64,000 nt of DNA, from positions 124,001-188,000 of the forward strand of contig JALSNW010000051.1 in the NCBI GenBank assembly GCA_026986785.1, given 5' to 3'. Below the pieces are notes generated by a model. It worked only from the letters and a program-made list of their open reading frames with translations. It did no database searches and was not told the origin of the DNA. The stretch comes from Deltaproteobacteria bacterium. GTDB lineage: Bacteria > Desulfobacterota > Dissulfuribacteria > Dissulfuribacterales > QOAL01. The position numbers were made by a program, and so were the translations under genes. Of the stretch, positions 1 to 64,000 are shown one piece after another (position 1 is the first letter of the stretch; the number at the start of each line of letters is the position of its first letter).

Positions 1-8
1 TTATTGAT

Positions 9-1868
9 TTGATTTCCAGGCAGGATAAAATCAATAAAGGGGGGCCTTTGGCCTCCTTTTTATTTTTAGCCCTGTTGGGCAGCCATACTTTTTTCTCTGC
101 TTTTTTTGTTTCTCCAATTGCTGCTGCCTCAGACACGATAAGTCTTGTCTATATCGAAGCAAATACTGGAGGGGGAAGTGGAGGGCATCTTGCGATAAGG
201 ATAGATGAGTCGGTTTTTCATTTCCAATACCATCTAGATGGTTTTTTCAGACTGAAGCGAGATAGTTGGAGGCATTTTCGACTCGTCTACAACGATCTGG
301 AGAATAGGTCATTGTTCTTGGCGGAGACACTGGTTGGGGCCGGGCCTTGTAAAAGATTAAAGGATCGCCTGTCAATGCTTCTCCTGGCACAGGATAGAAA
401 TTTCGCTAATCTCGATATATTAAAAGACAATTACTCGTTTTTAAAATCCATGCAAACCACCGGCCATGTAATGGTGAGCATCAGGGCTTTGGGCCTTTTT
501 AAAAGGCGGTCCCAGCTCTCATGTCCAGAGATGGCAAGGCTGAGACAGGAGGTGCTCTCACGACATGGAAGGCACTTTTTTGATATCTGTCTTAATGGCC
601 TGGACAAGAAGATCAGACATGTTTGCCAAGGCCCATTTAAGGCGCGTCTGATCCTACCCAAGGCCAAGGCCGACTTTGTCCCACTGGTTCACACCAGTGC
701 TCAGCAGCTGGCTGAACTTGTTGCCATGGAGGAGGCCTATAGAATACTGGATGGGGCCATCGCTGTAAAAGATGATGTCTTTATGGATGCAGGGAGGTAT
801 CCTCCCTGTTTTCTCCAGGATCTCATTGTCCTTAGGCAGAGTGTCAAAGAGTCTATCACAAGACTCTTGAACTCCAACCGTCCTGACAAGGGTCCTGCAT
901 TACTGGTAGAGTTGGCAAGATTCCAGGCCTTGGAAAGGAGCATAGAGACAGGCCACCTAATCGTTCTCGATCCGTTTCATGACGAGTCTCCCAGGGTGTC
1001 CTCAAGGGTATTTCTGGCAGACCGGGCCTCCATGGAGATGCTTCATGGAGATCTGAAGAGACGACTTTCATATAGATTGAGGACGCTTTGTGTCCAAGGG
1101 ATAAGGGATGAAGTCACCTATAACGGACTTGAGAATCTGACAGCACGTATGGTGGAACTTGAAAGAGGGCTCGAGTACGGCCTGCCAGTTAGGATATCGG
1201 ACGGGATCGATGTCCCATGTCGAAAGGATAATGTCGTTGTGGGGGGACATTTTTGTGTAATAGGAAAAGAGGCCCTGGACAGATCGAATGAAAATTACCG
1301 ACTTTATCTTGAGCGCCTGAGAGAGATCTATTCCTATGATCTCATAGATTCCAATTGTGTGACGGAGCTCTTGAAAGAGATAAGACAGGCCTTTGTCGTG
1401 AACAGCTCGGGCATGAAGTGCGATTCGGCTTATCTCGACCTGGTAAGTGATTTGTCCTTTGTCCCTTTCATGTCCTTTCGCTATTGGGTTACCCACATGG
1501 CTGTCCGCCGGGTGGTGTATATGCCGTCATTCAGGAAGAGGAGCCTCTCTGGGATGTACGAACATGACAATAGTCTCAAGGTTTATCTTAGGGAGTCTAA
1601 CACCCTTACATCCAGCATCTATAGGCCAAAGCCTGAAGATACCAGCTTCCTGTTTTTTACAGACGATGTGTTCCTTGCCCGTCCGTTTTTCGGTGCTATT
1701 AATACTGCATGGGGGATTTTGAACATGGCGACAGGCCTGGTGTTTATCCCCATTGATCATGGATCGAGATTTGGCCAGGGTTTTTGGGGCATGCTCTACA
1801 GCCTGCCGGAGCTCGTTTTTTCCAACATAAGAAAGGGGAGTTTTACATGGACAGGTGTTGCTGAGTAA
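9..1868 (+). CDS. Secreted protein of unknown function, DUF4105-like (5' end uncertain)
   Basis: A hydrophobic stretch at about residues 14-40 ending in Ala-Ala-Ala-Ser reads as a signal peptide, so the product is probably periplasmic or outer-membrane associated. The N-terminal region (YIEANTGGGSGGHLAIRI, then a phenylalanine-rich strand) and a later DSNCVTELL segment, with a possible nucleophilic Cys, resemble the Lnb-N/DUF4105 group of periplasmic proteins with a papain-like fold. That link is from memory and weak. The C-terminus has a hydrophobic segment (FFGAINTAWGILNMATGLVF). The only starts are non-ATG: TTG at 9, TTG at 48 (preceded by a run of six G), or a start upstream of the window, since the frame is open to the left edge. 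It stands alone before the sensory block. Function unknown. Confidence 0.55.
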   Translation: MISRQDKINKGGPLASFLFLALLGSHTFFSAFFVSPIAAASDTISLVYIEANTGGGSGGHLAIRIDESVFHFQYHLDGFFRLKRDSWRHFRLVYNDLENRSLFLAETLVGAGPCKRLKDRLSMLLLAQDRNFANLDILKDNYSFLKSMQTTGHVMVSIRALGLFKRRSQLSCPEMARLRQEVLSRHGRHFFDICLNGLDKKIRHVCQGPFKARLILPKAKADFVPLVHTSAQQLAELVAMEEAYRILDGAIAVKDDVFMDAGRYPPCFLQDLIVLRQSVKESITRLLNSNRPDKGPALLVELARFQALERSIETGHLIVLDPFHDESPRVSSRVFLADRASMEMLHGDLKRRLSYRLRTLCVQGIRDEVTYNGLENLTARMVELERGLEYGLPVRISDGIDVPCRKDNVVVGGHFCVIGKEALDRSNENYRLYLERLREIYSYDLIDSNCVTELLKEIRQAFVVNSSGMKCDSAYLDLVSDLSFVPFMSFRYWVTHMAVRRVVYMPSFRKRSLSGMYEHDNSLKVYLRESNTLTSSIYRPKPEDTSFLFFTDDVFLARPFFGAINTAWGILNMATGLVFIPIDHGSRFGQGFWGMLYSLPELVFSNIRKGSFTWTGVAE

Positions 1869-1983
1869 GGAGAAAGAGGCAATCATTGATTTGGGCAGGT
1901 GATTGGATGGTAAGGCTTTCATTTTTGTGGTAACTCTTCATTGGAAAAATGGAAGGTTTGTTTGTTGCTCATGAATAATCACT

Positions 1984-3585
1984 ATGGGAAATATTAGGAA
2001 ATCTATAGCAGCCTCTGTGGCCATCCTGCTAACGGGCTTTTGTATTGTGCTGATAGGCATGAACGTCTATCAGTACTTCAAACTGAAGAGCCATTTTGCA
2101 ACCGGGGTGATCAGCCAGGTCAATAAGGGCAAGGTGGACCGGATCAGGCCCCTTTTCAATCAGATATCTGAGAAACTACTCATCATCCATGACCTCGGCA
2201 AGAACGGGGCCATCAAGATACAAGACATCGTCAGCCTGAACAGGAATTTTTTCCCTCTATTGAAAAATCAACATCTGATCAGTGGTGTCATCCTGGCAGA
2301 TGATCGAGGCTATGAATATTTTCTATATCGCAGGAAAGATGTGTGGGTGACCAGATTTTCTAAGATCACAGGTCAAAGGGCCCGTATGGTTTTTCAGACA
2401 TGGAAGAAGCCTGATGAGCCCATAAAAAAATGGGAAAAATTGGCAGACTACGACCCCAGGAAAAGGCCCTGGTTTCATCGTTCAAGTATTGAAAGGCAGG
2501 TATATTGGTCACCTATCTATAGTTTCTTTGCAACTGGCAAACCAGGAGTCACTGCCTCTATTTCATGGACCAAGCCTGCTCCAGGTTCTGGTTTCGTTGT
2601 ATTCGCCCTGGATATCCCTCTTGAAAAGATACAGGATTTGCTGCGTTTGGAGAACGGCAAGAAGCAAGGTCTATTGTTTTTGTTGAATCCCAAGGACAGT
2701 TTTTTTATCACCTCTACACAGATGGGTTTTCTGACAGGGGGGAATAGAAAGCTCGATCATCCGTTAGAACATGGGGACAAGGGGCTCATTCAGGTCGTAT
2801 TTGACAGGTGGAGGGGGGCAGGAAAGCCTGTAGGTCGGTTTGTCGGGTTTTCTTTCAACGACCAGAAGTGGCTGGCCTCTCTCAGGCCCCTTTCCAAGGA
2901 TAGTGGCATGTTTTGGGTAGGTATTGCAGCCCCTGAAAAGATCTTGTTGTCAGATCTCAGAAAGGCCCTTTTCCAGGTTGACGTAACGGATATCGTCGTG
3001 GCCACTGTGGGCGGTGCCTTGCTCCTCCTGGTTTTTTGGAGAATGGGGGGCTTGGGACACAAACTTGAGAAGGAGCCCGAGGAGCCTCTGGTCAGGCTCA
3101 TGCGCTATCTCGACGAGGGAGAGGGCAGCCGTGTGGAATTCAAGTCCACGGTTCGTACGAATCTCCAGACTGGAAAACGTGGTAAGGAGATAGCATTGGC
3201 TTGGCTGAAGGCAGTAGTTGCATTTCTCAATTCCAGTGGTGGTGCCCTTTTGATAGGTGTGGATGACAGAGGCAAGATAGTTGGGATAGGGGCAGATGGA
3301 TTTGAGAATCCAGATAAGTGTCAACTTCATCTCAAGAACTTGATCAATCAGCATATAGGCGCAGAATTCTCTAGTTTCATACATATAGATCTGGTTCAGG
3401 TAGATGGTGAAACAGTGATCCTCATAGAGTGCAGGCCTGCTGGCCAGCCAGTATTTTTGAGAATCGGAAAGAACGAGGAGTTTTACGTCAGGTCAGGTCC
3501 ATCATCCATACGGCTTTCCCCCAGTCAGATGGTCAGCTATGTACTACAGAATAGAAAAAGAGCTGGTTGGAAACCGTTTTCTTAG
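1984..3585 (+). CDS. Membrane Cache-domain receptor fused to a cytoplasmic AlbA_2 (Schlafen-type) domain
   Basis: Domains in order: a transmembrane segment (about residues 8-28), an extracytoplasmic double-Cache-like sensor (about 35-320) with the typical DPRKRPWFHRS and WSPIY signatures, a second transmembrane segment (about 334-355), and a C-terminal AlbA_2 domain (about 375-505) with EGEGSRVEFKST and the strand-turn SSGGALLIGVDD. AlbA_2 domains occur in transcription regulators, ATPase-linked proteins and Schlafen nucleases. Here the domain sits where a kinase, HAMP or GGDEF output would normally be. The product is therefore likely a membrane sensor that signals through a nucleic-acid-binding or nucleotide-related domain. 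The gene precedes a chemoreceptor, a CheY and a hybrid kinase on the same strand. The domain reading is good; the output mechanism is inference. Whether the domain cuts or binds nucleic acid cannot be told from sequence alone. Confidence 0.75.
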   Translation: MGNIRKSIAASVAILLTGFCIVLIGMNVYQYFKLKSHFATGVISQVNKGKVDRIRPLFNQISEKLLIIHDLGKNGAIKIQDIVSLNRNFFPLLKNQHLISGVILADDRGYEYFLYRRKDVWVTRFSKITGQRARMVFQTWKKPDEPIKKWEKLADYDPRKRPWFHRSSIERQVYWSPIYSFFATGKPGVTASISWTKPAPGSGFVVFALDIPLEKIQDLLRLENGKKQGLLFLLNPKDSFFITSTQMGFLTGGNRKLDHPLEHGDKGLIQVVFDRWRGAGKPVGRFVGFSFNDQKWLASLRPLSKDSGMFWVGIAAPEKILLSDLRKALFQVDVTDIVVATVGGALLLLVFWRMGGLGHKLEKEPEEPLVRLMRYLDEGEGSRVEFKSTVRTNLQTGKRGKEIALAWLKAVVAFLNSSGGALLIGVDDRGKIVGIGADGFENPDKCQLHLKNLINQHIGAEFSSFIHIDLVQVDGETVILIECRPAGQPVFLRIGKNEEFYVRSGPSSIRLSPSQMVSYVLQNRKRAGWKPFS

Positions 3586-3750
3586 ACTGCCCAATTTCAG
3601 GATTGAATATACTTGCCATCTGTCTTGATTGGTCATCAAAGAGATCGAGCAGCAGGCTTTTTTCATAATAGATTTCAGTTTTCTCCCTACTTAGTCGACA
3701 ACTAATATGAATGAAAAAAGTCTTTGACAGTCTTTAGGGAGAGTGTGCGC

Positions 3751-5679
3751 ATGAAGAAAGATAATTCAATAGTCCAGCGACTGATAGATGTGCCTATTAG
3801 TTTCAAGATCATCTCTGCTGTTTTGCTCGTTGTGGCCCTGGCCTTGGCCATATCCGCTTTTCAGACAGTACAGATAATTAGGGAGCAGGAAAGGGACGTT
3901 GTCCAAAAGGCAAAAAGCCGGGGCCAGTTATTGGAAGACAAAATCAAGGATGCAGCCACGCAGTACCTGCAGATGGCATTTTTCATCTCGGAAATGGACC
4001 GGGTCAAGTCCAGTCTGGCAAGCGGAGATAGGCAGGCCTTGGTTTCATTTTTCCCCAAGGTAGTAACAGAGGTAGCAAAACTCGACAGGATCAGGACGCT
4101 CAAGGTCCACTTTCACGTGCTCCCGGCCAGGTCATTTTTGAGGACATGGAAGATAGACAAATTTGGAGACGACCTGTCAGGTTTTAGGCATACCATAGTC
4201 GATGTACAGAGAAACGGTGCACGGATCTCTGGCATAGAGGCAGGCAGGGCAGGCCTTGCCATAAGGGGGGTTGTGCCGGTATTCGATCAATCAGGGAAGA
4301 TAGTGGGAAGTGTGGAGGCCTTTTGCAATCTGGCCCAGATCGTCAAGTCTTTTTCTCAGGAGGCAGGTGATCAAGCTGCCCTTTTCAGGAAGGAACAGGT
4401 CCAGACATTCAAGAAGCATGGCAGCAATGATATCCGTTTCGGAGACCTATCGATGCTATTCGCCTCTGACAAAGAAATGGTGAACAGATACGTGGACAAG
4501 GACTTTCTGGAAAAGGGGCTTGCAGGCCAAGCCTCAAAAGTCGTTGGAAACATGCTGGTTGTCGCCACCCCACTAAAGGACTATGCACAGCGTGCAACCG
4601 GGGTCTATGTAAGTTTTACAGATCTGACACCTTTCAAACATGCCCAACTGTCATCCATGATCAGGGCAGGGGTAGTGGCCCTCGTTTCCTTCGTACTGTT
4701 GGCTGGCATAGTGATTTTATTGGTTCGTCAGGTAGTCGTCTTGCCCCTTAATCGTACTGTCGATGTCCTGAACGAGGTCTCCAAGGGGGACTTGAGCCAG
4801 TCAGTGGAAGTCAGTAGTCACGACGAGATCGGTCGTCTTGGCGAAGGTGTCAACAACATGATAAAGAGCATCAGGACACTCGTGTCCCAGATGCGGAGCC
4901 AAGGGCAAGAGCTTGAAAAGGCTGGCCAGGCCCTTCAAGAGATATCAGGTCAGGCCGCAGCCAGTGCCACAGAGACAAGTGCCCAGGCGGATGAGATCAC
5001 CGCCATCAGCCGGGCCAACGAGGAGAGAATCAATTCTGTTGCAACTGCCAATGAGGAGGTTACCGCCACTGTCAGGGAAGTTGCCCAAAGTTCCATGCTC
5101 TCCATGAATATGGTTACTGAGATTGGGGAAAAGGTACAGGAGTCATCCAGGACCATCAACAAGCTTCACGAGTATTTCTTCCAGATAGAGGAGGTCATGC
5201 AGTTCATCCGGGGTATAGCCGAACAAACCAACCTCCTGGCCTTAAATGCCACCATAGAGGCGGCAAGGGCCGGAGAGGCAGGTAAGGGCTTTGCTGTGGT
5301 GGCAAGCGAGGTGAAAGAGCTGGCCAGACAGACAGGGGAGGCTACCGACAGGACTGTCAACACCATACAGGGGCTTCGCAACATAGTGGACGAATCGGTC
5401 GAGGCAGTGGGACATGTACATGAGATGATAGAGCCAGTAAAGGCCATTGCCAGAGAGGTCTCCCAGGCAATGGAGGAGAATATAGAATCCGTAAACCAGA
5501 TTAGCCTGAAGGCCCAAGAGGTTGCAGCCAGCTCCACGAACTCTGCGCGGCAGATAGAAGAGCTTAGAGGTGCCATTACCATTGTGGCAGAGGCTGCAGA
5601 AAAATCTGCTGTTACTTCGGGAAGGTTGAATAATCTGGCAAAAGAAATGGAATCTCTTATATCGAGATTCAAGATATGA
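3751..5679 (+). CDS. Methyl-accepting chemotaxis protein with periplasmic Cache sensor
   Basis: Layout: an N-terminal transmembrane helix (about residues 15-40), a periplasmic ligand domain (about 45-295) of the dCache_3 type ([20 protein letters not shown] and later [12 protein letters not shown]), a second transmembrane helix (about 305-328), HAMP (about 330-382) and a methyl-accepting signalling domain whose tip contains [20 protein letters not shown]. The protein should signal through CheA/CheW, which are not in this window. I chose ATG 3751 because AGGGAG lies 7-8 nt upstream; a TTG at 3724 is also in frame. The CheY-like gene follows after 15 nt, which suggests co-transcription. Confidence 0.93.
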
Positions 5680-5694
5680 CAGGAGGACCAGCTC

Positions 5695-6057
5695 ATGAAG
5701 AGGATTTTGGTTTTGGAAGATAGCTTGATTGTCAGAAAGCTTTTGGTCAGCCTGCTACAAGCCAGGGGTTATACTGTTGTAGAGTGTGATTCCATCGCAG
5801 ATGCAAAGGGCCGGTTAAAAAATATAGACCTGGCCATTCTTGATTATCAGCTTCCAGATGGAGATGGCCTGGAGATAGCTGAAAGGCTGCGCAGTTACCA
5901 TCCTGGCATCCCAATGTTTCTTTTGACTGCCAGAGGAAACCGTGTCTCTGAAGAAGATGCTCAAAAGGCAGGCATAAGGGAATATATGGAAAAGCCCATA
6001 GATCCTGACGCCATATTGGATGCGGTAGATCTCTGCCTCAATCAGAAGGCAGCATGA
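5695..6057 (+). CDS. Single-domain response regulator (CheY-like receiver)
   Basis: A 120-residue stand-alone receiver domain. Seen: an acidic pair at residues 8-9 (LEDS), phospho-acceptor Asp near residue 50 in AILDYQLPDG, the conserved Thr in FLLTARG and Lys in MEKPI. There is no output domain, so it works by protein contact. The start has an AGGAGG just upstream, and the gene directly follows the chemoreceptor and precedes a hybrid kinase. It could be a phosphorelay intermediate for that kinase or a motor-type CheY. Nothing in the sequence decides between them. Confidence 0.92.
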   Translation: MKRILVLEDSLIVRKLLVSLLQARGYTVVECDSIADAKGRLKNIDLAILDYQLPDGDGLEIAERLRSYHPGIPMFLLTARGNRVSEEDAQKAGIREYMEKPIDPDAILDAVDLCLNQKAA

Positions 6058-6143
6058 CCTAAAAGAGATAGTGTGGCTATGAGCCAATGGATTTTTCAGG
6101 GTTCATCGCCACCTTATAAGATGGGGACCAAAACGGTTTTGTC

Positions 6144-8585
6144 ATGTGGCATCTCTATTATTATCAATTGTTGATCTGGAGCACATTTTTCCTCTTCCTA
6201 GGTTTCTTGATACTGCTAATCAAGAACGGTCAATTCCTTAACATCATCATGCGTTCGCGCAACCGTTTCAAGACCTTGCTTGATCTTTCTCCCTATGGGA
6301 TGGCACTTACTGACAAACAAGGCATCATAATCTCGGCCAACAAGGCTGTAGCAGACATGATAGGCCGGGAAATTCGGGATACCATAGGGCTGAACCTCCC
6401 GGCAGCATTTGGGCTGGATCCAGAAAAATTTTCAAGGGCCACCAATGAGTTGGAGCCAGGGCAGGTATTCAATTTTCCTCTGGTTTCACTCAAGGATACG
6501 AAAAGTGGCGTACCAATCCATGTAAAGCCATGCCTTTTCTTTGATTCCAAAGGTAAAGATATCCTCTTTTGGCATATATCCGACCAGACCAAGAGGTTTC
6601 AGCTCGAAAAGAGGTTTTCAGAACTCATAAAAAATGTGCCTGTCGGACTTTTTTGGACAGATCTCGATGGTACTATAAATCTGGCCAACCCTGCATTTGA
6701 AGAGATATTTACAAAGGGACACATACCTTCGTCCATGGCTGAATTACTCAATCCAAAAGGTTGGCAATCCATAAGCACCAAGCTCATGGAAGAAGATGGG
6801 GTCCAGGAAACAGGTATCATATTGTGGCAAGATGGGAAACGGGTCAACCTGTCGTTGAAGATCAAGTTGTGTGAGTATGGAGGTATGCCGTGTCTTGCTG
6901 GCATATTGAAGGATGTCACTGAACAGGTGCGTTTGAACGAAAGCCTTGAAGAGGCCTATAGAAAGGCAGAGGCGGCAAGCAATGCAAAGACTATCTTTCT
7001 CTCTCACATGAGCCATGAGCTTCGTACCCCCTTGAATGTCATCCAGGGTATGGCCTCGTTGTTGGTGGATAGGGTGAGTGAGCCCTCGGTTAAGGAGTTG
7101 GTGGTAGATCTCAAAAAGGCATCAGAGCTGTTGACCTCACTCATTGGAGATATCCTGGATCTTGCCAAGATCGAGTCAGGAAGGCTTGAGCTCAACGATG
7201 AGCCCTTTGACATGAAGCTCCTCCTGGAGGACCTGGAAAGTGTTCTCGGCGTCCAGGCCCACTTGAAGGATCTACACTTTATCACGAGATTGGAGGATAC
7301 GGCAGGTCGTTTCTATTGTGGTGATCCTCTGCGCATCAGGCAGGTCATCTTCAATCTGGCAGGAAATAGCGTGAAGCTCACCAAGCAGGGTGGGATAGAG
7401 ATAATTGTACGAGGTAAGGGCCAATCCGAGGATGGTAGAGAAAGGGTAGAGATCCTTGTCTCAGATACAGGTCCTGGCATCCCTCCCCATGCCCTGCCTG
7501 GGCTTTTTGACCCATTTTTCCAGGCTGAGGATGGTCGAAAGGCAGGAGGTACGGGCTTGGGCCTGTCCATCACCAAGGAACTGGTGGAGCTTATGGATGG
7601 GCACATCACAGTAGATAGCATCCCGGGTTCAGGGACTACATTTATCGTACAGATCCTCTTGGCCAAGGCTGATAAAAAGGATATTCCAGCCCCCAAAGAA
7701 AATCCAGAAGAGATCCACATGAAGCCAGCTACCGCCCTGGTTGTTGATGATGTCGGGATGAATCGTAAGGTCCTTCGCATGTTTCTCGAAAAAATGGGTT
7801 GGAAGGTCAAAGAGGCGGGAAATGGTCAAGAGGCACTGGATATCTTGGAGACAGGTGGGGATTGCCAGATAATCTTCATGGACATATCTATGCCCGTCAT
7901 GGATGGGATCGAGGCGACAGCCCGTATAAGACAGAGGAAGGACTGGGGGCATATCCCAATAATAGCCGTTACCGCCCATGCTATGGCAGAAGACAGGGAG
8001 AGATTTCTCCAGGCAGGCATGGATGGGTATATATCAAAGCCAGTAAAATTTGACAGGCTCTATGCAGAAATGGCACGCTTTCTTGATCGAGGTCAGCCAG
8101 AGACAAGTACTCAGGGAACAGCTGAAGCCGATGCCCAAAAGCCGCGAGGGCAGCAGGTCATTTCGGAAGAGATGGGGAGTGAAATATTGGATTTCAAATC
8201 TCTTGTAAAGACATGCCAGGGCATGGAGGATCTTGCCAAGGATTTAGTGGCAGATCTCGTCAAGGAATGTCCCAAGTGGCTAAAGGAGACCGAGGAGGCA
8301 GTCGCAGCAGGAGACGAGGCAAGAATAAGAAAGGTTTGTCACCTGGTGAAGGGAACTGCAATGACAGTTCATGCCAAGTGCGTACACGAGGCCGCAGCAG
8401 CCCTGGGGCAGGCTGCCAGAGAGGGGAGGGTGGAAGAAATCCCTGGGAAATTTTTGGATTTCAAGGTGGCGGTGTCAGATCTGGAAAGGTGGGTCAGGGG
8501 CGACCTTATGGCCTCGGAAGGCATTGCAAAAATAGAATCCATAAGCCAATTGCAATCCGAGGAGTCTCTGAGCTCGGCAGCATGA
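6144..8585 (+). CDS. Hybrid sensor histidine kinase: PAS-PAS-HisKA-HATPase-REC-Hpt
   Basis: One membrane helix near the N-terminus (about residues 4-28) and no large periplasmic loop. Then come two PAS-like domains (about 36-150 and 160-270), HisKA with His about 291 in HMSHELRTPLN, an ATPase domain with DTGPGIP and GGTGLGLSI, a receiver with Asp about 580 in IIFMDISMPVMDG, and a C-terminal Hpt domain with His about 733 in CHLVKGTAM. A full internal phosphorelay (H-D-H) can thus run in one chain. The N-box reads NLAGNSVKLT, slightly off the usual NLxxNAxKFT. The single-receiver protein two genes upstream is a plausible final acceptor. Input is probably cytoplasmic, through PAS. Confidence 0.93.
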   Translation: MWHLYYYQLLIWSTFFLFLGFLILLIKNGQFLNIIMRSRNRFKTLLDLSPYGMALTDKQGIIISANKAVADMIGREIRDTIGLNLPAAFGLDPEKFSRATNELEPGQVFNFPLVSLKDTKSGVPIHVKPCLFFDSKGKDILFWHISDQTKRFQLEKRFSELIKNVPVGLFWTDLDGTINLANPAFEEIFTKGHIPSSMAELLNPKGWQSISTKLMEEDGVQETGIILWQDGKRVNLSLKIKLCEYGGMPCLAGILKDVTEQVRLNESLEEAYRKAEAASNAKTIFLSHMSHELRTPLNVIQGMASLLVDRVSEPSVKELVVDLKKASELLTSLIGDILDLAKIESGRLELNDEPFDMKLLLEDLESVLGVQAHLKDLHFITRLEDTAGRFYCGDPLRIRQVIFNLAGNSVKLTKQGGIEIIVRGKGQSEDGRERVEILVSDTGPGIPPHALPGLFDPFFQAEDGRKAGGTGLGLSITKELVELMDGHITVDSIPGSGTTFIVQILLAKADKKDIPAPKENPEEIHMKPATALVVDDVGMNRKVLRMFLEKMGWKVKEAGNGQEALDILETGGDCQIIFMDISMPVMDGIEATARIRQRKDWGHIPIIAVTAHAMAEDRERFLQAGMDGYISKPVKFDRLYAEMARFLDRGQPETSTQGTAEADAQKPRGQQVISEEMGSEILDFKSLVKTCQGMEDLAKDLVADLVKECPKWLKETEEAVAAGDEARIRKVCHLVKGTAMTVHAKCVHEAAAALGQAAREGRVEEIPGKFLDFKVAVSDLERWVRGDLMASEGIAKIESISQLQSEESLSSAA

Positions 8586-8691
8586 TGCAAGATCATGTGC
8601 TCGTAAGTCCTGTGAAGATGCAAGGCATCAAGGTGCAGGCATACTTATCCATATCCTTATCCTGGATTGGGATAGGTCTGGAAGAAACAAT

Positions 8692-9135
8692 CTATCCCCC
8701 TGCATATTCCAGTATGAGTATGTTGTGCCAGTTGAAGATATAATAGAAGATTATGGCAGATAGAACGAAAAATATCAGCCCCCAGAGGATATCCATTGCA
8801 ATTGAAGGCCTGAAGGTGTTGTTTTCTATTTCTTTTTCAACCTTTATGAATCTCGCCATGGAGAGCAGGCCAATTATTGCTCCAAGTCCAACAAATATGA
8901 CACCAAGCAGGTTCGAGATGGCAAGAGAAGAATAGGGTCCAGTGTGTTGAGGCTTCAAGTCAATCCACAAGAAGAGTGAAAATTTTTCAATCAGAAACCC
9001 GAAAGCCATAATGGAAACAGCCGTTCGGATCCAGGCCAAGAATGTCCTTTCATTGGCCAGGTGGGTTCTTCTGTCGCCAATATGGCTTTCGGTTTGGTCT
9101 TTATCGAGGTTTTTATGCCTGTGATAGAGAAGCAA
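8692..9135 (-). CDS. DUF202 family small membrane protein
   Basis: The sequence THLANERTFLAWIRTAVSIM, followed by about three hydrophobic helices, is the signature of the DUF202 (YidH-like) inner-membrane family, whose function is not established. The best start is a TTG with GAGG about 8 nt upstream; no ATG is available before the conserved motif. It lies 32 nt downstream of the UspA gene on the same strand, so the two are probably co-transcribed. It converges with the hybrid kinase gene. Confidence 0.85.
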   Translation of the reverse strand: MLLYHRHKNLDKDQTESHIGDRRTHLANERTFLAWIRTAVSIMAFGFLIEKFSLFLWIDLKPQHTGPYSSLAISNLLGVIFVGLGAIIGLLSMARFIKVEKEIENNTFRPSIAMDILWGLIFFVLSAIIFYYIFNWHNILILEYAGG

Positions 9136-9167
9136 AATTCATACCTCTGCTGATATCATCCTTCTAT

Positions 9168-9623
9168 TCAACTAGGTTTAACTATGGTCAAAGGACATGG
9201 TAGATCTGCAGCCATGAGCTTTGGTGGTATCTCCCCAATAGCAAGGTCTATCAGTGATGTCTTCTTGCCATGGGAGCCAACGACTATTAGATCGGCATTT
9301 TTCTTCCTGGCTGCGTCTATTATCTCCTTTACTGGATCACTGCCCTTTACGACCTCGGTCGTACATGTTATCCCTTTGTGGGCTGCCATGTCTTCTATCT
9401 TTTTTACTGCGGCCTCAGCCTCATCCATTATGTGTTTCAGGATGGATTCACGCATTGCCAGATACATCTCGGCAATTTTCATACCTGCTATGTATTCCAC
9501 TGCATCTGCCACATAAATGGCATAGATGGAGCAATTGAGCTGGTTTGCCAGGTCTACGGCAAAGGTGGCTGCATTTTCTGCAGTATCCGATCCATCAGTA
9601 GCCACGAGTATAGTTTTGACCAT
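9168..9623 (-). CDS. Universal stress protein, UspA family
   Basis: A single Usp domain of 151 residues: N-terminal strand MVKTILVATDGSDTAENAA and the nucleotide-binding loop VVGSHGKKTSLIDLAIGE near the C-terminus. ATP-binding Usp proteins normally read G-x2-G-x9-G-S/T; here the last position is Glu, so nucleotide binding may be altered. ATG start with a GGAGG 6-7 nt upstream. Probably the first gene of a two-gene unit with the DUF202 gene. Confidence 0.93.
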   Translation of the reverse strand: MVKTILVATDGSDTAENAATFAVDLANQLNCSIYAIYVADAVEYIAGMKIAEMYLAMRESILKHIMDEAEAAVKKIEDMAAHKGITCTTEVVKGSDPVKEIIDAARKKNADLIVVGSHGKKTSLIDLAIGEIPPKLMAADLPCPLTIVKPS

Positions 9624-9996
9624 TATTAATGCCTCCGTAATAAGTTGACGATTTCCAATTATTAGTCATATAGGTTCTGTATGTTTACGTTTTTATTAGG
9701 ACAGTTATGGTGGATGCTTTGCTCTTAGCATTCATTTCATCCTTGTCACATATAGATATTTGGAAAAATAAGGCTTATCGATCAGGAGTCAAGGCCAGGC
9801 CCTTTCAGAAATGAACAGATTAGGGGCGCTTTTGAACCAAACTGGTTTGTTTTGGCTCTTATTTAATGTGTATAAATTTTAGTACAGTTGTTGTCATGTC
9901 GATATAGTATATGAAGAGGACAATATAATATTTCCTGTCTTTGGGGCTGAATAAGTCGAGATTAAAGATTATTTAATAGGAGTTTGGGGCAGTTTT
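9624..9996. other. 373-nt divergent intergenic region, uspA / HD-GYP gene
   Basis: AT-rich spacer between divergent genes with no convincing coding frame. It contains a perfect TATAAT at 9924-9929 without a good -35 partner, and a short inverted repeat CAAAC-TG-GTTTG near 9837. It presumably holds the promoters of both flanking genes, but I cannot place them with confidence. Confidence 0.4.
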
Positions 9997-11448
9997 ATGG
10001 GTGCTGATCAAGGTACACTGATAATAAATCATATCCCTGATGCTGAGTGTAAGACAAAGGTAGCTGCATTTCTGGCAAGGCACAGCAAAAATTGTTCTGA
10101 GCATCAGATTGTCTCCATGCTTCACAAGATGCCTGTGGTGTTGGGTAGAAATGTTTGTTCCAAGATAGGAGCCAAATTTGTGAAGGAACTGAGAAGTCTT
10201 GGGGCATCGGTGAGCTTTGTGCCTCACGAACCCGCCACTACCAAGGTGAAAGGACAAAGCCAGATCCGCGGAGAGGAAAGTCCCCAAAAAGGCCTTGACA
10301 AGGATGATCAAGAAAGTCTGGATGCAGAGAAGAGGGCAGTAAAGGAGCAACTATACGAGGAGAAGTTGATAGCATCAGCCTCGTTGAAGGGGTTTGAGGG
10401 TTCAGATGGCCCATTTCTTGAGTCTCCAGATATCGACTGGCAAGAAGATAAGGGAGTTCGGCCATATAGGAATCGTAATAGAAAGGGTAGGAGCTGCTGC
10501 CTGGCTGATAAGATTGCTGAGGTCAATAAGGAACTCTGGATAATTTTCAGCATGGTGGCAGTGGCTGGACTCATGAACTATCTTGTTGCCTCCCAGTACA
10601 TGATCCTTGGATTCTATTCGTTTCCCACCATAATGTCAGCCTATTTTTATGGTAGGCGTCATGCCGTGATGACAGCCGTTTTGACCATAATATTAGTGGG
10701 GATAATGATGCATTTTAACTCGGCCATATTCGGAGATGGTCAGAAGATGACTGTTGTCTCTGGTAAATGGTATCACATGATGGCATGGGGCAGTGTGCTG
10801 GTATGCACTGCCTACGCTATGGGTACCCTATATGAACGCCACATGCGCAAGGTAAGAGAGCTCAGAAGGACATATCAAGGCCTCATCGTAATCCTCAGGC
10901 ATTTTATTTCAAAGGATCAATATACAGAAAATCACTGTTACAGGGTATCCCTATATGCAGCCAAAATTGCATCATATCTGGGGCTCGACGATGAGGAGAT
11001 CGAGGACATCAGATCCGCTGGCCTGTTGCATGATATAGGAAAGCTGAAGATAAGCAGGGAACTCCTTTATAAGGCTGCAAAGCTTTCAGAGGATGAATAC
11101 AAGGAGATAAAAAATCACGTCAAGAACAGTGCAGAGATCCTTGAGCCCCTAAAAGGACCCCTTGGCCGTATTATTCCTATAATTCTTGCCCATCATGATC
11201 GCTTTGACGGAAAAGGCTATAGGCCAAATAAGGGAGAAGAGATCCCCCTTGGGGCCCGCATCTTGGCAGTAGCCGATGTCTACGATGCATTGACCAGTGA
11301 TAGACCGTATAGGAAGGCTATGGCCCCTACAGAGGCTAAGGAGATTATCCTAAAAGGGGCTGGCAGGGATTTTGATCCCCAGGTGGTCAAGGCATTCATG
11401 GCTGCATTCGAAAGGGGAGAGATGGATGTGCCCAACCTGATTGTGTGA
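9997..11448 (+). CDS. HD-GYP domain phosphodiesterase with membrane segment and L7/L12-like N-terminal domain
   Basis: Three parts. Residues 1-75 resemble the ribosomal L7/L12 C-terminal fold (a VVLGRNVCSKIGAKFVKEL helix followed by LRSLGASVSF). Next is a charged linker and a membrane region with about three to four helices (about 175-280; DUF4118-like). The C-terminus is an HD-GYP domain: HD pair in [11 protein letters not shown] (His about 345), then HHDRFDGKGYRP and LAVADVYDALTSDRPYRKAM. HD-GYP proteins hydrolyse cyclic di-GMP. The signature usually reads HHExxDGxGYP; here it is HHDRFDGKGYR-P, so Glu is replaced by Asp and an Arg precedes the Pro. Metal ligands look intact, so activity is likely but unproven. 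A copy of a terminator-bearing repeat follows the gene. Confidence 0.88.
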   Translation: MGADQGTLIINHIPDAECKTKVAAFLARHSKNCSEHQIVSMLHKMPVVLGRNVCSKIGAKFVKELRSLGASVSFVPHEPATTKVKGQSQIRGEESPQKGLDKDDQESLDAEKRAVKEQLYEEKLIASASLKGFEGSDGPFLESPDIDWQEDKGVRPYRNRNRKGRSCCLADKIAEVNKELWIIFSMVAVAGLMNYLVASQYMILGFYSFPTIMSAYFYGRRHAVMTAVLTIILVGIMMHFNSAIFGDGQKMTVVSGKWYHMMAWGSVLVCTAYAMGTLYERHMRKVRELRRTYQGLIVILRHFISKDQYTENHCYRVSLYAAKIASYLGLDDEEIEDIRSAGLLHDIGKLKISRELLYKAAKLSEDEYKEIKNHVKNSAEILEPLKGPLGRIIPIILAHHDRFDGKGYRPNKGEEIPLGARILAVADVYDALTSDRPYRKAMAPTEAKEIILKGAGRDFDPQVVKAFMAAFERGEMDVPNLIV

Positions 11449-11469
11449 TCGTGTCCCCTCATCCCCTCT

Positions 11470-11553
11470 GTCTTACATCTTTGAAGCTTGTGAGCTGCAT
11501 AATTCGGGATAAGAGAAAGAAGGCACCCCTGGTTACCCAACAGGTGCCTTCTT
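11470..11553. repeat. Terminator-bearing intergenic repeat, copy 1
   Basis: GTCTTACATCTTTG, then AGCTTGTGAGCTGCATAAT and GGATAA, ending in a hairpin. The same blocks in the same order occur at 44641-44710, with a two-base insertion and about six substitutions over 45 bases. Both copies lie between convergent genes and directly abut an intrinsic terminator. The hairpin sequences themselves differ, so the conserved part is the 45-50 nt next to it. Confidence 0.75.
11517..11553 (-). terminator. Intrinsic terminator between convergent genes
   Basis: Eleven-base-pair stem AAGAAGGCACC / GGTGCCTTCTT with a 15-nt loop. Read on the minus strand the stem is followed by TTTCTCTT, so it should end transcripts of the outer-membrane protein gene. 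It may also stop the HD-GYP transcript. Confidence 0.75.
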
Positions 11554-11594
11554 AGGTTGGGGGAGTGGCTGCCTTTTAAAGACAGCCATATCTA

Positions 11595-12401
11595 CTAAAA
11601 CGAGAGGCTGATGGTGGCACCGCCATAAACGAAGTTGTTGTGGCGGGTATTGCCAAGTGCCCTGTCTGCCATGTCTTTGGAGCCATCTCCACTGAGAGGA
11701 AATACCCAGTCCACTTCTGGGGTGATACTGAAATATCTTGCCTCTGGACTGTGGAGAAATGCAGTAAAAGGTATATACATGGAGATAGATGCCTTACCAT
11801 GATGGAGGCCTGAATATTCGTCTTTCTCGTCGTCTGGGTCTGGATATGCATCGGAGTCGTCAGAGAACAGGGCACTGCCCAGTAGGCCCACATCCAGGCT
11901 TATATCGTGGGCCATGGCAAAGCTATGCGAGACCTCGAGGGTCATGTATGTGCTTGGATAATGAGCAAATTCCCTATATATGGTGAATTTGGGTGAAAGT
12001 AGTGTGTTTAATGTGGCTGATGCGAAAAATTCCTGGCTGTCTTCCACCTGGTCGAGAGCATAATAGATATAGCCAATTTCAGTTCCAACCAGGCCAAAAT
12101 CATGTTCATAGCTAAGGGTATAGTCGGTTTCATTCAGGTTGTCCAGGTCCTCTATGGAGCTGTAGAGATCTGTGTCGTAATTTGCCCAGATATTGGCAGA
12201 AAAACCTTTATATGAAAAAGTCGCCGAAGGCTGGATGACAAGGCTGTCTTTGCTCAGTTCCTGCCCTCTCCAGATGTAAGCGCTGAGCAGGCTGACCGAA
12301 AGATCTGCCGATGGCCTGGCCTCTTCCTCAGCCGGCACATTCATGGCACACAAGAGCACCATTATCACGGAAACCGTACATATAATCATCTTGTTCTTCA
12401 T
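11595..12401 (-). CDS. Outer-membrane beta-barrel protein (TorF-like putative porin)
   Basis: A 268-residue protein with a clear signal peptide (MKNKMIICTVSVIMVLLCAM, cleaved near PAEEEA) and alternating hydrophobic strands ending in the terminal Phe typical of barrel proteins (GGATISLSF). The start LLSAYIWRGQELSKDSLVIQ is typical of the TorF-type putative porin group seen near ammonium-transport or respiratory loci. It has a good ribosome site (CGGAGG) and lies downstream of amtB-glnK on the same strand, but a hairpin separates it, so it may have its own promoter. Substrate unknown. Confidence 0.75.
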   Translation of the reverse strand: MKNKMIICTVSVIMVLLCAMNVPAEEEARPSADLSVSLLSAYIWRGQELSKDSLVIQPSATFSYKGFSANIWANYDTDLYSSIEDLDNLNETDYTLSYEHDFGLVGTEIGYIYYALDQVEDSQEFFASATLNTLLSPKFTIYREFAHYPSTYMTLEVSHSFAMAHDISLDVGLLGSALFSDDSDAYPDPDDEKDEYSGLHHGKASISMYIPFTAFLHSPEARYFSITPEVDWVFPLSGDGSKDMADRALGNTRHNNFVYGGATISLSF

Positions 12402-12467
12402 TTGTCCCTCCGTTATTTATAAAGAGTTATTTTGTTTAATGGTTTAACAATTAGCATAAAAAATTAA

Positions 12468-12513
12468 GTTGACGCCTGGGCCTTTTAGGCTATCGTGTCA
12501 TATTGTCGTCAAC
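12468..12513 (-). terminator. Hairpin terminator or attenuator after glnK
   Basis: On the minus strand GTTGACG pairs with CGTCAAC, enclosing a second small hairpin (GCCTAAAAGGC). The outer stem is followed by TTAATTTTTTATG. It separates glnK from the outer-membrane protein gene and could act as a full terminator or a partial one. Confidence 0.6.
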
Positions 12514-12534
12514 CTCGAAATATCTCCCTTCCCT

Positions 12535-12876
<342 letters not shown>

Positions 12877-12921
12877 TTACTCCTAAAATATAATAATGCA
12901 ATACTTCACAATCTCGATTCC

Positions 12922-14280
12922 CTAATTGATCACCTGAAAATCATTGTAGGCATGTCCACCGTGCTCGGCTAAATCAAGCCCTTCCAGCTCTTCTTCCGGA
13001 CTGACCCTAAGGCCTATGATCATGTCTGTAATCTTAAAGAGGATGAGGGCTGTTCCAAAAGCCCAAGCAAAGCATGCCCCAATCCCTATGAGTTGTGTAA
13101 GGACTATTTTGGAGGTCGTCCCCCCTATATTGAAGAGGCCTGCTGCCAAGGTGCCCCATGCACCGCAAACGCCGTGGACGGAAACCGCTCCCACTGGATC
13201 GTCTATCTTGAGCTTGTGGTCAATGAAAAGAACGGACAACACCACCAATAGCCCCGCTATTAGGCCTATGATTATGGCGCTCGTAGGTGTGACATTGGCA
13301 CATCCGGCCGTTATGGCTACGAGTCCGGCCAATGCCCCGTTCAAGGTCATACCTATCTCTGGCTTCTTGAAAAGTATCCAGGATAGAATCATGGCACTCA
13401 GGGCGCCAGCAGCAGCAGCTTGGTTGGTGTTGACAAAGATCATGGCAATGGAACAGTCGGCTGCCGTGGTGGAACCGGGATTAAAACCAAACCATCCAAG
13501 CCAGAGTATGAAGACACCCAGGGCAGCCAGGGGTATGTTGTGACCAGGTATGGCCCTGACCTCTCCCTTGGGGCTGTACTTTCCTGTCCTGGGGCCAAGA
13601 ATTATAGCTCCAGCCAGGGCACACCAGGCACCTACCGAGTGGACTACTGTAGAGCCTGCAAAATCGATAAATCCGAGTTTTTCCAACCATCCGCCTCCAT
13701 TGAATAGCCCTCCCCAGGCCCAGGAGCCAAAAACCGGATAGATGAGACCACAGATGAATACACTGTAGATCAAGTAAGCGGTGAACTTGGTCCGTTCTGC
13801 CATTGCACCCGAGACTATAGTGGCGGCTGTCCCAGCGAAAACCACCTGGAACATCCAGAAGGCGAGTATCCACTGGTCCCCATGGGGGCCATCCCAGCCG
13901 CTCAGAAAAAAATCACTCGTCCCAAAGAAGCCATTCCGGGTGGTCCCAAACATGAGGCCAAAGCCAATAGCCCAGAAGACCAGCGACCCAATGGAGAAGT
14001 CCATCATGTTTTTCATCATAATGTTTATGGCGTTCTTGGCCCTGGTAAAACCTGCTTCCACCATGGCAAAACCCGCCTGCATAAAAAATACCAGGGCCGC
14101 TGCAACCAGGGTCCACATGTAATTGGCATGGGTCTGGACCAGGTCTATGGCAGCCTTGTTGGCTTCCGGGGTGGGGGCCGGTTTGTTGGTGGCCCATACC
14201 GGGTTGACTGAAAATACAAGAAATACCGCAATCAAAAGTGAGAGGGATACAATCTTTTTGATCGATTCTGGTCTGTCCAT
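12922..14280 (-). CDS. amtB: Ammonium transporter AmtB
   Basis: A 452-residue protein with an N-terminal signal peptide (about residues 8-31) and about 11 membrane helices. Family marks are FFMQAGFAMVEAGFTRAKN, the pore-lining DFAGSTVVHSVGAWCALAGA with its conserved His, and VHGVCGAWGTLAAGLF with the second pore His. It conducts ammonium into the cell and is gated by GlnK, encoded next. GAGGAG lies 6 nt before the ATG. A sigma-54-type promoter is visible upstream, which fits induction under nitrogen limitation. Confidence 0.96.
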   Translation of the reverse strand: MDRPESIKKIVSLSLLIAVFLVFSVNPVWATNKPAPTPEANKAAIDLVQTHANYMWTLVAAALVFFMQAGFAMVEAGFTRAKNAINIMMKNMMDFSIGSLVFWAIGFGLMFGTTRNGFFGTSDFFLSGWDGPHGDQWILAFWMFQVVFAGTAATIVSGAMAERTKFTAYLIYSVFICGLIYPVFGSWAWGGLFNGGGWLEKLGFIDFAGSTVVHSVGAWCALAGAIILGPRTGKYSPKGEVRAIPGHNIPLAALGVFILWLGWFGFNPGSTTAADCSIAMIFVNTNQAAAAGALSAMILSWILFKKPEIGMTLNGALAGLVAITAGCANVTPTSAIIIGLIAGLLVVLSVLFIDHKLKIDDPVGAVSVHGVCGAWGTLAAGLFNIGGTTSKIVLTQLIGIGACFAWAFGTALILFKITDMIIGLRVSPEEELEGLDLAEHGGHAYNDFQVIN

Positions 14281-14318
14281 TTTCTTCTCCTCAAAATAAA
14301 ATTATTTGTGGAGACAAT

Positions 14319-14334
14319 TGCGAAAATGGTGCCA
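14319..14334 (-). promoter_or_regulatory. Sigma-54-type promoter of amtB-glnK
   Basis: On the minus strand TGGCAC-N5-TCGCA matches the -24/-12 consensus TGGCAC-N5-TTGCA with one mismatch and exact spacing. It gives a leader of about 28 nt before the amtB start. Sigma-54 control through NtrC is standard for amtB-glnK, so position and context support it. An NtrC site further upstream was not identified. Confidence 0.75.
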
Positions 14335-14631
14335 TTTAACCACTTGTCCTTTTAATATGCTGTTTTTTTTAAATAAATTTGGACTACCTTTATGTCGATT
14401 TATAAAAAATATTACAAAAATGAATGGTATTCATAAATAAAAAATACAAAAATGTAATAATGTTTTTTTTGATTGATCTCTTGAGCCAGCCCCTCTTTGG
14501 CATGACCAATGAGATATGGTGAAATGGCCTTATCCTGAAACGCATGAGAAGCAATATCGTTGTTGATTTGACTTTGATTTTAATATGTTGTTGGTTTTTG
14601 TATAAATAGGATAAAATAACTTTAAATAGTC
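14335..14631. other. AT-rich intergenic region between amtB and the next gene
   Basis: About 300 nt with no gene. It contains long A/T runs and a small palindrome ATGAAT-GGT-ATTCAT around 14420, which could be an enhancer-like site for the divergent amtB promoter or a diverged relative of the AATGA-N4-TCATT motif. Nothing else is clear. Confidence 0.35.
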
Positions 14632-14660
14632 TTGACTTTTGTGTGGTATGGGTGTATTAT
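14632..14660 (+). promoter_or_regulatory. Strong sigma-70-type promoter
   Basis: TTGACT, 17 nt, TATTAT. It is positioned about 50-60 nt before the ATG at 14717 and is the only good promoter for that gene. Confidence 0.75.
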
Positions 14661-14716
14661 CAGAATAATTGAAAATCAATTGCAATAATCTATGCCCAGA
14701 AAGGAGGTTTCATAGG

Positions 14717-15112
14717 ATGGCAGCCATGAATATCGAAGAACTAAGGGCACAAAGAGAAGTTGTCAACCAGATAGACTGGACCATGACCCCTGAAAAAGCA
14801 GTAGACATGTATCTGGAATGGGGTGCAAGTTGGACCAGGGGCAACGACTTTGTAAGGGGTGAGCACGACGAGTCTTACTATTTTGTTATTTATGATTGGG
14901 AAACCCCTCCACAGGCAACACTTCTGAGAAGATCATCCAAAGATGTCGAAGAGATAGCAAAGATCCCGATAGACCAGGAATTGTTTCTGAAGACCATAGA
15001 AGAAGGTGGTGTCAAGCCTGGTGTCGGGGTTTACCAGCCGACCAAAGAGCTGAAGGTATGGCTTTCCTCTGTACTTGCAGGCCCGCCTGTAACTGACGAA
15101 GGAGATGAATAA
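14717..15112 (+). CDS. Small conserved protein of sulfate reducers (DVU0772-like)
   Basis: 131 residues, soluble, acidic, with no cysteines and no membrane helix. The middle part (PEKAVDMYLEWGASWTRGND, then ESYYFVIYDWETPPQATLL) resembles, from memory, a short conserved protein of Desulfovibrio annotated as the DVU0772 family, of unknown function. The start is fixed by AGGAGG about 9 nt before ATG 14717; an upstream in-frame start at 14669 would fall almost on the predicted transcription start. It has its own strong promoter and two tandem terminators, so it appears monocistronic and well expressed. Confidence 0.7.
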   Translation: MAAMNIEELRAQREVVNQIDWTMTPEKAVDMYLEWGASWTRGNDFVRGEHDESYYFVIYDWETPPQATLLRRSSKDVEEIAKIPIDQELFLKTIEEGGVKPGVGVYQPTKELKVWLSSVLAGPPVTDEGDE

Positions 15113-15264
15113 GGGGCTCCAAGATGTAAAATACGTCTGCCCCTTCATGCCTCGTGTCAAATTTGTCAACTTGTTGTGACGACATGGCTTTGATAGTGAA
15201 ATCCAGATGTGCCTGAAATGCTCAATCCAGGCAAAAGATCTCTAAAGGACTCCTCCCTCCCCTC

Positions 15265-15290
15265 AAAGGGTCTATCGAGAGGCCCTTTTT
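15265..15290 (+). terminator. Intrinsic terminator 1 after the DVU0772-like gene
   Basis: Stem AAAGGG / CCCTTT extended by TCT / AGA with a small bulge, followed by T residues. First of two tandem terminators. Confidence 0.6.
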
Positions 15291-15305
15291 AATACTTCCT
15301 CGCAT

Positions 15306-15340
15306 GCCGCCGGTTGACGAAAGTCAGCAGGCGGCTTTTT
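15306..15340 (+). terminator. Intrinsic terminator 2
   Basis: GCCGCC pairs with GGCGGC, with an inner TGAC/GTCA helix closed by GAAA, and is followed directly by TTTTT. A strong Rho-independent terminator. Confidence 0.85.
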
Positions 15341-15426
15341 ATTTCAAATACCTCTTGTAATGTTAACTATCTAAAGTCACTTGATTTACAAAGGGGAGCC
15401 ATATCTGTTTTACTGAAAAATTTGTT

Positions 15427-15456
15427 TTGACATTATGACGTTTGGGTAGCTATTTT
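15427..15456 (+). promoter_or_regulatory. Putative sigma-70-type promoter
   Basis: Perfect TTGACA, 18 nt, TATTTT, about 35 nt before the small membrane protein gene that starts at 15492. The -10 box is only moderate. Confidence 0.5.
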
Positions 15457-15491
15457 GCTCTTCTAAATAATAGGATGGTATTTTTAGAAAA

Positions 15492-15965
15492 ATGGCAATG
15501 TCTAATAACACCTTCAAGCCAAAGGGAGATATGCGTCAACAGATGTTCCTGGCAGCGCTCATGTGGTCGTTGGTGGGAGTATTCTTGTGTGTGAGGGGCC
15601 TTATAAATATCCTTGTCTTGGAGGACAACTTGAAATATCTATGGGTTATCCTTGCCCTTTTCATCGGGCTTGTAAAGGCAAAGATGGTCTTGGAGAAGAC
15701 TGCTGGCAAGATTGCTGACAGGATTTTTCAAAGGAGCAGTGATTCATGCCTGTTCGGTTTCCTCTCTCTTAAGAGCTGGGTGTTGATAGTGCTCATGATG
15801 TCTATGGGAAAGCTTCTCAGGTTGAGCCCTCTTTCTCGTTCTTTGGTCTGGAGTGTGTATATCGCTATTGGAGCAGCACTTTTCGCCTCGAGTAGGATCC
15901 TTTGGAGACGGTGGCGGCAGATCGGCTCACCTCACGGCAACATGGGAGAATTGGGATCTGATTGA
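15492..15965 (+). CDS. Small membrane protein of unknown function
   Basis: 157 residues with about four hydrophobic helices: LAALMWSLVGVFLCVRGLIN, YLWVILALFIGLV, SWVLIVLMMSM and LVWSVYIAIGAALFASS. Charged N- and C-termini. I do not recognise a family. It has its own promoter candidate; ATG 15492 and ATG 15498 are equally possible starts, and neither has a strong ribosome site. It converges with the TPR-methyltransferase gene. Confidence 0.65.
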   Translation: MAMSNNTFKPKGDMRQQMFLAALMWSLVGVFLCVRGLINILVLEDNLKYLWVILALFIGLVKAKMVLEKTAGKIADRIFQRSSDSCLFGFLSLKSWVLIVLMMSMGKLLRLSPLSRSLVWSVYIAIGAALFASSRILWRRWRQIGSPHGNMGELGSD

Positions 15966-15983
15966 GTCCATGTCCTGTTTTTT

Positions 15984-17288
15984 TCACTCCACAAGCCTTG
16001 CAACCACCAAAAGGCCCGTTACTGGCTTGCCTGCCTCTTTTCTGAGGACACACCCTGAGCTGACCACCAAGTCAAAGCCTTTATTCCTCAGGCAGGTCTC
16101 CACATAATGGGTCGAATGCGCAAATCTTCCAGAACGCCTGAGTACATACCCTCTTGATTCCTCCTGCTCTTCCATGCCTTCCACTGTAAAGGCAAAGATT
16201 CCTCCTGGTCGTAGATGTTGGGCGACAATGGAAAACACCGGCCTCAGGTCTCCAAAATAGACCAGACAGTCTGAACTATAGATAAGATCGTATGATTTAT
16301 CGGTTTTCCACCTCGAGAGTATGTCCTGCCTGATGAGCCTGTGGTAAATGCCTTTTTTTTCTGCAATGCTGAGCATTCTCTCCGAACAATCCATCCCATG
16401 GATACTTCTTGCAAATGGCCTATAAAATTCAGCCCCTAAGCCTGTGCCACAACCAAGGTCCATGATTGTCATGTCATGTCCCAGATAAGGCCTCACCTTT
16501 GAAAAAAGCATCTGGGGCGTCTTGTATTCCAGCTTCGCCAGTTTTTCTTCAAAGGTTACGGCACAGTCATCAAAGGTCTTCGAGACATATTCTGTTGGGG
16601 CACGCCGTGGAGAGGGGAGCCTGCCAAGGCTCTGGAGAAGGAAAAGGGCTCCGGGGTCGTTGGGTCTTCGAGCAAGGATCCATTCCAACTCTCTTTCTGC
16701 ATCATTGAATCTTTCTAACCTGTGGTAGAGACAGGCCAAGTTGAAATGGGCAGAAAAATAATCCTGATGGAGCTCTATGGCCTTCAGAAAGCTTGTTTCA
16801 GCTTCTTGCAACCGCCCAACTGCCTCAAGCATTACACCAAGGTTGTTGAATACCTCTGCATGATCGAGCATAAGCCCTGCAGCCTTTTCCATGGCCCTGC
16901 AGGCCTGCTCCATCCTGCCTTGGCCCCTTAGTATTAGGGCCAGATTGTTCCATGCCGGGCCAAATTCAGGCTGTAGTTGAGTGATCCTTTCGTATAATGC
17001 CAATGCATGAGACGTTTCTGCCTTTATCTGCTTTATCCTTGCGAGATTATAAAGGGCCGGGATGTACGGAGGGGCCTGGAGGGTTGCCTTTTTGAAATAT
17101 TTTTCTGCCTCATCTATGCGATTGCAGTCCAGATAGACCGTACCAATAGCATTTAACAGGGGTGATAGATCTGGATATCTGGCCAAGAGCCCTTCATAGA
17201 GCTGCTTGGCACGTTCCAGGTCACCTGCCCTGTGGGCATCGTATGCCTCTGAAAAGGCTTTGCGGTCTCCAAGGCTTATTTCATTCAT
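15984..17288 (-). CDS. TPR-repeat SAM-dependent methyltransferase
   Basis: The N-terminal half (about residues 1-230) is a run of TPR helices (ARYPDLSPLLNAIGTVYLD, IDEAEKYFKKATLQAPPYIP, PEFGPAWNNLALILRGQGRM and so on). The C-terminal half is a class I methyltransferase: motif I DLGCGTGLGAEFYRP, then DLIYSSDCLVYFGDL and RPGGIFAFTVEGM. Such fusions methylate protein or small-molecule targets recruited by the TPRs; the substrate cannot be read from sequence. I prefer ATG 17288 over an upstream TTG at 17300 because it is an ATG; neither has a good ribosome site. It is transcribed alone on the minus strand. Confidence 0.85.
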   Translation of the reverse strand: MNEISLGDRKAFSEAYDAHRAGDLERAKQLYEGLLARYPDLSPLLNAIGTVYLDCNRIDEAEKYFKKATLQAPPYIPALYNLARIKQIKAETSHALALYERITQLQPEFGPAWNNLALILRGQGRMEQACRAMEKAAGLMLDHAEVFNNLGVMLEAVGRLQEAETSFLKAIELHQDYFSAHFNLACLYHRLERFNDAERELEWILARRPNDPGALFLLQSLGRLPSPRRAPTEYVSKTFDDCAVTFEEKLAKLEYKTPQMLFSKVRPYLGHDMTIMDLGCGTGLGAEFYRPFARSIHGMDCSERMLSIAEKKGIYHRLIRQDILSRWKTDKSYDLIYSSDCLVYFGDLRPVFSIVAQHLRPGGIFAFTVEGMEEQEESRGYVLRRSGRFAHSTHYVETCLRNKGFDLVVSSGCVLRKEAGKPVTGLLVVARLVE

Positions 17289-17538
17289 GATTTTCCACAA
17301 AATGGCCGTAACGGCTCAAAAAGGTCCATTTGACGACAATATTCCTCTCACTTCCAACCTCTTTCAGATCCGGCACCGGTTGAGAATTTGAAGATTTGGT
17401 TTATCCTATAAAGGATCTATTTTTTTATAGTATATGTTTCAAAATCTTGGTACAAGGTGCTAATGGTTCCTGATGTGTTTTTTTTGAGCGGACTCTCAGT
17501 TCAGGGCAGAAGTCCTCTTTCTATTTAGGATACAGATA

Positions 17539-18951
17539 TTGTCAATGTCCAATCCAATCTGGAAAAACAGCTTATTGACCCCTACTATCCTCGTACTGTT
17601 GTTCCAGCTCGGTTTTATGCCCTTTTCCCTGGAAAATTGCTGGGGCCAGGATAGCCATGTGCTTACCCTTGAAGAGGCATTCCATACTGCCCTATCCAAG
17701 AATCCTGTGATGAATCAGGCGATTGCCTCGAAGAAAGGGGCAGAATCGGCTCTCAAGCGTTCCATCAGTGCATTCCTGCCAAAGGTGAATCTGGAGGCAG
17801 GATATTCGAGATCCAACAACCCTGTAATGGTTTTTGGGAGCAAGTTGAATCAGGCGGCATTCACAGAGAAGGATTTCATCATAGATACCTTGAACAATCC
17901 TGATTACAGGGATGATTGGCAGGCCAGAATAATTATGATCCAGCCCCTTTTCAATCAGGGACAGGAATATATTGGCTACAAGACATCCAAACTCATGAAA
18001 GATATCTCCGAACTCGGTCTCTACGACACGGGACAGGCAGTCTTGTACGCAGTGGAACGGGCGTATTGCCAGGCACTCTTGGCACAAGAAAAAGTTGAGG
18101 TGCTCAAGATAGCCTTTGAGACAGCCAGTGCCCATAGGGATCTATCCCAGAAAAGATATGAGGCTGGCCTGGTATTGAAATCCGATGTGTTGAGTGCCGA
18201 TGTCCAGAAGACCTCCACAGAAAGACAGCTCTTCAGGGCGGAAAATGATTTCAAGATTGCTGCGGCAGCCCTGAACAAGGCAATGGGGGTTTCTCAAGAC
18301 ATGGCTTGGAGACTCGAGCGAATAAACAACGAAGACAACAATGCAGGGACCCTGGGAAAATGGCTCAGAGAGGCCAAGAGAAACAGGCCCGAAATCCTTA
18401 TTGCAAAAGATCGGTTGAAGATAGCAGAGTACAAGCACCGACAGGCACAATTTCGTTTCCTGCCATCGTTTAACCTCCAGGGAATCTATCAACAGAACAG
18501 AGAAAATCTTACAGATTTTGGCGGGGACTCCTGGACCTTCATGGCTACCATGTCAATGAATTTGTTCAATGGTTTTGGCGACAGTGCACAGGTCAGTGTT
18601 GCCAATGCAGAAATGGAAAAGGCGGTAGCAAGGCTCAGGGAGGTGGAGAGCAACATAGAGTTGGAGGTCAGGCGGGCCTTCTATGAATTCCAAACAGCCC
18701 AAAAACAACTAAAGGTCACTCGCAAGGCTGTCCAACAGGCTGAGGAAAGCCAGCGGATCCTCAGGAACCGCTATGAAAATGGCCTTGCGCTCATGGTGGA
18801 ACTTTTGGCCGCTGATACAAGTGTCCGGGAGACAAGGTTACAAGAGGCAAAGGCCAGATTCGACGCCAGGCTTGCATGGTCTGAACTGAGATGGAAGAGC
18901 GGAGTTCTGGGTAAAAACATGATAACTACAGCCAGCGGTTCCAGGAACTGA
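17539..18951 (+). CDS. TolC-family outer-membrane efflux protein
   Basis: Signal peptide (about residues 10-35), then the duplicated TolC/OEP layout: LTLEEAFHTALSKNPVMNQA at the start of repeat 1, long coiled-coil helices, and the second-half helix SNIELEVRRAFYEFQTAQKQ. It forms the outer-membrane tunnel of a tripartite exporter whose adaptor and pump genes follow directly. The TTG at 17539 has AGGA at 8 nt; an ATG two codons later is also possible. Confidence 0.93.
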   Translation: MSMSNPIWKNSLLTPTILVLLFQLGFMPFSLENCWGQDSHVLTLEEAFHTALSKNPVMNQAIASKKGAESALKRSISAFLPKVNLEAGYSRSNNPVMVFGSKLNQAAFTEKDFIIDTLNNPDYRDDWQARIIMIQPLFNQGQEYIGYKTSKLMKDISELGLYDTGQAVLYAVERAYCQALLAQEKVEVLKIAFETASAHRDLSQKRYEAGLVLKSDVLSADVQKTSTERQLFRAENDFKIAAAALNKAMGVSQDMAWRLERINNEDNNAGTLGKWLREAKRNRPEILIAKDRLKIAEYKHRQAQFRFLPSFNLQGIYQQNRENLTDFGGDSWTFMATMSMNLFNGFGDSAQVSVANAEMEKAVARLREVESNIELEVRRAFYEFQTAQKQLKVTRKAVQQAEESQRILRNRYENGLALMVELLAADTSVRETRLQEAKARFDARLAWSELRWKSGVLGKNMITTASGSRN

Positions 18952-18959
18952 GGAGGATT

Positions 18960-20132
18960 ATGTACAGTTCAGGATTCACACTGAAATGGATGGCATGTCT
19001 TTCCTGTCTTTTCCTGTTGTTGTCGTGCAGCAGTGAAAATAAAAAGGAAGAGGTCTCTATTGGCCGTACTGTCAAGGCAGACGTCTTGGAGGTAAATCCC
19101 ATAGAGTTACCTGAAGTCAGGAACTTTCCAGGCCGAGTAAGATCCAAGGTCTCGATTAGATTGGCTGCCAAGCTTCCAGGTTATGTGAAAGAGGTGCCTG
19201 TGCAGATCGGCGACAGCGTTCACAAGGGGGACCTATTGGTACTCGTGGATGATAAGGACGTAAGGGCACGAGTGGATGCCCTTTTCTCTGCAGAGCGCTC
19301 TGCCCGGGCAGAACTGGAGGCACTGTCTGCCCGATATGAATATTCCAAGATAAATTTCAACCGCTTCAGCCGCCTCTATGAACAGGAGTCAGCCACGAAA
19401 GACGAGCTTGATAGGGCGAGGACACAATATCTTGCCCTGAAGAATCAGGTAATGGCAATAAGGGCGAATATCAAAAAGATCAAGGCCCAGCTCCAGGCAG
19501 CCAAGAATCAACTTTCCTACGTGAAGATCGAGGCGCCAGTGGATGGCTGGATCACCTCCAGGGATGTGGATCCTGGTACCTATGTGAACCCTGGAATCCC
19601 ATTGATAAGCCTTGATGGAAAGGACAGTGGTTTTTGGTTCGAGGCCGATATCGACGATGCCCTCCAGACCCTGGTAAAACCATCTGCAAAGGTCACCGTC
19701 TCCATCCCTGCCCTTGATTTGGATTTGGAGGCCAAAGTAGTTCATGTACAGAAATCATCCAATCCTGCCACCCATACCTTTACGGTCCTGGTTGATCTCG
19801 ATTCCAAAGAACTCAAAAGCGGACTCTTTGGAAGGTTGTTCCTCAGGATTGGTTCACGTCAGGCAATAGTAATTCCCTTGGGAGTCATCGTAGAGCGCGG
19901 GGGCATAAAAGGGGTTTACACAGTGGATGACTCGGGGATAGTACATTGGCGCCTTATAAAGGCAGGCAAGAGGTGGAGAAAGACCAAAAGTGGTTTCTTT
20001 CCCCTCTTCTCAGATGGTGGAGGACAGGGATTTGGACAGGTATACGTGACTGTGTTGAGCGGGATCTCTTCGGGAGATAGGATTGTTTGCTCCAATCTGT
20101 CTAAGGTGAGAGAGGGAGTTCACCTTGAATAA
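18960..20132 (+). CDS. RND efflux periplasmic adaptor lipoprotein (MFP family)
   Basis: Lipobox LLLSC at about residues 19-23, so it is anchored by a lipid. Then the MFP pattern: lipoyl half-motif RLAAKLPGYVKEVPVQIGDS, a coiled-coil hairpin (about 95-180), the second lipoyl half VKIEAPVDGWITSRDVDPGT, and a beta-barrel. AGGAGG sits directly before the ATG, 8 nt after the tolC stop. It bridges the pump encoded next and the TolC partner encoded before. Confidence 0.94.
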   Translation: MYSSGFTLKWMACLSCLFLLLSCSSENKKEEVSIGRTVKADVLEVNPIELPEVRNFPGRVRSKVSIRLAAKLPGYVKEVPVQIGDSVHKGDLLVLVDDKDVRARVDALFSAERSARAELEALSARYEYSKINFNRFSRLYEQESATKDELDRARTQYLALKNQVMAIRANIKKIKAQLQAAKNQLSYVKIEAPVDGWITSRDVDPGTYVNPGIPLISLDGKDSGFWFEADIDDALQTLVKPSAKVTVSIPALDLDLEAKVVHVQKSSNPATHTFTVLVDLDSKELKSGLFGRLFLRIGSRQAIVIPLGVIVERGGIKGVYTVDDSGIVHWRLIKAGKRWRKTKSGFFPLFSDGGGQGFGQVYVTVLSGISSGDRIVCSNLSKVREGVHLE

Positions 20133-23100
20133 TCAGGAAGAGCCAAAGAGGACTCCTGTTACCCATAAAGCGCCCTTTCTTTCTTGGGTCATAAGCACCT
20201 TTGTCGATTCCAAGCTTACCCCCCTTATCATCCTTTTTTCCCTTTTGCTCGGTGCCTTTGCAATAATCTTTACCCCCAGCGAAGAAGAGCCACAGATCGT
20301 GGTCCCAATGGTAGATGTGATGGTCAGTATGCCTGGGGCCTCGCCGAAAGAGATAGAAAATAGGGTCATAGGTCCTATGGAGAGGCTCTTGTGGGAGATA
20401 CCTGGCGTAGAGTATGTCTATTCTACAGCCATGGACGGCCGAGCGTTGACCATAGTCCGTTTCTTTGTAGGTCAAGATACGGAAGACAGCCTGCTCAAGG
20501 CCTACGATAAGCTCTATTCCCATTTTGACTGGATCCCGCCAGGTTGTAGTAAGCCCTTGCTGAAATCACACTCTATAGACGATGTGCCGATAGTGAGCCT
20601 CACACTTTGGGGCAATGGCTATGACGGACGCCAGCTGAGGCAAGTGGCTGCCAGGCTGCGTGACGAGATAAAACAGATCCCTGGTATCTCCGGTACTTCC
20701 ATAAAAGGGGGATTGAAGAGACAGCTCAGAATAAATCTACGCCAGAGTGCCCTGAACAGCCTTGGACTCGATGCCGTGGATGTGATACATGCCTTGTCAT
20801 CTCAAAACAAGGCATCCTGGATTACGGATATCACTTGGGACAACAAGGCCTTTTCCCTCAGGCTCAATAATTTTTTTACCTCTGTAGATGACGTCAAAGC
20901 TGTGGTAGTCAAGGTGGTCAATGGCAAGATAGTCCGCCTTGGGCAGATTGCGGATATCGAAGATGGTAGCCAAGAACCAGACTCCTATGTCCTTATTGGT
21001 GCTGGCAAGGGACACAAAGAAAAACACGGGGTCGACTTTGTTCCAGGACAGCTCAAGGAGGCGGTCACCATATCTGTGGCCAAGAGAAAGGGATGGAATG
21101 CTACAGAGCTTGCCAACAAGGTTATCCACAAGGTGGAGTCCCTAAAGGGTTTCATCCTGCCTGGTGATATCCACTTCGTTGTTACCAGGGACTATGGTGA
21201 AACAGCCAGGGAAAAGTCCAACGAACTCCTGGAACACCTCGCCATAGCTACCATCTCGGTAGCGATTCTGATGGCCCTGCTCCTCGGGGTGAGGGCAAGC
21301 CTCGTGGTGCTTGTTGCCATCCCGGTAACCCTGGCCTTTACACTTTTCATCTATTACATACACGGCTATACCCTCAATAGGGTCACCCTGTTTGCCTTGA
21401 TATTCTGTATAGGTATCCTTGTGGATGATCCCATCGTGGACGTGGAAAATATCGTCCGCCACCTGAGGTTGCCATTCAATAAGGGCCGTCCCATTCGAGA
21501 CATAATCGTCGAGGCGGTGCTCGAAGTGGGAAGCCCTCTCATCCTCGCCACCTTTACCGTGATAGTGGCCATCTTGCCGTTGGCCTTCGTGCGTGGGCTT
21601 ATGGGTCCGTACATGCGCCCAATGCCTGTGGGTGCTTCAATCGCCATGTTTTTGTCCATGATCATCTCTTTTGTCATCACCCCCTGGACAGCCTATCACA
21701 TCATTGGCAGGAAAGAGGAGCATAAGGTAGAAACCGATACCAAGCTCGATAAGATCTATCGCTGGGCCATGGGACATCTGATTGACAAGGTGTGGCACAG
21801 ATGGATCTTTCTTGGGGGTATGGGGTTGTTATTCCTCTTTGCCTGCTCCCTGATCTATTTAAAGGTGGTACGGGTGAAGATGCTGCCCTTCGACAACAAG
21901 AGTGAATTCCAGGTGATCATCGACATGCCGGAAGGGACTAGCCTCGAGCAGACGGCCAGGGTGGCCCAGGAGCTCGGAAGGGTGCTGGCCACAGAGGATG
22001 TTGTCACAGATTACGAGTTGTACGTGGGTACTTCTGCTCCCTTCAATTTCAATGGTCTTGTCAGGCATTACTACTTGAGGCGCGGGCCCAATGTGGCTGA
22101 TATACAGGTGAACTTGCTGCCCAAAAACATGAGGGATGAACAGAGTCATCCCATTGCAAAACGCCTCAGGCCAAAACTTCAGGAGGTGGCCCAGCGTTTT
22201 GGGGCCAGGATCAAGGTTGCAGAGATCCCTCCTGGACCGCCTGTACTCCAGACCTTGGTGGCTGAGGTATACGGCCCGGACTATGAGGAGCAGATCCAGG
22301 TTGCAAGGAAAATAAAACACATCTTCGAAACCACCGATGGGGTGGTCGATGTGGACTGGTACATGACAGATCCCCAACCCGAGTACAGGGTGTTTGTGGA
22401 AAAGGACAAGGCAGCCCAGGCAGGTGTCTATCCTGCACGGGTACTGCAGGTGCTCAGGGCCTCGATGGCTGGCCAGGAAGTGGGCCTGCTTCATGTGCCC
22501 GATGCCCCAGAAGATATCCCCCTTTTCTTGCGGCTCCCCCTTGTTGCCAGAAGTGGCCTTCCTGACCTAAAGTCCTTGAAGGTGCGCTCGGCAAGTGGCA
22601 AGATGGTCTCATTGGCAGAATTGGCCCACATAGAAAAGACGGTCATCGCTCACCCGATCTATCATAAGAATCTAAAGCCTGTAGTATATGTCACTGGAGA
22701 TGTCTCAGGCCTGGAAGAAAGCCCTATATACGCCATACTCAAGATGAACAAGGCCCTTGAGGAATTGAAGACCCCTGCTGGAGAAAAGGGCATAGAGATC
22801 TTATATACCCATCTGCCGTTTTCGTCAGACAAGTGGGCAATGAAATGGGATGGAGAATGGCAGGTTACCTATGAGGTCTTTCGGGACATGGGGATAGCCT
22901 TTGCCGTGGTCATTGTCTTGATATACATACTCGTGGTTGGCTGGTTTCGATCCTATTCCGTACCTCTCGTCATACTTGCACCAATTCCCCTGTCTCTTAT
23001 AGGGATAATTCCAGCCCATGCTATGATGGGGGCTTTTTTCACTGCTACTTCCATGATTGGCTTTATTGCAGGGGCTGGAATAGTCGTTAGAAACTCTATT

Positions 23101-23376
23101 ATCTTGGTGGATTTTATAGAGCTTCGTCTCGCTGAAGGTATGCCCCTGGGAGAAGCGGTGATAGACGCAGGCGCAATCCGGTTCAGGCCCATGCTTCTTA
23201 CCTCTTCGGCAGTAGTGGTGGGTTCTTTTGTCATACTATTCGATCCTATTTTCCAGGGCCTGGCTATTTCTCTGATGGCAGGGGAGGTAGCTGCTACCAT
23301 TTTTTCCAGAATGGTGGTGCCAGTTCTCTATTATCTTGATCACAAAATAAAACAGGAAGGAAGATTTTTGTTGTGA
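20125..23376 (+). CDS. RND-family efflux pump inner-membrane subunit
   Basis: 1083 residues, the normal size for an AcrB/HAE1-type pump: 12 membrane helices with two large periplasmic loops. TM4 carries the proton-relay acidic pair (GILVDDPIVDVENI), and the matching second-half helix reads AGIVVRNSIILVDFIELR. The TTG start overlaps the adaptor gene by 8 nt, a sign of coupled translation. Drug, bile-acid-like compound or metal cannot be told; the TM4 motif fits the hydrophobic-compound class better than the heavy-metal class, which carries extra acidic residues. Confidence 0.94.
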   Translation: MNNQEEPKRTPVTHKAPFLSWVISTFVDSKLTPLIILFSLLLGAFAIIFTPSEEEPQIVVPMVDVMVSMPGASPKEIENRVIGPMERLLWEIPGVEYVYSTAMDGRALTIVRFFVGQDTEDSLLKAYDKLYSHFDWIPPGCSKPLLKSHSIDDVPIVSLTLWGNGYDGRQLRQVAARLRDEIKQIPGISGTSIKGGLKRQLRINLRQSALNSLGLDAVDVIHALSSQNKASWITDITWDNKAFSLRLNNFFTSVDDVKAVVVKVVNGKIVRLGQIADIEDGSQEPDSYVLIGAGKGHKEKHGVDFVPGQLKEAVTISVAKRKGWNATELANKVIHKVESLKGFILPGDIHFVVTRDYGETAREKSNELLEHLAIATISVAILMALLLGVRASLVVLVAIPVTLAFTLFIYYIHGYTLNRVTLFALIFCIGILVDDPIVDVENIVRHLRLPFNKGRPIRDIIVEAVLEVGSPLILATFTVIVAILPLAFVRGLMGPYMRPMPVGASIAMFLSMIISFVITPWTAYHIIGRKEEHKVETDTKLDKIYRWAMGHLIDKVWHRWIFLGGMGLLFLFACSLIYLKVVRVKMLPFDNKSEFQVIIDMPEGTSLEQTARVAQELGRVLATEDVVTDYELYVGTSAPFNFNGLVRHYYLRRGPNVADIQVNLLPKNMRDEQSHPIAKRLRPKLQEVAQRFGARIKVAEIPPGPPVLQTLVAEVYGPDYEEQIQVARKIKHIFETTDGVVDVDWYMTDPQPEYRVFVEKDKAAQAGVYPARVLQVLRASMAGQEVGLLHVPDAPEDIPLFLRLPLVARSGLPDLKSLKVRSASGKMVSLAELAHIEKTVIAHPIYHKNLKPVVYVTGDVSGLEESPIYAILKMNKALEELKTPAGEKGIEILYTHLPFSSDKWAMKWDGEWQVTYEVFRDMGIAFAVVIVLIYILVVGWFRSYSVPLVILAPIPLSLIGIIPAHAMMGAFFTATSMIGFIAGAGIVVRNSIILVDFIELRLAEGMPLGEAVIDAGAIRFRPMLLTSSAVVVGSFVILFDPIFQGLAISLMAGEVAATIFSRMVVPVLYYLDHKIKQEGRFLL

Positions 23377-23813
23377 AGGGAAAGAAAAAGCCCTTGACCC
23401 TATCATCAGGGGTGATAGTTGTTCGAAAGGGTGAAGATGGCAGATGGCGATATCTCCTCTTGAGGGCATATGGATACTGGGATTTTCCAAAAGGCATTGT
23501 GGAACCTGGTGAAGATCCCATGGAAGCAGCAAAGCGAGAGACGAGGGAAGAGACGACTATCACCGATCTCGATTTCAAATGGGGTTACGATTTCCGGGAA
23601 ACAGGGCCATATAACAAGGGTAGGAAGATAGCACGGTATTATCTGGCAGAGACCCATACCAAGGAGGTTTCCCTGCCGGTGAATCCCGAGATAGGAAAGC
23701 CGGAACACGATGCATACAAGTGGGCAACCTTTGAAGAGGCAGAGAGAGTCGTGGCTCCAAGGGTATTGGAGGCGCTAAAATGGGCCAGAGACCTCATAGG
23801 TGAAAAGGCCTGA
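23373..23813 (+). CDS. NUDIX hydrolase
   Basis: 146 residues with a complete Nudix box (GIVEPGEDPMEAAKRETREE, matching G-x5-E-x7-REUXEE). The preceding strand WDFPKG and the following tail are like the diadenosine-polyphosphate or (di)nucleotide polyphosphate hydrolase group. GTG start in a GTGA overlap with the RND gene stop, so it is translationally coupled to the pump. Why a NUDIX enzyme ends this operon is unclear; it may clean up damaged nucleotides. Substrate unproven. Confidence 0.93.
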   Translation: MKGKKKPLTLSSGVIVVRKGEDGRWRYLLLRAYGYWDFPKGIVEPGEDPMEAAKRETREETTITDLDFKWGYDFRETGPYNKGRKIARYYLAETHTKEVSLPVNPEIGKPEHDAYKWATFEEAERVVAPRVLEALKWARDLIGEKA

Positions 23814-23819
23814 GGCTGT

Positions 23820-24545
23820 TTACATCGAGGTTGTTATCAGCATTATACCCATTAAGAGCAAAAGGGTGTAGATGAGCTTTAGATAGCCCCTGTGGGACAG
23901 ATGTCTATATGCAACAGAACCCAGATAGGTTGCAGATACCACGAAAGGTATGGATACGAGAAATAGCTCTATCACCAGGGTTGATGTAATGCCAGCCACT
24001 GCGTGGGCTATGGCGATAATAATCCCGGTGAGAAAGAAGAATCCAGTCAATGTGGCCTTTATCGTGTCCTTGGGCCAATTGTTGAGGCTTGTATAGATGA
24101 TAGTTGGAGGTCCACCTGCGCTGAACGCCGCTCCTATGAGCCCTGTTAGAAAACCTGCCCCTATCCCCCATGCAGGATGCAGCCTGAATGCCCTGGGCCT
24201 GGTAAAAAGCTGTAAAAGGCTATAGGTCAAAAGTATCAGGCCAAGGACAGGCTTCATCACGGTATCATCTGCATTTTTGAGGATGATTGTGCCGCATGCT
24301 ATCCCTGGTAGGCATCCCAGAAAAAGGGGAAGGATCTTTTTGAAATCAAGGTGCTTCTTTAGGCCCATCCCAAGTTGCAACGTGATTGTCAAGCCCAATA
24401 GTATGCAAAAAGGGGTTGCGACCCTGGCTGGGAAAAACAAAAGCAACAGGGGCATGGCAACAAGGGCTGAGCCAAATCCACTCAGACCTTGTACAAACCC
24501 TGCTGCAAATGAGATCACACCTACTACAATATAATGAATAGGCAA
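23820..24545 (-). CDS. TauE/SafE-family sulfite or anion permease
   Basis: 241 residues with about eight membrane helices and the family start (FAAGFVQGLSGFGSALVAMP) and middle motif (GFLTGLIGAAFSAGGPPTI). The family exports sulfite, sulfoacetate or related C2/sulfur anions. In a sulfur-metabolising cell a sulfite role is tempting but not shown. TTG start with AGGG 8 nt upstream, 25 nt after the aminotransferase gene on the same strand. Confidence 0.88.
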   Translation of the reverse strand: MPIHYIVVGVISFAAGFVQGLSGFGSALVAMPLLLLFFPARVATPFCILLGLTITLQLGMGLKKHLDFKKILPLFLGCLPGIACGTIILKNADDTVMKPVLGLILLTYSLLQLFTRPRAFRLHPAWGIGAGFLTGLIGAAFSAGGPPTIIYTSLNNWPKDTIKATLTGFFFLTGIIIAIAHAVAGITSTLVIELFLVSIPFVVSATYLGSVAYRHLSHRGYLKLIYTLLLLMGIMLITTSM

Positions 24546-24570
24546 TAGGTCTTACCCTGAAAGCAAATCC

Positions 24571-25776
24571 CTAAGCCCTGGTCCAGGAAAGGCTCTTTTC
24601 TACAGCCTTTTTGAAACCATCCTCGGAACGTTTTATCACCTCATCATCCACACAAAAGGCCAAGCGAAAGTAGCCAGGTAGCCCGAAACCAGAACCTGGC
24701 ACTGCAAGTATGAGTTCGTTCTGTAAGGTCCGGACGAATTTGGTCTCGTCTTCTATTGGGCTCTTTGGGAAAAAGTAGAAAGCGCCTTGTGGTAGGGTAA
24801 AAGACAGGCCTGCGCGGGTCAATATCTCTGCAAAGAGGTCCCTTCTCCTCTCATATATGGAGGTATCGACCTTTTGGGATGCCACCTCTGCCACCACTCT
24901 CTGCATGAGTGCCGGGGCATTTACAAATCCCAATATGCGGTTTGCAAGGTTGAGTGCCCCAAGGAGAAGTGCCTTGTGATGCACTTCAGGGTGTACGGCT
25001 ACGTACCCAATGCGTTCACCCGGTATGGACAGATCCTTGGAAAAGGAGGTGGTTACAATGGTATTTTTGTAATGCTTCATGAGAGGGGGGACATGATAGC
25101 CCGAAAATACGAGTTTTCTATATGGTTCATCAGAGATCAGAAAGATGGTTTGTCCCTTCTCCTTGTCCATCCGCTCAAGGAGCCTGGCGAGTTCCTCTAT
25201 GGATTTTTCATCGTAAATAGCACCGGAGGGGTTATTCGGTGAATTGATGAGCACTGCTTTTGTCCTGTCGGTGACGGCCTCGGCAATGGCACTTATGTCC
25301 AGGGAAAAATCGTCATTGCAATCCACAGGTACCAACCTTCCTTGGTGATTATCCGTATAAAAATGATATTCTACGAAAAAAGGCCTGGGCACTATTACTT
25401 CTTCCCCTGGGTTGAGTATGGCCTTGAATATGATGTTAAGGCCACCGGCTGCCCCACAGGTCATTATGATTTCGTCCCCGCCAGGTTCCACTTCGTGGTC
25501 CTTGGCCACTTGGATGGCGATCTTGTCCCTTACCCCTGGAAGTCCTGCGTTTGGCATGTAGGAATGGACCCCTGGAGACCTGTCTGCCGCAGCCTTTTCC
25601 AGGGTTTCTTGAAAGGCCTCTGGGGGAGACAGGTCTGGATTGCCCAGGCTGAAATCACAGACCTTGTCTTGGCCGTATTCCTTTTTCAACCTGGCACCTT
25701 CCTCGAACATCTTTCTGATCCAGGAGGCACTCTCCATGAAATTAACCATCTTGTCTGCAATAGAAATCTTTTCCAT
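24571..25776 (-). CDS. Class I/II PLP-dependent aminotransferase
   Basis: 401 residues, fold type I. Seen: substrate/PLP motifs [29 protein letters not shown] and the Schiff-base Lys in [16 protein letters not shown], plus the C-terminal carboxylate-binding Arg in YFRLAFC. It is close to the AspB-like group, so probably an aspartate, alanine or aromatic aminotransferase. First gene of a pair with the TauE/SafE permease, divergent from rpe. Confidence 0.9.
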
Positions 25777-25829
25777 TTGTGATACCCTATTCCTTTTATT
25801 GTTTTTTTAGACTATATAACTGGACTGTC

Positions 25830-26489
25830 ATGAAAGTACAAATCGCACCTTCTATATTGTCGGCAGATTTTGCAAGGCTGGGGCAAGAGATATCTGCAGT
25901 GGAAGAGGCCGGGGCGGAACTGATCCATGTAGATGTGATGGATGGCAGGTTTGTCCCCAATATCACCATTGGCCCCTTGGTAGTGGATGCCATCAGGCCT
26001 GTTACTTCATTGCCCCTCGATGTCCATCTGATGATTGTGGAACCCGATCGGTATATTGAACAGTTCGTCAGGGCTGGAGCGGACATCATCTCAGTTCATG
26101 TGGAGGCATGTACTCATCTTCACCGTACGATCGAGCAGATAAAGATGCTGGGGGTCAAGGCAGGGGCAGTGCTCAATCCGGCCACCCACCCATCTACCGT
26201 GGAATATGTGTTGGCAGAGCTAGATATGTTGCTTGTGATGAGTGTCAATCCAGGTTTCGGTGGGCAGAAATTTATATCTTCGTCATTGGAAAAGATCAGA
26301 AAACTCAAGAAAATGTGTCAGCTCCAAGGTATACATATCCCCATCGAGGTGGATGGTGGAGTGAATGCCCACACGATCCATTCGGTTGTAGAGGCAGGGG
26401 CAGAAATATGTGTTGCAGGATCTGCTGTTTTCGGAAGGGACGATTACATGGAGGCAATTAAAGAGCTGAAGAAAAATGCCACTAATTAA
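25830..26489 (+). CDS. rpe: Ribulose-phosphate 3-epimerase
   Basis: 219-residue TIM barrel: start [17 protein letters not shown], metal and catalytic residues in [17 protein letters not shown] and [20 protein letters not shown], and VDGGVN with the second catalytic Asp. It interconverts ribulose-5-P and xylulose-5-P. I set the start at ATG 25830 because the family begins right there; the upstream in-frame codons have no family match. Confidence 0.96.
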
Positions 26490-26511
26490 AAAGACACTCC
26501 AGATAAAAATA

Positions 26512-26534
26512 GGCTGTATCGATCTGATACAGCC
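26512..26534 (-). terminator. Intrinsic terminator of the small secreted-protein gene
   Basis: Perfect 9-bp stem GGCTGTATC / GATACAGCC with a 5-nt loop. On the minus strand it is followed by TATTTTTATC. It lies between rpe and the convergent small gene. Confidence 0.85.
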
Positions 26535-26564
26535 CATCTCAACAAAGGAAAGATATGGGCTGAA

Positions 26565-26771
26565 TTAGCAGCCTTCAACCTTTGCTGCACTTTTTACCTT
26601 GATCTTTACTGAATCACCAGCCTTTGCCTTGCAATCCTTCTTGAGTTTGATGACCAATTCACCGCCCTCGTTTTTGACCACACTCCCTTTGCAGCTACTT
26701 GCAATGCTGATTCCAGACAGACCAACAGTGAAAAACATTGCCAGCGCCAATGATGTAAGTTTCTTACGCAT
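26565..26771 (-). CDS. Tiny secreted protein with three cysteines, function unknown
   Basis: 68 residues. A signal peptide (KKLTSLALAMFFTVGLSG) should be removed near IAS-SC, leaving a lysine-rich mature peptide of about 43 residues with Cys at its start, near residue 47 and at the C-terminus. The repeated beta pattern GELVIKLKKDCKAKAGDSVK suggests a small OB- or SH3-like barrel. It has a full set of its own signals: promoter, AGGAGG and terminator. I do not recognise a named family. Confidence 0.75.
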   Translation of the reverse strand: MRKKLTSLALAMFFTVGLSGISIASSCKGSVVKNEGGELVIKLKKDCKAKAGDSVKIKVKSAAKVEGC

Positions 26772-26829
26772 GATTTCCTCCTTTTTTGTTTATGGAAAAA
26801 CGAAAAGATGACTTTTAGCTGTTATTATT

Positions 26830-26859
26830 TTAATATAAAGAAGATAATATTTGTGTCAA
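26830..26859 (-). promoter_or_regulatory. Sigma-70-type promoter of the tiny secreted-protein gene
   Basis: On the minus strand perfect TTGACA, 18 nt, TATTAA, about 58 nt before the ATG at 26771. Confidence 0.65.
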
Positions 26860-27030
26860 GGGTTTTAGTCAAATGCCCTCCAAAAGGAGGCAGTGTATTT
26901 TGGAGTTTAGTCGTGCCAAGAGTGAAAAGAAAGAATGAGATTAAACATATAGTTGCTTTTTAATGTTTTCATTATATTGTTCATGTCCTACTACATTTGT
27001 AAATAGACTCAAGATCGCCTGTGTTTCATA

Positions 27031-28491
27031 ATGCATAACAGAATTGACACGATCACGGAAAGTTCATCCATGAAAGATAGTTGGTCCTTGGCGAGAAAAG
27101 GCCCATCGGGTTCTATCAAGTTGTTACTGGATCTTGTGCTCAAGCTCAACGAGGCCTTTGTTCAGGCAAGAGATCTCGATGATATCCTGAATGCAGTGCT
27201 TGCTGGAACCACCAGTGGTGAAGGATTGGGTTTTAATCGGGCCTTTTTATTCCTGTTGGATGACCACGAAGAGATCCTTCAAGGGCATTTTGGCCTTGGC
27301 CCTCGAAGCCCAGAAGAGGCAGGTAGGATATGGAACGAAATCGTCAGGGAGCAGATGAGCCTTTTTGAGATCCTTGCAGGTGTCAGGGATCAATTGATGG
27401 ATGAGGATCATCCTGTGAACAAACTGGTAAAATCTATCGAGATCTCCATGTCTGACAAGAGCAATGTGTTGGTACGCGCCCTTGATGAAAATCGTGCGTT
27501 TTTAGTCACCAGGGATCCCAAACCAGATGCCGTTCTGTCTCCCCAGATGTGTGATCGTCTTGGTACCGACGAGTTTGCCGTGGCCCCTCTTTTCAGTCAC
27601 GGAGAAAGCTATGGGGTGGTGGTAGCCGACAACCTCTATAGTAACAATGGAATCAGCCACGAGCTTTTATACAGCCTTCACCTCTTTACAGGGCTTGCCT
27701 CCCTTGCCATTTGCCAAAGCAATATGTACCGCACCTTAGAAAACAGGATGGAAAAACTCCGGCAGGTCAACAAGGCTGTTGAGAAACAAAAACATCTTTT
27801 GGTGGAGACAGAAAAATTTTCAGCAATCGGCAGAATGCTGGATAGGCTGCTCCACGAGATCAGAAATCCTCTATCGGCCATTGGAGGTATCTCCAGGGTA
27901 CTGAGGCGGAAAGAATCCGACCAAGCTAAGATAGCCTATCTCGATGCTATCATCAAGGAGACCGACAAGATAGAGAAGACCCTCATCCACATTGCCGAAC
28001 TACAAGATACAGGCCTCGTATCCTTAGAGATGGTAGATCTTGTGTCCGTAGTAGACCTTATCGCTGTGATGATGAAATCGGATCTTGAGGAGGTTGGTAT
28101 TGCCCTTCATCAAAATTACCCCTCTGAAGAGATAATCATCAAGGCAGATCGAGAAAGGCTTAGTCAGGCCATCCTCTATATCATCAAGAATTCTCTTGAG
28201 GCCATGCCGGATGGTGGCATATTGGTGATTGCTCTTGCCAAGAAGGGCTCCGATGTGGAACTGCGAATATCGGATAGCGGGCTTGGGATTGCCAGGGGCC
28301 ACTTCAAAAAGGTGGACAATCCCTTTTTCACCACGAAACTCAATGCGCTTGGACTCGGACTATCCAAGGCCAAACAGATAATCCAACTTCACGGGGGGGT
28401 ATTGTCCCTTAGCACTAATCGTATTGGTGGCACTACCTGTGTCATAACCCTACCCAGGGTCATACCCAATCCCTTCCAAGACAAGAAATAA
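27031..28491 (+). CDS. GAF-domain sensor histidine kinase
   Basis: Soluble. An N-terminal GAF domain (about residues 30-215; NRAFLFLLDDHEEI, then AVAPLFSHGESYGVVVADN), a short coiled coil, HisKA with His about 275 in LLHEIRNPLSAIGG, and an ATPase domain with the N-box IIKNSLEAMPDGG and GLGLSKAKQIIQLHGG. It has no membrane helix or receiver, so it senses a cytoplasmic cue. No partner regulator lies next to it. A start at ATG 27070 with GGAAAG upstream is a good alternative. TatD follows after 14 nt. Confidence 0.9.
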   Translation: MHNRIDTITESSSMKDSWSLARKGPSGSIKLLLDLVLKLNEAFVQARDLDDILNAVLAGTTSGEGLGFNRAFLFLLDDHEEILQGHFGLGPRSPEEAGRIWNEIVREQMSLFEILAGVRDQLMDEDHPVNKLVKSIEISMSDKSNVLVRALDENRAFLVTRDPKPDAVLSPQMCDRLGTDEFAVAPLFSHGESYGVVVADNLYSNNGISHELLYSLHLFTGLASLAICQSNMYRTLENRMEKLRQVNKAVEKQKHLLVETEKFSAIGRMLDRLLHEIRNPLSAIGGISRVLRRKESDQAKIAYLDAIIKETDKIEKTLIHIAELQDTGLVSLEMVDLVSVVDLIAVMMKSDLEEVGIALHQNYPSEEIIIKADRERLSQAILYIIKNSLEAMPDGGILVIALAKKGSDVELRISDSGLGIARGHFKKVDNPFFTTKLNALGLGLSKAKQIIQLHGGVLSLSTNRIGGTTCVITLPRVIPNPFQDKK

Positions 28492-28505
28492 AAGGGGCGT
28501 AAACG

Positions 28506-29297
28506 ATGGATGATATATTCCTGGTGGATACCCACGTCCATCTGGACCTGATAGACAATGGCAGGCATATCTCTGAGATCATCGAGAGGGCAGGGGGGCA
28601 GGGGGTCCATGCCATGATTTCTGTGGGGATAGATCTGAAAAGCTCCCGCAACGCCGTGGATTATTCCCGACATCATCCACAGGTCTTCTCTGCCATCGGT
28701 GTCCACCCAAACGATGCAGAAGGATTCGACCAGGATATACTGGCTGAGCTGATAACAATGGCCAAGAGTGCAAAAAAGGTGGTTGCCTGGGGTGAGATTG
28801 GCCTTGATTATTACAGGAGGCATACGCCCGTAGAGACTCAACAGAAGGTATTCGAGGCACAGCTCGAGGCTGCTTCCTCCCTTGATCTTCCAGTGATAAT
28901 CCACGACAGGGACGCCCATGAGGACTGTCTGTCAATCTTGCGCTCTTTTCTCCATACAGAGGAGTTGACAGGGGTGTTTCACTGTTTTTCAGGGGATAGG
29001 CAAATTGCGAGGAAGGTTCTTGATCTCGGTTTCTTTCTGTCTATCACAGGTGTTGTTACCTTTCCAAAGGCAGAGAAGCTGGTGGATGTGGTACGTTTCC
29101 TACCCATGGATAGTATAATGGTTGAGACAGATAGTCCTTTTCTATCTCCTGTGCCATATAGGGGAAAGCCCAACGAGCCGGCCAGGGCCAGGATAGTGGC
29201 GGAGAAGATAGCGCAGATCAAGGGGCTTTCCCTTGAGGAGGTGGCATCATGTACAACCAGGAATGCAAAGGGCCTTTTCAGGCTACAACTGCCATAG
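28506..29297 (+). CDS. tatD: TatD-family metal-dependent hydrolase
   Basis: 263 residues. Metal ligands are all visible: HVHLD at the start, Glu in WGEIGLDYY, His in IHDRDAHED and HCFSG, Asp in VETDSPFLSP. TatD proteins are DNases or deaminated-nucleotide hydrolases. It opens a tightly packed run tatD-maf-yggS-queD-queE. Confidence 0.94.
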   Translation: MDDIFLVDTHVHLDLIDNGRHISEIIERAGGQGVHAMISVGIDLKSSRNAVDYSRHHPQVFSAIGVHPNDAEGFDQDILAELITMAKSAKKVVAWGEIGLDYYRRHTPVETQQKVFEAQLEAASSLDLPVIIHDRDAHEDCLSILRSFLHTEELTGVFHCFSGDRQIARKVLDLGFFLSITGVVTFPKAEKLVDVVRFLPMDSIMVETDSPFLSPVPYRGKPNEPARARIVAEKIAQIKGLSLEEVASCTTRNAKGLFRLQLP

Positions 29298-29875
29298 TGC
29301 TCGCTTCGGCCTCGCCAAGAAGGAGAGACTTGATGAATCGTTTGGGCCTGGGCTTCCAAGTATCGGTGGCTACCTCCCAAGAGCTTGGGCCTGAGTCCGG
29401 GCTTACCCCGGCAGAACTCGTAGAGGAGAATGCCTGGGTCAAGGCGGAGGAGATTGCTTCCAAAAGAAGAGATGCCCTGGTCATAGGTGCTGACACCTGT
29501 GTTAGTCTTGGAGACAGGATTTTTGGAAAGCCTGAAGACCTTGAGGATGCCATAAATATGCTTTCATACCTGAGTGGTAGGTGGCATAGGGTCTACACGG
29601 GTTTTTGTATATTGTGGCCTGCAAAGGCCAAAAGAGTGGTAAGGGTGGTCGCCACAAAGGTCTCCTTGGCCCAGGTGAGTCCTGATGTCATACGATCCTA
29701 TTGCGCTACTGGTGAACCCCTTGACAAGGCCGGGGCTTATGCGGTTCAGGGGGCTGGTAGTTTTATGGTGAGAAAGATAAGTGGTTCCTGGACCAATGTG
29801 GTAGGTTTGCCAATTACGGAATTGGTGGAAAGCTTGATGGATTTAGGGGCGATAAGACCATGTGTACAAGACTGA
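29249..29875 (+). CDS. maf: Maf-family nucleoside triphosphate pyrophosphatase
   Basis: ASASPRRRDLMNRLGL, then VEENAWVKAEEIA, GADTCVSLGD and GKPEDLEDAINMLSYLSGR are the Maf motifs (the Asp of GADT is the base). The enzyme removes non-canonical or excess NTPs. The 49-nt overlap with tatD is supported by GAGGAGG 7 nt before ATG 29249. A shorter GTG start would avoid the overlap but lacks a ribosome site. Confidence 0.93.
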   Translation: MYNQECKGPFQATTAIVLASASPRRRDLMNRLGLGFQVSVATSQELGPESGLTPAELVEENAWVKAEEIASKRRDALVIGADTCVSLGDRIFGKPEDLEDAINMLSYLSGRWHRVYTGFCILWPAKAKRVVRVVATKVSLAQVSPDVIRSYCATGEPLDKAGAYAVQGAGSFMVRKISGSWTNVVGLPITELVESLMDLGAIRPCVQD

Positions 29876-30552
29876 AAGAGATAAATGAGCGCATAGAGGC
29901 CGCAGCATCGAGGGTGGGTAGGGACCCTTCACAGGTCACCTTGGTGGCTGTGAGCAAAAAGAAATCGGCCAAGATGGTTCGCAGTCTATATGAATGTGGG
30001 CAATCAATCTTTGGGGAAAACTATATCCAGGAGGCGGTTTCAAAGATCAAGGAACTCGAGGATATCAGGGCCAAGACAGCATGGCATTTTATTGGTCATC
30101 TACAGACAAACAAGGCAAAGTTGGCAGCCCAATATTTTGACTGTATAGAGACAGTCGATAGAATAAAATTGGCACGCTCACTTAACCGTCATGCGCAAGA
30201 CCTTGGAAAGAGATTGGAATGCCTGGTCCAGGTGAACATAGGCAATGACCCGTCCAAATCTGGTGTTGTCCCTGAAGAACTGGAGGAGCTACTTCTTCAA
30301 TTGCCTGAATTCTCATCTCTTAGCGTAAAGGGGCTTATGTGTATCCATCCATGGTCATCGTCTCCCCAAGAGGCGAGAAGATGGTTCAGGGCCCTTCGGG
30401 AGTTGAGGGATGATATGGTCACAAGAGGCCTGCCCAAAGGCATGAGCCTATACGAGCTTTCCATGGGCATGTCCCAGGATTTTGAGGTGGCTGTGGAAGA
30501 GGGAGCCACGATAATCAGGATAGGAACGGCCCTGTTTGGGCCCCGTGTTTGA
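29860..30552 (+). CDS. YggS/PROSC-family PLP homeostasis protein
   Basis: 230 residues, single TIM-barrel alanine-racemase-like domain without the second domain of real racemases. PLP Lys in TLVAVSKKKSA, then GENYIQEA, WHFIGHLQTNKAK, VQVNIGND and SMGMSQDFEVAVEEGAT. It buffers pyridoxal phosphate. Overlaps maf by 16 nt. Confidence 0.95.
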   Translation: MCTRLKEINERIEAAASRVGRDPSQVTLVAVSKKKSAKMVRSLYECGQSIFGENYIQEAVSKIKELEDIRAKTAWHFIGHLQTNKAKLAAQYFDCIETVDRIKLARSLNRHAQDLGKRLECLVQVNIGNDPSKSGVVPEELEELLLQLPEFSSLSVKGLMCIHPWSSSPQEARRWFRALRELRDDMVTRGLPKGMSLYELSMGMSQDFEVAVEEGATIIRIGTALFGPRV

Positions 30553-30574
30553 TTTTTGGAAGGAGGCGTCGTCC

Positions 30575-30946
30575 ATGTTTTTGGTCTTCATAAAGACACA
30601 TTTTTCATCTGCTCATTATCTCAGGAATTATCCTGGTAATTGTGAACACCTGCATGGGCATAACTGGGACGTAGAGGTGCAGGTATCTGCCAGCAGATTG
30701 AACGAAATAGACGTGGCCATTGATTTCAGGGATCTCAAGAAAATCGTAGGGCAGATCATTGACGGCTTGGATCACAAGAATTTGAATGACCTGCCTGCTT
30801 TTGAAAAGGATAATCCTTCGTCTGAGCGGATTGCTGAATATATATATAATCAACTCCGTGAACGCCTGGCCCCTTTCCCAGACGTAGAGCCACGAAGTGT
30901 AAAGGTATGTGAAACACCTTCGACCGGGGTTATCTATAGTGAATAA
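30575..30946 (+). CDS. queD: 6-carboxytetrahydropterin synthase (QueD)
   Basis: 123 residues from ATG 30575, which has AGGAGG 8 nt upstream. Zinc and catalytic residues: FSSAHYL, then NCEHLHGHNW (Cys-x3-HGH) and the acidic VAIDFRDLK; the C-terminal Glu sits in VCETPSTG. It makes CPH4, the second step to the deazaguanine core of queuosine. QueE follows directly. GTP cyclohydrolase and QueC are not in the window. Confidence 0.94.
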   Translation: MFLVFIKTHFSSAHYLRNYPGNCEHLHGHNWDVEVQVSASRLNEIDVAIDFRDLKKIVGQIIDGLDHKNLNDLPAFEKDNPSSERIAEYIYNQLRERLAPFPDVEPRSVKVCETPSTGVIYSE

Positions 30947-31595
30947 GGGGCTGAAGGACAAGCTATTCGTATGCGAGATGTTTTCAAGTATACAAGGAGA
31001 AGGCAGTCATGCCGGATATCCCTGCTTTTTCATAAGGCTTTCTGGATGCAATCTTCGCTGCACCTATTGTGATACCCGGTATGCCTTTAAAAGAGGTAAG
31101 CCCTTTGAGGTTGGGGAAATCATCTCTGCCTGGGACAAAAGTGGCATAGGGCTGGTCTTGATTACTGGCGGAGAGCCATTACTACAGCCATCTGTATATG
31201 AGTTGATGCAAGGGCTTTTGGAGCGGGGGGCGACCTGTCTGCTCGAGACAAATGGGAGCCTGAACGTGTCACGAGTACCCCATAGGGTAGTCAAGATCCT
31301 GGATTGGAAAACGCCAGGTAGCGGGCACGAAGATTCGTTCGACAAGGAAAATCTTAGATTTATTTCCCAAAAAGACCAGATAAAATTTGTAATTGTTTCA
31401 AAGACGGATTATGAATGGGTACTCAAAAGGGTGAAAAGATACTTCCTCGATCATATCTGTGAAGTAATTTTTTCACCAGCGCACAATGAGCTAATGCCCG
31501 AAGAGCTGGCATCTTGGATGCTTGACGATTTGCCTGTGGCTCGGCTACAGATACAGCTTCATAAACTGCTTTGGGGAGATAGAAAAGGCATCTGA
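30939..31595 (+). CDS. queE: 7-carboxy-7-deazaguanine synthase (QueE), radical SAM
   Basis: Radical-SAM cluster motif CNLRCTYCD (C-x3-C-x2-C) after the family start FSSIQGEGSHAGYPCFFIRL; ITGGEPLLQ follows. It converts CPH4 to 7-carboxy-7-deazaguanine. The GTG at 30939 overlaps the queD stop and fits the family start. A GTG at 30909 is also open. Confidence 0.93.
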   Translation: MNKGLKDKLFVCEMFSSIQGEGSHAGYPCFFIRLSGCNLRCTYCDTRYAFKRGKPFEVGEIISAWDKSGIGLVLITGGEPLLQPSVYELMQGLLERGATCLLETNGSLNVSRVPHRVVKILDWKTPGSGHEDSFDKENLRFISQKDQIKFVIVSKTDYEWVLKRVKRYFLDHICEVIFSPAHNELMPEELASWMLDDLPVARLQIQLHKLLWGDRKGI

Positions 31596-31610
31596 GTTTA
31601 GGAAAAAGCG

Positions 31611-31639
31611 TTGACAGCTTGGCTCAAATAAGGTAAAAG
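31611..31639 (+). promoter_or_regulatory. Sigma-70-type promoter of the ATP synthase operon
   Basis: Perfect TTGACA, 17 nt, TAAAAG. It lies 87 nt before the b' gene. A second -10-like TATAAT at 31675-31680 lacks a good -35 partner. Confidence 0.55.
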
Positions 31640-31656
31640 CTACTTCTAAAAAATAA

Positions 31657-31672
31657 TGAATGAAGCTTCATT
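31657..31672. promoter_or_regulatory. Candidate operator, AATGA-N4-TCATT palindrome (atp operon)
   Basis: TGAATGAAGCTTCATT, with a perfect 14-nt palindrome at 31659-31672. It lies about 10 nt downstream of the predicted start of transcription from the TTGACA promoter, and just before a TATAAT. The same motif precedes dsrMKJOP and dsrA. Confidence 0.6.
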
Positions 31673-31725
31673 TTTATAATTAATTGATATACTTCTATAT
31701 TTAGCCTTCGGGGGTAGGAGAGCTT

Positions 31726-32151
31726 ATGATTACTATAGATTTATCCATCGTTGCGGAGTTGATCTGTGTGCTTTTTATGATCGCCATTCTCAATTCCATT
31801 CTTTATAAACCTCTTCGGAATGTCCTTAAGCAGCGCAAGGAAAAGATGGATGCCATTGATTCCGAGGCTGCTCGGTTTGAGAATAACACCAAGCGCTTGA
31901 TAGAGGACTTCGAAAACAAGATGAGGCAGGCCCGGTTAGCGGGAAAGGAAGAATTTGAGAAGTTCAGGGCTGAGGCTCGTGAGGAAGAGCAGAAGTTGAT
32001 TGAAGAGAGCACCAAGGAGGCCGAAGCCAAGAGAGAAGAGCTTATGGCGCAGCTGAAGACTCAGATAGATGCTGCCAAGAAGGACCTCCAGGCTCAGGCA
32101 GAAGCATTTGCAATGGAAATTGCGCAAAAATTGCTTGGGAGGGCGGTTTGA
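31726..32151 (+). CDS. atpF': ATP synthase F0 subunit b' (AtpF-like)
   Basis: 141 residues: one N-terminal membrane helix (ELICVLFMIAILNSILYKP), then a long charged helix rich in Glu, Lys and Ala that forms half of the peripheral stalk. With the next gene it gives a b/b' heterodimer, as in other Desulfobacterota. First gene of the F1 operon. Genes for a and c are not here. Confidence 0.88.
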   Translation: MITIDLSIVAELICVLFMIAILNSILYKPLRNVLKQRKEKMDAIDSEAARFENNTKRLIEDFENKMRQARLAGKEEFEKFRAEAREEEQKLIEESTKEAEAKREELMAQLKTQIDAAKKDLQAQAEAFAMEIAQKLLGRAV

Positions 32152-32849
32152 TGACTGGTTTCAGAAACTATTTCTCGATAATAATCCTATCATTCGTCGT
32201 GGCCCTGTTTCTTGGGTCGGCCTGTTATGCAGCAGAAGAGACTGGGGGGCATGGTGCGGCCACGGTAGAGCATGCGGCACACTCGGCAGCGCCAGCGGCG
32301 GTCCATGAAGCCGAGGGAGCTGCTCACGAGGCAGGTGGGCATGAGGGCCATTCCCATGTGTTGACCCACACCCAGATAATGAATTTTATATGGCACTGTC
32401 TCAATTTTACGCTTCTCGTGCTCATCCTTCTCAAATATCTAAAAAAACCCATAGCAGATAGCCTGAGGGGCAGGTCTGAATCCATTGCCAAGGCCTTTGA
32501 GGAGCTTGAGGCCAAAAAAGTGGAGGCAGAAAAAAGGTATGCGGAGTATGAGAAAAAGCTTTCTGGTATGGATGAAGAGGCCAAAAAGATCCTTGAGAGT
32601 TTTGTAAAGCAGGGCCAGGCAGAAAAAGAGAAGATAATTGCTCAGGCCCAAGAGACCGCGGAGAGGATAAAGGCACAGGCCGAATACTATGTGCAGCAGG
32701 AGCTTGCGAAGGCTAAGGAGGAGCTCCAGAACGAGGTGGCCAATGTCGCAGTGAAGATGGCAGAAGAAATTATCAGGAAAAATCTGACTGAGCAGGATCA
32801 TTCCAAGCTCATCAGTGAATACCTTGAAAGGGTGGTGCATAAAAATTGA
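32151..32849 (+). CDS. atpF: ATP synthase F0 subunit b with histidine-rich N-terminal extension
   Basis: The C-terminal part is a normal b subunit: membrane helix IMNFIWHCLNFTLLVLILLKYL, then a coiled coil of about 150 residues. In front is a signal-like helix (SIIILSFVVALFLGSACYAA) and about 50 residues with nine His among Ala, Gly and Glu. This places a histidine-rich loop outside the inner membrane, either as a cleaved propeptide or a periplasmic tail. Start ATG 32151 overlaps the b' stop and has GGGAGG upstream. Confidence 0.9.
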   Translation: MTGFRNYFSIIILSFVVALFLGSACYAAEETGGHGAATVEHAAHSAAPAAVHEAEGAAHEAGGHEGHSHVLTHTQIMNFIWHCLNFTLLVLILLKYLKKPIADSLRGRSESIAKAFEELEAKKVEAEKRYAEYEKKLSGMDEEAKKILESFVKQGQAEKEKIIAQAQETAERIKAQAEYYVQQELAKAKEELQNEVANVAVKMAEEIIRKNLTEQDHSKLISEYLERVVHKN

Positions 32850-33397
32850 TTAGCACAGTATTAGCAAGAAGGTATGCAAAGGCACTCTTTGCAGTGGGCA
32901 AGGAAGAGGATAAGCTGCAGGCCTTTAATGAGACCCTTCAGGAGCTGAATGGGTTCCTCAAGGGCAACCCTGAAATTGAAGCCGCCCTTGAGAGTCCTAT
33001 CATCGGCTTGGATGTTAAACAGGATATCATTGAAGAGCTTATCAAGGCAGCTAAGGTTGACGAAACCATGGCCAATTTTTTGAGGGTCTTGGTGGAACGA
33101 AACAGGATTCACTACCTACCTCTGATAGCGGACGCATTCCAGGAATTGATTGATGAAGAGATGGGTGTGGTCCGTGCCAGGGTCACCACGGCTATACCGC
33201 TTCCCAGTGACATGAAGAAAAAGATGGAAGAGGTATTTGCAGAGGCCACTGGCAAGAAGGTGGTATTGGTTGCAGAAGAAGACCCAGGCATTATTGGTGG
33301 CGTTGTTGCGCACGTCGGCGATATGGTCTGGGACGGAAGTATAAAGAGCCAGTTAGAAGGCTTGAAAGAATCCATAGGGAGGGGTGAAATAGGATAA
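32846..33397 (+). CDS. atpH: ATP synthase F1 subunit delta
   Basis: 183 residues: [14 protein letters not shown] at the start, [17 protein letters not shown] in the middle and the C-terminal [20 protein letters not shown]. It joins the peripheral stalk to the alpha3beta3 head. TTG start overlapping the b gene stop by 4 nt. Confidence 0.94.
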
Positions 33398-34920
33398 TGG
33401 CACAGATAAACGCATCCGAAATCAGCGATATTATAAAGAAGAGGATCCAGGAGTTTGAGAAGACGGTAGATTTGGCAGAAACAGGTACGGTTCTGTCGGT
33501 CGGTGACAACGTCGCCCGTGTATACGGTGTGCGTAATTGCATGGCCATGGAGCTTTTGGAGTTTCCTGGTGGCATAATGGGTGTTGCCCTGAACCTCGAA
33601 CAGGACAACGTGGGTGTCGCCGTCATGGGAGATGTTGAAAATATCAAGGAAGGCGATCCAGTAAAAAGGACTGGCAGGATTGCCCAGGTTCCTGTGGGCG
33701 ATTGTATGCTAGGCAGGGTTGTCGACGGCCTTGGTAACCCTATTGATGGAAAGGGTCCTATTGATGCAAAGGAATTCAGGCGTATTGAGATGAAGGCGCC
33801 TGGTGTTATTGCAAGAAAGCCTGTTCATGAGCCCTGTTATACGGGTCTAAAGGCTGTGGATGCCATGACGCCGGTTGGAAGAGGTCAGCGCGAGTTGATC
33901 ATTGGTGACCGTCAGATCGGTAAGACGGCTATTGGTGTGGATGCCATCATCGCCCAAAAGGATACCGATGTTTATTGTATATACAATGCAGTCGGGCAAA
34001 AGCAGGCAACAGTAGCCCTGGTTGTCGAGGCACTGAGGCGTGCAGGTGCAATGGAATATACGACTGTTGTAGCAAGTAGTGCAAGTGAGCCAGCATCCCT
34101 TCAGTATCTGTCCTCTTTTTCAGCTACGGCTATGGGGGAATACTTCAGGGACAATGGGATGCACTGCTTGATCATATATGACGACCTTTCAAAGCAGGCG
34201 GTCTCCTATCGTGAGCTTTCACTCCTTCTCAGGCGTCCTCCAGGACGTGAGGCCTATCCAGGGGATATCTTCTACAACCACTCCAGGCTCTTGGAAAGAT
34301 CAGCAAAGCTGAATGACGATCTTGGTGCAGGAAGCCTCACAGCCCTGCCTATTATTGAGACCCAGCAGGGTGACGTTTCTGCATACATCCCCACCAACGT
34401 TATCTCCATTACAGACGGCCAGGTATATCTGGAACCATCCCTTTTCTTTGCAGGTATTAGGCCTGCAATCAATGTCGGTCTGTCTGTCTCGCGCGTTGGT
34501 GGTGCCGCTCAGGTCAAGGCCATGAAACAGGTGGCTGGTACCCTGCGTCTTGATCTGGCTCAATATCGTGAGTTGGCTGCATTCGCTCAGTTTGGTAGTG
34601 ACCTGGACGAAGCAACTCAAAAACAGTTGAATCGTGGTGAGAGGCTGGTCGAGCTGTTGAAACAACCACAATATAATCCACTTCCAATGGAGAAGCAGGT
34701 TCTTGCTCTCTTTGCAGGTACCAAGGGTATGCTTGATGAATTGCCAGTTACTTCCATACAGGATTTCGAAAAGGCCCTGTACGAGTTCACGGAACAGAAA
34801 TATCCTCAGATATATGAAGAGCTGAGAGAAAAGCAAGAGATCAGTGATGAACTGGCAAAGAAAATGGAAAAGGCTATAAATGAATGTATAGCTGAATTCA
34901 AGTCCACTCACAATGTGTAG
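33397..34920 (+). CDS. atpA: ATP synthase F1 subunit alpha
   Basis: 507 residues, full length. P-loop [10 protein letters not shown] (usually GDRQTGKTAI; Thr to Ile at this position), [31 protein letters not shown] and the Arg-finger region [17 protein letters not shown]. Non-catalytic nucleotide-binding subunit. TAATG overlap with atpH. Confidence 0.97.
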
Positions 34921-34942
34921 AATCCTCAGGGGGCAGGGATAA

Positions 34943-35827
34943 ATGGCATCCTTAAAAGATATCAAGATCAAGATTACGGGTATAAAAAAGACCGAGCAGA
35001 TCACCAAGGCCATGAATATGGTGGCGGCGGCAAAGCTGCGCGGTGCACAGGCCCGCATGGAGGAATTTCGGCCGTATGCTGACAAGTTCGCCTCTGTCAT
35101 GGGGGATCTTTCTGGTACAGCCGATCCCAATGTGTTTCCTCTGATGGAAGAAAGAGAAGTCAAGAAGGTATTGCTTCTTGTAGTGACTTCGGACCGCGGA
35201 CTTTGTGGCGCCTTCAACGCCAATATCATAAACGCATCGGAAAAGTTTCTCCAAAGTCAGCGCGATGCAGGTAAGGACGTGCTGGTAGGCTGTATCGGGC
35301 GTAAGGGTTATGGTTATTTCTCTCGCCAGGGGGTTGAGATCCCTCTTCACATAACTGATGTTATGGGTGACATACAGATGCAGGATGCAAGGAAGGCTGG
35401 ACAACAGCTATCCAAGCTCTTCCTTGATGGCGAGGTGGATGAGGTGGACTACATATATGGGCGCTTTATAAATGTAGTCACTCAAAAGCCTACGATAAAA
35501 AAGCTTCTGCCAATCAGTGCCACTGGATTGGAGGAAATAGAAAAGGCTGAAGAGGAAGGTCCCAAGGCGGCGTATATATATGAGCCAGAACCAGAAGAAA
35601 TACTTAACCAGTTGATGCCAATGTATATCAATGTACAGATCATGGCAGCAATGCTTGAGACTGGGGCCAGTGAACAGGCAGCCCGAATGACTGCAATGGA
35701 TAATGCCTCGAGGGCATGTAAGGATATGATAGAATCGTTAACCTTGGCCTACAACAAGGCACGTCAGGCCGCAATTACCACAGAGTTGATGGACATTGTA
35801 GGTGGTGCTGAGGCACTTAAGGGTTAA
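34943..35827 (+). CDS. atpG: ATP synthase F1 subunit gamma
   Basis: 294 residues: N-terminal helix KDIKIKITGIKKTEQITKAM, then VVTSDRGLCGAFNANI, and the C-terminal helix MTAMDNASRACKDMIESLTL. Central rotor shaft. Follows atpA after 22 nt. Confidence 0.97.
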   Translation: MASLKDIKIKITGIKKTEQITKAMNMVAAAKLRGAQARMEEFRPYADKFASVMGDLSGTADPNVFPLMEEREVKKVLLLVVTSDRGLCGAFNANIINASEKFLQSQRDAGKDVLVGCIGRKGYGYFSRQGVEIPLHITDVMGDIQMQDARKAGQQLSKLFLDGEVDEVDYIYGRFINVVTQKPTIKKLLPISATGLEEIEKAEEEGPKAAYIYEPEPEEILNQLMPMYINVQIMAAMLETGASEQAARMTAMDNASRACKDMIESLTLAYNKARQAAITTELMDIVGGAEALKG

Positions 35828-35870
35828 CTGAAGAAAAAGTTTGGGTAACAATATACCCTGTGGGAGGTAG

Positions 35871-37280
<1,410 letters not shown>

Positions 37281-37301
37281 AAATAAGGTTAGGGTGTAAA
37301 A

Positions 37302-37718
37302 ATGGCCAATAAACTAAATCTTGAAGTGGTCACACCGAGAAAGCTTGTAGTGAGTGATGAGGTGGATCTGTGTACAGTGCCTGGTACCGAAGGCGTCTTT
37401 GGTGTCATGGCCAATCACGCGCCCATCTTATCCACTCTCAATATCGGGCCGATGCACTATAATAAGGATGGGGACACAGTGAGACTCGCTGTCAGCGGTG
37501 GTTTTGTCGAAGTGTCCAACAACAAGATGACTGTCTTGGCAGAGGCGGCTGAGGTGTCGGAGGAAATCGACGTTGAAAGGGCACTTAGGGCCAAGGAACG
37601 CGCAGAGAAGCGTATCCAAGAAGCCAAGGCAGGCAGAGAAGATATAGATATGGCCAGGGCGATGGCAGCTATGGCCAGGGCTACAGCCCGTCTGAAGGTA
37701 GCTGGAAAAATGAGCTAA
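37302..37718 (+). CDS. atpC: ATP synthase F1 subunit epsilon
   Basis: 138 residues: N-terminal beta sandwich (LNLEVVTPRKLVVSDEVDL, GTEGVFGVMANHAPI) and two C-terminal helices. Couples rotor to c-ring and can inhibit hydrolysis. Last gene of the operon; a strong terminator follows. Confidence 0.96.
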   Translation: MANKLNLEVVTPRKLVVSDEVDLCTVPGTEGVFGVMANHAPILSTLNIGPMHYNKDGDTVRLAVSGGFVEVSNNKMTVLAEAAEVSEEIDVERALRAKERAEKRIQEAKAGREDIDMARAMAAMARATARLKVAGKMS

Positions 37719-37747
37719 ATGCATTATTGATCCTGGGGAGAGGAGAG

Positions 37748-37775
37748 AAAAGGCAAGCTTACAAGCTTGCCTTTT
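37748..37775 (+). terminator. Intrinsic terminator of the ATP synthase operon
   Basis: AAAAGGCAAGCTT and AAGCTTGCCTTTT form a near-perfect stem with a minimal loop, followed by a T-rich stretch. The glmU-like gene starts about 15 nt later, so it is likely transcribed from another start or by readthrough. Confidence 0.85.
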
Positions 37776-37789
37776 CATTTTCATGACAA

Positions 37790-38791
37790 ATGAAGAAAAA
37801 TGGTAGCATAGCAGCAATCATTCTCGCCGCAGGCAAGGGAACCAGGATGAAATCCCGCCTCCCAAAGGTCTTGCACTGTCTCCTGGGCCAGCCGATATTA
37901 GGGCACGTGATTTCTCTGTTGGACAGGCTGGGTATATCAACGGATCATCAAGTGGTAGTTGTTGGCCACGGCAGGGAGATTGTCTCCAAATATTTAGTAG
38001 ACCTAAATGTCAATATAGTCTACCAAGAGCAACAGTTGGGCACAGGGCATGCCGTCAGTTGCACCAGGTCTTTTTTCTCTGGCTTTTCTGGGCCGATACT
38101 GATCATCTGCGGAGACACCCCCCTGTTTACCAAAGCCACCCTCGATAGGTTTGTCAATGCCCATTTAGAGGCCCGGACTGCCGTATCTATATTGAGTGCC
38201 ACCTTTAAGGATCCTACTGGTTATGGCAGGATAATCAGGGGAGAAGACGGCCACTTGATGGCCATCATAGAAGAGAAGGATGCAGAGCCCCAGGTCAAGA
38301 AGATCAGAGAGGTGAATACAGGGACCTACCTTGTGGATTCATCAGTGATTTTTCAGCTCTTGGAACAGGTAGATAGTGATAATGCCCAGGGGGAGTATTA
38401 TCTTACGGACGTGGTTGGTATAGCACTTGATCAAGGCTTCAGGGTTCAGGCCTTTGATTTTGCAAGGGAAGAGGAGGCCTTTGGGGTGAATTCAAGATAT
38501 CAGCTTGCAGTAGCCGAAAGTATCATGCTTCAAAGGCTCAGGATTGCCCATATGGATGCGGGTGTAACTATTTCCATGCCCGACACCGTATATATCGAAC
38601 CGACAGTTGTTATTGAATCAGATGTAATTATATGTTCACATACGGTGTTGAAGGGACGAACCAGGATCGGCAGGGGCGCTGTAGTTGGCTCCCATAGCTA
38701 TCTTGACGGATATGAATGCCCGCCGGAATATATCCTGGCTCCTGGTACCGTCAGGGTTTCCCAAGACAGGAACAAGGGGCTTTGTCCATGA
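37790..38791 (+). CDS. GlmU-like sugar nucleotidyltransferase lacking the acetyltransferase domain
   Basis: 333 residues. The N-terminal uridylyltransferase domain is complete (LAAGKGTRMKSRLPKVLH, QLGTGHAV, CGDTPL, GYGRIIR, EVNTGTYLVD, YYLTD and VNSRYQLA). After it come only about two hexapeptide turns, where full GlmU (about 450 residues) has the left-handed helix with the acetyltransferase site. The stop is followed at once by zapB, so no frameshifted remainder exists. It can make UDP-GlcNAc only if GlcN-1-P is acetylated by another protein. I did not assign glmU for that reason. Confidence 0.88.
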   Translation: MKKNGSIAAIILAAGKGTRMKSRLPKVLHCLLGQPILGHVISLLDRLGISTDHQVVVVGHGREIVSKYLVDLNVNIVYQEQQLGTGHAVSCTRSFFSGFSGPILIICGDTPLFTKATLDRFVNAHLEARTAVSILSATFKDPTGYGRIIRGEDGHLMAIIEEKDAEPQVKKIREVNTGTYLVDSSVIFQLLEQVDSDNAQGEYYLTDVVGIALDQGFRVQAFDFAREEEAFGVNSRYQLAVAESIMLQRLRIAHMDAGVTISMPDTVYIEPTVVIESDVIICSHTVLKGRTRIGRGAVVGSHSYLDGYECPPEYILAPGTVRVSQDRNKGLCP

Positions 38792-38851
38792 ATAGCGCAG
38801 GGCTGGTTGATATAGAATTGCCATAACGTATTGAAAGGAGCATCGAACGCA

Positions 38852-39115
38852 ATGGACCTTGAAATAATAAACAGATTGGAAGAAAAGATTAATAGCCTCA
38901 TCTCCTACTGTAACAGGCTACAGGATGAAAAAAGGTCCCTTGAAGAAAGGGTGAAAGAGCTGGAATATGAAAATGGTCAACTATCAATGAAGATCTCAAT
39001 GCTGGAAGAGGAAAGAAAGGATATAGGTGACAGGGTAGAACGCATGCTACAACAGATAGACGGCCTGGAAAATGTTTACGAATCTCCAGAAGGCCAGGTG
39101 GAACAACAAGGTTGA
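38852..39115 (+). CDS. zapB: ZapB-like coiled-coil cell division protein
   Basis: 87 residues, almost all coiled coil (INRLEEKINSLISYCNRLQD, then EYENGQLSMKISMLEEERKD). Start ATG 38852 has AAAGGAG upstream. Directly before zapA, as expected for the pair that stabilises the FtsZ ring. Sequence identity to E. coli ZapB is likely low, so the name rests on shape and context. Confidence 0.75.
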   Translation: MDLEIINRLEEKINSLISYCNRLQDEKRSLEERVKELEYENGQLSMKISMLEEERKDIGDRVERMLQQIDGLENVYESPEGQVEQQG

Positions 39116-39166
39116 TCCATGACATGGCAGTTTATGATTCATTACAATGGATGAACGGCTAAGAAA

Positions 39167-39457
39167 TTGGCACAGTTAGTACGTCTGAAATTTTTGGGAA
39201 ATGTCTATGAATTGAAGGGCGACGACAAAGAGGTCGACTTACAAGAGGTGGCTTCTTACATAGAAAAAAAGGCTGAAGAGATAGAAAGTGCCACCCCAGG
39301 CCTGCCTCCCAACAAATTAATGGTATTAACCGTAATGAGCATAGGAAGAGAATTGCTGCTGGCCAGAAATCGCCTCAAAGACCTGGAAGAAAACCTGAGC
39401 AGGCAAGGGCAAAAGCTCCTTGAAAAAATTAATACCTCTCTGGGTGAAAAAATCTGA
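39167..39457 (+). CDS. zapA: Cell division protein ZapA
   Basis: 96 residues: N-terminal strand LVRLKFLGNVYELKGDD and a C-terminal coiled coil (ELLLARNRLKDLEENLSRQG). It bundles FtsZ filaments. TTG start without a clear ribosome site; no ATG lies before the first conserved strand. Its position before 6S RNA is typical. Confidence 0.85.
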   Translation: MAQLVRLKFLGNVYELKGDDKEVDLQEVASYIEKKAEEIESATPGLPPNKLMVLTVMSIGRELLLARNRLKDLEENLSRQGQKLLEKINTSLGEKI

Positions 39458-39479
39458 TAAATCTGTTACAATTTGTTTA

Positions 39480-39660
39480 AGTTTCCCTGCTGTGTTCGTG
39501 GGCTGCTGTCAGTTTGTTGAGCCAACACCCCGTACAAGGGAGTCGTCTCTTCGTGGAAGAGTGGAAAGGGAGAACAGCCCTATCCGTTGGAAGCGAAAAT
39601 GACACCCACCTGAGTTTACTCAGGTTCAATAGACCCAGCAGACACGGCACGGCGGGGCTT
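39480..39660 (+). ncRNA. ssrS: 6S RNA
   Basis: It lies directly after zapA, the classic location. The 5' part TGCTGTGTTCG pairs through one G-U with ACACGGCA near the 3' end, forming the closing stem. Between them are the expected side arms, GGGCTGCTGTC...TTGAGCC and the 3' hairpin CCACCTGAGTTTACTCAGG, which lines up with the CACCTTGAACCAAGGGTTCA arm of the E. coli molecule. TACAAT at 39467-39472 fits a -10 box. The RNA mimics an open promoter and sequesters the housekeeping RNA polymerase. Ends are approximate; CGGGG/CCCCG (39653-39684) and AGACCCAG/CTGGGTCT can form an alternative 3' structure. Confidence 0.87.
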
Positions 39661-39692
39661 ATTAGGCTATAACCCCGTCTGGGTCTTAATAT

Positions 39693-39940
39693 AAACGGAT
39701 TAGGTGAAGAGGGTTTAAGATGAACAACTCTGCCGTTGGCAGGTCTCATATATACAGGCAAAATCATATTACATGGGGGCTACTTACAGGGTAATTGATA
39801 CCTGATAAAGTGTATCCAGGCCAGTGATTGTGAATTTATGCATATTTTTTGTCTCATAAGGATTTGGAAGTAATAGATTCCCTTCCCACTACTTGAAAAA
39901 GGGTCTTGAGCCAGCTCACCTTTTACACCTAAATCCGTTT
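39693..39940. repeat. About 250-nt element bounded by inverted repeats
   Basis: AAACGGATTAGGTG at 39693-39706 is the inverted copy of CACCTAAATCCGTTT at 39926-39940, with a one-base insertion and A/T-rich flanks that also partly match. The region holds no convincing gene; it has a small hairpin TGCC-GTT-GGCA. It could be a structured RNA closed by a long-range stem, or a MITE-like insertion. It occupies the gap between 6S RNA and rny. Confidence 0.5.
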
Positions 39941-39995
39941 TATTCAAATATTATAGATGGGGTGTGGCGTACATCCAAGAAGCAAGGAGCCACAC

Positions 39996-41555
39996 ATGGG
40001 AATAACCACTATTCTATTATTGATCGTCTTTTTGGCCGCTGGTGTAGCCATAGGTTATGTCTTGGCGAAGACATTGATCACAAAAAAACAGGCACTCGAA
40101 CGAGCAGACGCCGAAAAGATCAGGGCTGATGCCGAGGCGGAGGCCAGAAGGCTACTAAAAGAGGCCCAGGTACAGGCAAAGGAAGATGCCCTCAAGATCA
40201 AAAAAGAGGCAGAGGAAGAGATCACTGAAAGGAAGGCGGAACTCAGAAATCAGGAAAAGCGCCTTCTTCATCGTGAGCAACAAATCGACAAGAAGAAGGA
40301 ATTGGTCGACCTAAAGGAAATAGAGCTTCTCGAGAAGGAAAAGAGGCTCAAGTCCTCGGAGGAGCTCCTGAATGGACGCCAGAAAGAGATAGAAAAACTG
40401 GTAACCGAGCAGAGAAACATGCTTGAGAAGATATCGGGCATGTCTAGCAATGAGGCCAGAGAACATCTGCTCAAGAGCTTTGAGGCAGAGATACGGCAGG
40501 AAGCAGGCAAGATGCTCAGGAAGGTAGAGGCTGAGACAAAAGAGATTGCTGACAAGAAGGCCAGGGAAATAATCGCCTTGGCTGTTGCCAGATATGCTGG
40601 AGAATATGTGGCGGATAGAACTGTCTCGGTGGTGCCTTTGCCGAATGAGGAGATGAAAGGCAGGATTATTGGCAGGGAGGGCCGCAACATAAGGGCCATA
40701 GAGGCTGCCACAGGGATAGATATAATCATTGACGATACGCCAGAGGCAGTGCTCCTGTCCGGATTCAATCCAGTCCGCCGTGAAGTGGCACGGGTGGCCC
40801 TTGAAAGACTTATACTCGATGGTCGCATCCATCCTGCCCGCATAGAAGAGGTGGTGAAAAAGGTGGAAAAAGAGATAGATAGCACCATCAGGGAGGCGGG
40901 AGAACAGGCCACCTTTGACGTGGGCGTATATGGTATACATCCAGAGCTTGTCAAGTTGCTTGGCAAGTTGAAGTTTCGTACCAGTTATGCCCAAAACGTA
41001 CTTCAACACTCTATCGAAGTGGCGTTTCTTTGCGGTATCATGGCGGCAGAACTGGGTATCAACGTAAAAAAGGCGAAAAGGGCTGGCCTCCTCCATGATA
41101 TAGGCAAGGCTGTGGACCATGAGGTAGAAGGCTCTCATGCCATTATAGGGGCTGATCTTGCCAAGAAATATGGAGAGTCTCGCGATGTTGTGCATGCTAT
41201 CGCTGCGCACCACGAAGACGTAAAACCAGAGACCATCTTGGCTGTCTTGGTTCAGGCTGCCGATGCCCTTTCGGGTGCAAGGCCAGGTGCACGTCGGGAG
41301 ATGCTGGAAAGTTATGTCAAGCGCCTGGAAGACCTGGAAAGGATTGCTACCTCCTTTTCCGGGGTAGAAAAATCCTTTGCCATTCAGGCTGGGCGGGAGA
41401 TCAGGATCGTGGTCAACAGTGAGAAACTCTCAGATGCAGAGGCATCCATGCTGTGTCGTGACATAACCAAGAAGATAGAAAATGAGTTGACCTATCCTGG
41501 TCAGATCAAGGTTACGGTGATTAGGGAAACACGTGCGGTTGACTATGCAAAATAG
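39996..41555 (+). CDS. rny: Ribonuclease Y
   Basis: 519 residues from ATG 39996 (AAGGAG 6 nt upstream). N-terminal membrane helix ([20 protein letters not shown]), a long coiled coil, a KH domain ([20 protein letters not shown]), and an HD domain ([20 protein letters not shown]) with the metal pair. It starts mRNA decay at the membrane. An in-frame ATG at 39957 lacks a ribosome site. Confidence 0.97.
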
Positions 41556-41578
41556 GATATAGAAGGCAACTGATTGAC

Positions 41579-42793
41579 ATGGAAAAGGATATTGAGAAAT
41601 CTTTGGAACTGATTGCTCGGGGTGCCACCGAGATCATTGACGAGAAGGAACTGAGAAAAAAGCTTGAAAGGGCTGTCTCTACCGGCCAGCCACTCAGGGT
41701 GAAGGCTGGTTTTGACCCGACGGCGCCAGACCTCCATCTTGGGCACACGGTGCTCATTCAGAAGATGAAGCATTTTCAGGACCTTGGTCATCAGGTGATA
41801 TTCCTCATTGGTGACTTCACAGGTCTTATTGGTGATCCGACTGGAAAGTCTGATACCAGGCCCCCTCTCACCCCTGAGCAGGTACAGGAAAATGCTGCTA
41901 CTTATAAAGAACAGATATTTAAGATCCTCGATCCAGAAAAGACAGAAGTGGCCTTTAACAGCACCTGGATGAATGATATGCGCTCGATAGAGATGATAAG
42001 ATTGTGTGCAAAATATACGGTAGCCAGGATGCTTGAAAGGGAGGATTTTAAACAGCGTTTTCAGAACCAAAAACCCATTGCTGTGCATGAATTCATATAT
42101 CCACTGATTCAGGGTTACGACTCTGTGGCCCTGAGGGCTGATGTGGAGCTTGGGGGCACGGATCAGACATTCAACCTCTTGGTGGGAAGACATATCCAGA
42201 AAGAATATGGGCAGGAGCCCCAGATAGTTCTCACTATGCCACTACTGGAAGGCCTTGATGGAATCAACAAGATGAGCAAGTCCCTGGGGAATTATGTTGG
42301 GATCACTGAAGATCCCTTTAGCATGTTTGGTAAGCTGATGTCCATTTCAGACGAACTCATGTTCAGGTATTACAATCTGCTGAGTTCTCGTTCCCTTGAA
42401 GAGATAGATCGCTTGAAAGAGTCTATAAGGGCTGGCCAGGTTCACCCCAAAGAGGTAAAGGCCCAGTTGGCCTTGGAACTGGTATCCCGCTTTCATGGAG
42501 AGGAAGCTGCCAACCAGGCACAAGCCAGATTTGATGCCCAGTTTTCACGCAGGGAGATCCCAGAGGATATCCCAGAATATGTGCTTGGACAAGAGATCGA
42601 CAGAGGGTGTGTGTTTTTGCCAAGAGTACTTAAAGAGGCAGGGTTGGTGAAAAGCACTTCAGAGGCGAGAAGGCTCATCAAGCAGGGAGCAGTGAGCCTG
42701 GATGGTAAAAAGATAACCAGGGAAGAGGTCTCTCTTGATAGGCCCGAGGTAGTCCTAAAGGTTGGAAAGAGGCGCTTTCTCCGCATTAGATAG
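41579..42793 (+). CDS. tyrS: Tyrosyl-tRNA synthetase
   Basis: 404 residues. Class I motifs HLGH (in [11 protein letters not shown]) and KMSKS (in [12 protein letters not shown]); the linker [20 protein letters not shown] marks the TyrZ-like subgroup. The C-terminal S4 RNA-binding domain is at about 345-400 ([20 protein letters not shown]). Charges tRNA-Tyr. Confidence 0.97.
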
Positions 42794-42832
42794 GCAGATA
42801 GCCCCAACAGGCTTATTGGTGGGGAGCTTTTG

Positions 42833-43264
42833 ATGGGCAACATAATACCAGAGTGGTTGGGGAATGCCCTGGCTGCACTCCTGTGCTGGGGGCTGTGGGC
42901 ATTCTTTCCAAAATTGGCATTGAGGAGTATAGCCCCTGCCACCTCGGTCTTTTACGAGGCTGTGGGCGTGATGTTGACAAGTATAGCTGTTGTATGGCTG
43001 TTAGGGCCGCGTCTTGCTGGAGGCTTTCAGGGGATTATGTATGCCCTGTTGACAGGCATATTTGGAACCATTGGCCTCTATTTCTTTTTCTCTGCAGTCA
43101 AGACCGGTCCATTGTCTGTAATCTCTTCTCTGACCGCCATGTATCCAGTGGTGACTGTATTCCTGGCAGTGGTGGTCCTTCACGAATCTATCAATCTTAG
43201 GCAGATCGTAGGGATAATATTGGCAGTGATTGCTGCCGGGCTGCTTTCATGGAACCCAAGGTAG
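42833..43264 (+). CDS. Half-size EamA/DMT-family membrane protein
   Basis: 143 residues with about four to five helices; SLTAMYPVVTVFLAVVVLHE is the EamA signature. Full EamA transporters have ten helices from two such halves, so this one should pair as a dimer. ATG 42833 with GGGAG upstream. Substrate unknown. Confidence 0.85.
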   Translation: MGNIIPEWLGNALAALLCWGLWAFFPKLALRSIAPATSVFYEAVGVMLTSIAVVWLLGPRLAGGFQGIMYALLTGIFGTIGLYFFFSAVKTGPLSVISSLTAMYPVVTVFLAVVVLHESINLRQIVGIILAVIAAGLLSWNPR

Positions 43265-43285
43265 CTTGGCGTGATTATCTCAAGA

Positions 43286-43373
43286 TGGTGCCGAAGGGGA
43301 GATTCGAACTCCCACGGGAATAACTCCCACTAGATCCTGAATCTAGCGCGTCTACCAATTCCGCCACTTCGGC
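43286..43373 (-). tRNA. tRNA-Leu (anticodon CAG)
   Basis: On the minus strand the acceptor stem GCCGAAG pairs with CTTCGGC, followed by A and an encoded CCA. The anticodon stem CTAGA/TCTAG encloses TTCAGGA, giving CAG; the long variable arm (GGGAGTTATTCCC) and T loop GTTCGAATC are as expected for a class II leucine tRNA. 88 nt including CCA. Confidence 0.97.
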
Positions 43374-43386
43374 ACGAATGTCTCGT

Positions 43387-43415
43387 ATTAAATAAAGAGG
43401 TATTGCTATTGTCAA
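43387..43415 (-). promoter_or_regulatory. Sigma-70-type promoter of tRNA-Leu
   Basis: On the minus strand perfect TTGACA, 17 nt, TTTAAT, ending about 13 nt before the mature 5' end. Confidence 0.75.
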
Positions 43416-43519
43416 GGGCTCATATTACCTTCAGCCAGATCAAATTTCAGCCAAGGATTTATTGAGCCTGGTTATCCCTGTCCTTTGTCCACGGAGAGGA
43501 TCATGTGTAAGGACAAGGT

Positions 43520-44479
43520 ATGGCCCATGCGGAAAGTACTATGAAAATATACTCTGATTTGAGCGACATTGAAAGGCCATTTTACAAGGCCGTCCTGACA
43601 ATTGGCAACTTCGATGGTGTCCATTTGGGACATCAGGCACTTTTCAAGACAGTTGTTGAGATTGCAAAAAAGACGGGTGGGGACAAGGTGGCCCTTACAT
43701 TTCATCCCCATCCTATGAAGGTGCTCAGGCCAGACAACCCTCCAAAGCTAATCTCCACCCTTGAACAGAAAGTGGAACTGATAATGGCGGCAGGCATAGA
43801 CCACTTGGTATGTCTGCCATTTACCAAGGAGTTCGCCAAGACTACTGCGTCAGACTTCGTAGAGAAAATCCTCTGGCGAACACTTGGAGTCATGGACCTG
43901 GTGGTGGGATACGATTATGCCTGTGGAAAAGGCAGGGAAGGGGATATCGAATTTTTGAAAAGGACTGGGGCCCGTCTGGGTTTCAGGGTCCATATAGTAC
44001 CCCCTGTCAAGGTGGATGGTCGAATCGTCAGTAGCACAGCCATCAGGGAACTTGTAAAACAGGGGGAAATGGAAGAAGTCAGGAAGATGCTGGGCAGGTA
44101 TTACCAGATAAGGGGCATAGTGAGAACAGGTAAAAGGAGAGGAGGGCCTGTGGTTGGATTTCCTACTGCAAACCTTACCATCAATAAGGAGGACCTGTGT
44201 CCAAAACCCGGGGTCTATGCTGTGCAAGTTCTTCATGGTAAGGCATGTTACAGTGGGGTGATAAATATTGGCTACAATCCCACTTTTGGTGACAATAAGC
44301 TTGGTGCAGAAGTACATATTTTTGATTTCAACAAGGATATCTATGGCCATGAGATAAAGGTGAATCTGGTTGCAAGGATCAGAGATGAGAAAAAATTCTC
44401 AGGGCCAAAAGAACTAGCTCAACAGATAGCAAAAGATATTGAAAAAGCCAGGACTATACTAACCAACTCATGCAAGTAA
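43520..44479 (+). CDS. ribF: Bifunctional riboflavin kinase / FAD synthetase
   Basis: 319 residues. The N-terminal FAD synthetase part has TIGNFDGVHLGHQALF and ISSTA-like SSTAIREL; the C-terminal flavokinase part has GRYYQIRGIVRTGKRRGG, VVGFPTANL and the metal loop in KPGVYAV. It converts riboflavin to FMN and FAD. ATG 43520 has AAGGA at 6 nt; ATG 43541 is possible. Copy 2 of the terminator repeat follows. Confidence 0.95.
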   Translation: MAHAESTMKIYSDLSDIERPFYKAVLTIGNFDGVHLGHQALFKTVVEIAKKTGGDKVALTFHPHPMKVLRPDNPPKLISTLEQKVELIMAAGIDHLVCLPFTKEFAKTTASDFVEKILWRTLGVMDLVVGYDYACGKGREGDIEFLKRTGARLGFRVHIVPPVKVDGRIVSSTAIRELVKQGEMEEVRKMLGRYYQIRGIVRTGKRRGGPVVGFPTANLTINKEDLCPKPGVYAVQVLHGKACYSGVINIGYNPTFGDNKLGAEVHIFDFNKDIYGHEIKVNLVARIRDEKKFSGPKELAQQIAKDIEKARTILTNSCK

Positions 44480-44640
44480 GGAGACAGTTTTTTCGAAAAA
44501 CCAGGGATGCGGTTTCATTAGGTGAATGATAAACCAGGATTATGCATCAAACACCCCAAAACAATTCCTTTGAATTATCGGTTGTTACAGATGCATCTGA
44601 TTCCATTGTGTCTTCAACCAAAAGGTGAAGTCCAATTCCC

Positions 44641-44710
44641 GTCTTACATCTTTGGCAAGCTTGTTAGCTGCATAATCCAGGATAAAAAAAGGAGACCATA
44701 TGGCCTCCTT
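44641..44710. repeat. Terminator-bearing intergenic repeat, copy 2
   Basis: GTCTTACATCTTTG, AAGCTTGTTAGCTGCATAAT and GGATAA, then a hairpin. Matches copy 1 at 11470-11553 block by block. Lies between ribF and the convergent ferredoxin gene. Confidence 0.75.
44689..44710 (-). terminator. Intrinsic terminator of the ferredoxin gene
   Basis: On the minus strand AAGGAGGCC-ATAT-GGTCTCCTT is followed by TTTTTTT, a strong terminator for the ferredoxin transcript. The plus-strand reading also ends in TTTTC, so it may act both ways. Confidence 0.82.
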
Positions 44711-44732
44711 TTCTCTAAGGGTCGTCAGAGGT

Positions 44733-44918
44733 TTAGACCTCTTCTACTGTGATTGCTCCTACAGGGCAGACCTCGACACAGGTTTCACAGCCCAGGCAGT
44801 CATCAGGCCTAGCAATAACCGGCTTGTCATCTTCAAAATCATATACCTCTGATGGACAAGCGTTTACACATTCTTCGTCGCCCTGGCATTTGTCATAATC
44901 GATAGTGATCTGAAACAT
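44733..44918 (-). CDS. Two-cluster 4Fe-4S ferredoxin
   Basis: 61 residues from the ATG at 44918, preceded by AGGAGG. The two halves are CQGDEECVNACP (C-x5-C-x3-C) and CLGCETCVEVCP. The first motif has five residues between the first two Cys and no C-x2-C-x2-C, so one cluster may be a 3Fe-4S or differ in potential; the second is a standard 4Fe-4S set. Small soluble electron carrier, placed next to the dsrN/dsrMKJOP region with its own promoter. A GGGGATA/TATCCCC hairpin lies in the leader. Confidence 0.9.
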   Translation of the reverse strand: MFQITIDYDKCQGDEECVNACPSEVYDFEDDKPVIARPDDCLGCETCVEVCPVGAITVEEV

Positions 44919-44992
44919 GGCTTCCTCCTTTTTTATTAATTTGCGGGGATAATATCCCCTTTTTCTCAAGCGCGTCAGTATTTGACAGAATT

Positions 44993-45022
44993 CATATAGA
45001 CGATACTACTTCTTGTTGTCAA
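44993..45022 (-). promoter_or_regulatory. Sigma-70-type promoter of the ferredoxin gene
   Basis: On the minus strand perfect TTGACA, 18 nt, TATATG, about 75 nt before the ATG at 44918. Confidence 0.6.
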
Positions 45023-45045
45023 GCCTATTTCGAGACTTTGCTCAA

Positions 45046-45061
45046 AATGAATTGGTTCATT
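45046..45061. promoter_or_regulatory. Wider-spaced relative of the AATGA/TCATT motif (ferredoxin)
   Basis: AATGAATTGGTTCATT: arms AATGAA/TTCATT with a 4-nt centre, two more than in the dsr and atp copies. It lies upstream of the ferredoxin -35 box rather than downstream of the start of transcription. Possible member, possible chance. Confidence 0.3.
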
Positions 45062-45113
45062 AAGTTCGATTTATCCTTTTTTGAGGTATATATTACATAT
45101 TAAGAGACTATTT

Positions 45114-46535
45114 TCACAGGCATTGCAGCCCTTTTTTGAATTTTACCCCTGCCTCTACCATCTTTTTGCCCCAGTCCGGATCTCCCAGGGCATGGACATG
45201 GGTATAGGTTCCAAAGACGTTTTTGTACCTATAGCCGTCATATTTGCCATCGAAACCATGACCCCTGACAACCATGCAGGAGAAATCTCCATGAGGCCCA
45301 TGTTCAACAGGCTGGGGTAGTGAATAGTGGAATTCATGGCCCTTGATTATGTCCCCACGTTTGTAAAATACAGAGTCTTGAGCACATTCCAATACACTAT
45401 AACCATGACCAACTGGTTTCTTTTTGACTACAAAATCCCATGGAAGTATACCTACCATTGGAAATGAATTACCCTGCCAAGACAGATTTCTTCCAAGATA
45501 CATGAGCCCACCACATTCAGCATAAACAGGTAGGCCTGATTCTATCAAATCCCTGAGTTTGTCCATGAAGATTCGATTGGCTGCAAGCCTTTCAGCCTGG
45601 GTCTCCGGGAACCCTCCACCAATGTACAGGGCATCCATCTCTGGCACGTCATCGTCTGTAAGGGCATTCAGAAAGACCAGTCTTGCCCCCTCACGTCTCA
45701 GGGCCTCTATGTTTTCTGGATAGTAGAATTGGAAAGAACTGTCTCGTATTATCCCTATTACGACATCCTTTCTGGGGGATATTCTTGAAACAGGCTGGAT
45801 GCCTTGAGTTGAGGTGGCGTCATACCTCGTAGCCTTGGAGGCGAGATCAATGAGACGGTCGATGTCTATGTATTTTTCGGCCAGCCTTCCGAGCTCTTCC
45901 AGGGCATTGTCAGGGCCGGCGTATTCATCGGCAGGTATTACACCAAGATGTCTCATGGGCAAAGGATCTTTTTTTAGTCTGGGTATGGTGCCAAGGACTG
46001 GAAGATCAGCATATGTTTCAATGCTATTTGTGAGCAAGTCCCTGTGACGTCTGCCTGCGATCTTGTTCAATATGATACCAATTATCTCAACATCCTGTTC
46101 GAAATCCTTGCAGCCTTTTATCATGGCTGCCATGGTGCGGGTAACCTTTGTACAGTCTGCCACTAACACAATGGGAGAACCCAATGTCTTTGCCAACTGT
46201 GCCGTGCTGAACCCCCCTGATACATCTACTCCATCGAATAGTCCCCGGTTCCCTTCAATTATTGCCAATTCTGCATCCCCAGAATGTAGTAAAAAAGAAC
46301 TCGATATTGTTTCGTCATCCATCAGGAATGGATCAAGGTTATGACATGCTCTGCCTGCAGCCTTCCCAAGCCAGGCAGCATCGATATAGTCAGGTCCTTT
46401 TTTGAAGACAGCTATCTTCCCTCCTCTATTTGCCAGGGCCTTTGTGATACCAAGGGTTGCTATGGTTTTACCGGAGCCGCCTCTAAGTGCTGCAATCGTA
46501 ATCCGCGGGGCTATTTGGTTAGGATTTTTCTTCAC
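45114..46535 (-). CDS. dsrN: CbiA-type cobyrinate/siroheme a,c-amidase, probable DsrN
   Basis: 473 residues. N-terminal ATP-grasp-like dethiobiotin synthetase fold with P-loop AALRGGSGKTIATLGI, then GIIRDSSFQFYYPENIEALR, and a C-terminal class I amidotransferase domain whose nucleophile is in YAECGGLMYLG, with a late His. CbiA amidates cobyrinic acid; in sulfate reducers the DsrN homologue is thought to amidate siroheme for DsrAB. Position next to dsrMKJOP favours DsrN, but CbiA in B12 synthesis cannot be excluded. GTG start with AAGGAAGGG upstream. Confidence 0.75.
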   Translation of the reverse strand: MKKNPNQIAPRITIAALRGGSGKTIATLGITKALANRGGKIAVFKKGPDYIDAAWLGKAAGRACHNLDPFLMDDETISSSFLLHSGDAELAIIEGNRGLFDGVDVSGGFSTAQLAKTLGSPIVLVADCTKVTRTMAAMIKGCKDFEQDVEIIGIILNKIAGRRHRDLLTNSIETYADLPVLGTIPRLKKDPLPMRHLGVIPADEYAGPDNALEELGRLAEKYIDIDRLIDLASKATRYDATSTQGIQPVSRISPRKDVVIGIIRDSSFQFYYPENIEALRREGARLVFLNALTDDDVPEMDALYIGGGFPETQAERLAANRIFMDKLRDLIESGLPVYAECGGLMYLGRNLSWQGNSFPMVGILPWDFVVKKKPVGHGYSVLECAQDSVFYKRGDIIKGHEFHYSLPQPVEHGPHGDFSCMVVRGHGFDGKYDGYRYKNVFGTYTHVHALGDPDWGKKMVEAGVKFKKGLQCL

Positions 46536-46668
46536 AGGCCCTTCCTTGTGAAATATTTTTTAAATTGTGCCTGCCATATTGTCAACTCAAACTTCATTGC
46601 CAGCTCGAATCCTGGACAACAATAGCCGATGAAGGCCGTGATCTGGGGTAGTATGTATGATGAAAACA

Positions 46669-48414
46669 TCACCGGGCTTCCTTATCCCCAGAAAGGCTTT
46701 CAATCTGTTTGGTAAGAGGTCTCAATAGTTCGTTCCTCCCAAGGATTCTTGCACAGTATCTGGCATATTCCAAGGCCTGGACATTGGAGCTTTGGCTCAT
46801 GAATATTTCCAGGGCCTTTTCTGGCATACCCGTATTCATCAGACTCAAGCCATAACAAATAAGCAGGTCAGGGTCTTCAGGGAAATGCTCGAGTCCCCTC
46901 TCAAGTAGTTCGATCACTTCCTTATGCCTGTTTTTTCTTTGGAGCAGCATGCCAAGGCCAAGGTATGCCCTATGATCTGGATGATAGTCTAATGCCCTGT
47001 TAAAGAGACGTTCAGCAATGCCTTTGGGATTCGGTATATCTTTTATGTGCGAATAATCCCCGAAGGCAAAGGTCATTGCCAGGCGTGAGAGGAAGTCAGC
47101 ATGGAGGGGGTAGAGCTCTTTTTGATCTACGAGTGTCAGCAGATCTGCAAATTTGGGTAGTGCTCTATAGAAGGCCTTTCTGAGCCTTTTGCCAAAGTCA
47201 AGGACTGCCTGCTGAGACAGAGATGGATCGGTTTCAAAATACATTATATCCTCTATGCGTTTGAGCCATATATCGTCATCCAGCCCAGTTCTTTTCTTGA
47301 AATCGTCATATAAGGCAGTTCCAGGGAATATATCAAGTATATAGAATATGGCCCCCAGGGGCCTGATGCGCTCCATGAGGCGGATGGTCTCATTGATGGT
47401 CTTGTTGTTGTCGCCTGGGCATCCGTATATGAAATATGCTCTGGGCATGAGTCCAAAAGAAGAGGTCAGCTCAAAAGCCTTCTTTATCTGTCCGTTGGAG
47501 AGTTTCTTGTTGAGGATTTTTCTTATCTTGGGCGAGCCGCTTTCAACCCCATAGCTTATCTGCATGCAGCCAGCCCTTCTCATCCAGTAAAGGATCTGCT
47601 CATCTACATGGTTTACCCTTGATATGGCAGCCCATGTGATTCCAAGATCCTTTTTCAGGATGAGTTTGCAGATCTCTATAACCCGCTGTTTGTCAAGGGT
47701 GAAGGTGTCGTCAGAGACATAAAAAAAATTTATTCCAGCCTTGTGGAGCCGTTCCAATTGATCAACAAAATACTGGGGGCTATGAAAGCGCACCCTTCTT
47801 TTCCATATCCTTGGTGAACCGCAAAAGGCGCAGTTCCAGGGGCACCCTCTCGAGGATATAACATGCTGAAATCTAAAATAGGTCGATGGATCCGGCAGGC
47901 TGTCAAGATCCTCCAAAAAGGGTTGGGGGGCGTTTTTTGAAAGTCTATCCCCATCTCTGAAGGCCACACCAGGGACCTGTGAAAACTGGTCTACTTTTCC
48001 TTCAGATAGTAGATCTGCCATCTGCACCATGGGCCTTTCTCCTTCATCCAAGACAATGTAATCCACCTCTGGGAAATGGGTGAGGAGGTGATGCCAGAGA
48101 AAAATAGCACCTGGTCCACCAAAAACGACAGGTATGGAGGGTAGGATCTTCTTGGAGATCTTGGCAATATCCAGGCCTCCCCAACGGTTGGCGTGAAGAA
48201 TAGATATACCGATCAAATCCGGCTGGTGTGATCCGATTATGTGTTCTATTGTATCGTGTTGTGCCTGTTTGTCATAGAGATTCAGGATAGTGCAATGGTG
48301 GCCAGCATCTATCAGGCTCGCACCAATGTAATAGAGGCCAATGGGTGGGACCTTTATATCGTAATCCTGGAGCCTTGGATCCAGACAATATGGATTAATT
48401 AGCACTATATTCAT
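46669..48414 (-). CDS. B12-binding radical SAM protein with C-terminal TPRs
   Basis: 581 residues: an N-terminal cobalamin-binding-like domain (about 1-150), a radical SAM domain with cluster motif CPWNCAFCG (C-x3-C-x2-C) near residue 194, then TPR helices (about 440-560; RAYLGLGMLLQRKNRHKEVI). Such proteins methylate unactivated carbons or modify lipids, antibiotics or tetrapyrroles. The substrate cannot be read from sequence. It is divergent from the dsr operon and lies upstream of dsrN on the same strand, 133 nt apart. Confidence 0.85.
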   Translation of the reverse strand: MNIVLINPYCLDPRLQDYDIKVPPIGLYYIGASLIDAGHHCTILNLYDKQAQHDTIEHIIGSHQPDLIGISILHANRWGGLDIAKISKKILPSIPVVFGGPGAIFLWHHLLTHFPEVDYIVLDEGERPMVQMADLLSEGKVDQFSQVPGVAFRDGDRLSKNAPQPFLEDLDSLPDPSTYFRFQHVISSRGCPWNCAFCGSPRIWKRRVRFHSPQYFVDQLERLHKAGINFFYVSDDTFTLDKQRVIEICKLILKKDLGITWAAISRVNHVDEQILYWMRRAGCMQISYGVESGSPKIRKILNKKLSNGQIKKAFELTSSFGLMPRAYFIYGCPGDNNKTINETIRLMERIRPLGAIFYILDIFPGTALYDDFKKRTGLDDDIWLKRIEDIMYFETDPSLSQQAVLDFGKRLRKAFYRALPKFADLLTLVDQKELYPLHADFLSRLAMTFAFGDYSHIKDIPNPKGIAERLFNRALDYHPDHRAYLGLGMLLQRKNRHKEVIELLERGLEHFPEDPDLLICYGLSLMNTGMPEKALEIFMSQSSNVQALEYARYCARILGRNELLRPLTKQIESLSGDKEAR

Positions 48415-48604
48415 TTTTTTCTTTATTACCTAATTGCCAAATATTTTAAAATGGTTTAAATAGGATCAAAATATTGGGACATGGCCTTTCGAGTAAATAA
48501 ATTCACTTGTTTTTATGACTTGTAACTTACTATAAATTAAGGAAAAACGGAATACCAAATAGGACTCTTCAGGGAAAATCAGTGCCTTATTTCCAATTAG
48601 TGAC

Positions 48605-48633
48605 TTGACACACAAACTCTTTTTGTCTATAGA
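48605..48633 (+). promoter_or_regulatory. Strong sigma-70-type promoter of the RsbRD_N-dsrMKJOP operon
   Basis: Perfect TTGACA, 17 nt, TATAGA. It would start transcription near 48640, giving a leader of about 108 nt before the GTG at 48748. Confidence 0.75.
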
Positions 48634-48647
48634 TAGTCTATCTTGGC

Positions 48648-48666
48648 TGAATGACCATTCATTAAT
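48648..48666. promoter_or_regulatory. Candidate operator, AATGA-N4-TCATT palindrome (dsrMKJOP)
   Basis: TGAATGACCATTCATTAAT, about 8-26 nt downstream of the predicted transcription start. Compared with the copy at 58501 it differs at three bases over these 19 positions (and one more just beyond). TetR-type repressors often bind such sites; this position would block an elongating or starting polymerase. Confidence 0.6.
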
Positions 48667-48747
48667 GGTTTGTGCTGAGAGGGGGAGTAAATAGCACTTT
48701 ATATCAAATATTTAAGATGCCCTATGTTTTGATAGGAGGAGGATTCA

Positions 48748-49404
48748 GTGGGAACTATTCCAGAGTCAAAACTTAAAAAATTTTTTGAACACATAAATCC
48801 CCTGGATTTTCAGCAAGAGGAGGATGTAATAAACAAGGCCAAGGACACCAGGCTTAGGGAACTGCTCAAGCAGAGAAAGGATGTCCTGGTCAAGAAGTGG
48901 ATAAAAGTCATTCACAATACCTATCCTCCAGAGACGGCCCAATTTCTGAAATCGCAGAAAAACAGGTTTGCCAATCCCATAGGTGCCTCGATTGAGGATT
49001 CTATTTGGCCTCTCTATGATCAACTGGTGGGGGAAGCAGATCCAGAGACCACCAAGAGACATCTGGATACCCTTATAAGGGTCAGGGCGGTTCAGGACTT
49101 CACTCCTGCCAGTGCCGTGCAGATCATCTTTGCGCTGAAGGACATCATCCGTACTGAATTGATGGAGGAGATTAGGGAGCTTCATCTGCTCGATCGATAT
49201 CTTGAGTTTGAATCGAGGATAGACCATTTCGCGCTTTTGGCCTTTGATGTATTCATGGAATGCAGGGAGAAGGTCTGGGAAATAAAGCGCAATGACCTTC
49301 TGAAGAGACCGTTTATCCTTCAAGGTGGAATGTGTCCTTCATATATGTTGCGCAGGGGCAAGCAGCACCTTGAACGGCTGGAAAAGGAAAAAACTCAACA
49401 TTAA
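48748..49404 (+). CDS. RsbRD N-terminal-domain protein, first gene of the dsrMKJOP operon
   Basis: 218 residues, helical, soluble (LRELLKQRKDVLVKKWIKVI, FTPASAVQIIFALKDIIRTE). The pattern matches the RsbRD_N domain (a globin-like sensor module of the RsbT co-antagonist proteins), here without the STAS output domain. Homologues commonly precede dsrM in sulfate reducers (from memory). Perhaps a regulator or an assembly factor of the Dsr membrane complex. GTG start with GGAGGA upstream; dsrM follows after 15 nt. Confidence 0.8.
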   Translation: MGTIPESKLKKFFEHINPLDFQQEEDVINKAKDTRLRELLKQRKDVLVKKWIKVIHNTYPPETAQFLKSQKNRFANPIGASIEDSIWPLYDQLVGEADPETTKRHLDTLIRVRAVQDFTPASAVQIIFALKDIIRTELMEEIRELHLLDRYLEFESRIDHFALLAFDVFMECREKVWEIKRNDLLKRPFILQGGMCPSYMLRRGKQHLERLEKEKTQH

Positions 49405-49419
49405 TAAAGAGGAGTAGAG

Positions 49420-50415
49420 ATGATAACGCGTATCATTGTGGCATTCGGGGCAGTCGTAGCAATCGTAGTAGCGGCCTTGATAGGCGGATCAGTGCCTGGT
49501 CTTCAACCCATTTTCGGGGTAGTGCTACCATATGTGGCCTTTGCGGTTTTTCTTGTAGGCTTTGCCCTCAAGGTGGTGAATTGGGCCAAGTCTCCTGTAC
49601 CGTTCCGTATCCCTACCACGGCAGGTCAAGAGTTCAGTTTGCCGTGGATAAAGTGGTCCAAGATAGAAAATCCCAGCACTACAGGCGGCGTGATCATGAG
49701 GATGTTTTTCGAGGTCTGCTGTTTCAGGTCCCTTTTTCGGAACATGAGAACAGACTTGAGATCTGGCTGGTTGATCCATCATCCCACTAAGTGGCTGTGG
49801 CTCTTGGCTCTTGGTTTCCATTATTCCTTTTTGATCATAGCCCTAAGGCATTTGAGGTTGTTCGTGCAGCCAGTACCGGGCTTTGTTGAGACGCTGGATG
49901 CAGTAGACGGTATGTTCCAGATAGGAATTCCCCCTATCTATCTTACAGATATAATCATCCTGTTGGCCCTTACCGGCCTGCTCATCAGGCGGCTATTTCT
50001 ACCCAAGATGAGGTTTATGTCGCTCGTGGCCGACTATTTCCCCTTGTTTCTCATCCTGGGCATAGTAATAACAGGACTTTTGATGAGGTTTGTGTACAGA
50101 GTTGACATAACTGCAGTCAAGGCCCTGGCCAATGGTATAGCGAGTTTCCATCCGGTTATGCCCAAGGGGATCGGGACCATCTTCTTTGTACACATAGCCC
50201 TTGTGAGTACGCTTTTGGCCTATTTCCCATTTAGTAAGCTCATGCACATGGGTGGTGTCTTTATGAGCCCCACGAGAAACCTTGCCAATACCAACAGGAT
50301 GGAATATCACGAGAACCCATGGCGCAAACCTCCAAAATTTCATTCTTACGAAGAATATGAAGATATGTACAGGGATTATATGAAAGAGGCTGGATTACCT
50401 TTGGAGAGAGAATAA
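49420..50415 (+). CDS. dsrM: DsrM, cytochrome b subunit of the DsrMKJOP complex
   Basis: 331 residues, NarI-like, with about six helices; heme-ligand His candidates lie in LALGFHYSFLIIALRHLRLF and in the later helix ending KLMHMGG. It oxidises menaquinol and passes electrons to DsrK on the cytoplasmic side. Close before dsrK (18 nt). Confidence 0.94.
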   Translation: MITRIIVAFGAVVAIVVAALIGGSVPGLQPIFGVVLPYVAFAVFLVGFALKVVNWAKSPVPFRIPTTAGQEFSLPWIKWSKIENPSTTGGVIMRMFFEVCCFRSLFRNMRTDLRSGWLIHHPTKWLWLLALGFHYSFLIIALRHLRLFVQPVPGFVETLDAVDGMFQIGIPPIYLTDIIILLALTGLLIRRLFLPKMRFMSLVADYFPLFLILGIVITGLLMRFVYRVDITAVKALANGIASFHPVMPKGIGTIFFVHIALVSTLLAYFPFSKLMHMGGVFMSPTRNLANTNRMEYHENPWRKPPKFHSYEEYEDMYRDYMKEAGLPLERE

Positions 50416-50433
50416 GTAAAGGGAAAAGATATT

Positions 50434-52053
50434 ATGGCAAAACAATTGACACCCCAAGAAATGATGAGGATTGACCTCAGTCCCCCAACAAGGGACTGGA
50501 TGGACATTCCTACTGTAATCAAGCCAGGCATCTATTGTTATCCTGCCAAACCTGAAAAGGTTGAGATCGTCGGGATGCCCAACGCACATGTGTGGAGCCC
50601 TGTGGAAGAGGATTGGGGCCTTCCTGAAGATTGGAAGGAGACATTCCTCGAGGGAATGCGGGAACGTCTGGACAAGCACCGTTCATTCAAGATCTTTATG
50701 GATATATGTGTACGCTGTGGTGCTTGTGCTGATAAGTGCCACTTCTTCCTCGGATCTGGTGATCCCAAGAACATGCCAGTTGTCAGGGCAGAGCTTATAC
50801 GATCCATCTATAGGGGGGAGTTCACAAAGGCAGGGAAGATACTCGGTAGGCTTGCAGGCGGCAGAAAATTGACGGACAAGGTGCTAAAAGAAATATGGTA
50901 CTACATGTTTCAATGCACTGAATGTCGCCGTTGTTCTCTCTTTTGTCCATACGGCATAGATACTGCCGAAGTAACCATTATAGGTCGAGAGCTGCTTAAC
51001 CTGTTTGGTCTGAACATCAATTGGATCCAGGAGCCAGTTGCAAATTGTTATGAGACAGGCAACCACCTAGGGCTTCTTCCCCATACGTTCAAGCAGAATA
51101 TAGAGTTCATGTGCATGGACATCGAGGAATTTGTGGGAATCACCATTGAACCGCCCTTTAACAAAAAAGGTGCAGAGATCCTGTTCGTCACTCCATCAGG
51201 AGATGTCTTCGCCGAACCAGGGATCTTTACGTTGGCTGGTTACCTGATGCTCTTTGAACATCTAAACCTCGACTATACCTGGAGTACATATGCCAGTGAG
51301 GGTGGGAACTTTGGATTCTTTACTTCTCTCGATATGGCCCAAAGGCTGAATGCCAAGATCTATGCAGAGGCCAAAAGGCTTGGTGTGAAGTGGATACTGG
51401 GTGGTGAGTGTGGCCATATGTGGCGTGTTGTGCATCAGTACATGAATACGTTCAATGGGCCACCTGAATTTTTGGAAGAGCCAGTTTCCCCCATAACAGG
51501 CACCAAGTTTGAGAATGCCAAGTCTACAAAAATGGTGCATATCACGGAGTTCACGGCAGATCTCATAAAACATGGAAAGTTGAAGCTGGATCCCAGTAGG
51601 AACGACCATTTGAAGGTGACCTACCATGATTCATGCAACCCATCGCGTGGCATGGGCATGTTCGAAGAGCCAAGATACGTGATAAAAAATGTCTGTAATC
51701 ATTTTTACGACATGCCTGAAAACACCATCAGAGAGCAGACCTTCTGCTGCGGTAGCGGTGCTGGTCTGAATGCTGGTGAGAATATGGAACTCAGGCTCAG
51801 GGGAGGCCTGCCCAGGGCAAATGCAGTCAAATATGTCCATGAGCGTTTTGGGGCAAATATGCTTGCATGTGTTTGCGCCATTGATAGAGCCGTTCTTCCC
51901 GCCTCCATGGAATACTGGGTTCCTGGAATGAATGTTTGCGGTGTCTCGGAGCTGGTAGCAAATGCCTTGATCATGGAAGGAGAGAACGAACGTACTGTCA
52001 ACCTGAGGGGCGAAGAGATACCAGGAAGAGGGGAGGTAACAGAAGATGTATGA
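50434..52053 (+). CDS. dsrK: DsrK, HdrD-like iron-sulfur subunit
   Basis: 539 residues. Two 4Fe-4S motifs CVRCGACADKC and CTECRRCSLFCP, and the C-terminal non-cubane-type sequence with HDSCNP and FCCGSGAG, as in heterodisulfide reductase D. It faces the cytoplasm and is thought to reduce the DsrC trisulfide made by DsrAB. Overlaps dsrJ by 8 nt. Confidence 0.96.
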   Translation: MAKQLTPQEMMRIDLSPPTRDWMDIPTVIKPGIYCYPAKPEKVEIVGMPNAHVWSPVEEDWGLPEDWKETFLEGMRERLDKHRSFKIFMDICVRCGACADKCHFFLGSGDPKNMPVVRAELIRSIYRGEFTKAGKILGRLAGGRKLTDKVLKEIWYYMFQCTECRRCSLFCPYGIDTAEVTIIGRELLNLFGLNINWIQEPVANCYETGNHLGLLPHTFKQNIEFMCMDIEEFVGITIEPPFNKKGAEILFVTPSGDVFAEPGIFTLAGYLMLFEHLNLDYTWSTYASEGGNFGFFTSLDMAQRLNAKIYAEAKRLGVKWILGGECGHMWRVVHQYMNTFNGPPEFLEEPVSPITGTKFENAKSTKMVHITEFTADLIKHGKLKLDPSRNDHLKVTYHDSCNPSRGMGMFEEPRYVIKNVCNHFYDMPENTIREQTFCCGSGAGLNAGENMELRLRGGLPRANAVKYVHERFGANMLACVCAIDRAVLPASMEYWVPGMNVCGVSELVANALIMEGENERTVNLRGEEIPGRGEVTEDV

Positions 52054-52444
52054 TTCAGGAAAGGTCATAGTCGGATTGCTCATCTTTGCCGGGATATTTC
52101 TCTTTCCCTTCATCTACCAGCACGGAGCTCCGGCCAAGAAGCCAAAGCCCAGTCTGGACACGCCGGCGATAAAGGCGCTGCCTGTAAAGAAGTGCGTGGA
52201 GGACACCAAGTTCATGATCACTACCCATATGCAGTTTCTGAACCACTGGCGTGACCAGGCCCTCAGAGAAGGCAACAGATGGTATGTGAACAAGGCTGGC
52301 AAAAAGGTATGGATCAGTTTGCAGAATACCTGTTTGAAGTGTCATTCGAATAAAAAGGATTTCTGCGACAAATGTCATAATTATGCAGCAGTTCAGCCCT
52401 ATTGCTGGGATTGTCATTATGATCCAAATGGGAGCAAGCTATGA
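52046..52444 (+). CDS. dsrJ: DsrJ, periplasmic triheme cytochrome c
   Basis: 132 residues: an N-terminal membrane anchor (VIVGLLIFAGIFLFPFIY) and three CxxCH heme sites (CLKCH, CDKCH, CWDCH). It carries electrons on the periplasmic side between DsrO/P and DsrM/K. ATG overlaps dsrK; its stop overlaps dsrO. Confidence 0.96.
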   Translation: MYDSGKVIVGLLIFAGIFLFPFIYQHGAPAKKPKPSLDTPAIKALPVKKCVEDTKFMITTHMQFLNHWRDQALREGNRWYVNKAGKKVWISLQNTCLKCHSNKKDFCDKCHNYAAVQPYCWDCHYDPNGSKL

Positions 52445-53271
52445 GTATGATGGATAGAAGAAAGTTTTTAAAGGTAGCAGGTCTTTCGACGCTGATCGGC
52501 CTTGGTGGCAGTAGCGCCTTTGAATTACTGAAGCCCGGCAAGGTAGATGCCGAGATGGAGCACGGGGCCCATGGTCATCATGAGGCCGCCAATGAAGAGG
52601 GGAAGGAGACAGGCCCCAAGACACGCTGGGCGATGTTGATTGACATGAAGGCCATCACCAAGGAAAAGGCCGAGAAGATAATACATACCTGTCATTATCT
52701 CCACAATGTGCCCAATTGGGGCAACCCAAAGGACGAAATCAAGTGGATCTGGGAGGAGGAATACGAACACGTATTCACTGACAGCTATAATGAATATGAC
52801 GAGGTTCTCGAAAAGCTGCCGTTCCTACTCATGTGCAATCACTGTGACGAACCACCGTGCGCCAGGGTTTGCCCTGTGGAGGCCACGTTCAGGCGGCCAG
52901 ACGGCGTGGTGGCCCAAGATTACCATAGGTGCATTGGATGCCGTTTCTGTATGGCAGCCTGTCCCTACGGTTCCAGAAGCTTCAACTGGCTCGACCCCAG
53001 GGTGGCACTGAAGAAGGAAATGGCCCAGGGCAGGAAATTGAACAAACAGTTCCCCACCAGGATGAGGGGGGTCGTGGAAAAGTGCAATTTCTGTGTCGAG
53101 CGTTTGGATGCAGGTAAGAAGCCTGCTTGTGTGGAGGCGTGTCCAGATGTTATGCACTTTGGCAATCTGGCAGACGAGAACTCCAATGTGCGGAAGATAC
53201 TCAGGGAGAGGATTTCCCTCAGGCGCAAACTGGAACTTGGAACCAAACCATCAGTATTCTATCTGGTGTAG
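52441..53271 (+). CDS. dsrO: DsrO, periplasmic ferredoxin-like subunit with Tat signal
   Basis: 276 residues. Tat signal with DRRKFLK and a hydrophobic stretch to about residue 30. Four Cys clusters: CNHCDEPPCARVCP, CIGCRFCMAACP, CNFCVERLDAGKKPACVEAC and an early Cys set. It passes electrons to the integral subunit DsrP. ATGA overlap with dsrJ. Confidence 0.96.
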   Translation: MSMMDRRKFLKVAGLSTLIGLGGSSAFELLKPGKVDAEMEHGAHGHHEAANEEGKETGPKTRWAMLIDMKAITKEKAEKIIHTCHYLHNVPNWGNPKDEIKWIWEEEYEHVFTDSYNEYDEVLEKLPFLLMCNHCDEPPCARVCPVEATFRRPDGVVAQDYHRCIGCRFCMAACPYGSRSFNWLDPRVALKKEMAQGRKLNKQFPTRMRGVVEKCNFCVERLDAGKKPACVEACPDVMHFGNLADENSNVRKILRERISLRRKLELGTKPSVFYLV

Positions 53272-53283
53272 TGCGAGGTCATC

Positions 53284-54444
53284 ATGATTGAAAAGGCTTT
53301 AAAAGGATCATCTGTTTACTGGGGATGGGTGATATTTCTACTTTGTATCATCGGGGCAGGTTTCATAGCCTATCTGTATCAGTTGAAGGTAGGTCTTGGT
53401 GTCACCGGTATGAGCAGAGATATCTCCTGGGGTGTTTACATCGCCCAATTCACCTATTTCGTTGGTGTTGCTGCAGGTGCAGTAATGCTTGTCATACCAA
53501 AGTATCTGCACCACTATACTAAGTATGCAAAGGTGGTTGTATTTGGTGAATTCTTGGCTATAGCGGCGGTTGTCATGTGTCTGCTCTTCATCATTGTGGA
53601 TATCGGGCAGCCAATGAGGATGATGAATGTGGTCTTGCATCCTACACCCCATTCCATGCTCTTTTACGACATGATAGTGCTAAACGGCTATCTCATCATA
53701 AATATCATATGTGGTTACAACACGCTTCTTGCCGATAAGAAGGGCCTGCCGTGCCCAGGCTGGGTAAAGCCTTTTATATATCTGTCCATCCCGTGGGCCA
53801 TCAGTATTCACACTGTCACGGCGTTTCTGTATGCAGGTCTTCCTGGTAGGCATTTTTGGCTGACAGCCATTATGGCTCCACGCTTTCTGGCATCTGCTTT
53901 TGCCGCCGGTCCTTCCCTTCTGGTAATGATCCTGCTGTTTGTCAGGAAGGTGACGAAGTTCGATCCAGGCGAGGAGGCGCTTCAGAATATAGCCAGGACC
54001 ATCTGTTATGCCATGATAGTGAACTTCTTTTTCATGGGTATGGAATTCTTTACGGCCTTTTATAGTAATATTCCGGGCCACAAGGCTACTTTGGAGTACC
54101 TTTTCTGGGGTATTGGACAATATGGAAACCTGGTACCCTTCATGAGGGCATGTATAATAATAGGTTTTGCCGGGATCTTTATATTGCTGGTGCCGCCTAT
54201 CAGGAGAAACCCGTTCTGGCTGGCAGTAGGCTGTGCTTGTGTCTTTCTGGCCACATGGATAGACAAGGGTGTGGGCCTGGTTATTGGCGGTTTTATCCCT
54301 AATCCCTTGGAGATGATTACTGAATATCACCCCACATTCCCTGAAATCACGATAGCCACGGCTATATGGGCTGTAGGAGGATTGATATTGACCATCTTGT
54401 ACAAGGTAGCTATCTCAGTAAGAGAGGAGGAGCAGCGCATTTGA
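53284..54444 (+). CDS. dsrP: DsrP, NrfD-like integral membrane subunit
   Basis: 386 residues with about ten helices and the NrfD/PsrC-like motifs (MSRDISWGVYIAQFTYFVGV near the start, IPWAISIHTVTAFLYAGLPG later). It binds quinone and works with DsrO. Last gene of the operon; a hairpin follows. Confidence 0.95.
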   Translation: MIEKALKGSSVYWGWVIFLLCIIGAGFIAYLYQLKVGLGVTGMSRDISWGVYIAQFTYFVGVAAGAVMLVIPKYLHHYTKYAKVVVFGEFLAIAAVVMCLLFIIVDIGQPMRMMNVVLHPTPHSMLFYDMIVLNGYLIINIICGYNTLLADKKGLPCPGWVKPFIYLSIPWAISIHTVTAFLYAGLPGRHFWLTAIMAPRFLASAFAAGPSLLVMILLFVRKVTKFDPGEEALQNIARTICYAMIVNFFFMGMEFFTAFYSNIPGHKATLEYLFWGIGQYGNLVPFMRACIIIGFAGIFILLVPPIRRNPFWLAVGCACVFLATWIDKGVGLVIGGFIPNPLEMITEYHPTFPEITIATAIWAVGGLILTILYKVAISVREEEQRI

Positions 54445-54486
54445 TCTCCTAACAGCATAAGTATCCTATTCACCTTAAAGTAACAC

Positions 54487-54515
54487 GACAGGCAGCCTTT
54501 GGCAGGCTGCCTGTC
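54487..54515. terminator. Hairpin between dsrP and the zinc-ribbon gene
   Basis: Perfect 12-bp stem GACAGGCAGCCT / AGGCTGCCTGTC with a 5-nt loop. The T-run is weak on both sides, so it may be a processing or transcript-end structure serving both convergent genes; it abuts the stop of the zinc-ribbon gene. Confidence 0.65.
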
Positions 54516-54755
54516 TCAGTCTTGATGAGAGTTAATTTCACATATCATCCTCTCTTTCATCTCATCTATCTGCTCCCTGTACTGGGACGCAGGTAGCTCG
54601 ATCCCGCAGGACCTGCAGGTGACCGTGGCATTGGCTCATCTACCCTTGAGCAATGCTGGGCCACCACATAATAGGCATGTCAATACATCGTCTTTTTCTC
54701 GATTGTCTTGACGTATGGGGTCTTGGTCAGATTTTTTTCGTGGGTGCTCAGGCAT
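54516..54755 (-). pseudogene. Small zinc-ribbon protein gene interrupted by an in-frame TGA
   Basis: Read on the minus strand from ATG 54755 (AGGA 4-5 nt upstream) the frame encodes a basic N-terminus, LTCLLCGGPALLKGR, then TGA at 54636-54638. It then continues without a break with ANATVTCRSCGIELPASQYR, an acidic helix and a stop that touches the dsrP hairpin. The two C-x2-C pairs, one on each side of the TGA, together make one four-Cys zinc ribbon, so both halves belong to one protein. Either the gene carries a nonsense change (CGA or TGG to TGA would do) or the TGA is read as selenocysteine. No redox motif such as C-x2-U is formed, so a broken gene is the simpler reading. Confidence 0.6.
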
Positions 54756-54883
54756 TTTTCCTATATTTGAGAATCTGATATTGTGGGAATTTGATATTTT
54801 TATGTTAACTTGATGGGTCACTATAGGTAATATATCCCTTTACATTTATATCTGTCATAAAGGATGTGACATCAGGAGGAACA

Positions 54884-55516
54884 ATGGCTCAAAATCCAAT
54901 AAAATCTGGTGATCTTGACAAAATAATACAGGATCTGGAAAAGGAAGTAAAAGAAAACAAAAATTCAGTAGTGGCACATCACAGGTTGGCTCTGGCCTAT
55001 TGGAAGGCCGGGCGCTCTGATGACGCCATTGGGGAGTTTCAAAAGGCCTTGAAGTTGGACCCTGCCTCTTTCGAGATCAGGATAAATCTCGGTACGCTTT
55101 TCTTTCAGCTCGGTCGATTGGAAGAGGGTATTCGTGAAAATCTCGAGGCCTTAAATGCCCATCCAGGTTCAGCCGAGGCAATGGCCAATATCGGTTCAGC
55201 CTACCTACAGTTGGGAAAATGGGAAGATGCGGAGACATATTTCAAGAAGGCCTTGGATCTGAAACCCGAGATGGTTCCTGCCCTGACCAATTACGCCACT
55301 GTCTTGATCGAAAGGAACAAGGCCGATGAGGCTGTGAAGGTGGCAGAAAAGGCTGTCAGTCTGGCACCGCGATTTGGCTTGGCATTTAACAATCTTGCCG
55401 TTGCATGTTATTACAAAGGGGATATAGAGAGGGCAGCAAAGGCCATGAAAAAGGCCAAGGAGCTTGGCTATCCCATTCATCCAGATTTCGAGGCCAAGAT
55501 AAAATCGGCAGCTTGA
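54884..55516 (+). CDS. TPR-repeat protein
   Basis: 210 residues, about four to five TPR units (AHHRLALAYWKAGRSDDAIG, IRINLGTLFFQLGRLEEGIR, MANIGSAYLQLGKWEDAETY, FNNLAVACYYKGDIERAAKA). No signal peptide. ATG 54884 is fixed by AGGAGG; a GTG at 54866 is less likely. Same strand and 24 nt before the DVU0298-like gene. A scaffold for the Dsr system is possible but only suggested by position. Confidence 0.85.
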   Translation: MAQNPIKSGDLDKIIQDLEKEVKENKNSVVAHHRLALAYWKAGRSDDAIGEFQKALKLDPASFEIRINLGTLFFQLGRLEEGIRENLEALNAHPGSAEAMANIGSAYLQLGKWEDAETYFKKALDLKPEMVPALTNYATVLIERNKADEAVKVAEKAVSLAPRFGLAFNNLAVACYYKGDIERAAKAMKKAKELGYPIHPDFEAKIKSAA

Positions 55517-55540
55517 TATATGGGTTTGGAGTGAGTAGAT

Positions 55541-57292
55541 ATGGCCTCAGGTTATGAAGTGTTAGAGCCTCGATGCCCCTTTTGCAACCAGAGGTTGGAG
55601 CGTCCCAAGGAACTCGAACCAATGCGCAGAGGGGACTTCGAATATGGTGTTTGTTCTTGTGGTGCAGTCTTCGTTCATGACGTCACTGGGTTCAATCTTG
55701 GAGCTGCCATGGTCGAGGCATTGGAGTTTGCCTGTGATGCAGACCTGGACCTGGCATGGGACCTCATGCCGGGAGAAGACTATCAAGATGCCCTGATAGA
55801 GGGTTATGATATCGGCAAGCACCTCATCTATCCAGAAGGCCATGACTATCAAGGGCATAGGATAAAGGGGGCCTTGAGTTTTATCAGGCTCAGTGATGAT
55901 ATTCGTGATGCCAAGGCCCAGGGCATTCGAGTTAAATTCGAAACCAATGCCCAGCCTCCACCTATTTCTCCTGCAGCCAGGAGCGCAGACCTCAAGAAAT
56001 TGCGTAAAAATCGGTTTTCTAAAAAGGAGGTGGCCAAGGCTGTCAGGGAGAGAAATCTGGAATTATTGACAGAAATGGCCAGTAAGGACCGGTTGGTACT
56101 GAGGAAGATGCAAAGGCTTCTCTACAATGCCGATCCTTCTGAACGCTGGAAGGCCGTGATCATGCTGGGTGGGGTGGCAGGGGCCATTGCTCAAGATGAC
56201 CCGGCCACGGTCGGTGACCTGCTCAGGAGACTTCTATACGCTGCCAACGATTCAGCTGCTACCAATTGGGGCACTATAGAGACAGTAGGCGAGATCATAA
56301 GAAATCAGCCGGGGCTTTATGGATCTTTTGTGCGGCATATCTTGGGGCTTGTTGGGGATAAACCCTCTATACCAGCCATTTTGTGGGCAATGGGGCGAAT
56401 AGGTGAGCTTTATCCAAGGCTTGTCAGAAACAGCTCTTTTTTTATCATATTTGATCTCCTTACTGCTTCTGATCCTGCTGTAAGGGGACATGCAGTGTGG
56501 GCATTGGGGCAAGTAGGCGCCTCGGAGGCAAAAGGGGCTATTGGTCGCCTGACTGGAGATCAGGCAGGGTTTGAACTCTTTGATGGAATACGGGTTAGGT
56601 CCACAACGGTTGGGGCTGTGGCCTTGGATGCACTTAAAAAAATGGAAGAGAAAAAAATGGACAAACAGGAAAACAGGATGGAATCTAAACAGGAGAAGGA
56701 GTTGAAATCCCAGAAAGAACCACCAGAGATCACCCAGGCCTGGCATATTTATCAGGAGGCTGAGATCCTGAAGAACCGTGGTCAATCCCTGGATGCCATG
56801 GCCCGCTTTGAAGAGATCTTGGGGATCTTCGACCATTTTGGCTACGAGGCGGAGGTGGCGAACATATGTGAGAAGCTGGGTGATATTCATGTCATGAGGG
56901 GCAATATCAAGGCAGCTTTTTCTCCATATCAACGGGCCCTGGCAATCTGTGAAAAAAAGAAAGACCCGGTGAGTACGGTAATCATGCTCGAGAAGGTGAT
57001 CGATCTCTACAGGCATGAAAAGGAATTTGACAAGGCGCTACCCTATTTTTTCAGGGCATTGGAACTCGTAGAGGGTTTGAAGGATGTTAAGAGATCCGCC
57101 ATGTTTCTTGCTGGTATCGGGGATATCTATGAGCGCCAAGGCAAGATAGAGGATGCCTTGGATGCCTATAAGCTGGCAGAAAAACTATTCAGAAACATGG
57201 GGGCCAAAGAAAAGGCAAAGACCCTGCAAGATGGCATTGCAGTTCTCGAGAAGAGGCTTGCTCAGTCAGATGCGCCACCATCCGAGTCCTGA
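55541..57292 (+). CDS. DVU0298-like HEAT-repeat protein fused to TPRs
   Basis: 583 residues in three parts. The N-terminus has a small zinc-ribbon-like set of Cys (CPFCNQRL and CSCG) and a conserved region. The middle (about 160-370) is HEAT-like (MQRLLYNADPSERWKAVIML, NWGTIETVGEIIRNQPGLYG, AILWAMGRIGELYPRL), which resembles the DVU0298 family known from sulfate reducers (from memory). After a Lys/Glu-rich linker comes a TPR tail (about 400-565). It is likely a protein-interaction scaffold. It ends 31 nt inside the convergent cysteine-cluster gene. Confidence 0.72.
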   Translation: MASGYEVLEPRCPFCNQRLERPKELEPMRRGDFEYGVCSCGAVFVHDVTGFNLGAAMVEALEFACDADLDLAWDLMPGEDYQDALIEGYDIGKHLIYPEGHDYQGHRIKGALSFIRLSDDIRDAKAQGIRVKFETNAQPPPISPAARSADLKKLRKNRFSKKEVAKAVRERNLELLTEMASKDRLVLRKMQRLLYNADPSERWKAVIMLGGVAGAIAQDDPATVGDLLRRLLYAANDSAATNWGTIETVGEIIRNQPGLYGSFVRHILGLVGDKPSIPAILWAMGRIGELYPRLVRNSSFFIIFDLLTASDPAVRGHAVWALGQVGASEAKGAIGRLTGDQAGFELFDGIRVRSTTVGAVALDALKKMEEKKMDKQENRMESKQEKELKSQKEPPEITQAWHIYQEAEILKNRGQSLDAMARFEEILGIFDHFGYEAEVANICEKLGDIHVMRGNIKAAFSPYQRALAICEKKKDPVSTVIMLEKVIDLYRHEKEFDKALPYFFRALELVEGLKDVKRSAMFLAGIGDIYERQGKIEDALDAYKLAEKLFRNMGAKEKAKTLQDGIAVLEKRLAQSDAPPSES

Positions 57293-57855
57293 TGACCATC
57301 CAGTGCCCCGAGCAAGATGTTGGCTATCGGCCATCTCCGCATGGCTATATTGGGATTTATATCCATGGAGAGCTCTAATAACCTGTCCTGGATAAGATGA
57401 AGTCTGACAGTGGGATAGGTCTTGCCTGGCGAAAAACCTGACAGGGCACATACATGGCCTTTTCCATGGATTTCTGTCGGTGTCCCATATGTCCTACAAT
57501 TGACAGGCCTGACATTGTACAAGAGACATTGATCATCAGGGCTCAGGAGCGGACATGCAATCCTGACCAGTGCGAGATCCTGTTTTTGGGCCAAGGCCTT
57601 TTGCCACTGTTTTTCTGCCTTTTTGGCCTTTTTAAGGACTTGCCGCCTGGTTTTTCTGCCAAGCTGACGAAAGTGTTGAAGGATTAGTATTCCTTCAGCA
57701 AGGGAGATGTCAAATGCCGCATAGCAGCAGTCCGAACAGCCTTTATGGCACTTGAATTCCCTGGGGTATTGGGTTGCTACAGAAAGAACCGCATTATCCA
57801 CCTGCTTTAAGAGTTCCAAGATAGGTTTATGGTTTGTTGATATGATTTCTGACAT
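57262..57855 (-). CDS. YkgJ-family cysteine-cluster protein (1)
   Basis: 197 residues. Cysteine cluster FKCHKGCSDCCYAAFDIS near the N-terminus, then CPLLSPDDQCLLYNVRPVNCR and a later Cys, the YkgJ pattern of an iron- or zinc-binding protein. Start ATG 57855 overlaps the 5' end of the divergent partner by 14 nt; a TTG at 57819 would avoid this. The 3' end overlaps the HEAT/TPR gene by 31 nt. Confidence 0.85.
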   Translation of the reverse strand: MSEIISTNHKPILELLKQVDNAVLSVATQYPREFKCHKGCSDCCYAAFDISLAEGILILQHFRQLGRKTRRQVLKKAKKAEKQWQKALAQKQDLALVRIACPLLSPDDQCLLYNVRPVNCRTYGTPTEIHGKGHVCALSGFSPGKTYPTVRLHLIQDRLLELSMDINPNIAMRRWPIANILLGALDGHQDSDGGASD

Positions 57856-58507
57856 TTATATCCAGGATAATGTAAATCAGAGGGAATGCAAGAGGTGTGG
57901 TACCTGTTGTAAAAAAGGGGGGCCATGTCTCCACAGTGAAGACCGGGTTCTATTGGTTAAAGGTGTACTCGGCCCTCCTGATCTTGTTACATACAGGGCG
58001 GGAGAGATGGCATTGAATCCTTTGTCCAAGGAACTCGTATGCCTAAAATCAGAGATGATAAAGATACGAGGGGATGATCAGGGTACGTGTATCTTCTTTC
58101 GGTATGCAGATAATTCCTGCACTATTTATGAGAATAGGCCTCTTGAGTGCAGACGGCTTAAATGTTGGGACACAAGGGATATAGAGGGGCTTTTTCTCAA
58201 CGATACATTGATGCGTATGGACCTGATTCCAGAGGACAGTCTTCTTTCTGAACTGATAAAAGCCTACGAGATCACCTATTCCATCTCTTCGATTTGGCAG
58301 CTCTGTAGAGATTCATTTGATGAGGGGAAGGGGCAGAGTGATAGGCGTCAGGTCTTGATAGCAAAAGACATGGAATTCAGAAACAAGGTAATGGAGACGG
58401 TGGGGATCGACCAGGCAAGTTGTAATTTTTTTTTCGGTCGTCCTGTAGCAGATATCATCGCTGTTTTTGAAACGATCCTTTGTGAAAAAAGACCTAAAAA
58501 TGAATGA
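57842..58507 (+). CDS. YkgJ-family cysteine-cluster protein (2)
   Basis: 221 residues. CKRCGTCCKKGGPC at residues 13-26, then CLKSEM, GTCIFFRYADNSCTIYENRP and LECRRLKCWD: the same family as the divergent neighbour but a different subgroup. No later start codon precedes the cluster, so the ATG at 57842 (or one upstream) is needed. It lies directly before dsrA; the operator-like palindrome overlaps its stop. Role probably in metal or cluster handling. Confidence 0.87.
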   Translation: MISDIYIQDNVNQRECKRCGTCCKKGGPCLHSEDRVLLVKGVLGPPDLVTYRAGEMALNPLSKELVCLKSEMIKIRGDDQGTCIFFRYADNSCTIYENRPLECRRLKCWDTRDIEGLFLNDTLMRMDLIPEDSLLSELIKAYEITYSISSIWQLCRDSFDEGKGQSDRRQVLIAKDMEFRNKVMETVGIDQASCNFFFGRPVADIIAVFETILCEKRPKNE

Positions 58508-58519
58508 AAGTTCATTAAT
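58501..58519. promoter_or_regulatory. Candidate operator, AATGA-N4-TCATT palindrome (dsrA, distal)
   Basis: TGAATGAAAGTTCATTAAT with a perfect palindrome AATGAAAGTTCATT apart from the two central bases. It overlaps the stop codon of the upstream gene and lies about 105 nt before the dsrA -35 box. Confidence 0.5.
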
Positions 58520-58623
58520 TGTAAGGTTTCTCACATTTTCATAGAGCTTCTCATCATCCTGATTTGATTAGGAAAAAAAGGAATCAATTTTAAAATATAT
58601 TGAAATTACCTAATTTTTTTGGC

Positions 58624-58653
58624 TTGACAAGGATAGCACAAAGATATTATAAA
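58624..58653 (+). promoter_or_regulatory. Strong sigma-70-type promoter of dsrABD
   Basis: Perfect TTGACA, 17-18 nt, TTATAA/TATAAA. Predicted start near 58660 gives a leader of about 140 nt. Confidence 0.75.
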
Positions 58654-58685
58654 AGTTTTCACGCAATAAAATTTTGTTAGTTACC

Positions 58686-58700
58686 GAATGAATGTTCAAT
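58686..58700. promoter_or_regulatory. Candidate operator, AATGA/TCAAT (dsrA, proximal)
   Basis: AATGAATGTTCAAT, one mismatch to AATGA-N4-TCATT, about 27-40 nt downstream of the predicted dsrA transcription start, the same relative place as in the dsrMKJOP and atp leaders. Confidence 0.5.
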
Positions 58701-58723
58701 TTTCATGGTGAAATTCAGGCTCT

Positions 58724-58740
58724 TCCTGAACATGTCAGGA
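58724..58740 (+). promoter_or_regulatory. Hairpin in the dsrA leader
   Basis: TCCTGA-ACATG-TCAGGA, a perfect 6-bp stem, about 60 nt before the dsrA start. No T-run, so it is more likely an mRNA-stabilising or processing structure than a terminator. Confidence 0.45.
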
Positions 58741-58800
58741 TTGAGAATGCGATTTTGAGATAAGAATTTGAAAAAAAACTACCTAAGGAGGGAGATTTAA

Positions 58801-60087
58801 ATGGCTGATGTCAAGAAGCACGACACTCCAATGTGCGATGAGCTCAAAAGCGGGCCATGGCCAAGTTTTGTTGATGACATAGAACAGAAGGGCCTAAAAG
58901 GCAAGCAGGATTGCCTGGACCTTCTGGGACAGCTGGAGCTGTCCTATGTCCATAAGGAAACCCATTGGAAACACGGCGGTATCGTAGGTGTTTTTGGCTA
59001 TGGTGGCGGTGTTATTGGCCGCTACTCAGACGTCCCCGACAAGTTTCCATCAATTGCGCACTTTCACACCATGCGTGTCAACCAGCCTGCAAGCAAGTTT
59101 TATAGCTCTGCTTACTTGCGCAAGGTCTGTGACATGTGGGATCACAGGGGCAGCGGCATGACAAACTTCCACGGCTCCACCGGTGATATGATCCTGCTTG
59201 GAACCACAACGGACCAACTGGAGCCTGTCTTCTACGACTTGACCCATCAGATGAGTGTTGACCTTGGAGGTTCTGGTTCAAACCTGCGTACACCTGCGTG
59301 CTGTATTGGAAAGGCACGTTGTGAGTGGTCATGCCTTGATACCCAACAGATCTGCTACGATCTGACACAGACTTATCAAGATGAGCTCCACAGGCCTGCA
59401 TTCCCCTACAAGTTCAAGTTCAAGGTCTCTGGTTGTCCAAATGACTGTGTCGCCGCTATCGCTCGTTCCTGCTGCTCCATAATCGGGACATGGAAGGATG
59501 ATATTCGTATTGATCAGGAAGCTGTCAAGGCCTACATTGGTGGTGAGCTGAAACCAAATGCCGGTGCTTTCTCAGGCAGGGATTGGGGCCCATTCGATAT
59601 CCAGAAGGAGGTCATTGACCTCTGCCCAAGCGAGTGTATGTGGATGGATGGTGATGAGCTCAAGATCGACAACAAGGAGTGCACCAGGTGTATGCATTGT
59701 ATCAACGTAATGCCAGAGGCACTTCGCCCGGGTACGGATACTGGTGCAACCATACTCTGCGGCGCCAAGGCCCCGATCCTCGACGGCGCACAGATGTCCA
59801 CATTGGCAATCCCGTTCATCCGTATGGAGGCCCCCTACGATGAATTCAAGGATTTTGTCGACAAGATCTGGGATTGGTGGATGGAGCTTGGAAAGAACAG
59901 GGAGCGTTTTGGGGAGTTGATTCAGCGTAAGAGCCTGCAGGAATTTCTGCGTATTGCAGAGCTGAAACCCATTCCTCAGCACGTCAAGGAGCCAAGGTCC
60001 AATCCCTACGTGTTCTGGCAGGAGAGTGAGGTTGAAGGTGGCTGGGAACGCGACATCAAGGCATTCCGGGCACGTCACGCTGCTTAA
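58801..60087 (+). CDS. dsrA: Dissimilatory sulfite reductase subunit alpha
   Basis: 428 residues. Siroheme-4Fe4S ligands CCIGKARC (C-x5-C) and SGCPNDC (C-x3-C), both intact, and an inserted ferredoxin domain with CPSEC, then CTRCMHC. With DsrB it reduces sulfite, delivering the sulfur to DsrC. AAGGAGGG precedes the ATG. Length is normal for the family. Confidence 0.98.
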   Translation: MADVKKHDTPMCDELKSGPWPSFVDDIEQKGLKGKQDCLDLLGQLELSYVHKETHWKHGGIVGVFGYGGGVIGRYSDVPDKFPSIAHFHTMRVNQPASKFYSSAYLRKVCDMWDHRGSGMTNFHGSTGDMILLGTTTDQLEPVFYDLTHQMSVDLGGSGSNLRTPACCIGKARCEWSCLDTQQICYDLTQTYQDELHRPAFPYKFKFKVSGCPNDCVAAIARSCCSIIGTWKDDIRIDQEAVKAYIGGELKPNAGAFSGRDWGPFDIQKEVIDLCPSECMWMDGDELKIDNKECTRCMHCINVMPEALRPGTDTGATILCGAKAPILDGAQMSTLAIPFIRMEAPYDEFKDFVDKIWDWWMELGKNRERFGELIQRKSLQEFLRIAELKPIPQHVKEPRSNPYVFWQESEVEGGWERDIKAFRARHAA

Positions 60088-60112
60088 TCAAATTTGACAG
60101 GAGGTTAACATA

Positions 60113-61348
60113 ATGGATCTTAAAGAATTATATGGAGATAATCCAGGTTTCGATATATCTGATAAAGTAAATCAGCCCTACGATCCTGAGTTGGCTGAAA
60201 AACTCTATGATCCCAAAAAGCCTATGGCCAACAGGATCACTGATATTGGACCACCATTTTATGAGCAGTTCTTCCCACCAATCATAAAGAAGAACTATGG
60301 CAAGTGGAAGAGCCACGAGATAATTGAACCAGGTATCATCAAGTATGTCAGCGAGACAGGTGATACCTGCTTCGTAGTACGCTGTGGAACCCCTCGTCTC
60401 ATCACTACGGATCTCGTTCGCGAATTCTGCGACATAGCAGACAAGTACTGCGAAGGATGTGTCAGGTGGACTACGAGAAACAACGTGGAGTTCATGACCG
60501 ACAGCGAGGAAAAGCTTCGTGCATTGGTGGATGACATCAAGGGTAGGAAGCACCCAGGTGGTTCCTACAAGCTTCCCATTGGTGGTACTGGTGCTTGTGT
60601 GACCAACATCGTTCATACCCAGGGATGGGTCCACTGCCATACGCCTGCTACAGATGCCTCTGGCGTGGTCAAGGCAGTCATGGATGACCTTTTCGACTAC
60701 TTTGGAAGCATGAAGCTGCCCGCGCAGGTCCGTATCGCATTGGCCTGCTGCCTGAACATGTGTGGTGCTGTTCACTGTTCTGATATCGCTATCCTCGGTG
60801 TGCATAGAAAGCCACCTTTTGTTGAGGATGATCGTATCATGGGGGTCTGCGAGATCCCTCTTGCAGTCGCTGCTTGTCCACTTGGGGCAATCAGGCCTGT
60901 TACCATCGAGCAGGATGGCAAGAAGATCAAGACAGTACGCGTGAAGAATGAGCGCTGCATGTTCTGCGGTAACTGCTATACTATGTGTCCGGCAATGCCC
61001 CTTGCTGACGAAGAAGGTGATGGAATTGGCCTATTGGTCGGTGGAAAGATATCAAACAGGATCAGTGCACCTAAGTTCTCCAAGTTCGTAGTGCCGTATA
61101 TCCCAAATGAGCCACCACGTTGGCCATCGGCCTGCAAGACCATCAAGAAGATCCTTGAAACCTATGCAAGCGATGCCAGGAAGTATGAACGCTTGGGCGA
61201 TTGGGCAGAGCGCATAGGCTGGGAGCGCTTCTTCGAGAAATGCGATATTCCCTTTACTGACAAATCTATTGACGATTATCGTTTGGCATACGATACTTAT
61301 CATACCACTACACTGTTCAAGTGGAGTGTACATACCGATAACTTTTAA
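60113..61348 (+). CDS. dsrB: Dissimilatory sulfite reductase subunit beta
   Basis: 411 residues. Siroheme-domain Cys set [11 protein letters not shown], and a ferredoxin domain [11 protein letters not shown] with CPLGA earlier. AGGAGG precedes ATG 60113. The conserved [12 protein letters not shown] block begins near residue 36 rather than about 12 as I recall from Desulfovibrio, so the N-terminus is extended by about 24 residues. Confidence 0.98.
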
Positions 61349-61365
61349 GCGGAAGGGGGCTGATT

Positions 61366-61623
61366 ATGGCCATAGATAAGGAAGAATTAAAACAGAAGAT
61401 CCTCGAATTTGCCACAAAGAAGGCCAAGCACAAATCAAAGATGTATATCAAGGATTTGTACAAGGCTGCTCCAGACGCCTCGCCAAGGCAGATAAAGAAT
61501 GCTGCCAATGAATTGGTCAGGGAAGGCAAATTAGAGTTCTTCTCTTCAGGTAGTACCACCATGTATGGTGTGCCTGGTTTTGGAAAGTCTGAGAAAGATC
61601 AGTTCGGAGAACTAGAGGAATAA
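61366..61623 (+). CDS. dsrD: DsrD, activator of sulfite reductase
   Basis: 85 residues, winged-helix fold (KEELKQKILEFATKKAKHKS, ASPRQIKNAANELVREGKLE). DsrD is found with reductive DsrAB and stimulates sulfite reduction; it does not appear to bind DNA in the usual way. 17 nt after dsrB. Confidence 0.96.
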   Translation: MAIDKEELKQKILEFATKKAKHKSKMYIKDLYKAAPDASPRQIKNAANELVREGKLEFFSSGSTTMYGVPGFGKSEKDQFGELEE

Positions 61624-61635
61624 AAGAGTAACTAA

Positions 61636-61671
61636 GATGAAAAGGCCCTGGATGAACAGGGCCTTTTCATC
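61636..61671 (+). terminator. Intrinsic terminator of dsrABD
   Basis: Perfect 15-bp stem GATGAAAAGGCCCTG / CAGGGCCTTTTCATC with a 6-nt loop, followed by TTTTT. Also serves the convergent methyltransferase gene. Confidence 0.95.
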
Positions 61672-61698
61672 TTTTTGGTTTTTTTTCAGAGACGCTTC

Positions 61699-62376
61699 TT
61701 ATCCAAGTCGACCCCATACTATAAAGTGGCGGTCGCTTATTACCTCTGTATGCAAATAATCAAGTCCTGCCTGTCTCAATTGTGAGGCAACCTCATCTAT
61801 CCTGTACGCAGCAAGTAACGACCTGTAAAAATCCCTTTTTAAGATCTCTGCTTCTTTGCCAGAATAGGTCTCGACAATCTTTTTGGCTATCTCCTTGCTT
61901 TGTGGTCTCAAAAGATCCATTACAAATATAGGCGCCTTATTTGCGGCCCATTGTTTGATTGTTTGCCACAAGACGAGGGGATCTCGTAGGTGGTGGAGAA
62001 GGCTATTTACTATGATGCCATTGTATTTATCAAGGGGTAAGACCTTAAGGGGAATAGTTGCATGGACAAGGGTGATTCTTTCCTGGATCTTCCATGCCTT
62101 TATGGTCCTTTCAGCATACGTCAACATGGCCTTCGAGCCGTCAATGCCATGTATCTCTACTCTGGGAAAGGCAACAGCAAAGCGGCATGTGATATCCCCA
62201 GTGCCACAGCCAAGATCCAGGAATGTACCTGAAACAAGATGGCCTAAGCGTTGTCTGAAGGCCTCTACAAACATATTGTGAGGTTCAGTGAAATCCGCCT
62301 CGGCATAGGCCTTTGCCTGCTCTGCCTCCTCCATGAGTTCAGGTTCAGGTATACGGGACAAGAGGTTGTCAGACAT
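61699..62376 (-). CDS. Class I SAM-dependent methyltransferase
   Basis: 225 residues. SAM motif I LDLGCGTGDITCRFA, acidic motif II in IHGIDGSKAMLTYAERT, then IIVNSLLHHLRD. Substrate unknown. Eleven nt after glyS on the same strand, so it is co-transcribed. AGGAAG precedes the ATG. Confidence 0.9.
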   Translation of the reverse strand: MSDNLLSRIPEPELMEEAEQAKAYAEADFTEPHNMFVEAFRQRLGHLVSGTFLDLGCGTGDITCRFAVAFPRVEIHGIDGSKAMLTYAERTIKAWKIQERITLVHATIPLKVLPLDKYNGIIVNSLLHHLRDPLVLWQTIKQWAANKAPIFVMDLLRPQSKEIAKKIVETYSGKEAEILKRDFYRSLLAAYRIDEVASQLRQAGLDYLHTEVISDRHFIVWGRLG

Positions 62377-62387
62377 GACTTCCTTTT

Positions 62388-64000
62388 TTACCTTTCAGTT
62401 ACAATCTGGGATAGATCTCCTATCCTAAGAAAGAGCTTGGCGATCATCCACAAGAGGGCAAGCCTGTTCCTCTTGGTCTTCTCGTCATCCACCATGACCA
62501 TGACATGATCGAAAAAGTCATCTATGTAAGGCTTTAGACTGAGCATTAGGAGTAGGGCCTCTTTATATTGAGTGGCAGAAGGGCAACTATTTGGTTTTGG
62601 GGCCTTGAGTAGTGGGTTGATTTGCTCTTTAACGCGCAAAAAGGCCTCATAAAGGCCTTTTTCCTGGGGCTCTTCAAAACAGTCTGGTTTGATCTCACCC
62701 CCAGGAAAGCCCTTCAAGATGTTCATTACCCTCTTGAATGCTATGCTTAGTGGTTCAAATTCAGCCAGCGCTCTAACATCATTCATGGCCTTTGCCCTTT
62801 GATAGCAGTCACTCGGGGAATCGAAGCCTGCCTTGACTGCAGCCTCTACCACGTCATAGTCGAATCCCTGGCCAATGAGGTCGTGGGTGAATCGCCTCTT
62901 GATAAAATCCCTCACCTCGTCCCTCAGACCAGGCGGTATTTCAGTCAAGAGTGGAGAAATGGCAGAAATTGCCTCATCTATCAGGGCTTTGAGGGAGACA
63001 TGGATATCTTTTGACAGGAGTATGTGGATAATTCCTAATGCCTGTCTCCTAAGTGCATACGGGTCCTGGGCACCAGTAGGCTTTAGCCCAATGGCAAAAG
63101 TGCTCAAGATGGTGTCAATCTTGTCGGCAATGGAGACAAGGCTGCCAGCCACGGTCTCTGGCAAACGTCCCTCTGATCGTATGGGGAGATAATGTTCCTC
63201 TATTGCCTGGGCAACAGCTGGGGGTTCTCCAGAAAGCAAGGCATATTCCCTACCGATTATGCCTTGCAAGGTGGGGAATTCACCCACCATCTCTGTACAT
63301 AGATCAGCCTTACAGAGATGTGCAGCCCGGCGCACAGTGTTTAGGTCTGCTGGTGATAGCTCAGAGGCCAAGAATGATGCTATCTTTTCTATCCGAAGGG
63401 TCTTGTCCATAAGGGTCCCAAGCCCTTTATGGAAGATCATACCAGAGAGGTCCTGGACGAAATCCTCCAGTCTCCTCTTCGTGTCTTCCTGGAAGAAGAA
63501 TTCGGCATCGGCAAGACGGGCACCAAGAACACGCTGGTGTCCACTCCTTACCAGCTCAATCCTTTTGGAGGGGGTATTGTTTATGGCAACGAAATTGGCC
63601 TTGAGTTTCCCTGCCTCGTCTGTGACAGCAAAATATTTCTGATGTTCTTTCATGCATGTGATCAGTACTGGGGCAGGAAGCGAGAGGTATTTTTCATCAA
63701 AGCTGCCACATATTGCAGAGGGAAATTCTGTAAGAAAGGTATTTTGTTCGATGAGTTCTTCATCCTCTAAAAGCAGGCCATGATATTCGTCAACAGCCCG
63801 CCTTGCGGATTTCAAGAGGCTATACCGTCTTGTCTCTACATCTGCTATACAAAAGGCATCCTCCAGTTGACGTTTATAGTCTTCAAAAGAGGCTGATTCC
63901 AGCCCTATGGGTCCACTGGCCATAAACCTGTGGCCATGAGTCGTCCTGTCGGAACAGATGCCGGCGATCTCAAAGGGAACGACCCTTGTCCCAATGAGGG
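62388..64000 (-). CDS. glyS: Glycyl-tRNA synthetase beta subunit (5' end outside window)
   Basis: 536 residues are visible; the frame runs through the right edge, where it still encodes IGTRVVPFEIAGI and RTTHGHRFMASGP, family motifs. Full GlyS is about 690 residues, so roughly 150 are missing. DKTLRIEKIASFLASELS, LCKADLCTEMVGEFPTLQG and the C-terminal anticodon-binding region (FDHVMVMVDDEKTKRNRLAL) are present. It pairs with the alpha subunit GlyQ, not seen here. Confidence 0.97.
   Translation of the reverse strand, partial: LIGTRVVPFEIAGICSDRTTHGHRFMASGPIGLESASFEDYKRQLEDAFCIADVETRRYSLLKSARRAVDEYHGLLLEDEELIEQNTFLTEFPSAICGSFDEKYLSLPAPVLITCMKEHQKYFAVTDEAGKLKANFVAINNTPSKRIELVRSGHQRVLGARLADAEFFFQEDTKRRLEDFVQDLSGMIFHKGLGTLMDKTLRIEKIASFLASELSPADLNTVRRAAHLCKADLCTEMVGEFPTLQGIIGREYALLSGEPPAVAQAIEEHYLPIRSEGRLPETVAGSLVSIADKIDTILSTFAIGLKPTGAQDPYALRRQALGIIHILLSKDIHVSLKALIDEAISAISPLLTEIPPGLRDEVRDFIKRRFTHDLIGQGFDYDVVEAAVKAGFDSPSDCYQRAKAMNDVRALAEFEPLSIAFKRVMNILKGFPGGEIKPDCFEEPQEKGLYEAFLRVKEQINPLLKAPKPNSCPSATQYKEALLLMLSLKPYIDDFFDHVMVMVDDEKTKRNRLALLWMIAKLFLRIGDLSQIVTER

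Follow-up and report, generated by a model that had tools for sequence, protein, structure and literature searches.

The 64-kb stretch of DNA analyzed here, hereafter the window, carries beside dsrP a short, putative zinc-ribbon gene whose reading frame is split by one in-frame TGA. This arrangement raises the questions of whether the TGA represents a fresh nonsense mutation or a recoded codon, an alternative raised by the initial annotation of the locus, and, in the latter case, what role the resulting protein may play next to the genes of dissimilatory sulfite reduction.

A probable zinc-ribbon frame holding one internal TGA

Re-reading of the frame and of its CLLC and CRSC motifs showed that the initial annotation had placed and described the TGA-split gene beside dsrP correctly (Table 1). 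The gene runs as a frame of 79 codons along 54755..54516 of the minus strand; its ATG lies at 54755-54753, the internal TGA at 54638-54636 and the terminal TGA stop at 54518-54516. The read-through product, MPEHPRKKSDQDPIRQDNREKDDVLTCLLCGGPALLKGR-U-ANATVTCRSCGIELPASQYREQIDEMKERMICEINSHQD, has 79 residues, with U as residue 40, CLLC preceding and CRSC succeeding the internal TGA. A codon pattern of two CxxC motifs with a TGA in between matched once in the window and never in 100 shuffles. The claim that the stop of the gene abuts a shared hairpin was likewise confirmed, as a GC-rich hairpin with a stem of 12 bp separates the gene from the convergent dsrP; the 70 nt that begin at the stop fold at -29.3 kcal/mol. 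Most family loci have a hairpin at this place, with altered sequence, and the window copy is without a clear T-run.

Table 1. Features of the TGA-containing gene and its surroundings (window coordinates)
Feature	Position	Strand	Basis
dsrP, convergent neighbor; last gene of dsrMKJOP (49420-54444)	53284..54444	+	
GC-rich terminator-like hairpin between the gene and dsrP	54486..54513	.	sequence; fold
Predicted selenoprotein CDS, 79 aa, stop included; NF041197 'dual CXXC motif small (seleno)protein', DW type	54516..54755	-	
Putative SECIS hairpin at +16 to +34 from the TGA; G-first loop at 54612-54610	54602..54620	-	covariation, fold
Second CxxC knuckle (CRSC), overlapping the SECIS	54606..54617	-	
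In-frame TGA, predicted Sec codon 40	54636..54638	-	relatives: TGA or Cys only
First CxxC knuckle (CLLC)	54666..54677	-	
TPR and HEAT/TPR proteins, divergent; conserved neighbors on the opposite flank	54885..57292	+	

The gene belongs to a catalogued family

With C written for U, the window protein reached 40.4 bits against the NCBIfam model NF041197 (CxxC_Se_CxxC; cut-off 40), with which it shares two CxxC motifs flanking Sec or Cys. In a six-frame search with the stop read through, the window gene scored 32.2 bits, and all 21 aligned members match the model. A 2026 review assigns NF041197 to two predicted selenoproteins: OS_HP3, whose motif is RxU, and 'hypothetical protein DW', whose motif is GxU; it gives Zhang and Gladyshev 2007 as the source of OS_HP3 (PMC13188914). 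The name DW comes from the deep-Sep study, in which Desulfosarcina sp. BuS5 and D. widdelii are the source organisms (Xiao and Zhang 2025; PMC12013277).

The strongest NF041197 members are OS_HP3-like ('RRUR', mostly ending in DRI or DRL), whereas the window protein represents a second type ('GRUANA...ELPA..Y') that lies near the cut-off. OS_HP3 and the window protein have in common the NF041197 model, the dual CxxC and the Sec in between; unlike the window type, however, OS_HP3 has an RxU motif, another C-terminus and Cys forms in several lineages. The GxU motif given for DW appears in the window protein as GRU, and a single locus in the genome of Desulfosarcina widdelii PP31 (L204) fits the window-type pattern, with CIFCGGRAKLRGRUANAKVACRDCG. 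Because of the GRU motif and this match, we assign the window gene to the DW type, an assignment by motif, model and organism. The family is already catalogued as a predicted selenoprotein, and the window gene is a new member of its DW type.

Two observations concern the wider family. The OS_HP3-like type ('CRRUR...ALRC..CG') occurs in the same phylum in Sec or Cys forms (L035-L046, L061-L076), the latter with Cys at the aligned place; it is present in many DW-bearing genomes, so that several genomes have both types, and was not found by profile search in the window genome. In two members from genomes labelled Candidatus Desulfofervidaceae (L130 and L133, from G125 and G092), the frame runs about 100 residues past the usual end of the family, and a Pfam search of this C-terminal extension returned nothing above cut-off.

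Relatives retain the TGA or, rarely, carry Cys

When the GTDB family (19 genomes) was searched by protein, the gene turned up in 18 genomes, window included, all carrying TGA at the site. A profile built from 21 sequences and applied to 297 genomes from the phylum yielded 37 DW-type members from 16 GTDB families, of which 36 carry TGA and one carries Cys (G054); two weaker matches represent the paralogous type and lie outside the 37. To avoid bias, we also ran over GTDB genomes a DNA pattern in which the conserved flanks were fixed and the codon at the site was left free. This pattern reported 85 stretches, and the 80 examined as loci carry TGA (79) or TGC (1) and nothing else. The initial annotation had proposed to decide the matter by Cys as opposed to Arg, Trp or Ser in homologues: among the relatives recovered by the phylum profile and the free-codon pattern the site holds TGA or rarely Cys, and never Arg, Trp or Ser. 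No relatives were found on plasmids. Downstream of the TGA, third codon positions show roughly double the changes of first or second ones among relatives, and amino-acid identity amounts to 67-79% within the genus. As third positions vary most and amino-acid identity is high, the sequence beyond the TGA evolves as coding sequence.

A lone in-frame TGA in a short frame is what a recent nonsense mutation, or an assembly error, in a formerly intact zinc-ribbon gene would leave behind. Yet in the phylum sample the same TGA is shared by relatives from 16 GTDB families, bar one Cys form, and it is found in nearly all loci of the free-codon pattern, with coding constraint persisting 3' of it, which renders this explanation scarcely conceivable; the presence of the codon in dozens of genomes assembled independently excludes an assembly error. 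A frame open through the TGA would look identical if the codon were read as Trp or passed by non-specific read-through. However, Cys is the sole sense codon found, without any Trp or Arg homologue, and the window gene itself uses TGA as its terminal stop. With relatives restricted to TGA and Cys, we rejected Trp decoding as well as a nonsense mutation or an assembly error.

A covarying hairpin follows the TGA

The hairpin begins 15 nt past the TGA, with nucleotides +16 to +23 forming a stem with +27 to +34 around a 3-nt, mostly G-first loop. Among 21 sequences, 91.1% of cells are paired, a share that falls to 33-55% once the partner is shifted by 1-3 columns, and the covariation score is 0.373 versus 0.146 (sd 0.024) for shuffled sequences, the pair +23/+27 appearing as C-G, G-C, A-U, U-A and G-U. 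In 101 distinct sequences pairing reaches 79.7%, compared to a mean of 72.2% and a maximum of 75.1% for shuffles of whole 3' halves, with the outer pair +16/+34 formed in only 41% and G at the loop start in 80 of the 101. Of these controls, shuffles leave shared ancestry in, whereas shifted controls remove it. The predicted energy of the window hairpin, -12.4 kcal/mol, is ordinary for its composition (z -0.39); it is the covariation across relatives, and not the energy, that sets the hairpin apart from chance.

The hairpin drawn in the initial annotation thus proved to be real, covarying in the manner of a bacterial SECIS. The AGGUCCU loop proposed with it was not upheld, as two extra pairs (A-U and G-C) close a 3-nt GUC loop, in the register of the relatives. 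The bacterial SECIS consensus, as given in the review, comprises a loop with G first, a stem of 4-16 bp, an apical loop 16-37 nt after the UGA and an energy below -7.5 kcal/mol (PMC13188914). The window hairpin fits this description, its apical loop lying 23 nt after the UGA; it differs in that its stem overlaps the codons of the second CxxC and in that an Rfam search at the window gene gave no match.

The DW type was seen in Cys form only twice (L158 and L237); the aligned hairpin is partly degraded in the former and mostly kept in the latter.

The genome encodes a complete selenocysteine system

All four Sec genes whose presence the initial annotation had suggested checking (selA, selB, selC and selD) are present in the window genome, which has SelA, SelB, SelD and a tRNA-Sec with anticodon TCA (UCA). 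Its SelD gene (G000:C28:10066-10989, L077) contains an in-frame TGA within SGUAAKI, at the usual selenocysteine site of SelD. A complete Sec machinery, a SelD with its own in-frame TGA and a covarying hairpin at SECIS distance all speak against Trp decoding or non-specific read-through, which we consider very improbable.

Taken together, these results strongly favor recoding over a fresh nonsense mutation, the homologues carrying TGA or rarely Cys, the Sec genes being present and the hairpin covarying. As judged from sequence comparison, the internal TGA of this NF041197 member is very probably a selenocysteine codon. In the proposed mechanism, UGA codon 40 would be decoded as Sec on the signal of the downstream SECIS hairpin with its G-first 3-nt loop, which would be read by SelB with tRNA-Sec.

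Predicted structure of the read-through protein

The structure model (mean pLDDT 74.6) consists of a beta ribbon (residues 24-26, 33-37, 44-47 and 53-55) and a helix spanning 56-77; Sec 40 occupies the turn joining the central strands. Both CxxC motifs are invariant in the 21-sequence alignment, as is an Arg or Lys preceding Sec; in some Thermodesulfobacterium-like members Thr, Asn or His precedes it. A Cys three residues ahead of Sec (CxxU) is found in some members only, which makes a fixed internal selenenylsulfide unlikely. Searches of Pfam and of solved structures returned weak zinc-ribbon resemblances only (LysW, TFIIS, RNA polymerase subunits), with no confident match. We infer that the two CxxC knuckles would bind one zinc ion and hold the short beta ribbon, the turn of which would present the selenol beside Arg, with the helix following the ribbon.

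Position beside dsr genes and confinement to dsrA-bearing genomes

Within the GTDB family, 17 of the 18 carrier genomes, window included, have the gene convergent with dsrP, placed between dsrMKJOP and a series of TPR, HEAT/TPR, CxxCxxCC and dsrA genes; the contig of the eighteenth (L085) breaks off short of where dsrP would lie. In the window, two CxxCxxCC-domain genes and then dsrA (58801) lie 3' of the TPR and HEAT/TPR genes. Three sister families of the order have the gene near dsrP or dsrA, and lineage L134 has it near dsrA. In two further families of the order and in most lineages outside it (Desulfosarcina, Thermodesulfobacterium and others), the gene is located away from dsr, the D. 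widdelii gene being without a dsr neighbor within its 8-kb locus. No recurring neighbor was found outside the dsr setting beyond common regulators and transport ATPases. The relatives with the gene beside dsrMKJOP probably include the sulfur disproportionator Dissulfurimicrobium hydrothermale. Gene callers that take TGA as a stop split the gene, and a conserved neighbor of a well-studied sulfur-respiration operon is thereby easily overlooked.

All 37 DW-type genomes contain dsrA, as compared to 144 of the 297 phylum genomes overall (Fisher p 1.5e-13, uncorrected for ancestry). Since SelB is present in 263 of the 297, the presence of a Sec system does not explain this confinement. The accessible parts of the published DW accounts make no mention of a dsr link (PMC12013277, PMC13188914). 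In the literature searched, which covered few subscription papers, we found no earlier report of a selenoprotein-dsr link, and neither the position of the gene beside dsr genes nor its confinement to dsrA-bearing genomes was found reported.

On a tentative reading, which we hold to be less likely than not, the DW-type protein would work as a selenium-dependent accessory dedicated to dissimilatory sulfite reduction or to sulfur disproportionation, and its selenol would act on DsrC, DsrMKJOP or a sulfur intermediate. The selenol would serve as a redox or sulfur-handling center for the dissimilatory sulfite reductase pathway and may, for instance, keep DsrC/DsrK-type thiols and persulfides reduced, or carry sulfane sulfur. 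Such a role would explain both the confinement to dsrA genomes and the place beside dsrMKJOP in the order; the functional tie to Dsr is nevertheless indirect, because the gene lies away from dsr genes in most lineages outside the order. The protein may instead be a true selenoprotein unrelated to sulfite reduction, that is, a zinc ribbon with a general function in redox, peroxide or metal/metalloid binding, the dsr setting reflecting inherited synteny within one order. The missing linkage in most other lineages, the lack of a recurring neighbor there other than common ones and the existence of a Cys form in the paralogous OS_HP3 type are in line with this explanation, to which we give nearly an even chance, although the DW type is confined to dsrA genomes throughout its 16 families in a phylum where SelB is widespread.

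The dsr association is in our view the part worth following up. Confinement to dsrA genomes and adjacency to dsrMKJOP point to a role that can be tested for the DW family, which otherwise has no assigned function, and, if the reading as a Dsr accessory holds true, selenium supply would be a factor in sulfite reduction or disproportionation.

Other features of the window

A rough scan of the window for further read-through TGA frames revealed no second convincing selenoprotein gene. Elsewhere in the window, a 6S RNA is located on the plus strand at 39481-39662 (Rfam RF00013, 76.5 bits).
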